From an uncultured Metabacillus sp. (GTDB lineage: Bacteria > Bacillota > Bacilli > Bacillales > Bacillaceae), in NCBI RefSeq assembly GCF_947503125.1, contig NZ_CANNCR010000011.1:1-64000 (forward strand): a stretch of DNA of 64,000 nucleotides, written 5' to 3'. How positions within the stretch are numbered: the stretch's first letter is position 1; each line of letters begins with the position of its first letter. Positions 1-64,000 of the stretch are shown here, piece after piece. The notes beneath the pieces are model-generated. The model was given only the letters and a program-made list of their open reading frames with translations, was not told the origin of the DNA and made no database searches. A program made the translations under genes and the position numbers.

Positions 1-4
1 CTTT

Positions 5-9
5 CCTCC
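5..9 (-). promoter_or_regulatory. Ribosome binding site of an off-window gene
   Basis: Read on the minus strand this is GGAGG inside GGGTGGAGGAAAG, running off the left edge. It suggests that a minus-strand gene starts a few bases outside the window. This is inference from the motif alone. Confidence 0.25.
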
Positions 10-71
10 ACCCAAATTGGTAAATAAGTGTTCAATTTTATCTAGCACTTTCTGTATACTTTAGTTTAGCA

Positions 72-100
72 GTTACACCTTGCGCTTTTTTTGTTTTTAG
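72..100. repeat. Tail fragment of the dispersed intergenic repeat
   Basis: The segment reads CACCTTGCGCTTTTTTTG and matches the 3' end of the longer elements at 21696-21817 and 30624-30726, which end GCGCCTTGCGCTTTTTTT and GGCGCTTGCGCTTTTC. Only the tail is visible, so it is a decayed or truncated copy. Confidence 0.4.
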
Positions 101-195
101 ACCTCAAAGCAGACTCTGCCACAACTATGAAAAGAGAATAATATTCGAAAGAATATAGGGGCAATGCTTTAGTTTTAGTTCGAACAAAAGTTTGC

Positions 196-201
196 TATAA
201 T
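196..201 (+). promoter_or_regulatory. Promoter -10 box of the mntA-hepT operon
   Basis: A perfect TATAAT lies 32 bases before the chosen mntA start. No good -35 box is visible at the standard distance. The box overlaps an upstream ATG in the mntA frame (200), which argues against that ATG as the start. Confidence 0.5.
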
Positions 202-232
202 GAAAGTAAGCCAAATTATGGAGGTATTTCCA

Positions 233-640
233 TTGGATAATAAAATCCAAACTGAAATCATTAACTTTTTAACAAAAAAGGTTTCACCAGAGTTAGTGTA
301 CATATTTGGTTCGACCATTAAAGGAACATCCAATAAAAACAGCGATATTGATATAGCATATCTATCCGATCAAACTTTAGATGAATACCAAACCTTTATG
401 TTGGCCCAAGAATTAGCTGGAATAATTAATGTTGATGTGGATTTAATTGATTTAAAGAAAGCTTCAACAGTATTTCAAGGGCAAATAGTTAGTACTGGCC
501 AAGTCATATACTGTTTAGACGATAAAACCCGTATGAATTATGAAATGAAGACTCTTAAGATGTATGCAAAATTGAATGAAGAACGAAAGTTTATTATCGA
601 TAATGTACAGGAAAGAGGGTCTATTTTCAATGAAGAATGA
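233..640 (+). CDS. mntA: MntA-like nucleotidyltransferase antitoxin (MNT domain)
   Basis: Minimal nucleotidyltransferase of about 135 residues. The family signature GSx10DxD is complete: Gly26-Ser27, then Asp38 and Asp40 in the stretch SDIDIAYL, with a third acidic strand (DVDLIDL) about 30 residues later. In known HEPN/MNT pairs the MNT protein silences the partner RNase by AMPylating a tyrosine near its active site. I chose the TTG at 233 because GGAGG at 220-224 sits 8 bases before it; the in-frame ATG at 200 overlaps the TATAAT box. The gene overlaps hepT by 11 bases, as usual for this operon. Family and antitoxin role follow from established knowledge; activity here is inferred. Confidence 0.85.
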   Translation: MDNKIQTEIINFLTKKVSPELVYIFGSTIKGTSNKNSDIDIAYLSDQTLDEYQTFMLAQELAGIINVDVDLIDLKKASTVFQGQIVSTGQVIYCLDDKTRMNYEMKTLKMYAKLNEERKFIIDNVQERGSIFNEE

Positions 641-1034
641 TGTTATTTTAAATAAAATAAGCATTATTGAACGATGTGTTAAACGAGTTCGGGATGAATA
701 TGATAATAAACCTGAAAATCTTAAAAATTATACAAAGCAAGACTCTATTGTACTTAATTTGCAACGTGCATGTGAAGCAAGTATTGATTTGGCTATGCAT
801 ATTATCGCTGAAAAGAAGCTAGGTTTACCACAAAGCAGCCGGGAAGCTTTTGTTTTACTGGAATCAGCAGGTATTCTCTCCTCTTCACTTGCTCAAAAAA
901 TGAAAGCTATGGTTGGATTTAGAAACATTGCAGTTCATGATTATCAAGAGATAAATTTAGTGATCTTACAAAAAATTGTTGAAGATCATCTTATAGATTT
1001 TATGGAATATACTAAAACAATACTATTAGATTAA
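630..1034 (+). CDS. hepT: HepT-like HEPN-domain RNase toxin
   Basis: Helical HEPN protein of 134 residues, the usual HepT length. The catalytic RX4HXY motif is intact (Arg98-NIAV-His103-Asp-Tyr105); in this family Arg and His cut RNA and the Tyr is the residue AMPylated by the MNT partner. The ATG at 630 is preceded by GAAAGAGG at 611-618. An upstream in-frame ATG at 576 lies deep inside mntA and lacks a binding site. The gene ends the two-gene operon and is followed by a strong terminator. Both partners look full length, so the module is probably active. Confidence 0.87.
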   Translation: MKNDVILNKISIIERCVKRVRDEYDNKPENLKNYTKQDSIVLNLQRACEASIDLAMHIIAEKKLGLPQSSREAFVLLESAGILSSSLAQKMKAMVGFRNIAVHDYQEINLVILQKIVEDHLIDFMEYTKTILLD

Positions 1035-1120
1035 ATTACGGATAAATTTGTTATAAAACAATAAATAAAGGACATTAAACGATAATTTAAGCCTTTAATA
1101 GATTCATCATATAGTAAATG

Positions 1121-1155
1121 AAAAAAGTTCAGGGTTTTTAATCCTGAACTTTTTT
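1121..1155 (+). terminator. Terminator after hepT
   Basis: Inverted repeat AAAAAAGTTCAGG / CCTGAACTTTTTT (1121-1133 and 1143-1155) with a 9-base loop; the 3' arm supplies the T tract. Confidence 0.85.
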
Positions 1156-1411
1156 AATGGGATTTTTTTCCTCAGCTTGAGGTTAAGTGGACGAGTTATC
1201 AGGTTTGCATGGGGGATTAAGTAAACTCTGAATTTACAATGGAGCCACGGGTTCTCAATATTAGGATGGTTTTTATGAGTAAATCTTAGTTCTTTCTTCT
1301 GTTAATAATAATAAATAACTAGCAGTATCTATACCTTCTAAAAATCCTCCAATTTAGTAAAAGATTTTGAAGTTTTTCAAACCATTAGAGCAGAATATTC
1401 AAAATGAATTT

Positions 1412-1465
1412 ACAATATTTTCGAAAGTTACTCCATTAACCTCAAACATGTAAACGCTTTATAAT
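1412..1465 (+). promoter_or_regulatory. Promoter with cre site, upstream of the GH43 gene
   Basis: TATAAT at 1460-1465 overlaps a cre-like palindrome TGTAAACGCTTTATA (1449-1463). A weak -35 (TTAACC, 1436-1441) lies 18 bases upstream. The block from TTTACAAT through TTTCGAAAGTTA to TATAAT recurs at 10258-10306 before the sugar importer, differing at few positions. This suggests one regulator, plus CcpA, controls both. The first gene downstream is the secreted GH43 protein at 1829, leaving a leader of about 360 bases. The rest of 1156-1828 holds no convincing gene. Confidence 0.7.
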
Positions 1466-1468
1466 TTT

Positions 1469-1536
1469 AAAAGGGAACAGTTTTATAAAGGAGTGACCAT
1501 TTATTAATGGTTCACAAGGTTGTCATTCCCTTTTTT
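1469..1536 (+). terminator. Possible leader terminator or attenuator
   Basis: Immediately after the promoter, AAAAGGGAA (1469-1477) pairs with TTCCCTTTT (1526-1534) and is followed by a run of T. An inner stem GTGACCAT / ATGGTTCAC lies in the loop. The position suggests transcription could stop about 65 bases after the start, as an attenuator for the GH43 gene or as the end of a small RNA. This is inference from structure only. Confidence 0.4.
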
Positions 1537-1828
1537 CTTCACCAAGAAAATGCCCACATACAAAATCGTATCTTTAGGCATTTCTTCTATAGAATATTTC
1601 TCTACTCTCTTCTTCGGTTAAATAAAAACTAAATCCTACAACATGATAAAAATGAATAATTCCTAAATGAATATTTATAACATCCTCATATGATCGATTT
1701 TTTGAAAGGGGGGATTGCAAGAACATTTTATAGGTATTTTAAGAATTTATCGATATGGAGGTGAAGCCATTAATAAATGACTTACCTAATTTAAAACTTA
1801 TGTTAGAAATCAAGGAGGGTACAGTGCT

Positions 1829-4800
1829 ATGCAGCATAAAAAATTCTTTTCACTATTTTTAACCATTGTCATGCTAGTTTCACTACTCCCTTTCCCAAAG
1901 ATTCAAGCGGAGGAGATTGCAACTGTGGAAGAAGGATTAATCGCACATTATGATATGTCGAAGGCAGATGGTAAGTTAAAAGATGTTACGAACAATGGCT
2001 TTGATGCTGAATTTGTTGGATTTAAAGATGGAGATTTTTTAGAGGAGCAAGGTGACACGATCTTAAACTTCACTGGCGATAAATCCAAATATGTAAAATT
2101 ACCGGTTGGGCTTATTGATGATGAAACATTCACCATTGAAACAACATTTTCAACAAGCACAAATGCTGCACATTGGCTTTACAGTTTTGGGAACAAGACA
2201 GGTGTTTGGCCTAATGTGAAAAATTATATCTTTTTAAACCCAAAACAAGGGAATGGTACGGTCAGATTTGGTATTAAGAACGCTGATAAGGAGCTTCTTT
2301 TCCAAAATGCTACAATTGATTCAGGGAAATATACTACCTTTACAGCAACGTTTAAACAAGGGGAAATCTCCCTTTATTTTAACGGAGAATTGGTAGGGAC
2401 ACTGCCTCATACTTATTCAGTGATAGATATTTTAAAAGATGGTGTGGATCCTGCAGCTAATTCCATTGGCTTTATTGGGAAATCACTCTATGAACCTGAT
2501 GCAGCATTTACTGGAAAATTAGCTGATTTTAAAGTGTATAACTATACATTATCTGCAGAAGAAGTAAAGAAAAATGCAACATTAACAGATGAGGAAATTG
2601 TTGAAACAGCAAAAGCCAACTTGGAAATTCCAAATGCAGATGACATCCGCGGCAACATTACGTTACCAACGACAAGCGACAAAGGAGCTGCCATTACTTG
2701 GGAAACGGACAGACCGGATGTTGTGAATGTAAATGGTAAAGAAAATGAAAACTATGATGATATGCCTGCAGGGGTTGTAATAAGACAGGACAAAGATACA
2801 AAGATAAATTTAACAGCCAAGATTTCTTATGGGGAAATCACTGCGACAAAGACAATACCGCTTACAGTTAAGGCAAAGCCGGAAAATAAGAAGTTCACCT
2901 CTTATTTAATGACCCACTTTACAGGGGAACATGATATTGGAGAACAAATTTATTTTGCCAGTAGTAAAGACGGTTTAAATTGGACAGACTTAAATGACAG
3001 TAATCCAGTATTAACATCTAATCTAGGTGAAAAGGGCGTGCGTGATCCATTTCTTTTACGCTCAGCAGAGGGAGACAAATTCTATCTTCTTGCAACCGAT
3101 TTACGAATTGCAAATGGAAAAGGCTGGGGTGCAGCGCAAACGGCTGGAAGTAAATCTCTTATTGTTTGGGAATCTACTGATCTAGTAAACTGGTCCGAAC
3201 CAAGAATGGTAGAAGTGGCTCCATCAAACGCAGGAGATGCATGGGCTCCGGAAGCTTTTTATGACGAGAAGACAGGAGAATATGTCGTTTTTTGGGCTTC
3301 AAGGGTTTCTGATAGTAAAGGAAATTTTGGTCCACATGATATTTACTATTCAAAGACAAGAGACTTCCATACCTTTACAGAACCAAAAGTGTTTATTGAT
3401 CGTTCAGGTGATACCCATATTATTGATACAACGATCATCGAAGATCAGGATATGTATTACCGATACTCAGGAGATGGGCAAATCACGATTGAAAAAAGTG
3501 ATCAAATTCTCGGCACATGGTCAAAGGTGGGAACGATTGAATCTTCAACAGGATTAACAGGGCATGATGTCGAAGGGCCGTTAATTTTTAAATTTAATGA
3601 TCGAGAAGAATGGAACTTAATGGTCGATCAGTATGCTACAGGAAAAGGATATCTTCCTTTATTAACGACAGATCTCTCAAGTGGTGAATTTACGAAATTA
3701 ACAACTTCAGATTACTCCTTAGATTCTAACAAAAAGAGACATGGTTCTGTCTTACCGATTACACAAGAAGAGTACGAAGCTGTTATGGCGAAATGGAACA
3801 AAGTAGTTGAAGCACCTGATGAAGAGGAACAGGAAGAACCTATTCTTAAGTACAATTTTGAAGAAACAACAACAGACAAGACAATTCAGGATGACTCAGG
3901 TAACGACTATACAGGTACATTAAATGGAAACGCAACTTACGTGAAAGATGAAGATAAGAACTCTAAGGTCTTATATCTAGATGGTTCAGCCAATACGTTT
4001 GCTGCCTTCCCGACTGGATTCTTTGATGGAAGAGATACAGTATCCATTTCCATGGATATTAAAGCGGAAACCGTATCAGGAAACTTCTTTACCTTTACAG
4101 TAGGGAAGAATAACCAAAAATATATGTTCTTACGAACACGAGATACTGAAATTAGAAATGCCATAACAGTAAACAGCTGGTCCAGCGAGCAAGAGGTGAA
4201 AACGAATACACCTTCTATTAAAAGCAAATGGATGAATATCAAACTTGTCATGACACCTACAAGTATGAAAATGTATAAGAATGGTATTCTTGCAGCTGAA
4301 AATAATAATGTAACAGTGGCAATGAAAGACTTAGGGGCTGATTTATCAGGATTCTTAGGTAAATCCTTCTATTCCGGAGATCAGTACTTTAAAGGATATT
4401 TTGACAATGTTAAGGTTTATAACCGCGCTCTCACAGAAGCTGAAATTCTCGATATGAGTTTTGAACCGACTGAGATCGCTAATTTCGAAGTCCCTGGTCA
4501 AAAAGGTCAAGCTGAAATTGACAAGGAATCCAAAACAATTACTGTTCATTTTAAAGAGGGGCAAGGTACAGATGTAACAAATTTAATACCAACGATCACT
4601 CTTTTGCCTGGTTCTACCGTTAGTCCAGCATCAGGTGCAGCACAGGATTTTACAAATCCTGTTACGTATACGGTGACGGACAAGGAGGGAAACAAGCAGG
4701 AATGGACTGTGAAAGTGGAGATGTATCCATCAGGTACATTGCCAGGACTTTATGCAGATCCACAAATCGCTGTCTTTGGGGATACATATTATCTTTATCC

Positions 4801-6349
4801 TACGACAGATGGATTTGAAGGCTGGTCTGGCTCGCAATTTAAAGCGTTTTCTTCCAAAGATTTAATTAACTGGAAAGATGAAGGGGTCATTTTAGATCTT
4901 GCAACAGATGATGTCACTTGGGCAGATAACCGTGCCTGGGCACCTACCATTACCGAAAAAGACGGAACGTATTATTACTATTTTTCAGCAGATGCCAACA
5001 TCGGTGTTGCTACATCTACATCCCCAGCAGGACCGTTTAAAGATGCTTTAGGTAAACCATTAGTGCCAAGTGGACTATATCCAGGCCAAGCGATTGACCC
5101 TTATGTATTTAAGGATGATGATGGACAGTATTACTTCTATTGGGGGAATGGAAATTTATTTGGTGCAAAGCTAAAGGAAGATATGGTTTCATTTGCTCAA
5201 GATCCAGTGAATATGACCCCTGCGAACTTTAGGGAGGCTCCGGTTGTATTTAAGCGAAACGGAATGTATTACTTAATGTGGTCAGAAGATGATACAGGCA
5301 GTGAGAACTATCAGGTTGCGTATGCAACAGGGTCATCACCAATGGGGCCTTGGACAAAGAAAGGCGTTATTCTTAGTAAAGATTTAAGCCTTGGAATCAA
5401 AGGACCTGGTCATCACTCTGTATTAAATATACCGGATACTGATGATTATTATATTGTTTATGCCCGACATGCCATTCCTGATGGGAACGGTTTTAACCGG
5501 GAAGTTGTCATCGATAAGATGGAATTTAATGAAGATGGCACGATTAAACAGGTAAAACCAACATTAAAAGGGATAACGGAACCAGTTTATATTGAAAAAG
5601 GCGATACAGAAAGCCCAGAAGGTCGTTTTACCATTAACTTTGGCGCCGAGTATACAAATAAGAGGACTGTTTCCTTATCCCTTGAAGCGACAGATGATAG
5701 CAGTGGAGTTCATCAAGTGCGCTATTCAACTGATGGAAAAGAATGGACAGAGTGGGAGCCGTATACAACATCAAAAGAATTAACGTTACCAGCTGGTGAT
5801 GGTGAGAAGACTGTATTTGTTGAATTTAAAGATCAAGCTGGAAATATCAGTGAAACATACGATCAAAAGATTATTCTTGATATGACGGCTCCTGTCATTC
5901 AACTTACAGGTCATCAAGATTCCTATTCCATCGATTTGTCTATTAATATTTCTTGCAAGATCGTTGATGAGCTGTCAGGAATAGCTTCTAAAGAATGTCC
6001 AAATGTGGAAGGACCAGCCTATAACTTTGAAGTAGGAGTCAATTCATTTACTGCTTCAGCAGCTGACAAAGCAGGCAATATTGCGAAGATTGAATTCCAA
6101 TTTACCGTAACGGTCGATTTTGATAGTTTAAGTCGATTAACAGAAGCCTTTGTGACGAAACATGGTGTGGCAGATTCATTGGTGAAAAAGCTGCAAGCAG
6201 CAAAAGCATCAGCGGCTAAAGAAAATACAGAAGCAATGAATGGACAATTAAATGCATACAAAAATCAGCTCAATGCGCAAAGCGGGAAATCCATTAGCGA
6301 ACGAGATAGTAAATTATTAGGGTCTTTGGCTGATTCCTTAAAAAGATAA
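1829..6349 (+). CDS. Secreted multidomain GH43 protein (probable alpha-L-arabinofuranosidase/arabinanase)
   Basis: Extracellular enzyme of 1506 residues. Approximate order: signal peptide (1-27, cut after IQA), LamG-like sugar-binding domain (37-245), atrophied bacterial Ig domain (255-348), first five-bladed GH43 propeller (355-655), second LamG (672-878), DUF5018-like strand domain (881-966), second GH43 propeller (970-1257), two Ig/OmpL47-like domains (about 1270-1425) and a C-terminal FIMAH domain (1432-1506). The second propeller shows the expected acids in YADPQIA, IDPYVFKDDDG and REAPVVF. The first shows RDPF and EGPLIF. The start has AAGGAGGG upstream. The family cleaves arabinofuranosyl or xylosyl linkages; the furanose importer nearby favours arabinofuranosides. 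Exact substrate is not readable from sequence. Confidence 0.82.
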   Translation: MQHKKFFSLFLTIVMLVSLLPFPKIQAEEIATVEEGLIAHYDMSKADGKLKDVTNNGFDAEFVGFKDGDFLEEQGDTILNFTGDKSKYVKLPVGLIDDETFTIETTFSTSTNAAHWLYSFGNKTGVWPNVKNYIFLNPKQGNGTVRFGIKNADKELLFQNATIDSGKYTTFTATFKQGEISLYFNGELVGTLPHTYSVIDILKDGVDPAANSIGFIGKSLYEPDAAFTGKLADFKVYNYTLSAEEVKKNATLTDEEIVETAKANLEIPNADDIRGNITLPTTSDKGAAITWETDRPDVVNVNGKENENYDDMPAGVVIRQDKDTKINLTAKISYGEITATKTIPLTVKAKPENKKFTSYLMTHFTGEHDIGEQIYFASSKDGLNWTDLNDSNPVLTSNLGEKGVRDPFLLRSAEGDKFYLLATDLRIANGKGWGAAQTAGSKSLIVWESTDLVNWSEPRMVEVAPSNAGDAWAPEAFYDEKTGEYVVFWASRVSDSKGNFGPHDIYYSKTRDFHTFTEPKVFIDRSGDTHIIDTTIIEDQDMYYRYSGDGQITIEKSDQILGTWSKVGTIESSTGLTGHDVEGPLIFKFNDREEWNLMVDQYATGKGYLPLLTTDLSSGEFTKLTTSDYSLDSNKKRHGSVLPITQEEYEAVMAKWNKVVEAPDEEEQEEPILKYNFEETTTDKTIQDDSGNDYTGTLNGNATYVKDEDKNSKVLYLDGSANTFAAFPTGFFDGRDTVSISMDIKAETVSGNFFTFTVGKNNQKYMFLRTRDTEIRNAITVNSWSSEQEVKTNTPSIKSKWMNIKLVMTPTSMKMYKNGILAAENNNVTVAMKDLGADLSGFLGKSFYSGDQYFKGYFDNVKVYNRALTEAEILDMSFEPTEIANFEVPGQKGQAEIDKESKTITVHFKEGQGTDVTNLIPTITLLPGSTVSPASGAAQDFTNPVTYTVTDKEGNKQEWTVKVEMYPSGTLPGLYADPQIAVFGDTYYLYPTTDGFEGWSGSQFKAFSSKDLINWKDEGVILDLATDDVTWADNRAWAPTITEKDGTYYYYFSADANIGVATSTSPAGPFKDALGKPLVPSGLYPGQAIDPYVFKDDDGQYYFYWGNGNLFGAKLKEDMVSFAQDPVNMTPANFREAPVVFKRNGMYYLMWSEDDTGSENYQVAYATGSSPMGPWTKKGVILSKDLSLGIKGPGHHSVLNIPDTDDYYIVYARHAIPDGNGFNREVVIDKMEFNEDGTIKQVKPTLKGITEPVYIEKGDTESPEGRFTINFGAEYTNKRTVSLSLEATDDSSGVHQVRYSTDGKEWTEWEPYTTSKELTLPAGDGEKTVFVEFKDQAGNISETYDQKIILDMTAPVIQLTGHQDSYSIDLSINISCKIVDELSGIASKECPNVEGPAYNFEVGVNSFTASAADKAGNIAKIEFQFTVTVDFDSLSRLTEAFVTKHGVADSLVKKLQAAKASAAKENTEAMNGQLNAYKNQLNAQSGKSISERDSKLLGSLADSLKR

Positions 6350-6372
6350 TCAGGTAAACAAGTAACTCATTA

Positions 6373-6406
6373 GAAAAAGTTCAGGGGGTGGCCCCTGAAC
6401 TTTTTC
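6373..6406. terminator. Terminator after the first GH43 gene
   Basis: Perfect 15-bp stem GAAAAAGTTCAGGGG / CCCCTGAACTTTTTC (6373-6387 and 6392-6406) with loop GTGG. Its core AAAAAGTTCAGG is the same as that of the terminator at 1121-1155. Confidence 0.88.
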
Positions 6407-6461
6407 ATGAAAAGAAACCTATTCTATTTTTTATTGAAAATCTATTAAAGACAAAAAATAA

Positions 6462-6575
6462 CCAATTTTTGATGCTTGGCAGCGAGATTGGGTGAGTCAT
6501 GTACTAAGAATCGCAGATCACCTTGAAGGGAACCTGGCTATTGTTGGTGTTCTAGCACCGAACAGTCTTTTTTAG
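6462..6575 (+). pseudogene. Possible decayed coding remnant, family not recognised
   Basis: A 37-codon frame without a start codon ends at TAG 6573-6575. It begins PIFDAWQRDWVS and ends APNSLF, with a natural-looking amino-acid mix. It could be the 3' end of a lost gene or chance; I do not recognise the family. Confidence 0.25.
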
Positions 6576-6576
6576 C

Positions 6577-7272
6577 TTATGCTTTCTGATCCAGCTCCAA
6601 TGGCAAAAAAGCATACTCTCCGTCCTTAATCATTTCACATTTACGAACGGAAATTGGATACTTAAAGATCGGCCCATCAATTACAGTGGTATGGAACTCT
6701 CCACCTTCTCCACAGGGGTCAATCCCTCGATCAACAAGCTCCTTCACGTACTCATGGGTTAACGTTCGCCCTAAATCGTCTTCCCGCATTCCTAATGATA
6801 AATTAACAGTTACAATCATCGTTACAAATCCTAAATTGATGAACTCTTCGACAGCTTCACGATGATCCATTTCCCATAAAGGCATACCAAGCTTTAAGCC
6901 AGCCTTTTTCGTAACCTTGTCATGCCAACAGCCATGAGCAGGCATATCCAAGTCTCCAGTTACTAACACTTCTGCTCCTTGATTTTTTGCTGTTTCTAAA
7001 AGGTTCAAAAATACTTTTTCATAATCAGTCCAACTTGCAGCCGCAGCATATACCGGCAAACCTATAGAGTTAGCTTGGGCACGTATAAGCTCTGGAGGCA
7101 TTCCATGGGATCTCGAACGTTTCCCTCTTTCTTCTAGCATAACGATTAGTCCAACCGCTTCCCCAACCTTCGCTGCTTTATATAGAGCTAAGATACTATC
7201 CTTTCCTCCGCTAAAAGAAGTGATGAATTTATGCCCGCGTGCTCCATTTTTCCAATCTTTTAATTCTTCCAT
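6577..7272 (-). CDS. Dph6-like ATP pyrophosphatase (diphthine-ammonia ligase family)
   Basis: Cytosolic protein of 231 residues. The N-terminal PP-loop SGGKDS (residues about 20-25) is the adenylation site of this superfamily. The C-terminal part carries the family pattern around GEGGEFHT. In eukaryotes and archaea Dph6 amidates diphthine on EF2. Bacteria lack diphthamide, so the true substrate here is unknown. The ATG has AAAGGAG upstream on the minus strand. The LysR gene starts further upstream on the same strand, 33 bases separate the two genes, and they are probably co-transcribed. Confidence 0.8.
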   Translation of the reverse strand: MEELKDWKNGARGHKFITSFSGGKDSILALYKAAKVGEAVGLIVMLEERGKRSRSHGMPPELIRAQANSIGLPVYAAAASWTDYEKVFLNLLETAKNQGAEVLVTGDLDMPAHGCWHDKVTKKAGLKLGMPLWEMDHREAVEEFINLGFVTMIVTVNLSLGMREDDLGRTLTHEYVKELVDRGIDPCGEGGEFHTTVIDGPIFKYPISVRKCEMIKDGEYAFLPLELDQKA

Positions 7273-7305
7273 TTAATCTTTCTCCTTTATTCATAAATGT
7301 TGGTT

Positions 7306-8208
7306 TTAACTGTTGCTATCCTTGCTGCATTTAATGAGTTGTGTTGCTGTATCAAGAAATTGTTTAACCAAAATTGAATCTTCATCCGTCCGCCAGGCAA
7401 GACTCATTTCTACACGTGGGGCCTCTTGCTCTATGTTTATATATGTGACATCCCGCATATGAAAATTCGATGTTGATTTTGGTACGATACTAATACCCAA
7501 TCCTGAGGCAACTAACCCTATAACCGTCTGTATTTCTTTTACTCCTTGACGTATGATTGGGCTGAAGCCAGCATCGTGACATTTAGAGATGATATCATCG
7601 TACCAACTTGGCCAAATTTCCCTCTCTACCAATATAAATTGTTCGGTGCTCAGATCAGCCAACGATATTGAAGCCCGTTGCGCAAATGGATGTAACTTCG
7701 GTACGACAGCGATGCATGTCTCTTGATATACTGACAAGATTGATAAAAGCGGATCAACTATAGGAGGTCTTACAAAACCAATGTCAATTTCCTTATTATG
7801 AAATGCCTCAATTTGCATTGGTGTAGGCATCTCGTGAAGAATCAAATCTACATATGGAAACTGTTCCTGAAACCCGCGAACAATGATAGGAAGAATATCA
7901 AATGTTGCAGATCCAACAAACCCCACCACTAAGCGGCCAACAATTCCATTTTGTGCCTTAAGAGCTGAAGCCTTTGCCTCCTCTAATTTGGTAAGGACCT
8001 GGCGAACTTCTTGCAAGAAAATCTTTCCCGCATTTGTTAGCTCTACATGTCTTTTTGATCTCTCAAACAGCTTTACGCCAAGTTCATTTTCTAGTTGTAA
8101 AATTTGTTGACTTAAAGGTGGTTGTGTCATCTGTAAACGTATGGCAGCACGACCAAAATGCAGCTCTTCTGCCACAACAGTAAAATATTTTAGCTGACGC
8201 AGCTCCAC
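7306..8208 (-). CDS. LysR-family transcriptional regulator
   Basis: DNA-binding regulator of 300 residues, the normal LysR length. The N-terminal winged helix-turn-helix is clear (MELRQLKYFTVVAEELHFGRAA through QPPLSQQILQLE), followed by a periplasmic-binding-like effector domain from about residue 90. It starts at GTG with AAGGAGT upstream. It is divergent from the DMT transporter at 8524 and upstream of the Dph6-like gene. LysR proteins usually control divergent neighbours, so the transporter is the likely target. The effector is unknown. Confidence 0.9.
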   Translation of the reverse strand: MELRQLKYFTVVAEELHFGRAAIRLQMTQPPLSQQILQLENELGVKLFERSKRHVELTNAGKIFLQEVRQVLTKLEEAKASALKAQNGIVGRLVVGFVGSATFDILPIIVRGFQEQFPYVDLILHEMPTPMQIEAFHNKEIDIGFVRPPIVDPLLSILSVYQETCIAVVPKLHPFAQRASISLADLSTEQFILVEREIWPSWYDDIISKCHDAGFSPIIRQGVKEIQTVIGLVASGLGISIVPKSTSNFHMRDVTYINIEQEAPRVEMSLAWRTDEDSILVKQFLDTATQLIKCSKDSNS

Positions 8209-8320
8209 GGTATTACTCCTTCCAATTAAGTCGTTTTACGACTTAAAAGTGTGATTTTTATATATTAGACACTAATTGATTCCCGTTGTAAAGTTTTTTA
8301 TAGATGAAAACAAATCAACA

Positions 8321-8455
8321 ATGTTTCGCCAAAATCCATATATTGATCCTCAAATGTTAGTTATCAGTGAAATTTGAGAACAACAGCTGGAAGAACTGAC
8401 ACACCTGAAGTTGGAGAAATTTAATTGGACAAAGATCTATGTTTCTGCACAATAA
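8321..8455 (+). pseudogene. Decayed reading frame between the LysR and DMT genes
   Basis: An ATG-started frame reads MFRQNPYIDPQMLVISEI, meets TGA at 8375-8377 and continues in the same frame as EQQLEELTHLKLEK and on to TAA at 8453-8455. Composition on both sides of the stop looks like real protein. It is probably the end of a small gene broken by a nonsense mutation. The family is not recognised. Confidence 0.35.
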
Positions 8456-8523
8456 ATAAGATTCGTTGTTAGATGAACTTCATACTTTCTAAAAATGATT
8501 ATTTAAGGGAGAGAAATAATCGT

Positions 8524-9411
8524 ATGAAAGCTGCGATAGCCGTTTTATGTCTGATATGGGGTTTTAATTTTGTTATCATGAAATTAGGAAATGGTGTTTT
8601 TCCTCCCGGGGAGTTTGCAGCATGGCGATTTTTAACCGGTTCCTTCGTACTCCTGGGTGTGTGTTTGATGAGAAAAATACCACTGCCAAATAAATCGGAT
8701 TTCAAGTGGCTGGTTTTATGCGGGCTGCTCCAAACAACTTATTTTAATATCGCTATTCAAATATCGCTAAACTACATTAGTGCAGGTCTTACATCTGTTT
8801 TGACCTACAGTATGCCGCTTTTTCTCTCAATAATGGCACATAGATGGATTCCTGGTGAACGGTTGACAGCAAGAAAGTCGTTTGGAATTATACTAGGCAT
8901 TGGGGGGTTATTTCTTGCAATGAACATCCATTTAGGTGGATCCATTTGGACTGTGTTACTGGCACTGAGCTCCGCTATTTCTTGGGCTATAGCTAACTTG
9001 CTTTTTAAACTAAAATTAAAGCATTGTGATACCATTCAATTTACCACTTGGCAAATGACAATTGGAGCGGTGGGATTATTGGTATATACTCTTTCATTTG
9101 AGCATGGTGAAGCGAATTGGGGATTCATGCCGGCCGTATATATTGTATTTTCTGGGGTTGTTGCCTCTGCCATGGCCTTTGTATTGTGGAATCATATTTT
9201 GAAACGTACAGAGGCAAGCAAAGCATCGATTTCTTTATTACTTGTACCCGTTGTGGGTGTCATTTCTGGAATCATATTTTTGGATGAAAACTTAAAAATG
9301 ACTACATTAGCAGGGATATTACTTGTACTGGCAGGAATATGGATTGTAAATAGTAAAAATACTCACGAAACTCGTAAGGTCAAATCAAATGCTGTGAATA
9401 AAGGAATATAA
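8524..9411 (+). CDS. EamA/DMT-family membrane transporter
   Basis: Ten-helix drug/metabolite transporter of about 295 residues, made of two EamA repeats; the first begins IAVLCLIWGFNFV and the second near ALSSAISWAIANLLFK. Such proteins export amino acids or metabolites across the cytoplasmic membrane; the substrate cannot be read from sequence. I start at ATG 8524 because AAGGGAG (8505-8511) precedes it and the protein then begins directly at the first helix. An upstream in-frame ATG at 8473 would add 17 polar residues not typical of the family. It is divergent from the LysR gene. Confidence 0.85.
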   Translation: MKAAIAVLCLIWGFNFVIMKLGNGVFPPGEFAAWRFLTGSFVLLGVCLMRKIPLPNKSDFKWLVLCGLLQTTYFNIAIQISLNYISAGLTSVLTYSMPLFLSIMAHRWIPGERLTARKSFGIILGIGGLFLAMNIHLGGSIWTVLLALSSAISWAIANLLFKLKLKHCDTIQFTTWQMTIGAVGLLVYTLSFEHGEANWGFMPAVYIVFSGVVASAMAFVLWNHILKRTEASKASISLLLVPVVGVISGIIFLDENLKMTTLAGILLVLAGIWIVNSKNTHETRKVKSNAVNKGI

Positions 9412-9415
9412 ATGT

Positions 9416-9493
9416 ATGCTACTTGACGTTACCAATGTTGAAGCAGGAATTGTTACTGATTCTGATGGTAACCATATCTCAAAAAACGACTAA
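9416..9493 (+). other. Short frame of 25 codons, function unknown
   Basis: Just after the DMT gene, an ATG frame begins MLLDVTNVEAGIV and ends at TAA 9491-9493. No ribosome binding site is visible. It may be the 3' remnant of a lost gene. A small hairpin GGAGAAG/CTTCTCC follows at 9592-9608. Nothing else is seen in 9494-9630. Confidence 0.2.
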
Positions 9494-9630
9494 ACCAATT
9501 ATCTTATTCTGATCATTTATCTCGTTTAATGGTAGAATGACAGGTTCAATGTCTCCTAAGAGCATGTAACCCGAAAAATGACATTAACGGAGGAGAAGTT
9601 TCTTCTCCCCCTTAATAACGTATTCAATAA

Positions 9631-9828
9631 TTAGAAACGACCCATTGATTGTTGAGCCATTGCAACTAGTCGTTTCGTAATTTCTCCACCAACTGAGCCA
9701 TTAGCGCGTGAAGTTGTTTCAGCACCAAGGTTCACACCAAACTCTGATGCAATTTCATACTTCATTTGTTCAATAGCTTGTTTAGCACCTGGAACAACTA
9801 ATTGATTGCTGTTATTATTACGTGCCAT
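9631..9828 (-). CDS. Alpha/beta-type small acid-soluble spore protein
   Basis: A 65-residue DNA-binding spore protein that coats the chromosome in dormant spores and protects it from UV and heat. The family pattern is complete: YEIASEFGV, containing the GPR protease cleavage site, and the C-terminal [14 protein letters not shown] block. The minus-strand ATG follows AAGGAGATGATTTT, a strong binding site. Such genes are transcribed by SigG in the forespore; I could not identify a convincing SigG promoter. It shows that the organism forms endospores. Confidence 0.95.
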
Positions 9829-9969
9829 AAAATCATCTCCTTAAAGTTTGTAAGAATTAGATTATGCAAGCTTGCTTAATGGTAGTTTGAAGTATTAAAC
9901 AAAAATTATACAGGTAAATAATGGTGATTTTTAAAACGAGGATTTTTCTCGCCATAAGCAGAAAGGGGG

Positions 9970-10008
9970 ATTATACACAAAGCTGAGCTTTGTGTATAAT
10001 TTTTATTT
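9970..10008 (+). terminator. Strong hairpin with T-rich tail, no gene before it
   Basis: Perfect 14-bp stem ATTATACACAAAGC / GCTTTGTGTATAAT (9970-9983 and 9987-10000), loop TGA, then TTTTATTTTA. It looks like a plus-strand terminator, but the upstream gene (9631-9828) is on the minus strand and the next plus-strand gene upstream ends at 9411. An unannotated small RNA could end here. Confidence 0.5.
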
Positions 10009-10257
10009 TACCGATAAAATTACTTTGATAAAAAATACAACTTAAGTGAAATACGATTAGTGACTATCGCTTCTCATAACACTCATTTTCTTCCCTTCAA
10101 TCCCTCAAGTGCCAGCAAAATTTTAGATAATTTTCCTAGAATGAGAGTATATTCCCATATCTATTTTTTTGGATTAGAAAAAAATAATGCAATTTTTTTA
10201 AAAATTTTGAAGTAAATTCAGGTCAATAGATGATTTCATATAAAATAAATTTACAAT

Positions 10258-10306
10258 TTTTTCGAAAGTTAGTCCATTCACTCAAAGGTTGTAAACGCTT
10301 TATAAT
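10258..10306 (+). promoter_or_regulatory. Promoter with cre site of the furanose importer operon
   Basis: TATAAT at 10301-10306 overlaps the cre-like TGTAAACGCTTTATA (10290-10304); TTCACT (10277-10282) is a weak -35 with an 18-base spacer. The block repeats the promoter at 1412-1465 (TTTCGAAAGTTA, TCCATT and the cre are shared). An inverted repeat ATTCAAAAA / TTTTTGAAT (10319-10327 and 10342-10350) lies just downstream of the expected start. Confidence 0.72.
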
Positions 10307-10375
10307 CAGCTTATACAAATTCAAAAACGACTTAGGGGACATTTTTGAATGGAAGAAAAAAGGGAGGTTAATAGA

Positions 10376-11395
10376 TTGAAAAGATTATGTAAAGGAAAAA
10401 CCATTTTATTTTTTATGATGGCGCTCATGCTTTTATTATCAGCTTGCAGCTCATCGGGTACAGGCGGACAAGCGGAGAATGCTGGTGCCGGTTCAGGGGA
10501 TTCGAAATCTGGCGATAAGCTGGTCATTGGCTTTTCGCAAGTTGGAGCAGAAAGTGAATGGAGAACAGCGAATACAAAATCGATGCAGGATGCGATTAAA
10601 GCTGCTGGCCATGAATTGAAGTTCTCAGATGCTCAGCAAAAACAAGAAAATCAAATTAAGGCACTTCGTTCATTTATTGCGCAAAAAGTAGATGCGATTG
10701 TCTTCTCTCCAGTTGTTGAAACAGGATTTGAAACGGTGTTAAAAGAAGCAAAGGATGCAGGAATTCCCGTATTTCTAGCTGATCGTGCGGTTGATATTCA
10801 AGATGATTCACTTTGGGTAACGTTCTTAGGATCAGACTTTGTGGAAGAAGGAAGAAAAGCGGCGAATTGGTTAGTAGAAGAAACGGCTGATGCAGAAGGT
10901 GATGTCAATATCGTTGAGCTTCAAGGTACAGTAGGCTCTGCTCCAGCGATTGACCGTAAATCAGGATTTGAAGAAGTCATTAAAGATCATCCAAATCTTA
11001 AAATCATTAAATCACAAACAGGTGATTTCACACGGGCAAAAGGTAAAGAAGTTATGGAAGCGTTCTTAAAATCTGAAGGTGACAACATTGATGTGTTATA
11101 CGCCCATAATGATGATATGGCCATTGGTGCGATTCAAGCGATTGAAGAGTACGGATTAAAGCCTGGTGAAGATATTAAAATCATTGGTGTTGATGCAGTA
11201 AAAGGAGCATTCGAAGCAATGGCAGCAGGCAAAATGAATGTCACAGTTGAATGTAATCCGTTATTTGGTCCGCAAATGGTTGAATTAATTGAGGCTCATT
11301 TTGCTGGTGAAGAAATTCCAAAGCGTGTAGCGGTAGAAGAAAGCATGTATACAATGGATCAAGCAAAAGAACTTCTTCCAACTCGTGAGTATTAA
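10376..11395 (+). CDS. ytfQ: YtfQ-like furanose-binding lipoprotein
   Basis: Solute-binding protein of 339 residues, a type I periplasmic-binding fold anchored by lipidation (LLLSACSSS lipobox). Several stretches match my recall of E. coli YtfQ closely: GFSQVG, QQKQENQIKA, ELQGTVG, QTGDFTRAKGKEVME and YAHNDDMAIGAIQAI. E. coli YtfQ binds galactofuranose. Here, beside arabinofuranosidases, the ligand may be L-arabinofuranose or galactofuranose (inference). I start at TTG 10376 because GGGAGG (10362-10367) lies 8 bases before it; the in-frame ATG at 10349 precedes that site. It is the first gene of a four-gene importer operon that ends in a GH43 gene. Confidence 0.87.
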   Translation: MKRLCKGKTILFFMMALMLLLSACSSSGTGGQAENAGAGSGDSKSGDKLVIGFSQVGAESEWRTANTKSMQDAIKAAGHELKFSDAQQKQENQIKALRSFIAQKVDAIVFSPVVETGFETVLKEAKDAGIPVFLADRAVDIQDDSLWVTFLGSDFVEEGRKAANWLVEETADAEGDVNIVELQGTVGSAPAIDRKSGFEEVIKDHPNLKIIKSQTGDFTRAKGKEVMEAFLKSEGDNIDVLYAHNDDMAIGAIQAIEEYGLKPGEDIKIIGVDAVKGAFEAMAAGKMNVTVECNPLFGPQMVELIEAHFAGEEIPKRVAVEESMYTMDQAKELLPTREY

Positions 11396-11422
11396 TCAAG
11401 GAAATTAACATAGAAAACAAGG

Positions 11423-11465
11423 CCACTAGGGGAGGTAGTAAATCTTACTATTAACGAACTAGTGG
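11423..11465 (+). terminator. Hairpin between binding protein and ATPase genes
   Basis: Outer stem CCACTAG / CTAGTGG (11423-11429 and 11459-11465) encloses an inner stem TAGTAA / TTACTA. There is no T tract, so it may act as an mRNA 3'-end stabiliser or weak terminator that raises the amount of binding-protein mRNA. Confidence 0.5.
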
Positions 11466-11496
11466 TTATTAAAATAAGAGATTGTTAGGAGGGTAA

Positions 11497-13011
11497 ATGG
11501 TGAAGAAGCAAGCTCCAGTATTAGTCATGCAAGGCATAACCAAGGAGTTCCCGGGTGTGAAAGCTTTATCAAATGTTCAGTTAAAGCTGTTCCCTGGAGA
11601 GGTGCACGCCTTAATGGGAGAGAATGGTGCAGGGAAGTCAACCCTTATTAAAGTGTTAACAGGTGTATACACGTTTGATGAAGGTTCTGTAACGTTGGAA
11701 GGGAAACCAATTCGAGTAACCACTCCTCTTGAAGCACAAAATTTAGGGATTAGCACGGTTTATCAAGAAGTTAATTTATGTACAAATTTATCAGTCGTTG
11801 AGAATATTTTCATAGGCCGGGAAATCATGAAAAGAGGCCGGCTTGATTGGAAAGAAATGACTCGCCAGGCAAAGGAGTTACTAAAAGCTAGACTAAACCT
11901 AGAGATCGATGTGACCAAACAGTTGTCATCCTACTCTGTAGCCATCCAGCAAATGATAGCGATCGCACGTTCCCTTAAAGTATCTGCAAAGGTACTCATT
12001 CTCGATGAACCAACTTCAAGCCTGGATCAAAATGAGGTTAACCAATTGTTTAATGTCATGCGGAAATTGAAACAAGATGGCTTAGCGATCGTTTTTGTCA
12101 GTCACTTCCTTGATCAAATTTACGAAATCACAGATCGGCTAACCGTTTTGCGTAATGGGACATGGATTGGTGAATATATGACGAAAGAAATTGACAGACT
12201 TGAATTAGTTTCGAAGATGATCGGCAAGGACCTAAATGAGCTTAAGACGTCTGAAAGAGAAAATAACCATGTCGTTGAAAAGAAAAAGCTATTTTTGCAA
12301 GGAAAAAATGTTTCAAAGAAAGGCAAAATTGCTCCTTTTGATCTCGATATCCATGAAGGCGAAATTGTCGGTCTTGCAGGACTCCTCGGTTCAGGCAGGA
12401 CGGAATTAGCAAGATTACTGTTTGGAGCAGATCGAGCTGATTCTGGTGAAATAAAGATAAATGGCAAAAAGACGAATCTTTCCTCTCCTAAACAAGCGAT
12501 TTTAAATGGTATCGCATTTTGTTCTGAAAACCGAAAAACAGAAGGAATTATTGCGGACCTCACGATTCGAGAGAATATGATTTTAGCCATGCAAGGTATC
12601 AAAGGATGGTTCAAGTTTATTCCAAAGAAAAAACAAATTGAAATTGCGGACGAATATATCAAACTATTAAACATTAATCCGCCAAATCCGGAGCAATTAA
12701 TCAAAAATTTAAGCGGCGGAAATCAACAAAAGGTTCTGCTTGCAAGATGGTTGATTACAAATCCAAATTTACTCATTTTAGATGAATCGACAAGAGGAAT
12801 AGATGTTGGAGCAAAAGCAGAAATTCAAAAATTAATGCTTTCATTAAGTAAAGATGGGAAGTCAATTTTGTTTGTTTCTTCAGAAATAGAAGAAGTGCTG
12901 CGTACTTGTCGTAAAATTGCTGTCCTCAGGGATCACCATAAGGTGACAGAAATTGAGAACAATCAGCAAATGACACAAAAAGACATAATGAAGGCAATGG
13001 CTGGGGGATAA
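11497..13011 (+). CDS. ytfR: YtfR-like sugar ABC importer ATPase (two ABC domains)
   Basis: Fused ATPase of 504 residues. Domain 1 has Walker A GENGAGKST (about 42-50) and Walker B LILDEPTSS. Domain 2 has the degenerate P-loop GLLGSGRTE, a full signature LSGGNQQKV and Walker B LILDEST, the asymmetric pattern normal for ribose/galactose-type importers. It energises the two permeases that follow. AGGAGGG (11487-11493) is only 3 bases from ATG 11497; the GTG at 11500 has better spacing and may be the true start. A stop and the next GTG/ATG are almost adjacent (13011/13013), showing tight coupling. Confidence 0.92.
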   Translation: MVKKQAPVLVMQGITKEFPGVKALSNVQLKLFPGEVHALMGENGAGKSTLIKVLTGVYTFDEGSVTLEGKPIRVTTPLEAQNLGISTVYQEVNLCTNLSVVENIFIGREIMKRGRLDWKEMTRQAKELLKARLNLEIDVTKQLSSYSVAIQQMIAIARSLKVSAKVLILDEPTSSLDQNEVNQLFNVMRKLKQDGLAIVFVSHFLDQIYEITDRLTVLRNGTWIGEYMTKEIDRLELVSKMIGKDLNELKTSERENNHVVEKKKLFLQGKNVSKKGKIAPFDLDIHEGEIVGLAGLLGSGRTELARLLFGADRADSGEIKINGKKTNLSSPKQAILNGIAFCSENRKTEGIIADLTIRENMILAMQGIKGWFKFIPKKKQIEIADEYIKLLNINPPNPEQLIKNLSGGNQQKVLLARWLITNPNLLILDESTRGIDVGAKAEIQKLMLSLSKDGKSILFVSSEIEEVLRTCRKIAVLRDHHKVTEIENNQQMTQKDIMKAMAGG

Positions 13012-13012
13012 C

Positions 13013-14038
13013 GTGATGAAATCAAAATTATTTTGGCCAATCGTCGTCTTAATCATCATTTTATTAATCAATCTTTTCTTTGATAAAAACTTCTTTTCTA
13101 TTGAAGTAAAAAACGGTTATTTAACTGGTAGTTTAATTGATATTTTAAATAGGGGAGCACCATTGTTACTTGTTTCGATCGGAATGACCCTTGTTATTGC
13201 GACAAAAGGAGTCGATCTTGGTGTTGGGTCAGTTATTGCAATGGCTGGTGCAGTTGGAGCTATGACAGTAAGCGGGGCAAACGGTGATGGTTTAGGACCG
13301 CTATTTACGGCAATTGCTCTTGTTATCGCGATCTCACTCATAGCCGGTTTATGGAATGGTGTGCTTGTTTCAAGAATTGGAATACAACCAATTGTTGCCA
13401 CATTAATTCTTATGGTTGCCGGACGTGGTATTGCTCAACTAATAACAGATGGTCAAATCATGACCGTTTATTATGACCCTTACACTTTCATTGGCGGTGG
13501 ATACCTTCTTATGCTGCCATTTTCCATTTTTATCGTCACTGCTGTTTTGGCCATTGCTGCATTTTTAACGAGAAAAACAGCAATAGGATTATTTATTGAA
13601 TCGGTTGGAACCAATCCGGAAGCTAGCCGTCTCTCAGGAATCAATTCAAAAAATATTTTAGTAATGGTTTATGTGTTTTCTGGAATATGTGCAGGAATCG
13701 GCGGCTTAATCTTAAGTTCGAATGTTGCGAGTGCTGATGGAAACAATGCAGGCCTTTGGTATGAGCTTGATGCCATTTTAGCCGTTGTCATTGGCGGGAC
13801 ATCACTGAATGGCGGCCGATTTAACTTGATGGGTACAGTCATTGGTGCTCTTATCATTCAAAGTTTAACGACTACGATTTACTCGATTGGCATTGCACCG
13901 GAAATCAACCTTGTAGTAAAAGCAATCGTCGTATTACTCGTTTGTCTATTGCAGTCATCAGAGTTCAGAAAGAAAGTATTTGGCGGTTTTGCCGTGAAAA
14001 AATCACAAAAGAAACGTGAGGGAGTGACCGTATCATGA
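13013..14038 (+). CDS. ytfT: YtfT-like sugar ABC permease
   Basis: Integral membrane protein of 341 residues of the ribose/galactose permease family (BPD_transp_2). The conserved stretch TKGVDLGVGSVIAMAGA and the late GGTSLNGG motif are characteristic. It starts at GTG 13013 or ATG 13016, directly after the ATPase stop, with GGGGG upstream. It overlaps the next permease by four bases (ATGA). Two different permeases in one operon is the arrangement of ytfQRT-yjfF; this argues for a furanose importer rather than a homodimeric RbsC type. Confidence 0.88.
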   Translation: MMKSKLFWPIVVLIIILLINLFFDKNFFSIEVKNGYLTGSLIDILNRGAPLLLVSIGMTLVIATKGVDLGVGSVIAMAGAVGAMTVSGANGDGLGPLFTAIALVIAISLIAGLWNGVLVSRIGIQPIVATLILMVAGRGIAQLITDGQIMTVYYDPYTFIGGGYLLMLPFSIFIVTAVLAIAAFLTRKTAIGLFIESVGTNPEASRLSGINSKNILVMVYVFSGICAGIGGLILSSNVASADGNNAGLWYELDAILAVVIGGTSLNGGRFNLMGTVIGALIIQSLTTTIYSIGIAPEINLVVKAIVVLLVCLLQSSEFRKKVFGGFAVKKSQKKREGVTVS

Positions 14039-15030
14039 CGAAAAAGATCCAGTTAGACTCAAAACATCTCCCTTTAACAGCAACGATTCTGTTATTTATC
14101 TTAATGTTCTTATTTGGCTCACTTCGCTATACTGGCTTTTTTTCAACACAAGTTTTCTTAAATTTGTTTATTGATAACGCATTTCTAATTGTTGTAGCTG
14201 TTGGGATGACCTTTGTGATTTTATCAGGAGGAATTGATCTCTCGGTTGGTTCAATTATTGCTCTAACGAGTATGGTAGCAGCGAGTTTGACAATGAACGC
14301 ACAGCTTTCTCCAGCTCTTGTTACCCCAATCAGTTTACTTATTGGTACAGTCCTTGGTTTCTGTATGGGGTGCCTTATCCATTATTTTAACTTACAGCCA
14401 TTTATCGTTACGCTTGCCGGCATGTTTCTTGCGAGAGGCCTATGTTATCTCATCAGTGTTGAATCAATTACGATCGACAATGGCTTTTTCAATTTTATGG
14501 CAAGCACGAGAATCCCGGTTGGCGGCGGGAATTTTATTTCCATTAGTGTCATTATCGCAATGGTCGTTGTGATTGCCGCTATTTTTGTTGCTCATTACTC
14601 GAAATTTGGCCGTAATGTTTATGCATTAGGCGGCAGTGAACAATCTGCATTATTAATGGGATTACCTGTCGGGAAAACAAAAATTATGATCTATACAATC
14701 AGCGGGTTTTGCTCATCTCTAGCCGGTCTCATTTTCACGTTCTATATGTTGTCAGGTTATGGATTACATGCAAATGGGCTGGAGTTAGATACGATTGCAG
14801 CAGTTGTCATCGGCGGCACTCTCCTTACTGGTGGTGCCGGGTATGTAGCAGGCAGCGTTGTTGGGGTGTTAATTTTAGGAATTATCCAAACAGTGATCGT
14901 GTTTGAAGGAACGTTAAGCTCTTGGTGGACAAAGATTGCGATTGGAGCCTTGCTATTATTATTTATTGTTTTACAACGAGTCATCGTAGCTAGAAGCAAG
15001 ACGAACCAAGCATCGATATCAGCACATTAA
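14035..15030 (+). CDS. yjfF: YjfF-like sugar ABC permease
   Basis: Second permease of 331 residues, same family as the gene before, with SGGIDLSVGSIIALTSM near residue 65 and GGTLLTGGAGY near residue 262. It would pair with the YtfT-like protein to form the membrane channel. Its start overlaps the upstream stop (ATGA), a sign of translational coupling. The following gene, a secreted GH43 protein, begins 10 bases after its stop, so enzyme and importer are one transcript. Confidence 0.88.
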   Translation: MTKKIQLDSKHLPLTATILLFILMFLFGSLRYTGFFSTQVFLNLFIDNAFLIVVAVGMTFVILSGGIDLSVGSIIALTSMVAASLTMNAQLSPALVTPISLLIGTVLGFCMGCLIHYFNLQPFIVTLAGMFLARGLCYLISVESITIDNGFFNFMASTRIPVGGGNFISISVIIAMVVVIAAIFVAHYSKFGRNVYALGGSEQSALLMGLPVGKTKIMIYTISGFCSSLAGLIFTFYMLSGYGLHANGLELDTIAAVVIGGTLLTGGAGYVAGSVVGVLILGIIQTVIVFEGTLSSWWTKIAIGALLLLFIVLQRVIVARSKTNQASISAH

Positions 15031-15040
15031 AGGGGTGTGA

Positions 15041-18000
15041 ATGATGAAAAACAGGAAAAGATTGTCCGTCTTTTTATTGACGGTTATGATGTTTAACACG
15101 CTTTCCGGATTATGGCCAAAGGTCTCATCAGCGGAAGAAGCGAACTCTACAACTCCTGAACTGATTCTCCATTATGACATGAAAACTTCAGAGAAAGATG
15201 GGGATCAACTGACGATAAAAGATGTGTCCGTCAGTGGCACAACATTTGACGGGGTTTTCAAAAATCCTGAAAATGGTCAACTTGTTCATAATGAGGAAGT
15301 TGGATATGCAGCGTTTAATGGTGGAAGTTCAACATCAAAAAGCGGTTATATCGAAATTCCAAAAAGCGAAAATGGTTCAGATTTATTAACTGGTTTACAA
15401 GATGTAACCATTTCAGCACTTGTGAATTGGAGTAATGATGGGGCCAATCGTTGGATTTTTGGTTTAGGAGCTGTAACAGATGATGCCGAGAATGGGAATA
15501 AATATTTCTTCGTTACACCGCAGCATGGCTCAGGAAATGTAGCAGCAACAGGAATTTCCAAAGCGGGCTGGAGAAATGAATCACTAGTCAAAGCAACATC
15601 GGCCATGAAAGCGAATAAATGGGAAGTAGCCACGGTTGTTTTCTCTGGCCAAGCCAATACGATTACCTTATATGTAAATGGTGAGAAGGTCGCAACAGGA
15701 TCAGCAGGCGGGAAAAAGTTATCTGAAATTATTGATCCATCAGCAGGTTTTTCTGGTTTTATCGGAAAATCAATCTTTAAAAACGATTCCTTTTTTAAAG
15801 GGATGATCGGTGATTTCCGTGTCTATAATGGGGCACTGACAGATGACCAGGTTATGGAATTATATACAGAAACATCAAGTAAAATTGCAAAAATCAATCA
15901 GCTTGTCATCAATGATGCAACAGAATCCTTAAATATAACTGAATATGTAGACAGTGAAGATGAAAGCACTGACAAAATAACGAAGAACCTCGCACTTCCT
16001 GCAAAAGGCAAGCATGGAGTAGCTATTACGTGGAGTTCTAGTAATACAGAAGTGATTGCTAATGACGGCACCGTTACTCGTCCTGAGAAAACAGAGTCAG
16101 ATGTGAAAGTTGAGTTAACAGCAAATCTAGCTTATGAAGGTCTGACAGCAAAGAAACAATTTACGGTAACTGTTTTAAAGGAATATACGGATGAACAAGT
16201 TGTAGAGCTTGATGCTTCAAACTTAGCCGTTATTAATGCAGATAACGTAAAAGGAAATCTAAGCTTACCAGTATCAGGTCAAGAAGGAAGTACCATTACG
16301 TGGGAATCCTCAAACCCGGTAATGGTAAAAGGATCTGCAGAGGCAGCCGAAAATAATAAAATGCTTGGTTGGGTAACAAGACCTGAAGCAGATTCAAAGG
16401 TTACATTAACAGCAACCATTTCAAAAGGAAACGCTGAAATGAAAAAGGAATTTAACCTTACAGTTAAGAAAAATCCAGGTGAATTGACGTATGATGCTTA
16501 TTTCTTCTCTTATTTCACTGGAGAATACGAAGGAGGAGAGGAAATTTCCTTCGCTACAGCAGAAGATCCGTTAAAATGGCGTGCCTTGAATAATGGTCAA
16601 TCGGTCATTCAGTCAAACATGGGTGAAAAGGGACTTAGAGATCCATTTATCATCCGTTCTCCAGAAGGAGATAAATTTTATATGCTGGCGACTGACTTGA
16701 AAATGGGTGAAAGCACTAACTTTGACCAGGCGCAAATCACTGGAAGTCATTCTCTTATGGTTTGGGAATCAGATGATTTGGTCAATTGGAGCGAACAGCG
16801 AATGGTAGAAGTGGCTCCTAAAACAGGCGGTAATACGTGGGCGCCTGAAGCCGTTTATAACGAAAAAACGGGTGAATATGTTGTATTCTGGGCGTCTTCA
16901 ATGAAAAATGAAGAAACATATGGCGATTACCCAAATGGAAGACCGGCGGGACAGTACAATGTGATGTACTACGCCACAACGAGGGATTTCCATACATTCT
17001 CTGAACCAAAAGTGTTTATTGATGAAGGCTTCCCGACAATCGATACAAGTTTTGTAGAAGATAATGGCACATTTTATCGTTTTACAAAATCGGAAGTCAA
17101 TTACAGAGTGTATTACGAGAAAGCAACAGATATTTTCCAAGATAAAGACGGAATCAAGGAAAATGGATTTCAATACGATGTGATTTTGGGTACAAAAGAT
17201 GGAAACAGAGGACTGATCGGTCATCAAGGTAACAATGAAGGACAAACCATTTTTAAAGATATTCATGAAGATAAATGGTATATGTTCTTAGATTCTTGGC
17301 CATATCATGTTCGCTGGTCAACTAACTTAGAGGATGGATCACAATTTGTGAACAATTTACTCCCTGAATCTGAATATGCGCTGCCGCCAGGACCACGACA
17401 TGGGACCGTTATTCCAATCACTCGCGCGGAATATAATGCCCTTCAAGAAACATATGGCATGCCTTCACCAGAGACATCTGAGGAACCTGTTGTACACTAT
17501 ACATTTGACCAGGAAGATGTTGATGGAATAACTGTAAAAGATGTTTCCAAAAATGGTTTTGACGCAACATTAGTAGGCGGGGCGAAAATTGATGCAACTG
17601 ACACAGTTGGCAAATCTTCAGGAGCAGTAGATTTAGATGGAAGCACAGGATATGTTGAGCTGCCGGAAAATATGATTAAAGACCTTAACCTGGAAAGCAT
17701 GACAATGTCTACTTGGGTGAAAGTAGAGGGGAATCAAGCAAACCAACGAATCTTTGATTTTTCTTCAAATACTGGAAGAGTAGCAAACCGCAATACAATG
17801 TATTTAAGTACACAGGGTGATTCAGGTAACGTGGAATTTGCGATTGTTACACCTTTCACCGAAAAATTTGCAAATCAAAATTCACTTTTAGGAAGTTCCT
17901 ATAAATATGCTGTGAGAGCTCCAATGCTTTCGACTGCACAATGGCACCATGTAGCGATGACAATTGAAGGATTTGATGCCGTCTTATATGTAGACGGAAA

Positions 18001-21000
18001 AGAAGTTTCACGAAGCTCAACGTATAATGTCGAGCCGAGAATGCTATTAGAAACAACAATGAACTATTTAGGGAAGTCCAGCAATGAAAATCACAGTCTC
18101 TTTTACGGGAAATTTGATGACTTTAAAATTTATAACCGAGCTCTTAACGCTGAAGAGATTGCTAGTTTAGCAGATGAAGAAGTTTCAGCGCCTCCAGTTG
18201 AAGAGCCGGAAAAAGCTGAGTTAATTCTTGATTATGATATGAGCAAGATTGAAGGCACGACAGTAGTAGATAACACAGGTAACTTTGAAGGAAAGCTTGT
18301 CAATCCTCAAAACGCTGAACTAATCAAAGGGGATGAGACAGGAGTTATCAGCTTTAAAGGCGGCTCCACAAGCTCATATATTGAGATGCCTCAAGGTGTA
18401 TTGAACGGGCTAGAAAGTGTGACTGTTTCATCATTAGTGAATTGGGAAGGCAAGAATGAGGCTGAATGGCTATTCGCTTTAGGTCAGGACAGCAATAAAT
18501 ATCTATTTATGACACCAAAACGCAATTCAGGTGACAGATCTGCAAGGGTAGGACTTGGCATCACAAGCTGGCAAAATGAGGCTGGAGCAAATGCAACAAC
18601 GGGTTCCTTAAAGTCAAATGAATGGAAACTGGTGACAGCCGTTATGTCTGGTGAAGCTAAAACGATAAAATTGTATATTGATGGTGTTGAAGTGGCATCC
18701 GGATCTACAAACGGATATACATTAGCACAAATCAGCAATGGTAATGGCAGAAGCGGATTTATCGGCCGTTCCTTCTATTCTGCTGATCCTTACTTTGGCG
18801 GAATGATGGCTGATTTTGAAGTATATGATGGAGCTTTAACAGCAACAGAAGTAAGCAAATTAAAAGAAGCAGCCGATGCAAAAATTGCAAAAATGGATGG
18901 TTTATTGCTTCAAAATGCGATCAACCAATTAGATTACGCAACATTCCTTAATGAAAACGAAAGCAAGGATGAAATCACAACAGATCTATCATTCCCTAAG
19001 ACAGGAGCAAACGGAACAACCATCACTTGGGAATCACAAAATCAAGACAACATTACAAATGAAGGGAAGGTTACGAGACCATCCTTTGAAGAAGGAAACC
19101 AAACAGTGAAAATAACAGCAACGATTTCAGATGGTAAGAACGAGGCAACAAAAGAATTTACAGTAACTGTTGTAAAGAAACCGCATGATTCTGTCGCAGT
19201 CAGATCAGATGCAGAAGCATTAAAGGTTCATAACATTCATGATGTTCGCGGAAATCTAACATTACCAACATCAGGGGAAAATGGCTCTTCAATTACTTGG
19301 AAATCAAGTAATTCATCGATCATTACCCCAACCGGCAAGGTTATACGTCCTGTACATGGTGAAGGTGATACAACCGTTAAATTGACGGCAACACTTGCCT
19401 TAAATAATGAATCGATTACAAAGGCGTTTTTAGCAAAAGTCAAAGAAATGCCGAAAAAGGAAAAGTATGAAGGGTATGTCTTTAGTTATTTTACCGGGGA
19501 AGGCTACACGAACGGCGAGCAAATTTATTTCGCCTTAAGTGATGGCAACAATCCGCTTAAGTGGAATGAAATGAATAATGAAGAACCAGCCATCACCTCT
19601 AATTTAGGGGAAAAAGGACTTAGAGATCCGTTTATTATTCGCTCTCCTGAAGGCGATAAATTCTATCTCATTGCAACCGATCTAAAAATCAATGGGGATT
19701 GGAATTGGGATCGAGCGCAAAGATCGGGAAGCAGATCAATCATGGTTTGGGAATCGACGGATTTAATCAATTGGTCTGAGCAAAGAATGGTCGAAGTTGC
19801 ACCAAAAGAAGCAGGAAATACATGGGCCCCTGAAGTCTATTATGATGATACGACTGGAGAATATGTTGTATTTTGGGCTTCTAAAATCTACGACAATGAA
19901 GAACACACTGGCTCAACCTACAACAAAATGATGTATAGCAAGACAAGAGATTTCTATACATTTACAGAACCAAAAGTGTATATGGATTATGGCTATTCTG
20001 TGATTGATACAACGATGATCGAGCATGACGATAAAATCTATCGCTTATCAAAGGATGAAAGAAACAATACATCATCTTCACCAAACGGTAAATTTATTTT
20101 CCAAGAGGTCGGAGATTCAGTACTTGATCCTACCTTCGAGCTGATTAAAGAAGGAATTGGCAAAGGATCAATAGGTGCAGGTGAAGGACCTACGATCTTC
20201 AAATCGAATACCGAAGAAAAATGGTATATGTTTATTGATGAGTTTGGCGGCAGAGGATATGTTCCTTTTGAAACGACCGATTTACAGTCAGGTGAATGGA
20301 AGATGTCTGAAAACTACGATTTACCTGCACGTCCGCGTCATGGAACAGTCATCCCTGTTACGAAAGCTGAGCATGAGGCTTTACTGGCAAATGTTCCAAT
20401 CGTTCGTGTCCCAGCACCGGAACAAAAGCCAACAAGTGTTACGCTTGACCAAGAGACATTGAAGCTTTCAGAAGGTAAAACAGCACAATTAACCGCAACC
20501 GTTGCACCTAATGACGCAGTCAATAAAGAGGTTGTGTGGTCAAGCAATAATGAACAAATAGCAACTGTTGATGAAAATGGAAAAGTAACGGCTCTGAAAG
20601 AAGGAATCGCGAAAATAACCGCAACTACAGTCGATGGCGGGTTAATGGCTGTGAGTGAGGTAACCGTTGAGAAACAAAAAGATATAACACCGCCAGAAGG
20701 TCAGTTTACGATCAATGCTGGTGCAGAATTTACGAATAAGGAAACCGTCACTTTAGCATTAGAAGCAACTGATGACTTAAGCGGAGTTCATCAAGTTCGC
20801 TATTCGACTAATTCAAATGAATGGTCAGATTGGGAAGAGTATGATCCAACAAAAGACGTAACGTTACCATCAGGTGATGGAAAGAAGACCGTATTTGTAG
20901 AGTTTAAGGACAATGCCGGAAATATCAGCAAAACGTATAAGCAAACGATCACACTTGATACAATGGCACCGGTGATCCAATTTACAGGTCATCAAGAGAG

Positions 21001-21430
21001 ATATTCGGCAGATTCGCACATCAACATCACATGCATTGCAACCGATGAGCTGTCAGGAATTGCATCTAAAGAATGTCCGAATGTTGAAGGACCAGCTTAT
21101 AAATTCGACTTAGGAATCAATAAAGTCACTGCTACAGCGACAGACAAAGCGGGTAATAGTGCGAAAGTTGAGATTCAATTTACAATAACTGTTGACATTG
21201 ATAGTTTAAGCAGGTTGACAGAACAATTTATCACGAAAAAGGAAGTCGCTGATTCACTAATCGAAAAGCTGCAATCCGCAAAAGCATCAGCAGCTAAAGG
21301 AACCAACAAAGCGGTAAATGGCAAGCTAAAAGCTTACGAAAATCAAGTAAAAGCTCAAAGTGGAAAATCAATTTCTGAAGAAAATGCAAAATTATTGATC
21401 AATTTATCAAAACAATTGAGCGTAAAATAA
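15041..21430 (+). CDS. Giant secreted GH43 protein with duplicated LamG-Ig-GH43 modules
   Basis: Extracellular protein of 2129 residues. Approximate order: signal peptide (1-31), LamG (41-277), two atrophied Ig domains (284-477), GH43 propeller (480-804), LamG (814-1050), LamG (1059-1270), two Ig domains (1282-1470), GH43 propeller (1474-1787), Big2 Ig (1794-1880), OmpL47-like domain (1884-1974), Ig-like domain (1975-2050) and FIMAH (2054-2129). Both propellers keep LRDPFIIRSPEGDKFY and a WAPE motif; EGPTIF or EGQTIF carries the likely acid. They resemble the first propeller of the 1829 gene, and the last 240 residues match that protein's tail. Start is ATG 15041 or 15044 after AGGGGTG. Probable arabinofuranosidase; the exact substrate is unknown. 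Confidence 0.82.
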   Translation: MMKNRKRLSVFLLTVMMFNTLSGLWPKVSSAEEANSTTPELILHYDMKTSEKDGDQLTIKDVSVSGTTFDGVFKNPENGQLVHNEEVGYAAFNGGSSTSKSGYIEIPKSENGSDLLTGLQDVTISALVNWSNDGANRWIFGLGAVTDDAENGNKYFFVTPQHGSGNVAATGISKAGWRNESLVKATSAMKANKWEVATVVFSGQANTITLYVNGEKVATGSAGGKKLSEIIDPSAGFSGFIGKSIFKNDSFFKGMIGDFRVYNGALTDDQVMELYTETSSKIAKINQLVINDATESLNITEYVDSEDESTDKITKNLALPAKGKHGVAITWSSSNTEVIANDGTVTRPEKTESDVKVELTANLAYEGLTAKKQFTVTVLKEYTDEQVVELDASNLAVINADNVKGNLSLPVSGQEGSTITWESSNPVMVKGSAEAAENNKMLGWVTRPEADSKVTLTATISKGNAEMKKEFNLTVKKNPGELTYDAYFFSYFTGEYEGGEEISFATAEDPLKWRALNNGQSVIQSNMGEKGLRDPFIIRSPEGDKFYMLATDLKMGESTNFDQAQITGSHSLMVWESDDLVNWSEQRMVEVAPKTGGNTWAPEAVYNEKTGEYVVFWASSMKNEETYGDYPNGRPAGQYNVMYYATTRDFHTFSEPKVFIDEGFPTIDTSFVEDNGTFYRFTKSEVNYRVYYEKATDIFQDKDGIKENGFQYDVILGTKDGNRGLIGHQGNNEGQTIFKDIHEDKWYMFLDSWPYHVRWSTNLEDGSQFVNNLLPESEYALPPGPRHGTVIPITRAEYNALQETYGMPSPETSEEPVVHYTFDQEDVDGITVKDVSKNGFDATLVGGAKIDATDTVGKSSGAVDLDGSTGYVELPENMIKDLNLESMTMSTWVKVEGNQANQRIFDFSSNTGRVANRNTMYLSTQGDSGNVEFAIVTPFTEKFANQNSLLGSSYKYAVRAPMLSTAQWHHVAMTIEGFDAVLYVDGKEVSRSSTYNVEPRMLLETTMNYLGKSSNENHSLFYGKFDDFKIYNRALNAEEIASLADEEVSAPPVEEPEKAELILDYDMSKIEGTTVVDNTGNFEGKLVNPQNAELIKGDETGVISFKGGSTSSYIEMPQGVLNGLESVTVSSLVNWEGKNEAEWLFALGQDSNKYLFMTPKRNSGDRSARVGLGITSWQNEAGANATTGSLKSNEWKLVTAVMSGEAKTIKLYIDGVEVASGSTNGYTLAQISNGNGRSGFIGRSFYSADPYFGGMMADFEVYDGALTATEVSKLKEAADAKIAKMDGLLLQNAINQLDYATFLNENESKDEITTDLSFPKTGANGTTITWESQNQDNITNEGKVTRPSFEEGNQTVKITATISDGKNEATKEFTVTVVKKPHDSVAVRSDAEALKVHNIHDVRGNLTLPTSGENGSSITWKSSNSSIITPTGKVIRPVHGEGDTTVKLTATLALNNESITKAFLAKVKEMPKKEKYEGYVFSYFTGEGYTNGEQIYFALSDGNNPLKWNEMNNEEPAITSNLGEKGLRDPFIIRSPEGDKFYLIATDLKINGDWNWDRAQRSGSRSIMVWESTDLINWSEQRMVEVAPKEAGNTWAPEVYYDDTTGEYVVFWASKIYDNEEHTGSTYNKMMYSKTRDFYTFTEPKVYMDYGYSVIDTTMIEHDDKIYRLSKDERNNTSSSPNGKFIFQEVGDSVLDPTFELIKEGIGKGSIGAGEGPTIFKSNTEEKWYMFIDEFGGRGYVPFETTDLQSGEWKMSENYDLPARPRHGTVIPVTKAEHEALLANVPIVRVPAPEQKPTSVTLDQETLKLSEGKTAQLTATVAPNDAVNKEVVWSSNNEQIATVDENGKVTALKEGIAKITATTVDGGLMAVSEVTVEKQKDITPPEGQFTINAGAEFTNKETVTLALEATDDLSGVHQVRYSTNSNEWSDWEEYDPTKDVTLPSGDGKKTVFVEFKDNAGNISKTYKQTITLDTMAPVIQFTGHQERYSADSHINITCIATDELSGIASKECPNVEGPAYKFDLGINKVTATATDKAGNSAKVEIQFTITVDIDSLSRLTEQFITKKEVADSLIEKLQSAKASAAKGTNKAVNGKLKAYENQVKAQSGKSISEENAKLLINLSKQLSVK

Positions 21431-21481
21431 GAGGTTGCTTTACCATGCATTAGGCCAATAAAACATTTATTAAGAAATAAG

Positions 21482-21519
21482 CTAGCTTTCCAGTCTTAGG
21501 ACCTGAAAGCTAGTTTTTT
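21482..21519 (+). terminator. Terminator of the ytfQRT-yjfF-GH43 operon
   Basis: Stem CTAGCTTTC / GAAAGCTAG (21482-21490 and 21505-21513), 14-base loop, then six T. Confidence 0.88.
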
Positions 21520-21695
21520 ACACGTTAAGAAAGAAATTTGCAGCGCAGGAGAGAATTCGACGTAGTGGCAAATTTTAAGAATTAAGTATAAGTGCAACTA
21601 GGCAGTCGCACTGCGCCTAAAGGCTTGGAGCCAGCCAAGTTTTCTTTATAATATCAGAATTTATATATTTTCTTAACATAGCTTGCGTTTCTGAA

Positions 21696-21817
21696 TCTAG
21701 CTCCAGGCGCAATCGGCTCGAGGTCATAAGTCAAACAGGAATTGAAGGTAAAGTACACCTTCTATTCCTGTTCGCCTTATGCTTGTCGCCGATAGGCAGG
21801 CGCCTTGCGCTTTTTTT
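21696..21817. repeat. Dispersed Bacillus-type intergenic repeat, full copy
   Basis: It begins TCTAGCTCCAGGCGC and ends GGCGCCTTGCGCTTTTTTT. Inside is a long hairpin AACAGGAAT..GAAGGT / ACCTTC..ATTCCTGTT. The copy at 30624-30726 has the same ends and the same GAATTGAAGG..CCTTCTATTC core but a different outer stem. Similar elements are, to my recollection, common between Bacillus genes. The flanking 21520-21695 contains a small hairpin (CTTGG/CCAAG) and no gene. Confidence 0.65.
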
Positions 21818-21947
21818 ATTTTAATATACAGAATTAATTTGTGTGGAAGTTGTAAGAGCAATTTATGATACTTATAAAAATAACCGAATAAAAAGCCTCT
21901 CTACTCATTAGGTATAGGCTAGAATAACTAGATATTATCGTTATTAC

Positions 21948-22172
21948 CTATATTTTTGGTTTAGTAAAGATTTTTCCATTATTTAACTCACACCAATCTA
22001 ATTCGCCATAAGATTCCTTATCTCCATATTTTTCTAAAAAAGCTTCCTTATTTTCGAATACTTCCATTAAACCATCTTCTAGTAATGTTACCATTTGGTA
22101 TGTATTTAGTTGGAAAACATTAGAAACGGCTATTAATTCACCTATGTGGACAACATTGGAAAAATCCTTCAT
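21948..22172 (-). CDS. Hypothetical small protein, 74 residues
   Basis: Acidic small protein starting MKDFSNVVHIGELIAV and ending KIFTKPKI, without signal peptide or membrane helix. The minus-strand ATG follows AAAGGAGAGGAAATA, a strong binding site, which is the main reason to accept it as a gene. A short inverted repeat AGCCT/AGGCT followed by T-rich sequence on the minus strand (21889-21920) may end the transcript. I do not recognise the family. It stands alone between the repeat and the next importer. Confidence 0.6.
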   Translation of the reverse strand: MKDFSNVVHIGELIAVSNVFQLNTYQMVTLLEDGLMEVFENKEAFLEKYGDKESYGELDWCELNNGKIFTKPKI

Positions 22173-22757
22173 TATTTCCTCTCCTTTACAAATAAAGAGA
22201 TTTTCTTTATGTTACAAGTTCTTCTTTATAGAAAAGATCCATATTTGCCCTCGACGACTCATGCTCGTCCTTTAATTGTTGCAGTGGGGAACTTCATACT
22301 ATATTCGAAACTTCCATCCATTCATCTGAGATGCGGCGTATCTAATTTAAACTTTTAAAGTATACATCAAAAGTGTCCATTTTATTAATGAACGGACGTA
22401 TCACCTCGCTTACTTTTTGGATCGTTTTTCCTTTGATCTGTCTATTCTTTATTTTCCCTTTTATAAGTCCTTAAATAACCCATTCATTTTCTTAGCATAA
22501 ATGGTTATAATCTCATTGATTTGCACACAGCAAATGAGTGAAGGTCTTAATGAGCCTTGAATAGAACTTTATTTCTAGGTTATGAAATGGATGTGTTAGA
22601 GTTTAGAATGCATATTCCCTTGAAATTCTTTACAATATAAACCAACTTTTCTCTATATTTCAAAGGCTCATCAACCTTGTCATGAGATGGATATGGACAT
22701 GAAATGATCTAGTTTGATATGTTCTAATCAAGTTATTCAGAATATTCAAAACAAAAA

Positions 22758-22771
22758 TGTAAGGGCTTCCA
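22758..22771 (+). promoter_or_regulatory. Weak cre-like site before the LplB-type importer
   Basis: TGTAAGGGCTTCCA matches the cre palindrome except for a G in the central CG pair. It lies 79 bases before the first importer gene. The rest of 22173-22836 shows no convincing gene; a 28-codon hydrophobic frame at about 22387-22473 lacks a binding site. Confidence 0.35.
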
Positions 22772-22836
22772 ATTGGTTAACTGAAAGGAGAATACTTATT
22801 TCTTTGTATCTAAATTAATTTAAAGGAGGGGATTTC

Positions 22837-23802
22837 TTGAATACATCACCGCAGCAAGTCATTACGACGAAACTTCAAGAAAAGGTAGAAGTGGAAAAGA
22901 AACCACTTTATATTCGATTGTGGAAGGATCGATGGCTTTATCTGTTTCTATTACCTGGTTTATTGTACTTTGTCATTTATAAGTATTTTCCGATGTGGGG
23001 AGTGCTTATGGCTTTTCAAAATTATCAACCTCACCTAGGTATCTGGAATAGTGAATGGGTAGGCCTAAAACACTTTGAACGTTTATTTAGTGAAACTCAA
23101 TTTTGGATGTTAATAAAGAATACGTTATATATCGCCTTCTTAGATTTAGTTATTTTTTTTCCAATCACAATCATCCTGGCGCTATTATTAAATGAAATTA
23201 GAAAAGAAATGTTTAAACGGTTTGTCCAGACAATGGTATATGTACCGCATTTCCTTTCATGGGTTGTTGTCGTTGGTATCTCTTACATTCTTTTGAGTAC
23301 TGAGGGTGGGGTTATTAATGAACTTATCGCCTCTTTAGGAGGAGATAAAGTCCAATTTTTAACGGATGTAGATTGGTTTAGACCGCTAATTATTATTCAA
23401 ATGGTTTGGAAGGATGCAGGATGGGGAACCATCATTTTCCTAGCCGCTCTTGCAGGGGTAAATTCACAATTATATGAGGCTGCAAGGATTGACGGGGCAA
23501 ATAGATGGAGGCTCTTGTGGCATATTACGTTGCCATCTATTCGCAGTGTTATTATTATTCTCCTTATTCTTCGCCTTGGAAACTTTTTAGATTTAGGTTT
23601 TGAACAAATCTTTTTAATGTTAAATGCCATGAACCGTGAAGTCGGTGAGGTATTTGATACTTATGTGTATACAGTTGGGATTAGGCAAGGCCTGTTTAGC
23701 TACAGTGCTGCAGTAGGATTATTCAAGTCAGTTGTAGGACTTATTTTAGTAATTGGTGCTAATCAACTGGCGAAAAAATTTGGTGAAGAGGGAATTTACT
23801 AG
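22837..23802 (+). CDS. LplB/YteP-type oligosaccharide ABC permease
   Basis: Membrane permease of 321 residues. The N-terminus shows the family hallmark FLLPGLLYFVIYKYFPMWG, and the EAA loop EAARIDGANRWRLLWHITLP binds the ATPase. It starts at TTG 22837 after AAAGGAGGGG. It is followed at 26 bases by the partner permease and then the binding lipoprotein. No ATPase gene lies here; importers of this class usually share an MsmX-type ATPase encoded elsewhere. The substrate is probably a plant-polysaccharide oligomer, not determinable from sequence. Confidence 0.9.
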   Translation: MNTSPQQVITTKLQEKVEVEKKPLYIRLWKDRWLYLFLLPGLLYFVIYKYFPMWGVLMAFQNYQPHLGIWNSEWVGLKHFERLFSETQFWMLIKNTLYIAFLDLVIFFPITIILALLLNEIRKEMFKRFVQTMVYVPHFLSWVVVVGISYILLSTEGGVINELIASLGGDKVQFLTDVDWFRPLIIIQMVWKDAGWGTIIFLAALAGVNSQLYEAARIDGANRWRLLWHITLPSIRSVIIILLILRLGNFLDLGFEQIFLMLNAMNREVGEVFDTYVYTVGIRQGLFSYSAAVGLFKSVVGLILVIGANQLAKKFGEEGIY

Positions 23803-23828
23803 AAGCCTAGTAAAGGAGGGAAAGAAAA

Positions 23829-24686
23829 TTGACTAACGACAAGACACTTGGGAGCCGAATTTTTGACATTTTTAATTATACGTTTCTCTCAATTGTTGCT
23901 TTCGCAACTGTTCTACCGTTTATTTATGTGGTCATTTCATCGTTTTCTAATACAAGCGCATTAATTCCAACTGAATTTTCGTTAGATGCTTATCGGTATA
24001 TTTTTTCAACCGAAACGTTTGCTCGCAGCATGGGAGTCTCTGTATATATCACGGTACTAGGAACATTTATTAACCTTTTGTTAACCTCGCTAATGGCATA
24101 TGCGCTTTCCCATACCCATTTGGCTGGCCGCCGAATATTTTTATTAATGATAGTGTTCACAATGCTATTTAACGGAGGAATGATTCCTACCTACTTTGTT
24201 GTAAAAGGGACTGGATTGCTTGATTCGTATTGGGCATTAATTATTCCAAATGCGATAAGCGCCTTTTATCTTATTATTTTGAAAAATTTCTTTCAAGGTA
24301 TTCCTGAAGAATTAAAAGAAGCTGCAAGAATTGATGGCTGTCATGAAGTAGGAATTTTATTCAAAATTGTGCTCCCATTGTCATTACCAGCAATGGCGGC
24401 ATTTGGCTTATTTTACTCTGTGGGGCTATGGAATCAATACTTTAATGCTGTTCTGTATATTAATGACCCCTTGAAATGGCCTGTGCAAGTATTGCTTCGG
24501 CAAGTTGTTATTTTAGCACAGGGTTCTATAGGGGACTCGAGTGAAATTGCTGATGATGCAGTTGTGTTTTCACAAGGAATAAAGATGGCTGTCATTGTCA
24601 TATCTACAGTTCCAATCCTAATTGTTTATCCTTTTTTGCAAAAACATTTTGCAAAAGGAGTATTATTAGGTTCTGTTAAAGGCTAG
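23829..24686 (+). CDS. LplC/YtcP-type oligosaccharide ABC permease
   Basis: Second permease of 285 residues with six helices and the EAA loop EAARIDGCHEVGILFKIVLP; the C-terminus PFLQKHFAKGVLLGSVKG is typical of this subfamily. It starts at TTG 23829 with GGAGGG upstream. It pairs with the preceding permease. An internal loop (QGSIGDSSEIADDAVVF) corresponds to the variable insert before the last helix. Confidence 0.9.
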   Translation: MTNDKTLGSRIFDIFNYTFLSIVAFATVLPFIYVVISSFSNTSALIPTEFSLDAYRYIFSTETFARSMGVSVYITVLGTFINLLLTSLMAYALSHTHLAGRRIFLLMIVFTMLFNGGMIPTYFVVKGTGLLDSYWALIIPNAISAFYLIILKNFFQGIPEELKEAARIDGCHEVGILFKIVLPLSLPAMAAFGLFYSVGLWNQYFNAVLYINDPLKWPVQVLLRQVVILAQGSIGDSSEIADDAVVFSQGIKMAVIVISTVPILIVYPFLQKHFAKGVLLGSVKG

Positions 24687-24732
24687 TCGTGCATAAATAG
24701 ACCCGATTTCAATCAATATTGGAGGGAAGAAG

Positions 24733-26244
24733 ATGCCTGAAATGAAGGTAAGAAGGAAGATTGGTCGTTCTATATTATTAATGATTGTTCTTGCGACTGC
24801 ACTTATTGGTTGCAGCAATAAAGAAGAAGCTAGTGGTAATCAAGAGGGACAAGCAGGTTCAGACTCTAATGGAGAAGTTAGCATTATGATGCATTTTGAT
24901 GGACTAGAGTTTCCAAAAAAAGATAATGAAGTAGAAAAAGCAATCGAAGAATATACCGATTCAAAATTAGACATATCAGCTGCGCCAGGGGCTACTGTTG
25001 CCGAAAAATTACCAGCAGTCGTTGCCTCAGGAGATATGCCTGATATCATTGGAAGCAGTTGGTTTAGGGAACCATACATGATTAATGCATTCCGTGGCGA
25101 TGTGTTTTGGGAAATTGGGCCATATTTGGATCAGTTTCCAAATCTATCTAGTATAGATCCTATCATTTACAAGAACATATCAATAGATGGAAAAATTTAC
25201 GGTCTTCCCCGAGTACGTCCAATCGCTCGTGATGTTTATATCTACCGTAAAGATTGGTTAGATAATTTGGGGATGAAAGAGCCAAAAACAGTGGATGAAT
25301 TTTATGATATGCTTGATGCATTTACGAATAAAGACCCCGATCAAAATGGTAAAGATGATACGTATGGAATGGCAGTTGAGGGCCAAGGGTTAATCAATCG
25401 ATTTGCCCCATTATTTGGAGCACCTAATGGGTGGGGAGAAGAAAACGGAAAATTCTTTCACGCAGCAACAACCAAAGAGTATTTAGATGGGTTAGATTTC
25501 TTCAAAAAATTATATGATGATAAATTAATTACTCAAGATTTTGCAGTTATTGAGCGTTCCCAATGGGAAGAGGCTTTTTCAACTGGTAAAGCAGGTGTTT
25601 GGCCTGATACAAGTAATGCGGTTGTAAGAATGTATAATCGAATAAAAGAGACGAATCCTGATGTTGAGTTAGGTGTATTTAGTCTTCTTGAGGGCCCGCA
25701 GGGTAAAAGAGTACCAGCAGGGAGCGGCCATAACGGAATCTTCGTATTTCCTAAGTCGTCGGTCAAAACGGAAAAAGAACTGCTAGATTTATTGGGCTTT
25801 TTTGAAAAGCTTCAGGAAGAGCCTATGCATACATTGTTTGAATGGGGAATTGAAGGAAAGCATTATGAATTGGTTGATGGGAAACCAGTTCCTATCGAAG
25901 GATCAGATCTTCATAATGAGGTAATACTGCCATATCAATTACCATTGGGAATTGTACCAGCAGAAGTTAATGCACTTAAAGGAGAATTAACACCACTTGA
26001 AACAAAAGAATTAGAAATTCCAAAAGAAAATGAACCGTTTGCCATTCATAATCCAGCGGTTAACTTAATTTCAGATACACAAGCTGAAAAAGGATCCCAA
26101 TTAAATATGATTATTGAAGATGCTAATACGAAATATATTATGGGTGAAATAGATGTAGTTGAATGGAAAGAACAGATTAAAAACTGGCGAAGTAGCGGCG
26201 GAGATCAAATTGCTGAAGAATATGCCAAAGAATACAAAAAATAA
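24733..26244 (+). CDS. LplA/YtcQ-type oligosaccharide-binding lipoprotein
   Basis: Binding protein of 503 residues with a lipobox (ALIGCSNK) and a large type II binding fold typical of this class. The motif DDTYGMAV around residue 210 resembles the calcium-binding loop DxNxxxxDD seen in relatives (DQNGKDDTYG). It is the last gene of the operon, unlike the other importers here, where the binding protein comes first. The ATG follows GGAGGGAAGAAG. It is followed by a terminator. Confidence 0.9.
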   Translation: MPEMKVRRKIGRSILLMIVLATALIGCSNKEEASGNQEGQAGSDSNGEVSIMMHFDGLEFPKKDNEVEKAIEEYTDSKLDISAAPGATVAEKLPAVVASGDMPDIIGSSWFREPYMINAFRGDVFWEIGPYLDQFPNLSSIDPIIYKNISIDGKIYGLPRVRPIARDVYIYRKDWLDNLGMKEPKTVDEFYDMLDAFTNKDPDQNGKDDTYGMAVEGQGLINRFAPLFGAPNGWGEENGKFFHAATTKEYLDGLDFFKKLYDDKLITQDFAVIERSQWEEAFSTGKAGVWPDTSNAVVRMYNRIKETNPDVELGVFSLLEGPQGKRVPAGSGHNGIFVFPKSSVKTEKELLDLLGFFEKLQEEPMHTLFEWGIEGKHYELVDGKPVPIEGSDLHNEVILPYQLPLGIVPAEVNALKGELTPLETKELEIPKENEPFAIHNPAVNLISDTQAEKGSQLNMIIEDANTKYIMGEIDVVEWKEQIKNWRSSGGDQIAEEYAKEYKK

Positions 26245-26268
26245 AAGATAAAAATGTAAAAAAATACG

Positions 26269-26297
26269 AAAAGGCAGGTGGATATACCTGTCTTTTT
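26269..26297 (+). terminator. Terminator after the lipoprotein gene
   Basis: AAAAGGCAGGT / ACCTGTCTTTTT with one G-T pair and a 6-base loop, ending in T. Confidence 0.75.
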
Positions 26298-26625
26298 AGT
26301 ACGTTTTACTCTATTTCGAGTTGTGAGTAAGGATACCTGTGGAAAGGTAGTAGTGATCAGTTTTGATGAACCAAGATGGACTCCGAGATTTTGGGGAAGC
26401 CGACCATATTTCCTTACCCAGGTATATGTAGATCCCGCTTAACGAGTCCTTGATGAAAGTGTAGTGTGCATTCATCTAGAGAATGGGCTTTCTAGGAGCA
26501 TGAAATCCTTGTAAACTTTCATTTTGACGAAGGGAACTAAATTTCTTGCAGTATATAAATTTATATAAATTACTAAAGCCTGATTGACAGCAATCTTATT
26601 CTGCAAGTAAGATTTAAAAAAAGGT

Positions 26626-26761
26626 TGAATGCGCTTACTTTATTGTTATTTCAACGATAGTAGTTAATTTATTTGAGTGCAGTAGTTTTAGTTTGACTAG
26701 GGCTCAAGGAATAACATCTTGCAAAAGGAGGTAGTTGGGGGTGAAAAAGCGATTAAAGTGA
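26626..26761 (+). promoter_or_regulatory. Leader region of the AraC gene: cre-like site and a seven-codon mini frame
   Basis: TGAATGCGCTTACT (26626-26639) is a weak cre-like palindrome. Downstream, AAAAGGAGG (26723-26731) is an ideal ribosome binding site followed after 9 bases by GTG 26741, but the frame stops after six sense codons (TGA 26759-26761). It may be a leader peptide or a truncated gene start. Nothing else is seen in 26298-26909. Confidence 0.35.
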
Positions 26762-26924
26762 TGGGGATGTTAAGGACAGGAAATCAGCAAAATGACATGG
26801 AATGTTACACATAAAGTAATCGATTTATTCCAGAGGAGAACCTACACATAAAAAACAAACCGGAATACATGATTGTGAGTGATGTTATTGAGATAATTTT
26901 AACGTTTTTTTGGGGGGATCTTCC

Positions 26925-29171
26925 ATTAATAACATTAATTATAGGTATTATAAAAAGCTGTTTATTTATAGTTTGATATTATCAACATTACCAGTCATTG
27001 TAATAGGGATATTATCGTATACCAAAGCTTCGGCTGATATCGAAGAAAAAGTTGCCAAAGAAAATATGCAAGTTTTATTACAAACTCAAATGAGAGTTGA
27101 ACATCAGTTAGAGGTCTTAGATACAAAAGTAAACGCAAATATTTTGTCACCTGATTTTACTTCCAATTTTCAAAAAAGTATTACACCAAAAGACTTTATC
27201 GAATATAGAAACCTTGCAACAATTATGAAAAAATTTATAACAGATAAAATTTGGTATCAAAATTTGGAACTGGTAAATCATGATGAAAAATGGTTGATAG
27301 ATAAAAAAGGTCTTAGTCAACTTAAGGAAGAAGACTATAGAAAGCACTATTTAAAAATAGCTAGAACTCCCCATTCATCGGATTGGCTTACATTTTCAGA
27401 TGAGAACGGACAGTCGATTAAACTAGTTAAAAAAATTCCATTGCTTTCAAAAAATCCAAAAGGACTAATAATTGTTACCATTACTAATGAAAAAATTACT
27501 GAACTTATCAATGAAAAAAACAAGGAAAATGAAATAGTTGTCTTGGACAAGGAGTATAAGTTAATATCAAATAATTCACCTAAACAGTCCCCTTTTTTAT
27601 TTAATGATTTAATAAATAAAATTAAAAATAGCAAGTCCACTAATGGTTATTTTACAACGAAACTTAAAGGTAAAAGCGTGGGCATCAACTATAGTAAATC
27701 TACATTTAATCAATGGACGTATTTGTCAGTTGTGCCGATAGAAGCTATTACAAAAGAATCCAAAGACATTGCTTGGTATACTGTTATTTATTGTATCGTT
27801 ATTATTATCATCATCAGTATTATTGCCATTCAATGGTCACGCCGCTTATACAACCCGATTCATAATGTATATAAATCAGTTGTTTCGTTGACTGGAGATG
27901 ATACAGATTCAAAAGATGAATTTGATTGTATCCAAAGAAAAATACATGATTTTAAAAGCACTCATTTGCAGCTTGAACACCGAATAAATAATCAATTGAA
28001 CCATTTAAGGGAATACTTCGTGCTAAAATTACTTTTGGGGCAGGTAAAATCAAATGAAATAGATAGCATGTTGGAGAATTTGAAGTTTCCAACATCCTGG
28101 CAAGCGTTAGCTGTTGTCATCATTAACATAGATCAATTGGAACATACAAACTATCAAAGTGATGACAAAGAATCACTTTTATTTGCCATTAATAATATTG
28201 TTCGTAATATAATCGCTGAGGACAAGCATTTTAGCCCTGTATTTTTAAATGATTACCAAGTAACCATCCTATTAAGTAATGAAAAGAATTCTGTTGATCA
28301 GAAAAAGTATTTTTATAGTGTTGCCTCCAAAATAAAAACTCTTGTTTTAAAACATCTGGGATTAAAAATTAGTATAGGAATAGGTCGTCCATATGATCAA
28401 CTGGAAAAAACCGCACTAGGGTATGAGGAGGCTATAGGAGCGCTGAAGTATAGACATCGTTTGGAACCTGGAGTGATCTTACATGTCGATGATATTACAG
28501 TAAACCATACTGTAAAGTGTAATTATCCAAAGCAAGTTTCATTAGAGCTTCTTGATTCAATTAAAAGTGCCAATCAAGAAGAATCTAGAAAATTGTTAAA
28601 GGAATTTATCGCCTATATGACAAAATTTAATCTACCCTACCATAATTGCCAAATCATATTGGCCCAATTATTATCTAAAATATTGGAACTTGTACAAGAA
28701 GTAAATGAATCCCCAGATCAACTATTCGGTAAAGCAATGGTATTTGATGAATTATTCAGTTTCGGTACTATTCAAGAGGTTGAAGACTGGTTTAATCAAT
28801 CCATTATCCCACCCATAATCGACAAGTATAATGAGATAAGAACAAACCAGCAAACGAATATTACAGAAAGTGTTTTGTCAATTATAGAAGATGAATTTTA
28901 TAAAGATATTACACTTGAATACGTTGCATCAAAAATTAATTTTCATCCCAGCTATGTTAGCAGAGTATTTAAGAAAGAAACAGGTTCTAGTTTTAGTGAT
29001 TATTTAATGCGATATAGAATTAATCAGATTAAGAAATTACTAAGTGAAACAAATATTAAAATATCGGAAATTGCTGAGAGGTTCCATTACAACAGTTCTG
29101 CTTCTTTTATTCGGTCATTTAGAAAAATGGAAGGAATGACCCCTGGTCAATATCGGAAAAAGTTCAACTAA
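26925..29171 (+). CDS. Membrane-bound AraC-family regulator (YesS-like)
   Basis: One-component regulator of about 748 residues: a first helix near residues 12-32, an extracellular sensor region, a second helix near 290-310 (WYTVIYCIVIIIIISIIAI), a cytosolic middle domain and a C-terminal AraC DNA-binding domain with two helix-turn-helix motifs (ITLEYVASKINFHPSYVSR and ISEIAERFHYNSSASFIRSF). It likely senses an extracellular sugar and controls the importer upstream. Start is uncertain: a conventional caller would take TTG 26910, but the only binding site, GGGGGG at 26912-26917, lies inside that start and points to the ATT codon at 26925, seven bases on. A terminator follows. Confidence 0.82.
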   Translation: MNNINYRYYKKLFIYSLILSTLPVIVIGILSYTKASADIEEKVAKENMQVLLQTQMRVEHQLEVLDTKVNANILSPDFTSNFQKSITPKDFIEYRNLATIMKKFITDKIWYQNLELVNHDEKWLIDKKGLSQLKEEDYRKHYLKIARTPHSSDWLTFSDENGQSIKLVKKIPLLSKNPKGLIIVTITNEKITELINEKNKENEIVVLDKEYKLISNNSPKQSPFLFNDLINKIKNSKSTNGYFTTKLKGKSVGINYSKSTFNQWTYLSVVPIEAITKESKDIAWYTVIYCIVIIIIISIIAIQWSRRLYNPIHNVYKSVVSLTGDDTDSKDEFDCIQRKIHDFKSTHLQLEHRINNQLNHLREYFVLKLLLGQVKSNEIDSMLENLKFPTSWQALAVVIINIDQLEHTNYQSDDKESLLFAINNIVRNIIAEDKHFSPVFLNDYQVTILLSNEKNSVDQKKYFYSVASKIKTLVLKHLGLKISIGIGRPYDQLEKTALGYEEAIGALKYRHRLEPGVILHVDDITVNHTVKCNYPKQVSLELLDSIKSANQEESRKLLKEFIAYMTKFNLPYHNCQIILAQLLSKILELVQEVNESPDQLFGKAMVFDELFSFGTIQEVEDWFNQSIIPPIIDKYNEIRTNQQTNITESVLSIIEDEFYKDITLEYVASKINFHPSYVSRVFKKETGSSFSDYLMRYRINQIKKLLSETNIKISEIAERFHYNSSASFIRSFRKMEGMTPGQYRKKFN

Positions 29172-29175
29172 AATA

Positions 29176-29204
29176 TAAAAGTTAGCCTTTTGGCTAGCTT
29201 TTTT
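29176..29204 (+). terminator. Terminator after the AraC gene
   Basis: AAAAGTTAGCC / GGCTAGCTTTTTT with a TTTT loop and one G-T pair. Nothing else recognisable lies between here and the next gene at 29549. Confidence 0.75.
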
Positions 29205-29548
29205 CTTTGGGCGGAAAACCTGTTGAAAGATTATTCTAAGAAGAAATATAATGAGAGATTTCGGGATTGTTATAGGGCATCGAACCCTAACAACCCGACT
29301 AGTATCTTTAAGAAATATACCAAAACTATGGGAGCAGCCTATTTATGGTGAAAAATCCCAAGAGTGTTTGTAAGCTTTTATAGTACAATGAATGTAACAT
29401 ATTTAAAACTTCTAACTAATCAATGCTTAAAGAACGGTACTATTTTAAGCCATGACTAATATTCAAGCTAAAATAAAAAACTGTTTATATGATTTAGGCT
29501 GGTTTTTTAATAATTGAACAATTCAATAATCGATAGGTGTGGTTAAGA

Positions 29549-30568
29549 ATGGGGAGATTGAAAGTAACGATCATTATTGCTAGTTTGCTAGTAATATGCT
29601 TTAGCTTATACTTATTTCTTTCAAACTCTAATCAAACAAAACAGGTAGATGTAGAAACATCGTTTATAAATGAAGCGACAGATTCTAATGAAATGACAGG
29701 TAAATCTCATACTAAAGAAGAAACGGTTACTGAAGATGCATCTCCTGAGAAAGAGGAACAGGTTGAAGATGTTTCTGGTAATATTGCAGATAAAGAAGAG
29801 GAAGAAGAAGCAGATGGCGAAAATAATAAACTTATCACAATTACTGAAGATGTCAGGAAAACGGTTAGGGAAGCAGTAGATGGTGTAATAAAATTATTCA
29901 AAAAGGATTTAAAGGTTGTAGCAATTGGTGATTCCCTCACCCAAGGCGTAGGAGATGAAACAGAAAGCGGCGGTTATGTCGGGATCTTAAATAACACATT
30001 TGAAGATAATAACATAAATATTACTATTGAAAACTATGGGAAAAGAGGAAACCGTACAGACCAATTATTAAAACGGCTAGAAAAGAAAGAGATTGCAGAA
30101 TCAATTCAAAAGGCTGATATTGTTATCATTACAATTGGCGCCAACGACATGATGAAGATTGTCAGAAACAATTTTACCAATCTCAATATAGAAGTTTTTA
30201 ATCAAGAAAAACCAGATTATCTTGAGAGATTAACAGCAATCTTTAATAAGATCAATGAAATTAATCCAAACACACATATTTATTTAATTGGTTTTTATAA
30301 TCCGTTTGATCGTTATTTTGGTGATATTGAAGAATTACAATTAATAGTTAACGATTGGAATGAATCTAGTAGATCCGTTACAGAGGAATTTGATAATGTA
30401 AATTATATTCCGATCTCTGATTTATTTAGTCATTCTGATGTAGAGTTATTATCTGAGGATCAATTCCACCCAAACACTAGCGGATATAAACTCATTGCAA
30501 AGCGGATCTTAGAGAACATGGAAGAAGTTAGCGTCCAACCAGCTGTCATTACCGAGGATGTAGAATAA
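29549..30568 (+). CDS. Membrane-anchored SGNH/GDSL hydrolase
   Basis: Protein of 339 residues: N-terminal membrane anchor (about 5-24), acidic Glu-rich linker (about 35-95), then an SGNH hydrolase domain. All blocks are visible: GDSLTQG with the nucleophile Ser, a Gly in the NYGKRGNR stretch, GANDMM with the Asn, and DQFHPNTSGY with the Asp-His pair. Such enzymes are esterases acting on acetylated sugars or lipids; the site outside the membrane and the hemicellulose context suggest deacetylation, but this is inference. I prefer ATG 29549 over GTG 29537 because AGGTG (29535-29539) precedes it. It stands alone. Confidence 0.85.
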   Translation: MGRLKVTIIIASLLVICFSLYLFLSNSNQTKQVDVETSFINEATDSNEMTGKSHTKEETVTEDASPEKEEQVEDVSGNIADKEEEEEADGENNKLITITEDVRKTVREAVDGVIKLFKKDLKVVAIGDSLTQGVGDETESGGYVGILNNTFEDNNINITIENYGKRGNRTDQLLKRLEKKEIAESIQKADIVIITIGANDMMKIVRNNFTNLNIEVFNQEKPDYLERLTAIFNKINEINPNTHIYLIGFYNPFDRYFGDIEELQLIVNDWNESSRSVTEEFDNVNYIPISDLFSHSDVELLSEDQFHPNTSGYKLIAKRILENMEEVSVQPAVITEDVE

Positions 30569-30623
30569 AGGTCGTCTTTTTTAATACTATCAGAAATTAT
30601 AAAATTTTAACCTAGTTTTTGTG

Positions 30624-30726
30624 TCTAGCTCCAGCGCATAGCCCCTCATGAATTGAAGGCAAAAAACGCCTTCTATTCATGAGCATTTTATTTTTGCCAT
30701 AGGCTGAACAAGGCGCTTGCGCTTTT
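30624..30726. repeat. Dispersed intergenic repeat, second full copy
   Basis: Starts TCTAGCTCCAGCGC and ends GGCGCTTGCGCTTTT. The inner hairpin CTCATGAAT..GAAGGC / GCCTTC..ATTCATGAG keeps the core of the 21696-21817 copy, while both arms of the outer stem differ together. Confidence 0.65.
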
Positions 30727-30810
30727 CTTCCTGTAGGATTTAATCAATTATATTGACTTTAAATATTTTCGTTATAAAGAAAAATAAATTCAAAAAGCTC
30801 CTTCTAAACC

Positions 30811-30845
30811 ACCAGAGTCAAAAATAATCGTGACTCTGGTTTTTG
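30811..30845 (+). terminator. Terminator between the repeat and the two-component system
   Basis: Perfect 10-bp stem ACCAGAGTCA / TGACTCTGGT (30811-30820 and 30831-30840) followed by TTTTG. It probably ends transcription from the SGNH hydrolase gene. Confidence 0.8.
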
Positions 30846-30895
30846 TATCCGTCATGCATGGGAGTATTCTCTATGTTGACCAATTTTAACTAGCC

Positions 30896-30948
30896 TTCTT
30901 AGCTTCTTGTCGGAATGGTTTGGGTGTCCTACGTCAGGAAGCTAAGAA
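30896..30948. repeat. Long-looped inverted repeat of unknown role
   Basis: TTCTTAGCTTC (30896-30906) and GAAGCTAAGAA (30938-30948) are perfect 11-base arms separated by 31 bases. There is no T tract after it. It could be an mRNA structure, a protein site or a remnant of a mobile element. The rest of 30949-31130 shows nothing further. Confidence 0.4.
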
Positions 30949-31130
30949 CAATAAAATAGTAATACTTTCTCTATATAGATATAGTCAATTTCTTAGCTTT
31001 TTCTACTAGATTAATAGATTAAGCAGGAGCTTCACTTCCTTTAATATGAAATCTGTAAAAATAATATTTTGTGTGGTAAAGTAAAAAAGATAAAAGTTGA
31101 AATAATTCTCTATTGCATTTGAAAGGTTGA

Positions 31131-32900
31131 ATGTATATGTGGTTAAAGCTAGGAAAATACAATACATTGCGCAATCAAATCTTACTTGTTTTTTTAACCG
31201 TCATGATCATTGTGTTATGTTTTGTTGGAATTGTGACCTATCACATTGTATCAAATTTATTAAAAACCAACGCTGAAAAGCAAATTCAACAAACCGCTAT
31301 CGAAGCTAGCGGACGGATGGAATCATTATTTCAACAAATTGATATGCTGACTAAACAGGTGGCAACTAACTCGTATGTACAAAAACTGTTATTAACTGAA
31401 ACAAAAGGAAAGCTTGCAAGCTTTAGTGAGAGACAAGCATTGATGCAGGTTGGCACCACCTTTCAAGTGTATTCAGATGGGATAAATGCTTTTGAAATCT
31501 ATTCAAAGGATTTTCGAAAACTCATACCACTAGATGGAGATGGGCTGTTTTCTCGAATTGATTACAAATGGATTAAGGAAGCAAATCGTGCAGAAGGCAA
31601 ATTGGTTTGGATTGGTCAAGATCCTAAAGAGCCTGAGTTTTTTCTGGCAATCAGGCAAATTAGTTTAGTCGATCAGTGGTTTTCAAATGGAGGTTATCTT
31701 TTGATACAAATCAATGCAAAGTATTTTGAGTTTACTGATACAGATCGGGATCAGGAGTATATGATTTTGGTTGATCAAAATCGTCATCCAATCATGTCAA
31801 ATTTTAAAGGTGATATAGGACCGATTATCCCAGAAAAAAGCAGCATTACAACTATAAATGGAAACGATTTCATGCATGTTAAAGAAACTTCATCGGTTAC
31901 AGGATGGACGATGCATATCTTAACACCAGTTCAGGCACTAATGAAAGGGACCCCAGTTTTACGAATGGCGATCCTTTTATCAGGCGCCATTGGGTTTATG
32001 ATTTTCCTTATATTATCCATATTGTTATCTTCGATGATCACTCGACCGATCTTAAGATTAACAGCAACGATGAAAAAGACAGGAGATGGTGAGCTCAAAT
32101 TGAATCCTGAGATCGCCTCCACAATCGAAATTAATGAATTAAATAAATCCTATAACCAATTAGTGGAAAATACAAATCATTTAATCCAAGTTGTTTATGA
32201 AAAAGAAATCTTAAAGGGGCAGGCTGAGCTAAAAGCATTACAATCCCAAATCAATCCTCATTTTTTGTTTAATACATTGGATGCTTTCTACTGGTCACTT
32301 GATGAAAAGGGAGAGGAGGAATTAGCGGATTCCGTTATTGCGATGTCTGAGTTATTCCGTTACACAATCAGTAAAAACCATCAAGATGAATGGGTGATGA
32401 TAAAGCAGGAGCTCGAGCATGTGGAAATGTACATGCAGTTAATGAAAATGCGCTTTGGAGATCGCTTTACCTGGAGCGTTGATATTCCCAAAGAATTTGA
32501 ACATGTTAAAATACCTAAACTATTAATTCAGCCAATAGTTGAAAATGCTATTTTACATGGAGTAGGGAACAAAGTCGGTAAAGGCTATGTTCTCGTTAGT
32601 GTTCAGCCTTCTGAATTTTCTGATCATTTGGTCATCACTGTGAAAGATAACGGTCCGGGGATGGATCAAGAGACGATTGACCGGATTATGACTGTCATTG
32701 ATACAGGGAAAGTATCCTCCATTAAGGGAAATGGAATGGCCATTGCCAACGTACACAAACGGTTACAGCTTTACTATAAAGAAAATAATCTAGGACAAAT
32801 CGTTATATCAAGTGAGTTAAATAATGGAACCTGTTTTACATTTGAGGTGCCAATAAATGGGGTGGCAGCTAATGCTAAAAAAGACGATTTTAATCGTTGA
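31131..32900 (+). CDS. Sensor histidine kinase, YesM family
   Basis: Membrane kinase of 589 residues: helix 1 (about 18-42), extracellular sensor domain, helix 2 (about 280-302), HAMP linker, His-kinase domain with the phospho-acceptor in QINPHFLFNTLDAF (His near 377), and a GHKL ATPase domain (IVENAILHG, then DNGPGM and GNGMAIANV). It probably detects extracellular xylo-oligosaccharides and phosphorylates the regulator encoded next, whose start overlaps its 3' end. AAAGG precedes ATG 31131; ATG 31137 is an alternative. Confidence 0.92.
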   Translation: MYMWLKLGKYNTLRNQILLVFLTVMIIVLCFVGIVTYHIVSNLLKTNAEKQIQQTAIEASGRMESLFQQIDMLTKQVATNSYVQKLLLTETKGKLASFSERQALMQVGTTFQVYSDGINAFEIYSKDFRKLIPLDGDGLFSRIDYKWIKEANRAEGKLVWIGQDPKEPEFFLAIRQISLVDQWFSNGGYLLIQINAKYFEFTDTDRDQEYMILVDQNRHPIMSNFKGDIGPIIPEKSSITTINGNDFMHVKETSSVTGWTMHILTPVQALMKGTPVLRMAILLSGAIGFMIFLILSILLSSMITRPILRLTATMKKTGDGELKLNPEIASTIEINELNKSYNQLVENTNHLIQVVYEKEILKGQAELKALQSQINPHFLFNTLDAFYWSLDEKGEEELADSVIAMSELFRYTISKNHQDEWVMIKQELEHVEMYMQLMKMRFGDRFTWSVDIPKEFEHVKIPKLLIQPIVENAILHGVGNKVGKGYVLVSVQPSEFSDHLVITVKDNGPGMDQETIDRIMTVIDTGKVSSIKGNGMAIANVHKRLQLYYKENNLGQIVISSELNNGTCFTFEVPINGVAANAKKDDFNR

Positions 32901-33666
32901 TGATGAACCGAAAACACGGCAAGGATTGAAAAAAACACTTGAAGGATGGGCAGATATAAGCTATGAAGTGATCAGTGCAGAGGGGGCAAATGAAGCTATT
33001 GCAATCTTTAAGGAAAGAAAGATTCATATTTTACTAACTGATATTTCGATGCCAGAGATAAACGGACTTGCAATGCTGAAGCTCTTAAAAGATTATCAAC
33101 AAAATCCGGTTGTGATTATCATTTCAGCTTATTCCGAATTTGATTATGCCCAGGAAGCGATTCGATTAGGTGTTCTCAATTATTTAGTAAAGCCTTTGAA
33201 TAAACGAAAGCTTATAGAAGCCGTAGAGCAAGCGATCGAAGTCCAGGAAAAAAGAGAGCGTGAAGGCAGGATCTATAAATTTGTAGATGAAAAGCTGGTG
33301 GATGTAGTAAAACAGGGAGATCGCAAGGAAGACGCACCTATCCCTATGGCTTTAGATTATATTGATAAACATATCGATTTACAGCTTACCATGAAAGAAG
33401 TGGCGAATCATGTACACCTAAATCCAAGTTATTTTAGCGTCCTGTTTAAGGAGCAGGTCAATATGACCTTTAGTGAATATTTGACGAGAAGCAGACTGCA
33501 AAAGGCTAAAAATTTATTAATCGAATCAACTCTATCTGTTGCTGATATTGCAGAAAAGGTTGGTTATAGCACGTCAAAGTATTTTATTAAACTGTTTAAA
33601 GAGTATGAAGGACAGACGCCTAGCCGTTTTCGAAAAACGAACACGATAAATGAGAGTAAAAACTAA
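32872..33666 (+). CDS. Response regulator with AraC-type DNA-binding domain (YesN-like)
   Basis: Regulator of 264 residues: receiver domain (ILIVDDEP, phospho-acceptor Asp in LLTDISMPEI, Lys in YLVKPL) and C-terminal AraC domain with two helix-turn-helix motifs (MKEVANHVHLNPSYFS and VADIAEKVGYSTSKYF). It is shorter than the other regulator at 39890 because the middle domain is missing. I start at ATG 32872, with GGGGTGG (32859-32865) before it; ATG 32857 with GAGGTG is also possible. Its gene overlaps the kinase gene. Likely target: the importer and xylosidase operon starting at 33782. Confidence 0.9.
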   Translation: MLKKTILIVDDEPKTRQGLKKTLEGWADISYEVISAEGANEAIAIFKERKIHILLTDISMPEINGLAMLKLLKDYQQNPVVIIISAYSEFDYAQEAIRLGVLNYLVKPLNKRKLIEAVEQAIEVQEKREREGRIYKFVDEKLVDVVKQGDRKEDAPIPMALDYIDKHIDLQLTMKEVANHVHLNPSYFSVLFKEQVNMTFSEYLTRSRLQKAKNLLIESTLSVADIAEKVGYSTSKYFIKLFKEYEGQTPSRFRKTNTINESKN

Positions 33667-33721
33667 AAAAAGTAGAATTTTCCCCAATCAGTGTTACCTT
33701 ATTTCAGCATTTTTCCGATGC

Positions 33722-33727
33722 TATAAT
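33722..33727 (+). promoter_or_regulatory. Promoter -10 of the MsmEFG-type importer operon
   Basis: A perfect TATAAT lies 54 bases before the binding-protein start. No clear -35 is present at the usual distance, which fits an activator-dependent promoter. Confidence 0.45.
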
Positions 33728-33781
33728 GAACTTGTAAATGCGAATACCGCATCTCGTATCAATCCAAAGGGGGATTTCTAA

Positions 33782-35092
33782 ATGAAAAGGAAAGCGATTA
33801 CACTGTTGTTTGCTCTTACTATGATTCTTAGCTTAGTTGTATCTGGCTGTTCAGGATCTAGTGAGACAGGCGGTGAAGGTGATTCAGGAGGCAAAGTAAC
33901 GGTTAAATTAATGCATCTATGGCCTGCAGGAAGTTCTAAACAACATAATCAGATCGTTAACGATATTGCTGCAGAATATGAAAAAGAGAATCCGGGTGTT
34001 AAAATTGAACAGGAAATTTTAAGTAATGAGCAATACAAGGAAAAATTAAAAGTATTATCAGCTTCAAATGAACTTCCAGATGTCGGGATGACGTGGGCTG
34101 CCGGTTTTATGGAACCATATGTAAAGGGGAAAAAGTTTGCTCCGCTGGATGATTTACTTGATGGTGAACTGGGAGATCAATTTATTTCTGGTACAACGGA
34201 AGCATTTGCAGTAGATGGTACCACCTATGGGTTACCGCTTGAGTTAAATATTGCCCCAGTCTATTATAATAAAGCTATTTTTAAACAATATAATATAGAA
34301 GTACCAAAAACATATGAAGAATTTAAACAAGTTGTGGAAACACTTGCTGATAATGGCGTGACACCGATTACTTTAGGAAACAAAGATCGCTGGACAGGAT
34401 CCATGTGGTATATGTATTTAGCAGATCGAATCGGTGGCGCTGAAACATTAACAAAAGCAATAAACCGCACAGGAACCTTTGAAGATCCCGCATTAACAAA
34501 GGCAGCTGAAGAGATTCAGAATTTAGTAGGAATGGATGCTTTTGTAAAGGGTTTCAATGGATTATCGAATGATGAAGCAAAAGGCCCATTCATGAACGGA
34601 CAAGCTGCCATGTACTTAATGGGATCATGGGAATTACCAAACTATACTACGAATGAAGATGTTCCACAAGAGTTTAGAGACTCGGTTGGCTTCTTTAAAT
34701 TTCCAGCAGTTGAAGATGGAAAAGGGGATATCAACAGTTTTGTTGGCGGTCCTGGTGTAGGATTATTTGTTTCAGAAAATTCAAAGGTTAAAGAAGAGGC
34801 AAAGAAATTTGTTGAATTCTTTGTAAAAAAATGGGGAGAACGCTCTGTAACAGATGCCGGCGTTATTCCTGCAACCAAGGTAGATACATCTAAAGTTGAA
34901 TTGCCGCAAATGTATATTGATGTATTAAATGAATTAAATTCTGCCAGCAATATTACGTTATATGCAGATGTTCAAATGAGTGCATCTGTTGCACAAGAAC
35001 ATTTGAACTTAATCCAAGCTTTGTTCGGAGAGGAAGTTACACCTGAAGAATTTACAAGCAAGCAGGAAGAAGCCCTTGCGAATCAGGAGTAA
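33782..35092 (+). CDS. Sugar-binding lipoprotein, family 1 (MsmE-like), probably for xylo-oligosaccharides
   Basis: Binding protein of 436 residues with a lipobox (LVVSGCSGS) and a classical family 1 extracellular binding fold (LPDVGMTWAAG, GLPLELNIAPVYYN, YLMGSWELPNY). It delivers sugar to the two permeases downstream. Because the operon ends in a GH52 beta-xylosidase, the ligand is probably xylobiose or another short xylo-oligosaccharide (inference). The ATG follows AAAGGGGGATTTCTA. A terminator-like hairpin directly after the gene would keep its expression above that of the permeases. Confidence 0.88.
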   Translation: MKRKAITLLFALTMILSLVVSGCSGSSETGGEGDSGGKVTVKLMHLWPAGSSKQHNQIVNDIAAEYEKENPGVKIEQEILSNEQYKEKLKVLSASNELPDVGMTWAAGFMEPYVKGKKFAPLDDLLDGELGDQFISGTTEAFAVDGTTYGLPLELNIAPVYYNKAIFKQYNIEVPKTYEEFKQVVETLADNGVTPITLGNKDRWTGSMWYMYLADRIGGAETLTKAINRTGTFEDPALTKAAEEIQNLVGMDAFVKGFNGLSNDEAKGPFMNGQAAMYLMGSWELPNYTTNEDVPQEFRDSVGFFKFPAVEDGKGDINSFVGGPGVGLFVSENSKVKEEAKKFVEFFVKKWGERSVTDAGVIPATKVDTSKVELPQMYIDVLNELNSASNITLYADVQMSASVAQEHLNLIQALFGEEVTPEEFTSKQEEALANQE

Positions 35093-35126
35093 TGAACTCT
35101 AGTAATCACGTAAGGATGTAAACATG

Positions 35127-35164
35127 AAAAGGACATATCAATAAATAAGGTGATATGTCCTTTT
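35127..35164 (+). terminator. Intercistronic terminator after the binding-protein gene
   Basis: Perfect 14-bp stem AAAAGGACATATCA / TGATATGTCCTTTT (35127-35140 and 35151-35164), loop of 10. Read-through must occur to express the permeases and GH52 gene. Confidence 0.8.
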
Positions 35165-35208
35165 CTATGCCTGAAATATGAAATCAAAAAAGTAAAGGGG
35201 AGGTCATC

Positions 35209-36087
35209 ATGGATAAAGTAATGTCCAATAAACTGGTTATAACCTTGTATGTCTTACCAGCACTTCTATTAATTATGGTTCTAATCTATGTGCCGATTCT
35301 ATTAACCGGCTACTACGGATTAATGAAGTGGGATGGAATAGGAGAAATGACTTTCATCGGTCTTGAAAATTATACAAAGCTCATTAAGGATGCAGAGTTT
35401 TGGAAAAGTGCCTATCATTCGTTTTTACTAGCTATTTTTTCTGCGAGTAGTTTAATAGGTTATTTAGTTATTTCGTTAATTCTTGCTGGAAAAATAAAAG
35501 GGGCAAATTTTTTAAGAAAGATATATTTAATTCCGATGCTGTTATCTTCTGTTGCGATTGCACAGCTTTGGCTTAAAATTTATCATCCTTCAAACGGATT
35601 AGTAAATAGTTTATTACTATCTTTCGGTATAAAAAATCCACCAGCATGGCTGGCGGAACCAAATCTTGTTTTAGCAGCGTTATTCGTTCCAATTATCTGG
35701 CAGTATGCAGGTTTTTATATTTTGATTTATTATGCAGCATTAAAAAATATTCCTGAGTCATTAATTGAGGCTGCCAGAATTGATGGAGCAAATGCTTTTC
35801 AAATTGCTTATAAAATAAAGGTGCCATTAATTGCTGGTGTGATTAAAGTGACGATTGTATTAGCGATTGTTGGTTCTTTAAAATATTTTGACTTAATTTA
35901 CGTCATGACTGGCGGAGGACCAAATGGGGCAAGTGAAGTAATGGCATCTTATATGTATCAAAAAGCCTTTGGAACCTATGACTTTGGCTACGGAAGTGCG
36001 GTTGGTTTCTTCCTATTATTAATTTGTCTTGTTGTCACATGGGTTATCCGAAAATTAACAGCAACTGACGAAGAAATTCAATATTAA
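35209..36087 (+). CDS. MsmF/UgpA-type sugar ABC permease
   Basis: Six-helix permease of 292 residues with the EAA loop EAARIDGANAFQIAYKIKVP (about 185-205) and the GGGPNGASE motif near residue 240. The ATG has AAAGGGGAGG upstream. It forms the membrane channel with the next protein; no ATPase is encoded nearby, so a shared MsmX-like ATPase is likely. Confidence 0.9.
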   Translation: MDKVMSNKLVITLYVLPALLLIMVLIYVPILLTGYYGLMKWDGIGEMTFIGLENYTKLIKDAEFWKSAYHSFLLAIFSASSLIGYLVISLILAGKIKGANFLRKIYLIPMLLSSVAIAQLWLKIYHPSNGLVNSLLLSFGIKNPPAWLAEPNLVLAALFVPIIWQYAGFYILIYYAALKNIPESLIEAARIDGANAFQIAYKIKVPLIAGVIKVTIVLAIVGSLKYFDLIYVMTGGGPNGASEVMASYMYQKAFGTYDFGYGSAVGFFLLLICLVVTWVIRKLTATDEEIQY

Positions 36088-36104
36088 GAAAGGAGTAATA
36101 AAAC

Positions 36105-37007
36105 ATGAGTGTTATACAAAATCACCAAGCGCAAGCAAACGTATCTACTCCTCTTTCAACCGGGAAGAAATCGAACAAAATGATAGCTAGAATCGGATTT
36201 GGACTGCTCTATCTAGCCTTAGGCTTGATTGCCATCTTTCAGGTTTACCCGCTTATTTGGTTATTCTTTTTCTCATTAAAAGATAATCAGGAAGTGTTCA
36301 ACAATTCACCGTTCGCTTTGCCAGTAAATCCAAAATGGGATAATTATCTGAAGGTTTGGACGGAAGGAAATATTAGTCTTTATTTTTTTAACAGTGTCTG
36401 GATTACCGTTTTATCGGTATTATTGACGGTGCTCTTAGCTAGCTTTGTCACATTTGCGATCACGCGAATGAAATGGAAGCTAAGCAAACTGGTACTTGGC
36501 TTGTTTATGGTAGGATTAATGATTCCTGTGCACTCTACCTTAATTCCATTGTTCAGCTTTTTTCAAAAAGTCAATTTGATTGATCATCCTTTAGCGGTTG
36601 TTGCGTCATATACAGCCTTTAACCTTCCTATTACGATCATGATTTTAATTGGTTTTTATTATACCTTGCCTCGTGAGGTAGAGGAAGCTGCCATTATCGA
36701 TGGGTGCTCGATTCATCGGATTTTCTTTCAAATTACGCTGCCAATGACAACACCAGTTTTATCAACAACTGTGATTATTAATATGATTTACAATTGGAAT
36801 GAATTTGTGTTCATTAATACGTTTATCAGTTCTGATCAGTATAAGACGTTAACGGTCGGAATTCAAAACTTTATTGGACAGTATATGACTGATTGGGGAG
36901 CAATCGGCGCTACACTCATGATCAGTATTATCCCGATTTTAATTGCCTTTTTCTTCTTTAGCAATCGAATTGTTGAGGGAATTGCTGCAGGCTCTGTAAA
37001 AGGATAA
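36105..37007 (+). CDS. MsmG/UgpE-type sugar ABC permease
   Basis: Permease of 300 residues with a polar N-terminal extension (about 25 residues), six helices and the EAA loop EEAAIIDGCSIHRIFFQITL. The C-terminus GIAAGSVKG is typical. The ATG follows AAAGGAG, 17 bases after the preceding stop. It completes the importer. Confidence 0.9.
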   Translation: MSVIQNHQAQANVSTPLSTGKKSNKMIARIGFGLLYLALGLIAIFQVYPLIWLFFFSLKDNQEVFNNSPFALPVNPKWDNYLKVWTEGNISLYFFNSVWITVLSVLLTVLLASFVTFAITRMKWKLSKLVLGLFMVGLMIPVHSTLIPLFSFFQKVNLIDHPLAVVASYTAFNLPITIMILIGFYYTLPREVEEAAIIDGCSIHRIFFQITLPMTTPVLSTTVIINMIYNWNEFVFINTFISSDQYKTLTVGIQNFIGQYMTDWGAIGATLMISIIPILIAFFFFSNRIVEGIAAGSVKG

Positions 37008-37049
37008 ACGAGAAACTACCATATTAATATGTTAAAGGGGTTCGGTAAG

Positions 37050-39206
37050 ATGGTAACAAATCAATTTTTTAATGCACATCACTCTCCAATTGGAGCATTT
37101 TCCAGCTTTACATTAGGTTTTCCGGGGAACGGAGGCGGCTTGGATTTGGAGCTTGGCCGTCCACCCCGAAAAAATATCTTTATTGGTGTAGAGTCACTAA
37201 ATCGTGAAGGAATCTACGAAGCACTTCCATTTTTTGATTATAGTGAAGATGAAAGTAAGCGCTATGATATTGAAAACCCGGATCCAGACCAAAATAAACC
37301 AAAAATCATTTTCCCGTTTGCAAAAGATGAAATAGTCCGTGAATTCAAGCTTGGTACAGACACATGGAAAGCAGGGGATTTGACCTTTACCATTTATACG
37401 CAAGCACAGTCTGTACCAGATCCTGCATCAGCTTCTCTAGAAGAGCTTATGCTAACACTTGTACCATCGGTCATCGCAGAGGTTACGGTTGATAATACAA
37501 AAGGAAGTAAAAGCAGGCGGGCATTTTTCGGCTATGAAGGAAATGATCCCTATAGCTCAATGCGTCGATTGGATGATACATGTGAAGGGATTTCTGGTGT
37601 TGGTCAAGGAAGAATCACAGCAATAGCATCTGCCGATACTGATGTAAAGTCAGCATTGCACTTTAGTATGGAGAATATTTTAACAACCCCGTTTGAAGAG
37701 AACTGGAGATTTGGTTTAGGGCCAATTGGGGCGATGGTTATGGATGTGCCAGCTGGGACATGCAGGACTTTTCAATTTGCAATCTGTTTTCATCGTTCCG
37801 GGTTTGTAACTGCGGGATTGGATGCAAGTTACTTCTATACGCGCTATTTTAAAAATATCGAAGAGGTGGCCGCCTTTTCATTAGAAAACACTAAAGAAAT
37901 GATGAAACGGGCACAAATAGCAAATGATTTAATAGAGCATGCTGATCATTTAACAGAGAGTTTTATGATGGCCCATTCCATCCGAAGCTACTTTGGCTGT
38001 ACACAGCTTCTCGATGTGGATGGAGAACCATTCTGGGTTGTCAATGAAGGTGAATACCGAATGATGAACACATTTGATCTTACCGTTGATCAGTTGTTTT
38101 TTGAATTGAAAATGAATCCATGGACAGTTAAAAATGAATTAGATATGTTTGTTAAGCGTTTTAGCTATGAGGATGAAGTTCGTTTTCCAAATGACGAAAC
38201 GGTTTATCCTGGAGGGATCAGCTTCACCCATGATATGGGTGTTGCGAATACGATCTCAAGACCTCATTATTCCTCCTATGAATTGTATGGTCTTGATGGC
38301 TGTTTTTCACATATGACTCATGAACAGTTAGTAAACTGGGTGTTATGTGCAGCTGTTTACGTCGAAAACACGAAAGATACAGAGTGGCTGCAAGCAAATT
38401 TGAACACTTTCATAAAATGCTTTGAAAGCATGCTAAATCGGGATCATCCAGATCCAAACGAACGAAACGGTATTATGGGGTTAGATTCTTCACGGGTAAT
38501 GGGTGGTGCAGAAATCACCACATATGATAGTTTAGATGTTTCACTTGGCCAAGCAAGAAATAATATATACCTGGCTGGAAAGTGCTGGTCTTCCTATGTG
38601 GCATTAGAAAAACTATTTTTTGAAAATGGATTTCATGATTTGTCAAAACAAGCAGGCATCCAAGCAGAAAAATGTGCAGTAAGCATTGTTAGCCATGTAA
38701 CAGAAGATGGTTATATTCCGGCGGTTGTAGGCGAGGGTAATGATTCAAAAATTATACCTGCGATTGAGGGGTTAATTTTCCCGTATTATACAAATTGTCA
38801 AGAAGCCCTTGATCCAAATGGACGTTTCGGTCCTTATATCAAAGCATTAAAAAAGCATCTGGAAACAGTATTGGTTGAAGGGATTTGCTTATTTGCGGAT
38901 GGCGGCTGGAAAATATCATCAACAAGTAATAATTCTTGGCTAAGTAAAATCTACTTATGTCAGTTCATTGCTCGAAAGATCTTAGGAATTGAGTGGGATG
39001 AAAAAGGGGAAAGAGCAGATGCCGCTCATGTTGGATGGCTAACACATCCAACTTTGTCAGTATGGAGCTGGAGTGACCAAATTATTTCTGGTGAAATTAC
39101 TGGAAGTAAGTATTACCCTAGAGGTGTAACAAGCATATTATGGCTGGAGGAAAGGAAAGAATCCTTATCAACTATGGAAATGGTTCAAGTGAGCAGTCGT
39201 TCCTAA
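37050..39206 (+). CDS. xynB: GH52 beta-xylosidase, intracellular
   Basis: Cytoplasmic retaining beta-xylosidase of 718 residues, no signal peptide, close to the usual length of about 705. Long blocks match my recall of the Geobacillus stearothermophilus GH52 enzyme: FFNAHHSPIGAF, RAFFGYEG, SYELYGLDGCFSHMTHEQL and SSTSNNSWLSKIYLC. The nucleophile Glu lies in WVVNEGEYRMMN (about 333-335) and the acid/base Asp in TTYDSLDVSLGQ (about 493-496). It cuts xylobiose and xylo-oligosaccharides to xylose. I start at ATG 37050, 9 bases after AAAGGGG, because the protein then begins like its homologue; ATG 37029 lies before the binding site. Last gene of the importer operon. Confidence 0.95.
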   Translation: MVTNQFFNAHHSPIGAFSSFTLGFPGNGGGLDLELGRPPRKNIFIGVESLNREGIYEALPFFDYSEDESKRYDIENPDPDQNKPKIIFPFAKDEIVREFKLGTDTWKAGDLTFTIYTQAQSVPDPASASLEELMLTLVPSVIAEVTVDNTKGSKSRRAFFGYEGNDPYSSMRRLDDTCEGISGVGQGRITAIASADTDVKSALHFSMENILTTPFEENWRFGLGPIGAMVMDVPAGTCRTFQFAICFHRSGFVTAGLDASYFYTRYFKNIEEVAAFSLENTKEMMKRAQIANDLIEHADHLTESFMMAHSIRSYFGCTQLLDVDGEPFWVVNEGEYRMMNTFDLTVDQLFFELKMNPWTVKNELDMFVKRFSYEDEVRFPNDETVYPGGISFTHDMGVANTISRPHYSSYELYGLDGCFSHMTHEQLVNWVLCAAVYVENTKDTEWLQANLNTFIKCFESMLNRDHPDPNERNGIMGLDSSRVMGGAEITTYDSLDVSLGQARNNIYLAGKCWSSYVALEKLFFENGFHDLSKQAGIQAEKCAVSIVSHVTEDGYIPAVVGEGNDSKIIPAIEGLIFPYYTNCQEALDPNGRFGPYIKALKKHLETVLVEGICLFADGGWKISSTSNNSWLSKIYLCQFIARKILGIEWDEKGERADAAHVGWLTHPTLSVWSWSDQIISGEITGSKYYPRGVTSILWLEERKESLSTMEMVQVSSRS

Positions 39207-39283
39207 TTAAGCAGATAAATCTAAAGGTTTTTTCACTCGAATTATAATAGAACGCTTATTGTCTAACTAAAACTTAAAAAAAC

Positions 39284-39329
39284 AAGAAGCTGTGTCCTTA
39301 ATAAGTAGTCACAGCTTCTTTACTCTTTT
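39284..39329 (+). terminator. Terminator after the GH52 gene
   Basis: Perfect 11-bp stem AAGAAGCTGTG / CACAGCTTCTT (39284-39294 and 39310-39320), then TACTCTTTT. Confidence 0.85.
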
Positions 39330-39563
39330 AACCAGTACTTTACAGTAAAGTGTGTAATAGGAAAAACAGAAATACTATGACGGAAGAAAAGATCGATGTT
39401 TTTCCAAATAAAATAGTCTTGTTATCTATCATGTTAGTGATGGAAAGTTTGTTTCTCAAATAAGTTATCTTTGCAGTAGGATAATCTACAACGTGACAGA
39501 TCGATTATATTCCTTTTTGAAACTTTAATAATTTAAGAAAACAAACAAAAAACTATAGTTTTT

Positions 39564-39615
39564 AAAGTATAACCTATACTTTATAGAGTGACTATACGTT
39601 TTTTTAAGATATAAT
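39564..39615 (+). promoter_or_regulatory. Promoter with putative AraC-type operator, regulator gene
   Basis: A palindrome AAAGTAT-AACCT-ATACTTT (39564-39582) continues to TATAGAGTGAC (39592). TATAAT follows at 39610-39615, so the operator's right end covers the -35 region. Nearly the same block occurs at 43404-43432 before the binding-protein operon. This fits activation by the response regulator encoded at 39890. Confidence 0.62.
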
Positions 39616-39820
39616 ATAAGAATTTACACATTGTATAGTTTGATTTTCTCATTTATGAAAAAGGTGATTCAAAAAACGATAAAATTATAAGGGTGAATTT
39701 TTCTATTGCGTTTTCTTAATTTAAAGGGTTTGAAAAATGATTTTAATAGACTAGAATATAAGCAGCAAGCGAACCGGGAACTGTAGCTGATTTTAGTAGG
39801 GCTAAAAAGTAAAAATAAAA

Positions 39821-39834
39821 TGAAAGCGCTTATT
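39821..39834 (+). promoter_or_regulatory. cre site upstream of the second response regulator
   Basis: TGAAAGCGCTTATT is a good match to the CcpA site TGAAAGCGCTTTCA. It lies between the promoter (39610) and the gene start (39890), where CcpA would block elongation. The rest of 39330-39889 shows no gene. Confidence 0.7.
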
Positions 39835-39889
39835 CATAGTGAAGATCATGCTTTAATTTAGTCCTTTGTGAATGGAGGAATGGGTTACG

Positions 39890-41437
39890 GTGGCTTTCAA
39901 AGTATTTTTAGTAGATGATGATCGTTATGTACGTAAAGGATTAATTAATCTTATTGATTGGGAAGGCTGCGGCTTCCAAGTTTGTGCAGAAGCAGATAAT
40001 GGGGAGGATGCTTTGGAGTATATTCAAAAGTATAATCCAGATTTAGTCATTACAGACATTAAGATGCCTGTCCTCGATGGACTTGATTTAATAAAGCATA
40101 CAGTTGATCTAAAAAAAACAAGCCCAAACTTTATTATAATTAGTGGGTATAGTGATTTTAGCTACGCACAACAAGCTGTTAAGTTTGGTGTACACGATTT
40201 TATTTTAAAACCAGTAGATAAAGAAGAAATTGAAGACACACTTAGAAAGGTAGCAGATAAGTATACAAAAGAATTACAATTAACCAGAAATAGAGAAAAT
40301 ATTCTTGCAGCGACAGCTTTCAATGAATTAATAACAGGGGAACTTGATGAAGATCTCCTCTATGATTGTGTCAAAAAATTGAATATTGATCAAACATTAG
40401 GATTTGCCTACGTCATCATAGAGGTAAATAACGTGGCTGTAAATATGATAAAGATACGTGAAATCATTAGCAAAACCATTCATGGTGAGGATTTAAATGC
40501 CACTACTTTGTTTCGTGAACACGATAGTAACCGAATCGGCCTATTAGTCAAAAATGAAGAAGTTCAACAATTAAGCAGGGATATTGTTCATTTTTCAGAA
40601 ACATTAAAAGCTCAGCTAACGATTCATTTGAAGGCAAATGTCACCATCTATGTCGGAAGGATAGTAGACCATCCAATTGATATAAAGGATTCTTATGAAA
40701 CGGCAATGAAGATCCTCCAATTTAAGTATGTAGAAGCATCAGATAAACCGATCGTATATGGCTGCACGAAGAATAAGTCTATTAATTACATTGAGCTTGA
40801 TCAATCACAATACCAATCGTTAATGGAACATATAGAAGAAAATCGAATCTCGGAGATTAGAAAAAACGTTTTGATGATGTTTGAACAGTTTCAAGAGAAA
40901 GCTTTCGCGAAGGATGCAGTAAAAACATCTATAAATCGGGTGGTTCATGAAGTGGTTAAAACCTTACAGTCGATGGATGGTGATGAAAAAAAGTTAGCCT
41001 CATTACAAAGTATGTTAAATTGGGAAAACCAGCCTCGAACTTTATCTGAAATTAAGAACTTGTTCCTAGATTTTTTATTAGAGGCAGCTGCTCTGTTAAA
41101 TCGGCTCAATAAGGAGTGTGGGTTAGGAAGCATAAGAAAAATAAAAAAATATGTTGATGCCCACTACAAAGAAGATCTCACATTGAAAGCGATAGCAAAT
41201 AAATTCTTTATGAACCCCGTCTACATGGGGCAATTGTTTAAAAAAACATATGGCATGTATTTTAAAGATTATATTCTGCAAGTCCGAATAAATGAAGCGA
41301 AAAGAAAATTAAGACAGACCGATTTGCGAATCTATCAGGTAGCAGAATGTGTGGGTTTTTCGAATCCTGATTACTTTGTCACTCAATTTGAAAAAACGAC
41401 TGGTATGACACCAACTCAATATCGAAAAAAACTCTAA
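39890..41437 (+). CDS. Response regulator with AraC-type domain (YesN/XynC-like)
   Basis: Regulator of 515 residues: receiver domain (FLVDDDRYVRKG, phospho-acceptor Asp in VITDIKMPVLDG, Lys in FILKPVD), a middle linker of about 250 residues, and a C-terminal AraC domain (LKAIANKFFMNPVYMGQLF and IYQVAECVGFSNPDYF). It likely activates xylan-utilisation genes after phosphorylation by the kinase that follows. I choose GTG 39890 because GGAGG (39874-39878) precedes it and the product begins with the usual hydrophobic strand; an in-frame ATG at 39872 overlaps that binding site. The kinase gene starts 26 bases later. Confidence 0.9.
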   Translation: MAFKVFLVDDDRYVRKGLINLIDWEGCGFQVCAEADNGEDALEYIQKYNPDLVITDIKMPVLDGLDLIKHTVDLKKTSPNFIIISGYSDFSYAQQAVKFGVHDFILKPVDKEEIEDTLRKVADKYTKELQLTRNRENILAATAFNELITGELDEDLLYDCVKKLNIDQTLGFAYVIIEVNNVAVNMIKIREIISKTIHGEDLNATTLFREHDSNRIGLLVKNEEVQQLSRDIVHFSETLKAQLTIHLKANVTIYVGRIVDHPIDIKDSYETAMKILQFKYVEASDKPIVYGCTKNKSINYIELDQSQYQSLMEHIEENRISEIRKNVLMMFEQFQEKAFAKDAVKTSINRVVHEVVKTLQSMDGDEKKLASLQSMLNWENQPRTLSEIKNLFLDFLLEAAALLNRLNKECGLGSIRKIKKYVDAHYKEDLTLKAIANKFFMNPVYMGQLFKKTYGMYFKDYILQVRINEAKRKLRQTDLRIYQVAECVGFSNPDYFVTQFEKTTGMTPTQYRKKL

Positions 41438-41463
41438 AGGAAGATTTTAAAAATGGAGATAAA

Positions 41464-43206
41464 ATGAATCGATTCAATTTTAATAATATTGGTTTAAGAA
41501 ATAAGCTGTTAATTATTTATATTGTCTCAGTTTTCATCCCAATCACATTAACACACATCGCATTTTATCAAATTACTTCCAACAATGTCAGAACACAAAA
41601 GATGAATGATATATCCCTTTCTGTAAAGCAAATTTCAAATGATTTCCGTACAGCGATAGATGATGCAGTAGACATTTCATCTAAGTTATATACGGATTAT
41701 GAGTTGTACAATTTTCTAGAAAACAAATACGAAAAAACCATAGATTTTATCCATGCTTATCAAAATTATTACAGTGGAATTAATAAAGAAGTACCACTTT
41801 TTTCAACTGTTCGTTCACTAAATCTATATACAAATAATGATACAGTTATTTATGCAGGAGGTGTCAATAAAATTGATACCCTTGTTAAGGAGTCTCATTG
41901 GTATAAGGAATCTGAGGTAATTAGAAAATCTTATCCTGTTTTGACTCGCCGACTTGGAGAATCAGGAAAGCTAGATACGTTTAGTTTAATTCGAGAATTA
42001 GATTATTTTACAACAAAAGGTTCCACACAGAAAATACTGGAATTACAATTTGATTTAGAATTAATGGATCATATTTTTCATAATGTGACGTTTCCAGGTG
42101 ATATTTATTTACTGGATGAGCAAGGAACAATTGAATATACAACAAATCCAAAGGTGAAATGGTCAGAGGGAAATACTCAATATCATTCTGTTACTTTTTC
42201 AAATGATACGTTGGTTTTTGAAGAATCATTTAATGTCCCTTATTTAAATAATTGGAAGGTAGTCGGTGTTACTCAAGAAAAGGTATTACTTGAGGAGGTT
42301 GAAGGTTCCCGCAATTTTATTCTCTATTTAGCTCTGATTAATTTAGTCTTTCCATCTCTTTTTATTGTTTATATGACAAGTTCCCTTCATTTACGTATCT
42401 TACGAATATTAAAGCATATGAGGAAAGTAGAGGATCAAAACTTTGAACTAATTAAGGGTGTGAACTATCAGGATGAAATAGGTGAGCTTACTCAAGCATT
42501 TAATCGGATGGCTTCTAAAATTAAGAAGCTTATCAATGAAGTATATATAGCAGATATACAGAAAAAGGATTTAGAATTACAACGTAAACAAGCACAACTA
42601 AGTGCCTTGCAAAGTCAAATTAACCCACATTTCCTATTTAATGTATTGGAAACCATTCGGATGAGAAGCATTCTAAAGAAAGAGGAGGAAACGGCGAAAA
42701 TCATACAAAATATGGCAAATATGCTTAGAAAATCTTTCATATGGGGAAAAGATTGGGTCAGCGTCGAAGAAGAAATTTATTTAATAAAGTGCTTTTTAGA
42801 AATACAACATTATCGATTTGATGATAAAATGCAATATCATATTGAGGTCGATTCTGAAGTTAAGAAGTGTATTATTCCGAATATGTCTCTTATTCCGTTT
42901 GTAGAAAATGCAAGTATACATGGAATTGAACCGATAAAAGGAAATGGAATGATAAAGATATCGATTAAGCGGGATGGTGATACAATCGTTTGTGAGATAA
43001 CCGATAATGGGAAAGGTATGGAAAAAGAGGAATTTGAACGGTTAATCCGATCCATAAACGAGGTTGAAAACATAGGAGAACATGTGGGAATAAAAAATGT
43101 TTACTATCGCTTAAAGTTGCATTATGCAAATCACTTTGATTTTAAAGTGAAAAGTGCGATGGGTGCAGGAACGACAATTAGAATCGTTTTACCATTTCAA
43201 ACTTAG
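41464..43206 (+). CDS. Sensor histidine kinase, YesM/XynD family
   Basis: Membrane kinase of 580 residues: helix 1 (about 12-34), extracellular sensor region, helix 2 (about 280-302), HAMP, phospho-acceptor His near 390 in QINPHFLFNVLETIRM, and a GHKL ATPase domain (FVENASIHG, DNGKGM, VGIKNVYYRL). It is second in the regulator operon. The arrangement regulator, kinase, binding protein, two permeases resembles the xynDCEFG xylo-oligosaccharide locus known in Geobacillus (from recall), although gene order differs. Confidence 0.9.
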   Translation: MNRFNFNNIGLRNKLLIIYIVSVFIPITLTHIAFYQITSNNVRTQKMNDISLSVKQISNDFRTAIDDAVDISSKLYTDYELYNFLENKYEKTIDFIHAYQNYYSGINKEVPLFSTVRSLNLYTNNDTVIYAGGVNKIDTLVKESHWYKESEVIRKSYPVLTRRLGESGKLDTFSLIRELDYFTTKGSTQKILELQFDLELMDHIFHNVTFPGDIYLLDEQGTIEYTTNPKVKWSEGNTQYHSVTFSNDTLVFEESFNVPYLNNWKVVGVTQEKVLLEEVEGSRNFILYLALINLVFPSLFIVYMTSSLHLRILRILKHMRKVEDQNFELIKGVNYQDEIGELTQAFNRMASKIKKLINEVYIADIQKKDLELQRKQAQLSALQSQINPHFLFNVLETIRMRSILKKEEETAKIIQNMANMLRKSFIWGKDWVSVEEEIYLIKCFLEIQHYRFDDKMQYHIEVDSEVKKCIIPNMSLIPFVENASIHGIEPIKGNGMIKISIKRDGDTIVCEITDNGKGMEKEEFERLIRSINEVENIGEHVGIKNVYYRLKLHYANHFDFKVKSAMGAGTTIRIVLPFQT

Positions 43207-43251
43207 AAGTTTCTGGTTTGTCTAAGCCCTATCCATTTTAAAACAGCTGCA

Positions 43252-43303
43252 CTTTGATGCCAATACGTGTCGGTCGTATGATTGATGTGTGTTGGCATTA
43301 AAG
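43252..43303. repeat. Inverted repeat after the kinase gene
   Basis: CTTTGATGCCAA (43252-43263) and TTGGCATTAAAG (43292-43303) pair with one mismatch around a 28-base loop. No T tract follows, so it is a structured mRNA end or unknown site rather than a clear terminator. Confidence 0.4.
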
Positions 43304-43403
43304 CGTATTTGAGAGTATTTCATGATAGAACTAGGCTAAACCTATTGCCTCATATGCTTATTTCATATTAATCTATATTTTTCCTGAAGGTACTAAAGTT
43401 TAC

Positions 43404-43470
43404 AAAGTAAAAACTATACTTTATATGGTCACTTAGGAAAAGCAAGCAGGCTATAATGAAAGTGCTTACA
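43404..43470 (+). promoter_or_regulatory. Promoter of the xylo-oligosaccharide importer operon: AraC operator, -10 and cre
   Basis: AAAGTAA-AAACT-ATACTTT (43404-43422) continuing to TATGGTCAC (43432) repeats the operator at 39564-39592. TATAAT (43452-43457) follows 19 bases later. The cre-like TGAAAGTGCTTACA (43457-43470) starts on the last base of the -10 box. The layout predicts activation by the neighbouring response regulator and repression by CcpA. Confidence 0.68.
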
Positions 43471-43528
43471 ATACTTCGATTACGGGGTTGCATTGCTATT
43501 GCTTAACTTAAACAAAGGGGGAGCCAAA

Positions 43529-45187
43529 TTGTTAAAAAGAAGATCCAAATTTCTAGCTTTTGCTTTAGTAGTCATGTTGTTCATCGTTACAGCATGTTCG
43601 AAAGTTGAAGAAACGGGGAAAGATCATAAATCTAGTAAAAACGGAGAAGTTTTTACTTACACATTCTTTAATGCATCTTCAACAGGAAAAGATGTTAATA
43701 CGGGTGATACTAAAATTGGGAAAATGTTCGAAGAGGCAACAGGAGTTAACTTTGATATTGAACATATTGTAGGAGATAGTAACCAAAAGATCGGTACAAT
43801 GATCGCCAGTGGTGAATATCCGGAATTATTAAATGCTCAAAATGCAACAGCTGACGTGATTGATGCTGGTGGATTTGTACCACTTAATGATCTTATCGAA
43901 GAACATGCTCCAAACCTAAGAAAATTGTATGACCCAATCTGGGAAAAAATGAAACAAGAGGATGGGAACATTTATATTCTGCCATCTGGTGTATCCAATG
44001 GATATATAAAGCCTCCTAATGTTGGACAGAGTGCATTCTTTATTAAACGGGCAGCATTAAAAGAACTTGGCTATCCACATCCAAAAACAATAGATGAATA
44101 TTTTGATATCATTGAAAAATATGCAAAAGCCCACCCAACTACAAATGGTGCAGATACAATTCCGTATACATTATTACAGTATGATTGGCATGTTGGACAA
44201 CTATTTGATCCGCCTGCCTTCTTATCGGGTGAGCAGGAAGGAATTATTGTTGATAATGAAACACTAGATGTTTCCGTTTATCATAATAAGGATATTACCA
44301 AAAAATGGTTAGAAAAATTAAATGAATTAAACGCAAAAGGACTATTTGATAGAGAAGCTTTTACACAAAATTATGATGAGTATTTAGCTAAAATATCTTC
44401 AGGACGTGTTGTAGGATGGTTTGGACCTCGATGGGAATCAGGTACAGCTTTAGACACACTTGAGCAAGATGATGATCCTTATAATGACTTTATGGGATTC
44501 CCTATCGTATTCGAGGAAGGAATCAAAGACCAATACTTGAATCCAGAATCTTTTGTAACATCTCCAGGAATGGGACTAACGACAGGTACTCCTGAAGAAG
44601 ATCAAATTAGGATTATTAAATTTTTAGATCACATCGCTAAAATTGATTCTCAAAAACTTATTACTTGGGGTATAGAGGGCGAAACGTATGAAGTAAATGA
44701 GGATGGCCGTTTTTATCGAACACAGGAACAAATTGATTTAGTGAATAAAGAAGAGTTTAGAGATGAATTTGGGTTTTCTGCACTAGGATGGTACTGGCCA
44801 ATCATGAGTGGTAAATTTGATGACGGTAATTCTGTTGATCCAGCTATGCAACCTGAAGTTGCCAAGCTAGCTTATGATGAAGTGGACAAAGAGTTTTTAG
44901 AGGCATATGGCATAGAAACGTTTACTGATTTATTCACTGAGCCAGAACCTGCACCATGGTTTCCGTTTTGGGATGCAACAATTGAGACGGGCTCTGAAGC
45001 TCAGTTATATGACCAACAGTCACGCGATTTAATCAAACGGTCATACCCGGATATCATACTTGCAGATCCATCTGATTTTGATACCGAATGGAAAAATTTT
45101 AAGAAGGAATTTGAAAAGCTGCCTTATAAAGCCTATGAAGAAGTAATGGAGGAATCGGTTAAAAAAGAAGCTGAACTTGCCAAATAA
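43529..45187 (+). CDS. LplA/XynE-type oligosaccharide-binding lipoprotein
   Basis: Large binding protein of 552 residues with lipobox (IVTACSKV), same class as the gene at 24733 but longer. Its operon carries xylanase and xylosidase genes, so xylo-oligosaccharides are the probable ligand (inference). I start at TTG 43529, with GGGGGAG (43517-43523) upstream; the in-frame TTG at 43493 has no binding site and would put 12 residues before a normal lipoprotein signal. It is the first gene after a regulated promoter and is followed by a hairpin. Confidence 0.9.
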   Translation: MLKRRSKFLAFALVVMLFIVTACSKVEETGKDHKSSKNGEVFTYTFFNASSTGKDVNTGDTKIGKMFEEATGVNFDIEHIVGDSNQKIGTMIASGEYPELLNAQNATADVIDAGGFVPLNDLIEEHAPNLRKLYDPIWEKMKQEDGNIYILPSGVSNGYIKPPNVGQSAFFIKRAALKELGYPHPKTIDEYFDIIEKYAKAHPTTNGADTIPYTLLQYDWHVGQLFDPPAFLSGEQEGIIVDNETLDVSVYHNKDITKKWLEKLNELNAKGLFDREAFTQNYDEYLAKISSGRVVGWFGPRWESGTALDTLEQDDDPYNDFMGFPIVFEEGIKDQYLNPESFVTSPGMGLTTGTPEEDQIRIIKFLDHIAKIDSQKLITWGIEGETYEVNEDGRFYRTQEQIDLVNKEEFRDEFGFSALGWYWPIMSGKFDDGNSVDPAMQPEVAKLAYDEVDKEFLEAYGIETFTDLFTEPEPAPWFPFWDATIETGSEAQLYDQQSRDLIKRSYPDIILADPSDFDTEWKNFKKEFEKLPYKAYEEVMEESVKKEAELAK

Positions 45188-45207
45188 GTAACAAAAGAAT
45201 TTGAGGT

Positions 45208-45248
45208 GAAGGCTGAATAATCTATAGGAGGAAGTTCAGCCTTCTTTG
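45208..45248 (+). terminator. Intercistronic hairpin after the binding-protein gene
   Basis: Perfect 10-bp stem GAAGGCTGAA / TTCAGCCTTC (45208-45217 and 45235-45244) then TTTG. Likely a partial terminator that favours the binding protein. Confidence 0.7.
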
Positions 45249-45343
45249 TATAAAAGTTCCTTTTTGCTACTGATTTTGTATCTGTTGTCAATAGTTTTTA
45301 TGGATTAAAGTTCACTAATTAAATAGGAATAGGAGGGAATAAA

Positions 45344-46318
45344 ATGCAATTACAAACAAAAGAAAAACCACTTTCATCCCCTACTGTGCTACCAAATCAA
45401 GCAAAGGGAATGAAAGAATTCCTTAAAAAATGCCGTAGTCAAAAATCATTATTATTGATGACGGTACCATTTGTTATTTGGGTATTTATTTTTAAGTATT
45501 TTCCTGTTTGGGGATGGACAATGGCATTTCAGGATTTTAAACCAGCTCGTTCTTTTACAGAACAAGAATGGGTAGGCTTTAAACATTTCTTCTTTCTATT
45601 CACAGATGATCGTTTCTTAGGAGTTCTTAGAAATACGCTGGCTCAAAGTCTCATTAATTTGGTTTTAGGTTTTGTTACTGCAATCGGTTTAGCCCTACTG
45701 ATAAATGAATTAACAAACCTTAAATTTAAAAGAGTCGTTCAAACCATTAGCTATTTACCGCATTTCCTTTCTTGGGTTGTAGCAGCTGCACTTGTTTCGT
45801 CTGTATTGTCTATCGATGGAATTATTAATGAAATATTGATGAGACTTCATTTTATTGACAAAGAAATTCTTTGGCTTGGAATCGGTGAGTATTTTTGGGG
45901 GATTTTAGGTGCTTCAGAGGTTTGGAAAAATGTAGGTTGGAATACAATCATTTATTTAGCCGCAATATCGATGATCGACCAAGAACAATATGAAGCAGCC
46001 AAAATAGATGGTGCTTCTCGATTACAAAGAATTCGATATATTACGCTTCCTGGAATGAAGCAGGTTATTGTGATCCTTTTAATTATGAACATTGGGTATA
46101 TTATTGAGGCTGGATTTGAACCTCAATATTTATTAGGGAATGGACAGAACGTAGAGTACTCAGAAAATATTGATGTATTTGTTATCAACTATGGTATATC
46201 AATGTTTAATTTTTCAATGGCTACTGCGGCAGGAGTGTTTAAAACGGTTATTAGTTTACTATTCTTGATGGCAGCTAATTCATTCTCGAAAAAAATGGGA
46301 CAAGGCGGTTTATACTAG
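45344..46318 (+). CDS. LplB/XynF-type oligosaccharide ABC permease
   Basis: Permease of 324 residues with the hallmark FVIWVFIFKYFPVWGWTMAFQDF, the conserved SYLPHFLSWVV segment and the EAA loop EAAKIDGASRLQRIRYITLP. The ATG follows AGGAGGGAATAAA. Its stop is 11 bases from the partner permease. It is related to the permease at 22837 but clearly diverged, so the two importers are not a recent duplication. Confidence 0.9.
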   Translation: MQLQTKEKPLSSPTVLPNQAKGMKEFLKKCRSQKSLLLMTVPFVIWVFIFKYFPVWGWTMAFQDFKPARSFTEQEWVGFKHFFFLFTDDRFLGVLRNTLAQSLINLVLGFVTAIGLALLINELTNLKFKRVVQTISYLPHFLSWVVAAALVSSVLSIDGIINEILMRLHFIDKEILWLGIGEYFWGILGASEVWKNVGWNTIIYLAAISMIDQEQYEAAKIDGASRLQRIRYITLPGMKQVIVILLIMNIGYIIEAGFEPQYLLGNGQNVEYSENIDVFVINYGISMFNFSMATAAGVFKTVISLLFLMAANSFSKKMGQGGLY

Positions 46319-46329
46319 GGGGGTACAGA

Positions 46330-47244
46330 ATGAAAAGAGGTAAAAAAGGAAAGAGTTTAATGAGAACGAGAGAAGATGTAATATTTGATGCTTGTAACAT
46401 TATTTTCATGATTTTAATTAGTATCATAATGCTATATCCTTTTCTAAATCAAGTAGCCCTTTCTTTTAATGCTGCAGCAGATTCTGTAAAAGGTGGAATA
46501 TATATATGGCCAAGAGAATTTACTTGGCGCAATTATGAGTATGTATTTAATCAAGCATCCATCATACAAGCAATTATTGTTTCTGTAGCAAGAACAGTTA
46601 TAGGTACAGGAATAGGATTATTATGTACTGCAATGGTAGCTTATGCGATTGCACAAGAAAAATTTATTTTCAAGAAATCAATAACCATCATTTTTATTAT
46701 GACGATGTATTTTAATGGTGGGTTAATACCTACTTACCTACTAATGAGAGATTTACATTTAATCGGAACTTTTTGGGTATATATTTTACCAGGATTAATA
46801 AGTGCATTTAATCTTATTATTATGCGTTCATTTATAGAAGGTCTTCCAAAAAGTCTTTTTGAGCAAGCACGAATTGATGGGGCTGGAGACTTTAGAGTTT
46901 TCTTTCAAATTGTGTTGCCTCTGTCCTTGCCGGTATTAGCAACCGTAGCATTATTTGTTGCCGTTGGCCAATGGAACCAATGGTTTGATGTATTTTTGTA
47001 TAACTCAAGCAATGAAAATCTCACGACATTGCAATATGAATTAATGAAAATTCTTCAAAATACTGCAACTTCAAACGGTGATTGGAATACCGCCCAAGCA
47101 AATGGTGAACATGCTGTCCAAGCTGTTACTCCTAAGTCCATTCAGGCAACTATGACCATTGTAGCGAGTCTACCAATTATTTGTGTGTATCCGTTTCTGC
47201 AAAAATATTTTGTTAAAGGTATGACATTAGGGGCAGTTAAATAA
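46330..47244 (+). CDS. LplC/XynG-type oligosaccharide ABC permease
   Basis: Permease of 304 residues with FNGGLIPTYLLMRDL in the middle, an EAA-type loop EQARIDGAGDFRVFFQIVLP and the C-terminal PFLQKYFVKGMTLGAVK. It starts at ATG 46330 after AGGGGGG. It completes the importer. The downstream GH43 gene is 106 bases away with no terminator between, so it is probably co-transcribed. Confidence 0.9.
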   Translation: MKRGKKGKSLMRTREDVIFDACNIIFMILISIIMLYPFLNQVALSFNAAADSVKGGIYIWPREFTWRNYEYVFNQASIIQAIIVSVARTVIGTGIGLLCTAMVAYAIAQEKFIFKKSITIIFIMTMYFNGGLIPTYLLMRDLHLIGTFWVYILPGLISAFNLIIMRSFIEGLPKSLFEQARIDGAGDFRVFFQIVLPLSLPVLATVALFVAVGQWNQWFDVFLYNSSNENLTTLQYELMKILQNTATSNGDWNTAQANGEHAVQAVTPKSIQATMTIVASLPIICVYPFLQKYFVKGMTLGAVK

Positions 47245-47350
47245 TTTACTCTTTTTTCTTTTAATGATATAGCAAGTAATTTGGAGCACAGTGGGTTTCA
47301 TCTAAAGGAAAAATCCAGGAAAGAAAGGGATTAAGGGGAAAATCAAAACA

Positions 47351-48916
47351 ATGAGTGAAAATTTAAATCTACATTCAAACTTGTTCATTCAACACGATCA
47401 AAACACCTTTGAAAATCCGATTATATGGTCAGATGTACCAGATCCTGATGTTATTAGGGTAGGTGATACGTATTACATGACTAGTACCACTATGCACATG
47501 AACCCTGGGGTACCAATTATGAAATCGTACGATCTCTTGCATTGGGAAATCGTTAATTATGTTTATGATATTCTTGCTGAAAACGACGAACAGAAGCTAA
47601 TTAACGGAAAGAATGAATATGGAAAAGGTTCATGGGCAAGCAGTCTTCGTTATCATCAGGATACCTTCTATGTGGTTGTGGGCTCTTTAGCTACTGGGAA
47701 AACCTATATCTTTCAAACGGAAAATATTGAAAAGGGTCTTTGGAAATGCTTTACTCTAGATGCGTATTACCATGATATGTCACTACTATTTGATGATGAT
47801 GAGCGCGTGTATATGACTTATGGTAATGGTGATATAAAAGTTATTGAGCTTACTAAAGATGTAACAGCAATTAAAGGAGGTGGACTAAACAAAGTAATTA
47901 TTCCAGATGCTAGTCTAGTTGCGAGTGCGGAGGAGGGCTTAGGTCTGTTGGCTGAAGGTTCACACATCCAAAAAATTAATGGGTACTATTACGTATTTAC
48001 AATAACATGGCCAAAGAATGGAAACCGGGTTCAACTCGTGCACCGTGCAAAGCGTATTGATGGTGAATATGAAGGTCGTATTGCTATGGATGATCCGAGT
48101 GGTATTGCACAGGGAGGAATTATTGATATAGTTAACGGTACTTGGTACGGCATGTTGTTTTGCGATAACGAATCCGTTGGTCGAACTCCTTGTCTTATTC
48201 CAGTTACATGGGAAGACGGGTGGCCCGTTTTTGGCGAGCAAAGTAAGCTTCCAAAACGTATGACTTTTCCATTTCGTGATAAAACGTCTAGTAGTCTCAT
48301 TGTGAATTCCGATGATTTTATTTCCGATACCGATAAAGTTGGATTAGTTTGGCAATGGAATCATAATCCTGATAATGAACATTGGTCATTGACCGAACGT
48401 CCTGGCTATCTAAGGTTAAGAAACGGAAGGATATCTACAAACTTAGAGGGTGCTAAAAATACGCTTACCCAAAGAACATTCGGACCAGAATGCTCGGCTC
48501 ATATTGCGATGGAAATCTCGAACATGAGGGACGGAGATGTTTCTGGTTTTGCCGCCTTTCAGAAAGATTACGGGTTTGTTGGAGTAAAAATGTCTGGCGA
48601 TTCTAAATCCATTGTGATGGTGAATGGGAGCTTTGGCTCTGCAGAGATTATTGAAAGTATTCCTATTACCCAGGTGAGAGTATATTTTAAGATTGATTTT
48701 AATTTCAGGAATCAGACTGACAAGGCATATTTTTATTATAGTCTTGACCATGTTAATTGGAATCTAATAGGGAATATCCTTCAAATGCGTTATAAATTAG
48801 GCCATTTTATGGGCTACCGTTTTGCTTTATTTAACTATGCAACAAAAACAACGGGTGGATTCGTAGATTTTGATTATTTCAGGATAGAAGATACTATTTT
48901 TAGAGAAGTAAATTAG
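47351..48916 (+). CDS. GH43 beta-xylosidase/arabinofuranosidase, intracellular
   Basis: Cytoplasmic enzyme of 521 residues without signal peptide: N-terminal five-bladed GH43 propeller (about 15-310) and a C-terminal beta-sandwich (about 320-515) of the beta-xylosidase C2 type. The three catalytic acids are visible in VPDPDVIR (base Asp), YYHDMSLLFDDD (Asp) and LLAEGSHIQK (acid Glu). It would remove xylose or arabinose from imported oligomers. AAGGGG lies 12 bases before the ATG. It follows the importer genes on the same strand and is followed by a terminator. Confidence 0.9.
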   Translation: MSENLNLHSNLFIQHDQNTFENPIIWSDVPDPDVIRVGDTYYMTSTTMHMNPGVPIMKSYDLLHWEIVNYVYDILAENDEQKLINGKNEYGKGSWASSLRYHQDTFYVVVGSLATGKTYIFQTENIEKGLWKCFTLDAYYHDMSLLFDDDERVYMTYGNGDIKVIELTKDVTAIKGGGLNKVIIPDASLVASAEEGLGLLAEGSHIQKINGYYYVFTITWPKNGNRVQLVHRAKRIDGEYEGRIAMDDPSGIAQGGIIDIVNGTWYGMLFCDNESVGRTPCLIPVTWEDGWPVFGEQSKLPKRMTFPFRDKTSSSLIVNSDDFISDTDKVGLVWQWNHNPDNEHWSLTERPGYLRLRNGRISTNLEGAKNTLTQRTFGPECSAHIAMEISNMRDGDVSGFAAFQKDYGFVGVKMSGDSKSIVMVNGSFGSAEIIESIPITQVRVYFKIDFNFRNQTDKAYFYYSLDHVNWNLIGNILQMRYKLGHFMGYRFALFNYATKTTGGFVDFDYFRIEDTIFREVN

Positions 48917-48933
48917 AAAGTAATTATTGAAAA

Positions 48934-48971
48934 CTTCGTTTATTGTATGAATAAACGAAGGGGTATTTTTT
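48934..48971 (+). terminator. Terminator after the GH43 gene
   Basis: Perfect 11-bp stem CTTCGTTTATT / AATAAACGAAG (48934-48944 and 48950-48960) followed by GGGTATTTTTT. Confidence 0.78.
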
Positions 48972-49055
48972 AATTTCAAGTTAAGAACTCTATCAACTTC
49001 GTATGTTTACTCAAAAAAGTCCCTTTTCTCATTTAAGTAACTTTAAATATCCTAA

Positions 49056-50231
<1,176 letters not shown>

Positions 50232-50398
50232 ACATCGCAGGCTGCCTTTTTTAGATGGGAGGGCAACCTCCTTTTCTAGAAAAGAAGTGAGGACAAAAGC
50301 CTTATATAAAACAATAATTAATTTAGGATTAATCAAGGTATAGGTTGGTCGGCATTACTTAATCTTTATAAAATCAATTAGTCATCGGAGGGGAAGAG

Positions 50399-51412
50399 AT
50401 GAATCAGCTTCAATCTAAGTTAAATATTCCATCTTTTTCAGACGTTTATAGTGATTACTTTTCAATTGGGGCAGCTATCAATCCACGGACAATTGAAAGC
50501 TCAAAACAACTCTTAATCAGGCATTTTAACAGTATAACAGCTGAGAATGAAATGAAGCCAGAGAATCTCCAGCCTGATGAAAACAAATTTTCGTTTAAAA
50601 TAGCAGATCAATTTGTAGCTTTTGCAGAAGAACATCATATGAAAATGCGTGGGCATACATTGGTATGGCATAATCAAACGCCAGATTGGATGTTTAAGAC
50701 ACAAGACGGTTCAGTTGCATCAAGAGAATTACTATTAAACCGCATGAAAACGCATATTTCAACTGTTGTAGGACGGTATAAAGGGCGTATTCATAGTTGG
50801 GATGTTGTGAATGAAGTAATTGATGACAGTGAGGATCTCTTTTTAAGAAAATCAAACTATTTGGAAATCGTAGGAGAAGATTTTATCGAAAAGGCATTTC
50901 GGTTTGCTCATGGAGCTGATTCAAAGGCATTGCTTTTTTATAACGATTATAATGAGTGTCACCCTCAAAAACGTGACAAAATTTATAAATTGGTCAAATC
51001 TTTACTCGAAAAACAGGTTCCTATACATGGAATAGGCATGCAAGGGCATTGGAATTTAACGGTTCCAACGTTAGATGACATCCGTGCTGCAATTGAAAAA
51101 TATGCATCTCTTGGCTTGCAAATTCAGCTTACTGAATTAGATATTTCAGTATTTGATTCTACCGATGGACGAACAGATTTAAAAGAGCCAACAACTGAAA
51201 TGATTGCGTTACAAGAGGAACGCTATGAGCAGCTGTTTTCTATGTTAAGGGAATATAGGGATGTAATCAGTAGCGTTACTTTCTGGGGTGTTGCAGATGA
51301 TTATACATGGTTAGATAATTTTCCTGTAAAAGGAAGGAAGAATTGGCCGTTGTTATTTGATGTCAATCAACTTCCAAAAAAATCTTTTCAGAAAATTACG
51401 AGTTTTAGATAA
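50399..51412 (+). CDS. Intracellular GH10 xylanase
   Basis: GH10 enzyme of 337 residues starting directly at the barrel, no signal peptide. Acid/base Glu139 in [11 protein letters not shown] and nucleophile Glu246 in LTELDISVFD. Geobacillus has a comparable intracellular GH10 enzyme acting on imported xylo-oligosaccharides. The ATG follows GGAGGGG. A weak hairpin (AGGCTGCC/GGGCAACCT, 50239-50269) separates it from the secreted xylanase. The wreck of a GH8 gene begins directly after its stop. Confidence 0.93.
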   Translation: MNQLQSKLNIPSFSDVYSDYFSIGAAINPRTIESSKQLLIRHFNSITAENEMKPENLQPDENKFSFKIADQFVAFAEEHHMKMRGHTLVWHNQTPDWMFKTQDGSVASRELLLNRMKTHISTVVGRYKGRIHSWDVVNEVIDDSEDLFLRKSNYLEIVGEDFIEKAFRFAHGADSKALLFYNDYNECHPQKRDKIYKLVKSLLEKQVPIHGIGMQGHWNLTVPTLDDIRAAIEKYASLGLQIQLTELDISVFDSTDGRTDLKEPTTEMIALQEERYEQLFSMLREYRDVISSVTFWGVADDYTWLDNFPVKGRKNWPLLFDVNQLPKKSFQKITSFR

Positions 51413-51418
51413 TCTTTC

Positions 51419-51600
51419 TCAATTTTTTATGATGATAGCAGGACAAATTTGACAGAATTTGGTTATAGACTAAGAAAAACATGTATATGACTGACGGGAC
51501 ACATGCAGGTTATTTTGCATGGTCCTGTAATCCAGATGGCAAAAAGAATTCATATGGACCTGCGCCGGATGGGGAAGAATACGACAAAATAAGGCACTGA
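51419..51600 (+). pseudogene. Remnant of a GH8 reducing-end xylose-releasing exo-oligoxylanase
   Basis: Two pieces of one gene in different frames. Piece 1 (51419-51469) reads SIFYDDSRTNLTEFGY and matches the N-terminus of Rex as I recall it from Bacillus halodurans (GAFYTREYRNLFKEFGY). Piece 2 (51472-51600) reads KNMYMTDGTHAGYFAWSC, then GPAPDGEEY, and matches the Rex segment KNMYMTEGVHAGYFAWSC and GPAPDGEEY. The stretch between and everything after are deleted; the frame ends at TGA 51598-51600. Rex normally trims xylo-oligosaccharides from the reducing end, so this was part of the xylan operon. No decipherable Rex sequence follows in 51601-51781. Confidence 0.8.
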
Positions 51601-51781
51601 ATTTCTAACTGACATAAAGAATTTCCACGCTGTTCAAGAAAAGGGTACTTTCATGAAAATAAAGGATGAGCGCTTCATTTTATGTAAGGTCCAGATTGTT
51701 TAAAAACGCTTGGCGATAATCTCTAAATCTATAATCGTAAGAAATGCCAAATTCGAGTTGAGTGATAAAAAGTTGGCTTTA

Positions 51782-52654
51782 TCACTTGTAAAATAAATCG
51801 ATAAAGTTTTGAGCAACTTTAGATAAGCTATGATTCTTCAGCCATATTAATCCGACTGGTGAAGAAATCTCAGTTGTACTGGAAATTTTGTGGGCTTGTA
51901 TAGAATACCCTTTATGTCGTTTAAGCATCGTTTCTGGAACAATCGATGAACAAAAATCAGATGAGATTAAATCCATCAAAAGAGTAATGTCTGAACACTC
52001 ACCAACAATGTTGGGGCGCAGATGAAACCGGGAAAATGCCTCCAATATTAAATAGTGGACACCTAATCCCTCTGTACTCGGTAAAATGAGAGGATAGTCT
52101 TTAATTTGATCAAGTGAGACTTCATGGTCGAACCGTTTCTGTTTTTGGGATGTAATATAGTAAAAGGGTTCTGTATAAAGATGAAGTACTGAAAAATCAT
52201 CCAGATCGAGCGGCAACCGGATGATCGCTATTTCTACTATCCGGTCTCTTACTAATTTACAAAGATGAGAGGATTCATTTTGTTTAATTTTATAAGTCAC
52301 CTTAGGGTATTGTTTATTAAATTGATGAAGTATTTCAGTTAACTCAGCAACGGAAAATGTATTGATGCCTATCGCCAACGTTCCGTTTACCCCGTTTCCG
52401 ACTCCCTTTACTTCCATTTTGGCTTCTTCCATTAACTGGGTCATTTCCAAGGCGTATTTATACAACGTTTTTCCAGCTTCGGTTACTTCAAAATATTTTC
52501 CGCTTCTTTCTACTAATTTTGCGCCAAGTTCCTCTTCCATTGATTTCAAATGCTGGCTTAAAGGCGGTTGAGAGATATGAAGTCTTTCAGCAGCAGCGGA
52601 GATTTTCCTTTCCTCTACAATCGCTATAAAATATCGCAGTTGTCTTATGTCCAT
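51782..52654 (-). CDS. LysR-family transcriptional regulator
   Basis: Regulator of 290 residues: N-terminal winged helix-turn-helix (MDIRQLRYFIAIVEE through QPPLSQHLKSMEEELG) and an effector-binding domain. I start at ATG 52654, 11 bases after AAGGAG on the minus strand; GTG 52666 lies too close to that site. It is divergent from the broken amidohydrolase at 52921, which it probably once regulated. It lies tail-to-tail with the end of the xylan operon. Confidence 0.9.
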   Translation of the reverse strand: MDIRQLRYFIAIVEERKISAAAERLHISQPPLSQHLKSMEEELGAKLVERSGKYFEVTEAGKTLYKYALEMTQLMEEAKMEVKGVGNGVNGTLAIGINTFSVAELTEILHQFNKQYPKVTYKIKQNESSHLCKLVRDRIVEIAIIRLPLDLDDFSVLHLYTEPFYYITSQKQKRFDHEVSLDQIKDYPLILPSTEGLGVHYLILEAFSRFHLRPNIVGECSDITLLMDLISSDFCSSIVPETMLKRHKGYSIQAHKISSTTEISSPVGLIWLKNHSLSKVAQNFIDLFYK

Positions 52655-52920
52655 CGTCAAACACACTCCTTTTTATTATATGAAAAACTTAAGTCAATCT
52701 TATTTTTTTTATATTTTTCATATAATTATCCCCATGTTACCATGTTTGTATATAAGGTGAAAGTAACTGTGCTCATGATGTATTACCTTTAAAGAACGGG
52801 CGATTAGAATAATTCAGCTTGAGCTTCTTATCATCACAGTAAAGATGGGTGATGGGCTATGTTTTAGGAATGAATCTTTTGAAACATTTCATTTAATGGA
52901 ATATAAGGAGGCAAAAGAAA

Positions 52921-53926
52921 GTGACAGATACTAATGCATACTGGTTAACGAATGTCAGATTAGAAACTGGTTACTACTATGAAAATGGTAAAGTTACAGG
53001 AACAGAAACAGAACGTTTCCATGTGAGAATGGAAGATGGGAAAATAAATGAAATGGTCTTAGCTGATACATCGTTAGAAACCAATTTGCCTAAACGGGAT
53101 GCGAATCATTATTTAATGCTTCCATCATTTAGAGATATGCACATCCATATAGATAAAACGTATTACGGAGGTCCTTGGAAAGCGCCAACGATTCCAACTA
53201 AGGGTCTTTTGACAAGGTTAGAAGAAGAGGAAGAACTACTTCCGCGCTTATTGCCTGTTGCCGAAGAAAGAGCGAAAAAAATATTAGACTTACTCCTGCA
53301 TTCAGGATCGACTCACATACGTACACATTGCAATGTCGATCCTGTAATCGGGTTGAAAAACCTGGAAGCTACTTTACAAGCAGTGAAAGCTTATAAAGGA
53401 AAAGCTTCTGTTGAAATAGTCGCTTTTCCGCAGCACGGATTATTACGCAGCCAATCTGTTCCGTTAGTAAGAGAAGCATTACGAAGCGGAGCCACAATAG
53501 TAGGTGGTGTTGACCCTGCATCAATTGACGAAAATATTGAGAAATCATTACAAACGGTAATGGAACTTGCCGTGGAAGCAAATGCAAACATTGACCTTCA
53601 TATTCATGACCCCGGACATCTTGGTATTTTTACGTTTAAGCGATTGGCCGCTCTAACTGAGGAAGCAGGATGGCGTGCTTGAACGTGCCGGTCGATTAGC
53701 GGAAGTTTCAAGATGGATAGATGAACGATCATTAGCACACGCTCTATACTTTATTACTGGCGGCAAAACACCGCTTAATCATACTGGAGAACAAGTTTGG
53801 CCGCAAGTCGGGGACGATGCCAACATCGTGTTTATTGAAGCATCTTGTTCTGCTGAAGCAATTGCAAGAAGATCGCGACGGGCAGCTACGATGTTCAAAG
53901 GAGAAATCGTTTCAGGCTTATTTTAA
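52921..53926 (+). pseudogene. Amidohydrolase (cytosine-deaminase-like), internal deletion and frameshift
   Basis: The first frame (52921-53682) covers the N-terminal two thirds of a metal-dependent deaminase, with the metal motif MHIHIDK and a later DLHIHDPG. It runs into a stop after EEAGWRA. The second frame (from about 53672 to 53926) resumes as LERAGRLAEVSRWIDERSL and runs to the family C-terminus (ASCSAEAIARRSRRA). Relatives have roughly 75 more residues between these points, including the later metal His and the catalytic Asp, so this is a deletion rather than a sequencing slip. The GTG start keeps AAGGAGG. The product is expected to be inactive. Confidence 0.85.
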
Positions 53927-53996
53927 TCATGTAATGAATGTTTGAATTGCCTCATTGAACAATTCGGAAGGCATGAGGGAAAATAGATAGTTAAAA

Positions 53997-54032
53997 GAAA
54001 ATCCCGCTTGAAATGGATCAAGCGGGATTTTC
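53997..54032. terminator. Bidirectional terminator
   Basis: Perfect 14-bp stem GAAAATCCCGCTTG / CAAGCGGGATTTTC (53997-54010 and 54019-54032). T-rich tails exist on both strands; it serves the Rieske gene on the minus strand and the pseudogene on the plus strand. Confidence 0.88.
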
Positions 54033-54048
54033 CTTACCCTTTCACTAC

Positions 54049-55812
54049 TTATTCATCTTCAAATAATTTTTCACCGCGGTGGAGGCGAATGGCAATCCGT
54101 GCTGTATGGGGCATTTCTCTGGCAGTTGGGGCATGGCCTGCAAGATAACGTGTTACGGCGAGGGTCAACGTTTCCTGTGCATGACGAGCAAGCTCGGAAT
54201 CCTCAAGTTGCCAATGATCATGTTCGACCATCGCTGCTTCAAACATTTGAAACGAATGAAACTCTGCATCCTCTCTAAGTAAAGCGTGACCGAGTGTATT
54301 GAAGAGCTCACTTTTATCACCGCCGCGGGCCAGGTAATTTACCACCCATCGTGCTGATTCTGCAACCTGTTGCTGTTTATTCATCAGCTCCAATAATTCA
54401 GCAGGATTCTGCGGTTCAGCTTCTATATTCTTTGGTTCCGGTCTTCGTGCAGACGGTAGATTGAGAAAACGATCAAGATAGACACTCATCGCTCCATGGA
54501 AAACAGCTCTGGTCAATTCAGGTGTCGTCGAACGACGTAATGATTCATGTACCGCATGCGCGTGTGTAAAAGTATGAAGCACAGTAATCCAATCACTGAA
54601 ATCATTTTGTACATGGAAACGGGAAATCCGCTCCGCCGCTGCCAAAGCTACGAGCTGGGCCAAACGGACAGGTGAGACTCCATTTTTAAGTGTATCCAAC
54701 ATCATCTTTACCGTTTTTATCGCATTATCTGATAAAATTTGCTCAACTAATGCTGCTTCATCCACATCAGTGTCCCCTTGTGATGGGGCATTTGCAAGTA
54801 TATCTGGCAATTCCTTAAACGCTTCCATTAATGGATTGACCAAGTTCACTGGTGATTGCCAGCTATGGGATTCTTCACTGCGGGATACATTTCCGATTCC
54901 AGGTAACAAGGATGTTAAAACATATGGCCGGTACTCAGAACCAATCTGCTCCAGAATCTCGAATGCTTTATTATGAAAATCGAGCGAATGACCTGTATTT
55001 ACATAAAAATGATCCGTGATCGCTGTCATCATCATGTCAGCAAGCTGCTCATTCGAGAACCCTAATTCAATCGAGGTCAAGAGTACTCGTTCAGCTCCCT
55101 GTGAATCACGAACCTCCACACAATGACGATACCATTCTGATAATTGTTCCAATGATTGGGCATTCCTATCTTCTGAAACAGGAAGGGACCCTAGTAAAAA
55201 ATGTGTTCCCATTCCAGAACATTCCCGTGCAACATGAACCAGACCTTGGAACAATGCTAAAATCTGACCAGTTTTATCCAATATAGGCAATACATTCGTC
55301 ATCGCTGTTAAAATTGTCAATCCAGAGCCCCAGCCGCTTTGGTTATGAGAGGTCCCGAAGCTGACTCCGACCTTTGCAATCTCGGTCGCTGGAAAACCAG
55401 CTTCCATCAATCCAACTACCGATTTCGCGATGACAAGACTTAAATTTTGCTCAAGACCTTCACGTAATCGCTGCCTTAATTTTTCGATTGTTACTTTATT
55501 GTAAGGAACAGGGTGGACCCAAACCCCGTCTTCCTTTATCTCGACAGGGTAAGTTGGGACATCATCTGCCCATGGATCCAATGTTCCGCCGCTTTTTATA
55601 TCAAAGCGAGCATGGTGCCAGTGGCACGTTAAAATCCCATCACATAAGCTTCCTGTATGGAGGGGGAAGCCCATATGCGGACAACGGTTATCCACCGCAA
55701 AAACTTGTTTTTCGTGAACGAATACTGCAATTGCATGACTGCCACCTTTTATTACCTTTGCTCCCTCATCTTCAAGTGCCTGTAATGAACCTGCATAAAT
55801 CAATTCTGACAA
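54049..55812 (-). CDS. Rieske [2Fe-2S] protein with a large C-terminal domain of unknown function
   Basis: Protein of 587 residues. Residues about 1-105 form a Rieske domain with both ligand pairs intact: CPHMG and CHWHHARFD. The remaining 480 residues are mostly helical and rich in His, including GTSHNQSGWGSG, NTGHSLDFHNKAF and FHSFQMFEAAMVEHDHW; I do not recognise a named family. The Rieske part could pass electrons to a metal centre in the rest (inference). No signal peptide. TTG 55812 is preceded by GGGAGAG at 8 bases; GTG 55821 would overlap that site. It is monocistronic, with a terminator after it. Confidence 0.75.
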   Translation of the reverse strand: MSELIYAGSLQALEDEGAKVIKGGSHAIAVFVHEKQVFAVDNRCPHMGFPLHTGSLCDGILTCHWHHARFDIKSGGTLDPWADDVPTYPVEIKEDGVWVHPVPYNKVTIEKLRQRLREGLEQNLSLVIAKSVVGLMEAGFPATEIAKVGVSFGTSHNQSGWGSGLTILTAMTNVLPILDKTGQILALFQGLVHVARECSGMGTHFLLGSLPVSEDRNAQSLEQLSEWYRHCVEVRDSQGAERVLLTSIELGFSNEQLADMMMTAITDHFYVNTGHSLDFHNKAFEILEQIGSEYRPYVLTSLLPGIGNVSRSEESHSWQSPVNLVNPLMEAFKELPDILANAPSQGDTDVDEAALVEQILSDNAIKTVKMMLDTLKNGVSPVRLAQLVALAAAERISRFHVQNDFSDWITVLHTFTHAHAVHESLRRSTTPELTRAVFHGAMSVYLDRFLNLPSARRPEPKNIEAEPQNPAELLELMNKQQQVAESARWVVNYLARGGDKSELFNTLGHALLREDAEFHSFQMFEAAMVEHDHWQLEDSELARHAQETLTLAVTRYLAGHAPTAREMPHTARIAIRLHRGEKLFEDE

Positions 55813-56119
55813 AAGGATCACTCTCCCAGATAATAAAGTTCAATGCCCTCTAAATAAGGATGAATTGAGGTCTTACAAAAATTGTTATTTACTATTTTAT
55901 ATTATAGATTGAAGGCAGTAATCCTCCATAAGTTGAGACTTTTCTCACTCTAAAGTCTGAACTTGTAAAAAACGGTTGAAAATAATACCCGTCCGTTTTT
56001 GGCCCTGCATATACAATTTTATATTGAATCTACGCATAGTAGTCTGAGATTGAGTATGATAGACGGGTTTTTAAAACTTCAGAACAAAAATAATAATGGA
56101 AGGAAATTGCAAATGTAAA

Positions 56120-56135
56120 TGAAAACGTTTATAAT
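56120..56135 (+). promoter_or_regulatory. cre site overlapping a -10 box before helD
   Basis: TGAAAACGTTTATA (56120-56133) is a good cre match and overlaps TATAAT at 56130-56135. The rest of 55813-56285 shows nothing else. Catabolite control of a HelD gene would be unusual. Confidence 0.55.
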
Positions 56136-56285
56136 TGGAATTCCGACTAGACAGAACTGAATAGGTTTCCTGTTAACATCTTAGAAATACTTATTAATAC
56201 CATGGATAGGGTTCAAATGCCTTTTTCATGGTTTTTGTACGTTTGCCTTAAGAAAAATACTCGGTTAAATAGGAGAGTGAAAAAT

Positions 56286-58586
56286 TTGGGACAAAAGCAG
56301 CATCCTGATTTTTACGAAGAAATGGAGCGGCTAAGGTTTACAAAAAAGTATATGGAAATGTTAATTCAAGCAAGGGAGCTTGATGAAGAATCCTTTAGGA
56401 AAAATGCCAAGGAATCATTGGAGGGAATTGACTTAAAGGATAGCAGCTTAAGGTATTTAAATTTGCTAACAAATTCGAGTATGCTTCAACGAACAGAAGA
56501 AGAAATACGTAGTCTCAAAAAAATCTATCATAAGCCATATTTCGCTCGGATTAATTATAAGGCGAATGATAAAAGTGATGAAGAGATTTTATACTTTGGT
56601 AAGGCGTCTTTATTTGATCGTGAAACTCAAGATCCTATTATTGTTGATTGGCGTTCTCCTATTGCAAATCTTTATTATGATGGACGGCTTGGTGACGTAA
56701 CATACGAAGCAGAAGGGGAACTATATGAAGGGAAATTATCATTAAAAAGACAATATACCATTGAAGAGGGAGAGCTTAAAGACATTCGAGATGTCGATTT
56801 GACAACCACAGATGAGCTGCTTCAGGAATCTCTTTCAGCTAGTTCAAGTAATCGGTTAACAGATATTGTTTCTACCATACAGGAAGAGCAAAATCGAATC
56901 ATTCGAGCGGATTTAAATAAACCGATTATTGTTCAGGGGGCAGCTGGAAGCGGAAAAACAACGATTGCTCTTCATCGAATCTCTTATTTTATTTATACGT
57001 ATGCCGAACATTTCAAACCTGAGCAGCTCATGATTCTTGCTCCTAACAATTTGTTCATTGATTATATATCAGAGGTCCTGCCAGAGCTTGGGGTAGACCG
57101 CATTTTACAGATGACGTTCAGCGATTATGTCAAAGCCTGTATCTCGAAAAAAATCAAGCTAACATCCCCATCTGAAAAGCTTGGAAAATTTATTGATCGA
57201 ACCTATGAAAATCCTGAAATGATCCAATGGATTTCTAGCTTTAAGGGTTCATTAAAAATGAAAATCATCATTGACCGGTACTTAGAAGATATATTGAATG
57301 CTATTACACCTAAAAAGGACTTTTATTTATCAAAATTTAAACTTTATAGTGCCGATAAAATAACACATCTCATGCAAAAAGAATACACTTACCTACCTTA
57401 TTATCGACGTTTGGAAAAGGTAAAAGAGGTTCTGCAAAATTACGTCAGAACAGAAAAGAAAGCATTACTGAAAAAAGTAGAAGAGTTTTACGATGAAAAG
57501 ATAGAAAGGGCTCTGTTTAGTACGAGGCTGGAACCTGACAAAAGAAAAAGCTATGTTACAAAGGCGATGGACAAAAAAGCCGAACTTATGGACGACATTC
57601 TCAAGCAGTCCCGAACAGGGGTTCAAGCATATATAAAGCAGATTGAGAAGCATGATTTGATTCATTATTTCGATGAGCTATTTGCACATAAAGAGCAACT
57701 AGTAAAATATGCTGGAGATCTATTAGATGACGATCAACTTGACTTTTTTTATAACTATCAAGTAAACCTTAGAAAAAAACGGCAATTTGAAGTAGAAGAT
57801 TTGGCGAGTCTATTATACTTACAGTATCATCTGTTTGGTATAAAAAAAGAGCTTCGTGCTCGTAATGTCGTCATAGATGAAGCCCAAGACTACAGCTATT
57901 TTCAACTGTATGCACTTAAGAGTGCTTTGGAAACAGACATGTTTACAATCGTAGGAGATCTAGCTCAAGGTATTCACTCGTATCGAGGGTTAAACGACTG
58001 GAGCCTAGTAAAGAAAGACATTTTTCCAAGAGCTACTTATACCACTTTACAAAAAAGCTACAGAACAACGGTAGAGATTATGCAGGCAGCGAATGATATT
58101 CTCTCATTATTGCCATTAGATCTTCCGAAAGTAGAACCAGTCGTTCGACATGGCGATAAACCGGTATTTCATTATTGGAATGATGAAAAGGAAGCAGTTG
58201 AAAAGATAAAAGCTGAAGTTCAGCGTTTATCTAGTGAGGGAATGAAAACCATTGCGGTTATTGGGAAAACAGAGAGAGAATGTGTAAAAATAGAAAAATT
58301 GTTTAGGAAACACGCTGGCGGGGAGTTACGAACCCAATTACTTCGTGAAAATGAAGAAATTAACCAAGAAGACGTAATCATTGTTCATTCACAGCTAGCC
58401 AAAGGATTGGAGTTTGATGTTGTCCTCCTTTTTGCGCTGGACGAAGTGTTTGAGCTTAGTGAAATTGAATTGAAATTACTGTATGTGGCAATGACCAGAC
58501 CATTGCACCGATTAATGTTTTTCGGAAAAAGTCCTATTGTGTTTTTGTTAGAGCATATATCTGATGATTTGGTAACCAAGTTGTAG
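56286..58586 (+). CDS. helD: HelD-like UvrD/Rep-family helicase
   Basis: Superfamily 1 helicase-like ATPase of 766 residues, matching the length of B. subtilis HelD (about 774). Motifs: Walker A VQGAAGSGKTTIALHR (about 213-228), Walker B VVIDEAQDYS, motif III region VGDLAQGIHSYRG, motif IV QKSYRTT and motif V KGLEFDVVLLF. The charged N-terminal arm is that of HelD. HelD removes stalled RNA polymerase from DNA and helps recycle it. I start at TTG 56286, with AGGAG at 56271-56275; the longer frame from ATG 56202 has a non-homologous N-terminus. It is monocistronic. Confidence 0.9.
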   Translation: MGQKQHPDFYEEMERLRFTKKYMEMLIQARELDEESFRKNAKESLEGIDLKDSSLRYLNLLTNSSMLQRTEEEIRSLKKIYHKPYFARINYKANDKSDEEILYFGKASLFDRETQDPIIVDWRSPIANLYYDGRLGDVTYEAEGELYEGKLSLKRQYTIEEGELKDIRDVDLTTTDELLQESLSASSSNRLTDIVSTIQEEQNRIIRADLNKPIIVQGAAGSGKTTIALHRISYFIYTYAEHFKPEQLMILAPNNLFIDYISEVLPELGVDRILQMTFSDYVKACISKKIKLTSPSEKLGKFIDRTYENPEMIQWISSFKGSLKMKIIIDRYLEDILNAITPKKDFYLSKFKLYSADKITHLMQKEYTYLPYYRRLEKVKEVLQNYVRTEKKALLKKVEEFYDEKIERALFSTRLEPDKRKSYVTKAMDKKAELMDDILKQSRTGVQAYIKQIEKHDLIHYFDELFAHKEQLVKYAGDLLDDDQLDFFYNYQVNLRKKRQFEVEDLASLLYLQYHLFGIKKELRARNVVIDEAQDYSYFQLYALKSALETDMFTIVGDLAQGIHSYRGLNDWSLVKKDIFPRATYTTLQKSYRTTVEIMQAANDILSLLPLDLPKVEPVVRHGDKPVFHYWNDEKEAVEKIKAEVQRLSSEGMKTIAVIGKTERECVKIEKLFRKHAGGELRTQLLRENEEINQEDVIIVHSQLAKGLEFDVVLLFALDEVFELSEIELKLLYVAMTRPLHRLMFFGKSPIVFLLEHISDDLVTKL

Positions 58587-58592
58587 GTGTTC

Positions 58593-58673
58593 ATGGGAAA
58601 CATTGCAGAAAAAGTTGTTATTATGGGGGAATCAAGTGGAATTGGTGTAGAAACGACCAAGATATTTGCGTAA
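58593..58673 (+). pseudogene. N-terminal fragment of a short-chain dehydrogenase
   Basis: An ATG frame reads MGNIAEKVVIMGESSGIG and continues to TKIFA before TAA at 58671-58673. The TGxxxGIG nucleotide-binding motif of SDR enzymes is recognisable as MGESSGIG (first Thr lost). Normal length is about 245 residues, so only the start survives. Nothing recognisable remains in 58674-58861. Confidence 0.6.
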
Positions 58674-58861
58674 GAAGGGGTAAAATCAGTAACCTAATGA
58701 CATTCAAATAATTCCACTGAATTCTTCCAGGAGTACCACGTAGTAAGTAGGATGGAACAACTAGCTTTATTTTTTGTTTGAAATAATATGTGGGTGAAGA
58801 ATCGCCATTGTAGCTTGCTTAATTCAGAGACACGTTCATTGGTAGTAAATAATATTAGTAG

Positions 58862-58910
58862 AGCCACCTGTATTTTATATACATATTAATGATATACACA
58901 GGTGGCTTTC
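58862..58910. terminator. Terminator after the MerR gene
   Basis: Stem AGCCACCTGT / ACAGGTGGCT (58862-58871 and 58898-58907) with an AT-rich inner stem. It lies 3' of the minus-strand MerR gene and could work in both directions. Confidence 0.75.
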
Positions 58911-58912
58911 TG

Positions 58913-59332
58913 TTAATTAGTAATGGGAATCTCTAATTTATCGTTTTTATGAATATCTTCCGTTCCGGCATTCAATGCAGTCTTGTAATAGGAGCATTTA
59001 TGCTCGATGACTTCCATTGTTTTTTTTAGTTCTTCCATCTGTGCTTCAACAGTAGCTTTCCGTTCTATAAACATGTCATATCTTTGCTGTAATGTGGAAT
59101 CCCCCTTAGAACACCAATCAATGAAAGTTTTAATTTCCTTAATAGGCATCCCGGTAGATTTCAGGCATTCAATTACTTTTAAAGCTTCGATATCGGATTC
59201 TTTAAACAAGCGTGTTCCACTGGTTGTCCGTTCTACAAAAGGCATAAGTCCCTCTTTGTCGTAATAACGCAATGTATATACTGTAAGATTCAACACTTTT
59301 GCGACTTCGCTGATAGAATATGTCTTCACCAT
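58913..59332 (-). CDS. adhR: MerR-family regulator (AdhR-like)
   Basis: Regulator of 139 residues: MerR helix-turn-helix at the N-terminus (YSISEVAKVLNLTVYTLRYY), then a coiled-coil dimerisation helix (about 85-120). It is divergent from a zinc alcohol dehydrogenase, as B. subtilis adhR is from adhA; there AdhR answers to reactive aldehydes such as formaldehyde and methylglyoxal. The ATG follows AAAGGGAG. Matching operators occur on both sides of the intergenic region (59357-59372 and 59564-59594). Role inferred from family and context. Confidence 0.85.
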   Translation of the reverse strand: MVKTYSISEVAKVLNLTVYTLRYYDKEGLMPFVERTTSGTRLFKESDIEALKVIECLKSTGMPIKEIKTFIDWCSKGDSTLQQRYDMFIERKATVEAQMEELKKTMEVIEHKCSYYKTALNAGTEDIHKNDKLEIPITN

Positions 59333-59356
59333 TTCTCTCCCTTTCTTAATGATATA

Positions 59357-59372
59357 GACCTCGAGTTAACTC
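59357..59372. promoter_or_regulatory. AdhR-type operator near the regulator gene
   Basis: GACCTCGAGTTAACTC matches the second site GACCTAGAGTTAACTA. It lies just upstream of the regulator start and probably mediates autoregulation. Confidence 0.6.
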
Positions 59373-59563
59373 TATTTTTATGAGTGGATTCTATCACGGT
59401 ATTTGCTTAATGTCAAAATCATCTTAAAGGAAAGGAAAATTGTGCTCGGTTAAATAGAGTTATATTTAGTTTTAAAAAAATGTAGTTAACTATTGGCTAG
59501 ATTGATAGATGATATGAAACCTGTATGACCGGAGGATTTTCAAAAGGAATATAAATTAAGCAC

Positions 59564-59594
59564 TTGACCTAGAGTTAACTATAAGTATTAACAT
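59564..59594 (+). promoter_or_regulatory. MerR-type promoter of the alcohol dehydrogenase gene
   Basis: TTGACC (59564-59569) and TAACAT (59589-59594) are separated by 19 bases, the stretched spacing typical of MerR-activated promoters. The spacer begins TAGAGTTAACT, shared with the site at 59357. Confidence 0.65.
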
Positions 59595-59622
59595 TGGTTT
59601 GTAAGGGAAAAGAAGGGATCGA

Positions 59623-59658
59623 AATGAATGAAGCAGGATTTCACCTGCGTTATTCATT
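59623..59658 (+). other. Stem-loop in the alcohol dehydrogenase mRNA leader
   Basis: AATGAAT / ATTCATT and GCAGG / CCTGC (59623-59658) form a two-part stem with a symmetric internal loop, about 20 bases after the predicted transcription start and 54 before the gene. It may stabilise the mRNA. Confidence 0.4.
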
Positions 59659-59712
59659 TGCCTGGTACAAGCACATTCTCTTGAAATGTAAAATTTATAG
59701 GAGGTTTTATTC

Positions 59713-60753
59713 ATGATAACTGCTAAAGCACGAGCTGTTGATGGTCCTGACAAACCGTTTCGAGCTGCTGAAATTAAACGACGCGACCTTGATTTGCATG
59801 ATGTTCTAATTGAAATTAAATATGCGGGCATATGTCATTCTGACATTCATACTGCACACGGCGAATGGGGTCCAGTGAACTATCCTCTCGTACCTGGACA
59901 TGAGATTGCGGGGATTGTCACAGATGTAGGAGCCGAGGTCACAAAGTACAAGGTCGGTGACCGGGTAGGGGTCGGATGTATGGTTGACTCCTGCGGCGAA
60001 TGTGAGAATTGCCGTAAAGGAGAAGAACAATACTGTCTCAAAGGAAATATCCCTACTTATGCAGGTGTTGACAAATACGGCGAGCCAACCCAAGGCGGCT
60101 ATTCTACCCACATTGTCGTAACGGAGGATTTCGTAGTCAGAATTCCTGACAGCATTGAGCTTGACGTTGCAGCACCATTACTTTGCGCAGGTATTACAAC
60201 ATATTCACCGCTAAATCATTGGAAGGCTGGTCCAGGTAAAAAAGTAGCTGTTGTTGGTTTGGGCGGTCTTGGACATATGGCTGTCAAGATTGCACACGCC
60301 ATGGGTGCAGAAGTTACAGTTCTTTCTCAATCATTGAAGAAAAAAGATGATGGCTTGCAATTCGGTGCAGACAACTACTATGCGACAAGCGACCCTGAGA
60401 CATTTACTAAACTTGCTGGTACATTTGACCTGATCATTAACACGGTAAGTGCAAGTATCGACATTAGTGCTTACCTCTCACTGTTAACGCTGGATGGTAC
60501 GCTAGTCAATGTTGGTGCGCCTGCAGAGCCATTGGCAGTTAATGTGTTCTCTCTTATCGGTCACCGTCGTTCATTTGCAGGTTCAATGATTGGCGGCATC
60601 CGTGAGACTCAGGAAATGTTGGATTTCTGTGCAAAACATAACATTGTTCCTCAAATTGAAGTGATAACAGCCGATCAAATTGATGAAGCATACGAACGAG
60701 TATTAGCTTCAGATGTGAAGTATCGTTTCGTGATTGACACCAGCACAATGTGA
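59713..60753 (+). CDS. adhA: Zinc-dependent alcohol/aldehyde dehydrogenase (AdhA-like)
   Basis: Medium-chain dehydrogenase of 346 residues. The catalytic zinc site is in GICHSDIH and PGHEIAG; four structural-zinc cysteines lie in [15 protein letters not shown] and the preceding stretch; the NAD(P) fold is [15 protein letters not shown] (about 178-192). The ATG follows AGGAGG. It reduces aldehydes or oxidises alcohols; with the AdhR-like regulator the likely role is detoxifying reactive aldehydes. It is followed by a strong terminator. Confidence 0.92.
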
Positions 60754-60785
60754 GTTGCGTCAATGATAGGATTAAATGGTCATTA

Positions 60786-60820
60786 AAAGGTGTCCTAAAG
60801 CCTAGCTTTAGGACACCTTT
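60786..60820. terminator. Terminator after adhA
   Basis: Perfect 16-bp stem AAAGGTGTCCTAAAGC / GCTTTAGGACACCTTT with loop CTA. It insulates the following secE-secY unit. Confidence 0.9.
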
Positions 60821-60915
60821 ATATTTTGGCTTTTAAACTCAAGTTAACGATAGAATGTAAATGAAATTTCTCGAGTACTGAAGAATACCTATATAAAAAA
60901 GAGAGAAAACAAAAT

Positions 60916-60972
60916 AATTCTACTTTTCTATAAAAAATTTCTATTTCTTTAATTATGAAAGCGTTTTACAAT
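60916..60972 (+). promoter_or_regulatory. Promoter of secE2-secY2, with cre site
   Basis: TGAAAGCGTTTTACA (60956-60970) is a strong cre match overlapping the -10-like TACAAT (60967-60972). Sixteen bases upstream lies TCTATTTCTTTAA (60940-60952). The whole block aligns with 62766-62825 before the GH30 gene, with the same spacing between both elements. This points to shared control. Confidence 0.75.
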
Positions 60973-61031
60973 GGGGTATATATATATTTAAAAGAAAAAT
61001 TCTACTATTTAAAAAATAGGGGGTGGTTGTT

Positions 61032-61256
61032 ATGAATAAGGAGTTGCTAAAAGCAGATAGAATCATAGAAAAACGAGGTATTGTTAAGTTTTTCGCAGAT
61101 ATTAATCGCGAAATGAAGAAGGTTAGTTGGCCAAAGAGCAAGGAATTGACAAGATATACAATAACAGTTTTATCCACAGTTATATTTGCCAGTGTGTTTT
61201 TTGCCATTATTGATTTTTGTATTTCTTTTATTATTCGTTTTATGATGAATAACTGA
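61032..61256 (+). CDS. secE: SecE, second copy
   Basis: Single-span translocon subunit of 74 residues: an N-terminal amphipathic helix (GIVKFFADINREMKKVSWPK, the SecE signature) and one membrane helix (about 45-68). It clamps SecY in the membrane channel. ATG 61032 lies 6 bases after AGGGGGTGG; GTG 61023 sits inside that site. In Bacillus the housekeeping secE lies beside nusG and rplK, not secY, so this is an unusual location. It forms a two-gene unit with the secY copy. Confidence 0.9.
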   Translation: MNKELLKADRIIEKRGIVKFFADINREMKKVSWPKSKELTRYTITVLSTVIFASVFFAIIDFCISFIIRFMMNN

Positions 61257-61304
61257 TTAAACTAATGTTAGTTAAATAGAAAAAAGAATTGAACTTAAAG
61301 TGAA

Positions 61305-61370
61305 GCTGACAAATTCGCTGCTTTTGAAGAAGCAATTGAATCTGCTGGCACTATAGCTGAGGTGACCTAA
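61305..61370 (+). pseudogene. rplO: Decayed 3' end of rplO (ribosomal protein L15)
   Basis: The frame reads ADKFAAFEEAIESAG and TIAEVT, ending at TAA 61368-61370. It resembles the C-terminus of B. subtilis L15 as I recall it (ANKFSASAKEAVEAAG, GTAEVI), with one residue missing and a frameshift before it. In ribosomal spc operons rplO lies directly before secY. Here the stop overlaps the secY start (TAATG). The remnant shows where this secY copy came from. Confidence 0.7.
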
Positions 61371-62662
61371 TGTTTAAACTAATCGCTAATTTCATGCGTG
61401 TAAGTGATATTCGAAACAAAATCTTCTTCACCCTTTTAATGTTAATTGTCTTTCGTATTGGTACATTCATTCCTGTGCCGAATGTCAATGCTGATGTGTT
61501 ACAAGCACAAGATGAACTGAATGTATTCGGAATCTTAAACACATTTGGCGGAGGTGCTTTATATAACTTCTCGATCTTAGCGATGGGGATTATGCCTTAT
61601 ATTACAGCATCGATCATCGTCCAGCTCTTGCAGATGGACGTTGTGCCAAAATTCACTGAATGGTCAAAGCAAGGTGAAGTTGGGCGGCGCAAGCTCGCAC
61701 AATTTACAAGATACTTTACGATCATATTAGGTTTCATCCAGGCGTTAGGTATGTCCTACGGGTTCAATACCCAGTCAGGCGGATTGTTAATCGAAAATCC
61801 TGGTATATGGACGTACTTATTAATTGCGATTGTCTTAACAGCTGGTACAGCATTTTTAATGTGGTTAGGAGAACAGATCACCTCCAAAGGTGTTGGAAAC
61901 GGAATTTCCATTATTATCTTTGCAGGGATCACAGCAGGCATTCCCTCAACGATGAACCAAATATATGCACAACAATTCCAAGATGCCGGCGATCAGCTTT
62001 TCATCCGAATTGTAACAGTTGCCATTCTGGTATTGGCTATTTTAGCCGTTATCGTTGGGGTTATCTTCATCCAACAAGCACTTCGCAAGATTCCAATTCA
62101 GTACGCTAAGCGTTCCGGGAACAACAATATGGGAGGAGGTCAAACAACTCATCTGCCTTTAAAAGTGAACCCTGCTGGTGTTATTCCTGTTATCTTTGCG
62201 GTGTCATTTATTATTACTCCACCGACGATAGCAGCCTTTTTTGGTCCGAATGATGTGACGGATTGGATCCAGAAAACATTTGATTACACTCAGCCTATAG
62301 GGATGATCATCTATATCGCATTAATTATTGCTTTCACATACTTCTATACATTTGTTCAAGTGAACCCTGAGCAGATGGCAGAAAATTTGAAGAAGCAAGG
62401 CGGCTATATACCTGGTATCAGACCAGGTAAGAATACGCAGGAATATGTTACAAAGGTATTATATCGTCTAACTCTTGTCGGTTCTCTTTTCTTAGCAGTT
62501 ATAGCTGTTCTTCCTGTTTTCTTCATTCAATTTGCTGATCTGCCGCAATCTGCACAGATTGGCGGAACAAGCTTGTTAATCGTTGTCGGGGTTGCCCTTG
62601 AAACAATGAAACAGCTTGAAAGTCAGCTAGTGAAACGTCATTATAAAGGCTTTATTAAATAG
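61370..62662 (+). CDS. secY: SecY, second copy of the protein-translocation channel
   Basis: Ten-helix channel of 430 residues, the canonical Bacillus length. Typical blocks are present: the N-terminus MFKLIANFMRVSDIRNKIFF, the plug region FGGGALYNFSILAMGIMPY, EWSKQGEVGRRKLAQFTRY, GEQITSKGVGNGIS and the cytosolic loop PEQMAENLKKQGGYIPGIRPG. It looks like a fully functional SecY and not the divergent SecY2 of glycoprotein export systems. GAGGTGA (61360-61365) precedes the ATG inside the rplO remnant. No other ribosomal genes, adk or map follow, so it is a relocated duplicate rather than the housekeeping gene. With secE it may form an extra translocon. Confidence 0.92.
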   Translation: MFKLIANFMRVSDIRNKIFFTLLMLIVFRIGTFIPVPNVNADVLQAQDELNVFGILNTFGGGALYNFSILAMGIMPYITASIIVQLLQMDVVPKFTEWSKQGEVGRRKLAQFTRYFTIILGFIQALGMSYGFNTQSGGLLIENPGIWTYLLIAIVLTAGTAFLMWLGEQITSKGVGNGISIIIFAGITAGIPSTMNQIYAQQFQDAGDQLFIRIVTVAILVLAILAVIVGVIFIQQALRKIPIQYAKRSGNNNMGGGQTTHLPLKVNPAGVIPVIFAVSFIITPPTIAAFFGPNDVTDWIQKTFDYTQPIGMIIYIALIIAFTYFYTFVQVNPEQMAENLKKQGGYIPGIRPGKNTQEYVTKVLYRLTLVGSLFLAVIAVLPVFFIQFADLPQSAQIGGTSLLIVVGVALETMKQLESQLVKRHYKGFIK

Positions 62663-62736
62663 GGAGGATACGGGAGGCTCCAAGGAGAATAGTATAAAAA
62701 TAGACTGTCGTTCTTAAAATGACAGTCTATTTTTTA
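62663..62736 (+). terminator. Terminator after secY2, preceded by an adk-like ribosome binding site
   Basis: A perfect stem AAAATAGACTGTC / GACAGTCTATTTT (from 62697 and from 62721) with a run of T ends the unit. Right after the secY stop, AGGGAGGATACGGGAGG (from 62662) is a good ribosome binding site without a gene. In spc operons adk starts here, so it may be adk's orphaned binding site. Confidence 0.8.
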
Positions 62737-62765
62737 GACCATTTTTTCGATTTGAAGGGATCGAA

Positions 62766-62825
62766 ATAATTTGCACTTTTCTCAAAAGAATGTCTATTTC
62801 TTTAAAATTGAAAGCGTTTTATATT
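62766..62825 (+). promoter_or_regulatory. Promoter of the GH30 gene, with cre site
   Basis: TCTATTTCTTTAA (62793-62805) and the cre TGAAAGCGTTTTATA (62809-62823) repeat the secE2 promoter with identical spacing, and ATAATT and CTTTTCT further up are also shared. TATATT (62820-62825) is the -10 candidate, in the same position relative to the cre. The leader of about 280 bases to 63108 shows no gene. Confidence 0.75.
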
Positions 62826-63108
62826 AGAACTAAATAGTTGATAAAACATTTTAAAAGAAATAGTGAAAAGCTCATTTTGTCATTACTATTAGTCTTTTTA
62901 TAAAATGAAACCCGTTTCAAAGAATTATCTTTATTATTCTAAAGATTACATTTCATGCTCTTCTATCTAAGCATTACCTATGAGGGGGTGATAGGTTCAG
63001 TACAAAATTGATTGTTTAAAAGGAAAAACGAAATTAATTATCAATGTAATTAACAGGGAAGAAACCGTCATTTTCTCTGTATTACCTAACGAAAGGGGAG
63101 TTTATTTA

Positions 63109-64000
63109 ATGTTACAAGTTGGGTTTATTAAAAAGTTACTCATTTCTTGTATCCTTGTATTCCTTATAACGGGAAGTATTTTACCGGCTTTACCTACAGT
63201 GACGAAAGCGGAGGAGGCAGAAAATGAAGTGAGTTCCATTTCAGAGTCCATAACACTAGATCCAAGCTATCAACATGAACCGTTTGATGGCTGGGGAACG
63301 GCACTTGTATGGTTTGCAAATGTAACAGGCGGCTGGCCTGATGAACTTCGAAATCAACTTGCAGATGATCTATTTGGTGAGGAAGGACTGAATTTTAATA
63401 TTGCCCGCTACAATATTGGCGGTGGAGATTCTCCTGAAACAGAGCCATATATGCGGAAAGGTGGAGCCGTTCCAGGTTATTGGAATCGTCCTGCCGAATA
63501 TGGCCCGCCAGAGGGGAATACAGAAGAATGGACCGAGCAAGAAAATTGGTGGGATCCTGAAAATCCTGAGCACTGGAATTGGGAAGCTGACGCAAACCAG
63601 CGTTGGTGGGTAAGTGCAGCAAAGGCGAGAGGAGCTGATACGTTTGAGGCATTTTCAAACTCACCGCCTTATTTTATGACGCAAAGCGGTTATGTATCAG
63701 GTAACTGGAATCCATGGGATGACAATATCAAGCCAGATCAATTTGGAAATTTCGCCACATACTTAACTTCAGTGGTGGATCATTTACAAAAGGAAATGGA
63801 TATAGAATTTAAAACTCTTTCACCTGTAAATGAACCAAATACCGGATATTGGCGAGCGAAAGGCAGACAGGAAGGATCGAACTGGTCTCCAGCTTCACAA
63901 GCTAAAATTATTAATGAAGTTAAAAAACAATTAGCTGAAAAAGGTCTCGGCACAGTCGTATCAGCTATGGATGAAACAAATCCGCAAAAATTCAGACAAA
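63109..64000 (+). CDS. Secreted GH30-family glycoside hydrolase, 3' end outside the window
   Basis: Open frame of 297 codons running off the right edge. A signal peptide of about 35 residues (ending TVTKA) is followed by a GH30 barrel: HEPFDGWGTALVWFANV, FNIARYNIGGGD, FEAFSNSPPYFMTQSG and the acid/base Glu in LSPVNEPNTGYW. The GRQEGSNW stretch resembles bacterial endo-beta-1,6-galactanases of GH30, though other specificities (xylanase, glucosylceramidase-like) cannot be excluded. AAAGGGGAG (63092-63100) precedes the ATG by 8 bases. It shares its promoter type with secE2-secY2. Confidence 0.85.
   Translation, partial: MLQVGFIKKLLISCILVFLITGSILPALPTVTKAEEAENEVSSISESITLDPSYQHEPFDGWGTALVWFANVTGGWPDELRNQLADDLFGEEGLNFNIARYNIGGGDSPETEPYMRKGGAVPGYWNRPAEYGPPEGNTEEWTEQENWWDPENPEHWNWEADANQRWWVSAAKARGADTFEAFSNSPPYFMTQSGYVSGNWNPWDDNIKPDQFGNFATYLTSVVDHLQKEMDIEFKTLSPVNEPNTGYWRAKGRQEGSNWSPASQAKIINEVKKQLAEKGLGTVVSAMDETNPQKFRQ

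Follow-up and report, generated by a model that had tools for sequence, protein, structure and literature searches.

Layout and identity of the second secE-secY pair

The window analyzed here, a stretch of 64,000 nucleotides of contig NZ_CANNCR010000011.1 from an uncultured Metabacillus sp., carries an intact second secE-secY pair (secE2 and secY2) amid polysaccharide genes. These are the only two genes between an alcohol-dehydrogenase gene (59713-60753; PF08240/PF00107) and a GH30-type glycosidase gene, and the window features given below with coordinates lie on the plus strand. A terminator-like hairpin with a 16-pair stem lies 3′ of the dehydrogenase gene (60786..60820) and is followed by secE2 (61032..61256; 74 aa), secY2 (61370..62662; 430 aa) and, 447 nt after the secY2 stop codon, the GH30-type gene, which begins at 63109, continues past the window's end at 64000 to position 66312 of the contig, and encodes 1067 aa (PF14587, 8e-26) with an N-terminal signal peptide recognized by eye. 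An inverted repeat 3′ of secY2, AATAGACTGTC/GACAGTCTATT with a T run (62699..62735), also resembles a terminator; it was identified by eye, and its 11-nt loop compares with loops of 3-8 admitted by the hairpin scan, from whose list it is absent. No Rfam RNA reached the gathering threshold in 60700-63150, and secG is not in the secE2-secY2 unit.

Both genes belong to the housekeeping families. SecY2 matches the canonical bacterial SecY profile TIGR00967 over positions 1-414 of 414 (505.8 bits; cut-off 253.6) and differs from the housekeeping SecY of the same genome at 7 residues, while SecE2 matches Pfam SecE (64.3 bits) and the canonical SecE profile TIGR00964 (71.6 bits; curated cut-off 27.55). 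Assignment as an accessory SecY2 was rejected, as the scores fall below the cut-offs of both TIGR02920 (201.6 against 249.6) and NF009082 (208.5 against 353). The earlier note's description of a complete pair, flanked by a terminator and a secreted glycoside hydrolase, is thus borne out. It had also proposed counting secY and secE genes across the whole genome, where two SecY and two SecE matches are found, all over cut-off: the housekeeping secY lies in the spc operon (rplO-secY-adk) and the housekeeping secE 5′ of nusG. The secY of the spc operon excludes the possibility that the window copy is the only one.

The surroundings had been described as free of ribosomal genes. Polysaccharide genes do abound, with GH43 (two proteins), GH52 and GH10 in the window and GH30, GH31 and GH66 after, and the window also encodes proteins of 1506 and 2129 residues; however, a 78-nt remnant of the 3′ end of rplO (61292..61369), including the RBS-like GAGGTGA of secY2, stands directly before secY2 and aligns with the spc operon (blastn; 81.7% over 82 columns, E 5.8e-16). 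This remnant indicates that secY2 is a copy out of the ribosomal spc operon.

Distribution of the pair and its upstream element

The pair occurs in 4 of 21 Metabacillus genomes, and in 4 of 80 genomes of the family: the window genome (G000), G012, G001 and G016. SecE2 is likewise found in 4 of the 21, each with a second secY. Since homologous pairs are present in three other species of the genus, the pair is not a chance reading, and the unit in these four genomes would most simply have a single origin. Among the SecE-type loci listed for named relatives (at least 80), 79 lie with nusG and are housekeeping, and one, in Metabacillus bambusae, is SecE2. A plasmid origin was considered and rejected; SecE2 matched two plasmid records, both annotated secE, one at 64.9% identity over 77% of its length and the other at 50% over 62%. 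Assembly artefact or contamination is highly improbable. Although the assembly of the window genome consists of 244 contigs and a contig end cuts through secY in both G001 and G016, the single-contig genome G012 holds both secY copies in full, 89% alike, and the two copies of the window genome differ from each other, each within its own flanks.

A GH30 gene is found in 5 of the 21 genus genomes, and 4 of those 5 have the pair. In G012 and G001 one contig carries both secE2 and GH30, ~34 and ~39 kb apart, whereas in G016 only the secY half adjoins GH30, on contig C43, and secE2 is on contig C113, where the secE2-secY-adk join is probably a misassembly across an identical tract. The presence of the pair tracks the GH30 gene better than it tracks the 2129-residue protein, an arabinanase matched at E 1e-100 or better in 15 of 21 genus genomes (in G013 over ~320 residues only) and with similar proteins encoded in 11 of the 17 that do not have the pair. 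The suggestion that the extra channel serves such large enzymes is weakened by this disparity between 15 and 4 genomes.

The SecE search of G016 returned only SecE2. This could suggest an ectopic copy taking over from the housekeeping channel, a situation resembled by the Bacillales genome G273, in which a decayed relic occupies the secY position between rplO and adk, with the sole intact secY found sitting elsewhere. Such a replacement is very unlikely for the pair described here, however, as G000, G012 and G001 have both secE genes intact, and the first two also have an intact secY1. The slices read of G016 (about 1.1 of 6.9 Mb) yielded nothing from the 5′ part of the spc-secE region and nothing of the first 44.9 kb of contig C26 of the window genome, save one 119-nt match at its start, which points to an assembly gap as the most likely cause of the missing housekeeping secE.

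An element of ~90 nt upstream of secE2 (60912..61004) aligns with the region upstream of GH30 (62764..62853; E 1.3e-12). Both contain a core, TTCTATTTCTTTA-N4-TGNANGCG in the secE2 element (60939-60963), with its GH30 counterpart at 62792-62816, and the secE2 element also contains TGAAAGCGTTTTACA (60956-60970), an imperfect match that we take to be cre-like. The core pattern has 8 matches in the window genome at up to 3 mismatches, namely secE2 with 0, GH30 with 1 and six others with 3, against 5 control matches. As the pattern was built from the secE2 and GH30 sites themselves, this result amounts to the absence of further close copies in the genome. The earlier note had spoken of a shared promoter; as a close copy, the core is common to those two sites alone. 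A scan for sigma-70-like promoters returned none in the secE2 element and one weak match in that of GH30, fewer than in shuffled sequences.

All four genomes have the core ahead of secE2 (in G016 with 3 mismatches), and in G016 the element is again shared by secE2 and GH30, across contigs C113 and C43. In G012 and G001 a close core motif was found at secE2 but not at the GH30 genes. The G012 GH30 upstream region aligns with that of G000 (E 7e-10) as a diverged relative, but not with the G012 secE2 element, and for the G001 GH30 gene no comparable alignment was found. G014 has GH30 with the element but lacks the pair.

Gene conversion and selection

The two secY copies of the window genome differ at 13 sites in the first 81 nt but at only 10 sites in nt 82-1293, and their identity runs ~8-10 nt beyond the stop codon. 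This defines a homogenized tract (61451..62670), whose 5′ limit was chosen after the differences were seen. The body of secY2 is 99.2% identical in DNA to its own secY1 and 83.9% to G012 secY2, and G000 secY1 and secY2 are sisters in the tree (support 100/99). Judging from this pattern of differences, secY1 has overwritten secY2 in the window genome by gene conversion. Paralogues are closer than orthologues, as in concerted evolution, for G000 secY, but not in G012, where the two copies are 11% apart, and to a limited extent in G001. An unchanged secY copy is unlikely to have transposed recently, since G016 shares the rplO remnant and the 5′ end of secY2, which are the older parts; the first 85 columns of secY2 are 92.9% identical to G016 and 84.7% to G000 secY1.

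The secY copies within G012 give a dN/dS of 0.046 at dS 0.53, G000 and G012 secY2 give 0.037 at dS 1.08, and secE2 pairs range from 0.10 to 0.25. By these ratios the pair is under purifying selection. The value for the two secY copies of the window genome is higher than those elsewhere (0.17), with 4 of the 7 replacements within the first 19 residues. A redundant copy that is tolerated without benefit would fit the patchy occurrence of the pair, the element in G014, and the loss of the core motif at GH30 in G012 and G001. Nevertheless, such passive persistence is unlikely, as the complete G000 and G012 copies remain open despite the divergence of their secY2 genes, and the element upstream of secE2 is kept in all four genomes.

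Unlike secY2, secE2 has not been homogenized with its housekeeping counterpart. In the tree the four SecE2 group together as a clade of their own with a long branch (support 99/99); the window's SecE2 is 65% identical to SecE1, and all four have an N terminus that is ~14 residues longer than in housekeeping SecE. These features, together with several differences in G012 SecY that are grouped in one loop after KIPIQYA, would fit the possibility that the SecE2 extension altered the partner, client set or affinity of the channel while SecY2 stayed generic. We consider a specialized translocon of this kind rather doubtful, though slightly less so than a passive duplicate. Gene conversion has reset the window's SecY2 to within a few residues of SecY1, SecE2 retains the motif REMKKVSWPK, and its faster evolution compared with SecE1 (0.06 between G000 and G012) may reflect weaker constraint.

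A candidate polysaccharide-responsive translocon and related systems

The SecYEG channel is usually regarded as constitutive, single-copy and coupled to ribosome synthesis. The earlier note had proposed a second translocon linked to polysaccharide use; its housekeeping type, conservation, position amid polysaccharide genes and GH30-shared core stand, while the argument from enzyme size does not carry its former weight. The pair is a core translocon duplicated into the polysaccharide cluster, and we give a probability of roughly one half to the reading that it provides extra channel capacity in response to polysaccharide. With polysaccharide available and no glucose, the putative regulator of the GH30 gene would also switch on the pair. 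SecE2 would be supplied along with SecY2 because SecY without its partner is unstable, the new channels would combine with housekeeping SecG and SecA, and the export capacity for the enzymes of the cluster would rise. The amylase-linked second SecY of G107 and the artificial operon described below speak for this reading. Against it stand the GH30 genes of G012 and G001 with no close core motif, G014 with its element but no pair, the arabinanase in 11 pairless genomes, the raised dN/dS between the secY copies of the window genome, the outcome of the sigma-70 scan, the lack of an AmyS increase and the lone second secY genes of other Bacillales. More tentatively, and with somewhat less confidence, the pair may be a natural second core translocon that is polysaccharide-induced and catabolite-repressed, made only while particular glycosidases are secreted, with gene conversion keeping SecY generic as SecE2 diverges.

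The pair shares its protein families with the housekeeping SecYE of Bacillus (spc-operon secY, secE-nusG), but it forms one unit away from ribosomal genes, has an element in common with a glycosidase gene, and includes a SecE that is diverged and longer. The accessory SecA2-SecY2 system of streptococci and staphylococci likewise places a second SecY beside a secreted-protein gene in a Gram-positive cell; in contrast, the pair brings its own SecE, and its SecY2 scores under the accessory cut-offs. If the proposed reading is true, the conserved extra copy with its glycosidase-type element would imply that natural secretion can be limited by how many channels a cell has, and enzyme production would gain a module already tested by evolution. 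With SecY nearly the same in both copies, the pair also offers a direct test of whether variants of SecE affect what the channel exports.

In Bacillus subtilis, secretion of alpha-amylase increased with an artificial secYEG operon (Mulder 2013, cited in PMC4482152), and secYEG overexpression increased AmyL but not AmyS (PMC4482152). There too, channel subunits are co-expressed to lift secretion, but that operon is man-made and includes secG, whereas the unit in the window is natural and does not. The VemP-secD2-secF2 set of Vibrio (PMC11470409) is likewise a regulated second Sec set, but consists of an auxiliary SecDF under translation arrest rather than the channel itself in a carbohydrate-type setting. 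Among the matches listed from the open-licence PMC literature, none describes an additional secE-secY pair linked to the use of polysaccharides.

Lone second secY genes also occur in other Bacillales genomes as ectopic canonical copies, mostly without secE nearby; 12 of 13 such loci read have no secE within the slice. Eleven pairs of ectopic and housekeeping SecY were compared; 10 are 70.9-87.0% identical and the remaining one, in G393, is 51.1% identical, so that no copy is homogenized. The highest value belongs to the unrelated genome G107: its second canonical SecY is 87.0% identical to its own housekeeping SecY, and the gene begins ~145 nt after an amylase/pullulanase gene whose product has S-layer domains and a length of at least 2269 aa. 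On the more tentative reading above, this pullulanase-linked SecY would represent the extra-channel trick invented a second time, independently.

The extra secE-secY pair and the origin of secY2 in the spc operon

A search of the whole genome that carries the window (G000) returned two matches each for SecY (E 3.9e-116 and 1.4e-115) and SecE. The housekeeping copies lie elsewhere, secY1 in the spc operon, flanked by rplO and adk, and secE1 before nusG, so the window genes secE2 (61032-61256, plus strand) and secY2 (61370-62662, plus strand), separated by 113 nt, form a true extra pair. This count confirms the second pair reported in the earlier note, which had also placed it correctly between a terminator and a glycoside hydrolase gene: a terminator-like hairpin lies 5′ of the pair, and a GH30-type gene for a secreted glycosidase lies 3′ of it. 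SecY2 scores 505.8 bits against the canonical SecY model and shares all but 7 of its 430 residues with SecY1; its scores under the cut-offs of both accessory-SecY2 models rule out an accessory identity. SecE2, likewise above the cut-off of the canonical SecE model, shares 65% identity with SecE1 across residues 15-71 and has an N terminus extended relative to it. The first secE2 codon at ribosome-binding-site spacing (window 61018-61034; same position in slices L019, ~9775-9791, L021 and L022) is ATG in G000, ATA in G016, and ATT in G012 and G001, the last three being the other Metabacillus genomes with the pair. Three of the four secE2 orthologues may thus have a non-standard start codon.

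A remnant of the rplO 3′ end precedes secY2 in G000 (E 5.8e-16 against the G000 spc operon), and is also found, against the same operon, in G016 (E 5.5e-12) and G001 (E 4.6e-7); in G012, inspection by eye recovers only its last bases before secY. The upstream stretch of the window (1-61200), searched as a control, gave no match to rplO. The remnant shows that secY2 was copied from the spc operon together with its ribosome-binding site. The SecE2 proteins of the four genomes form one clade (support 99/99) in a tree of 38 SecE rows, 31 of them different, and these sequences are most simply explained if the pair arose once.

Gene conversion and constraint

The two secY copies of G000 differ at 23 positions, 13 of which lie within the first 81 nt of the 1293-nt gene (P 6e-11, for a limit picked after the differences had been seen). 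The remainder is 99.2% identical, and identity stops ~10 nt past the stop codon. The unconverted 5′ end of secY2 is 92.9% identical to the secE2-linked secY of G016 versus 84.7% to secY1, and in a tree of the secY body secY1 and secY2 of G000 are sisters (100/99). The 916 nt available of the G001 secY form a mosaic (90-98% over the first 600 nt, 98-100% beyond), and the copies in the single-contig genome G012 are not homogenised (body 89.1%, dS 0.53, dN/dS 0.046). For secY1 and secY2 of G000, dN/dS is 0.17 at a dS of 0.05. Between genomes, secE2 gives dN/dS values of 0.10-0.25 (four pairs) and secE1 a value of 0.06 (G000-G012), the G012-G001 secE1 pair being unusable with too few changes. The duplicate thus has a long history under constraint, and in some lineages it has been reset.

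Polysaccharide genes and the upstream element

The pair occurs in 4 of 21 genus genomes (G000, G001, G012 and G016), with copies that are partial or uncertain in G001 and G016, where contigs end within secY. At E 1e-30 or better, the GH30 gene is found in these four and in G014. It lies 447 nt after secY2 in G000, and on the same contig as the pair at a distance of ~34 kb in G012 and ~39 kb in G001, where the pair is located after a 2126-aa arabinanase and a further arabinanase-like frame, respectively. In the G016 assembly, secE2-secY is joined to adk (L021, contig C113, 10004-11667) among different neighbours, and the other secY half precedes GH30 (L020, contig C43, 9379-10110); the join probably reflects misassembly where the secY tracts are identical. 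Only one SecE match was found in the G016 assembly.

The earlier note had explained the pair by the export of large enzymes. Giant enzymes are indeed encoded in the window, among them a 2129-aa arabinanase, but similar arabinanases are matched in 15 of the 21 genus genomes, 11 of which lack the pair, so giant enzymes alone do not track with it. The match extends to the C-terminal end only in the five GH30-bearing genomes; nine others cover ~1,880 residues, stopping near residue 1,880, and that in G013 covers ~320. Since the four pair-bearing genomes share a common origin and count as one event, the association of pair and cluster is statistically weak.

A shared promoter had also been proposed. 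In the window, the ~90-nt regions upstream of secE2 and GH30 align (E 1.3e-12), and their core motif occurs twice at up to three mismatches versus 0.03 expected. At the same threshold, the 5.4-Mb genome holds 8 matches versus 5 control matches; those with 0-1 mismatch are the secE2 and GH30 sites only, and the remaining six have three. The motif was derived from these two sites, and the informative result is the absence of further close matches. Across the genus, 11 matches at up to two mismatches (versus 3 control matches) lie before secE2 in G000, G012 and G001, before GH30 in G000, G016 and G014, and at five further sites (two in G003 and one each in G008, G014 and G018); the G016 secE2 copy has three mismatches. 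The GH30 upstream region of G012 aligns with that of G000 (E 7e-10) and gave no alignment with the G012 secE2 element, and no such alignment was found for the GH30 upstream region of G001. The common element therefore holds for the window, but by these alignments is not evident in G012 and G001. The G014 element aligns best with the G012 secE2 region (4e-24) and also with the G000 GH30 region (9e-20), and may be the leftover of a lost pair. Overlapping the element is a cre-like stretch, which matches the cre consensus imperfectly.

Second secY genes across the order and a proposed gain in export capacity

No second SecY above the cut-off was found in the rest of 80 family genomes (the G070 match is sub-threshold, and G018 and G068 gave no SecY match whatever in this search). 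Of 397 genomes sampled across the order, 15 had at least two SecY matches (by-eye count, G000 included); ten of the 15 belong to family f26, which is represented in the sample by 15 genomes. On recheck, 3 of the 14 others had fewer than two intact copies, one copy being split in G206, a relic in G273 and sub-threshold in G441. The non-spc secY locus was examined in 13 of these 14 genomes (G441 omitted), together with one housekeeping locus. Among the 13 loci, secE adjoins secY in G393 only (L207, contig C20, 6796-8327; SecY canonical by model score, 416.7 bits), and this pair is distant from that of the window (39.7% and 48.0% identity). Eleven copy pairs were compared as SecY proteins: ten are 70.9-87.0% identical, and that of G393 is 51.1% identical. 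A conversion-reset secE-secY pair is thus, within the genomes sampled, peculiar to these Metabacillus.

An intact second secY without a nearby secE is present in 9 of the 15 f26 genomes (L197-L199, L201-L204, L206 and L208), and several of these genes adjoin, by eye, homoserine dehydrogenase-like or fatty-acid oxidation-like genes. In G273, the secY flanked by rplO and adk has decayed into a relic carrying several stops (L211, contig C10, 8851-9941), and the sole intact copy found is at an unrelated site (L210); the housekeeping channel gene seems to have been replaced by an ectopic copy.

As a polysaccharide-responsive source of extra channels, secE2-secY2 would be induced, its products would assemble jointly with housekeeping SecG and SecA, and the added channels would raise export capacity. 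Extra SecYEG engineered into B. subtilis is reported to be able to increase amylase secretion for some enzymes but not all (PMC4482152). The interpretation in the earlier note is partly supported; the genomic comparisons reveal a canonical translocon pair that now sits within a cluster of polysaccharide genes.

A parallel comes from G107, a genome of a different family, which encodes a second canonical SecY (476.4 bits). Its gene starts ~145 nt after an amylase/pullulanase gene (L205, contig C32, 56-8326 including the upstream gene) whose product has at least 2269 aa, the gene start preceding the stretch read, and carries S-layer domains; a further S-layer-domain gene lies downstream of secY. 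Within its genus, the intact second secY is found in G107 alone (1 of 7 genomes, three of them 62-90% complete), the G206 copy being split. This one case, unrelated to the Metabacillus pair, suggests convergence with it.
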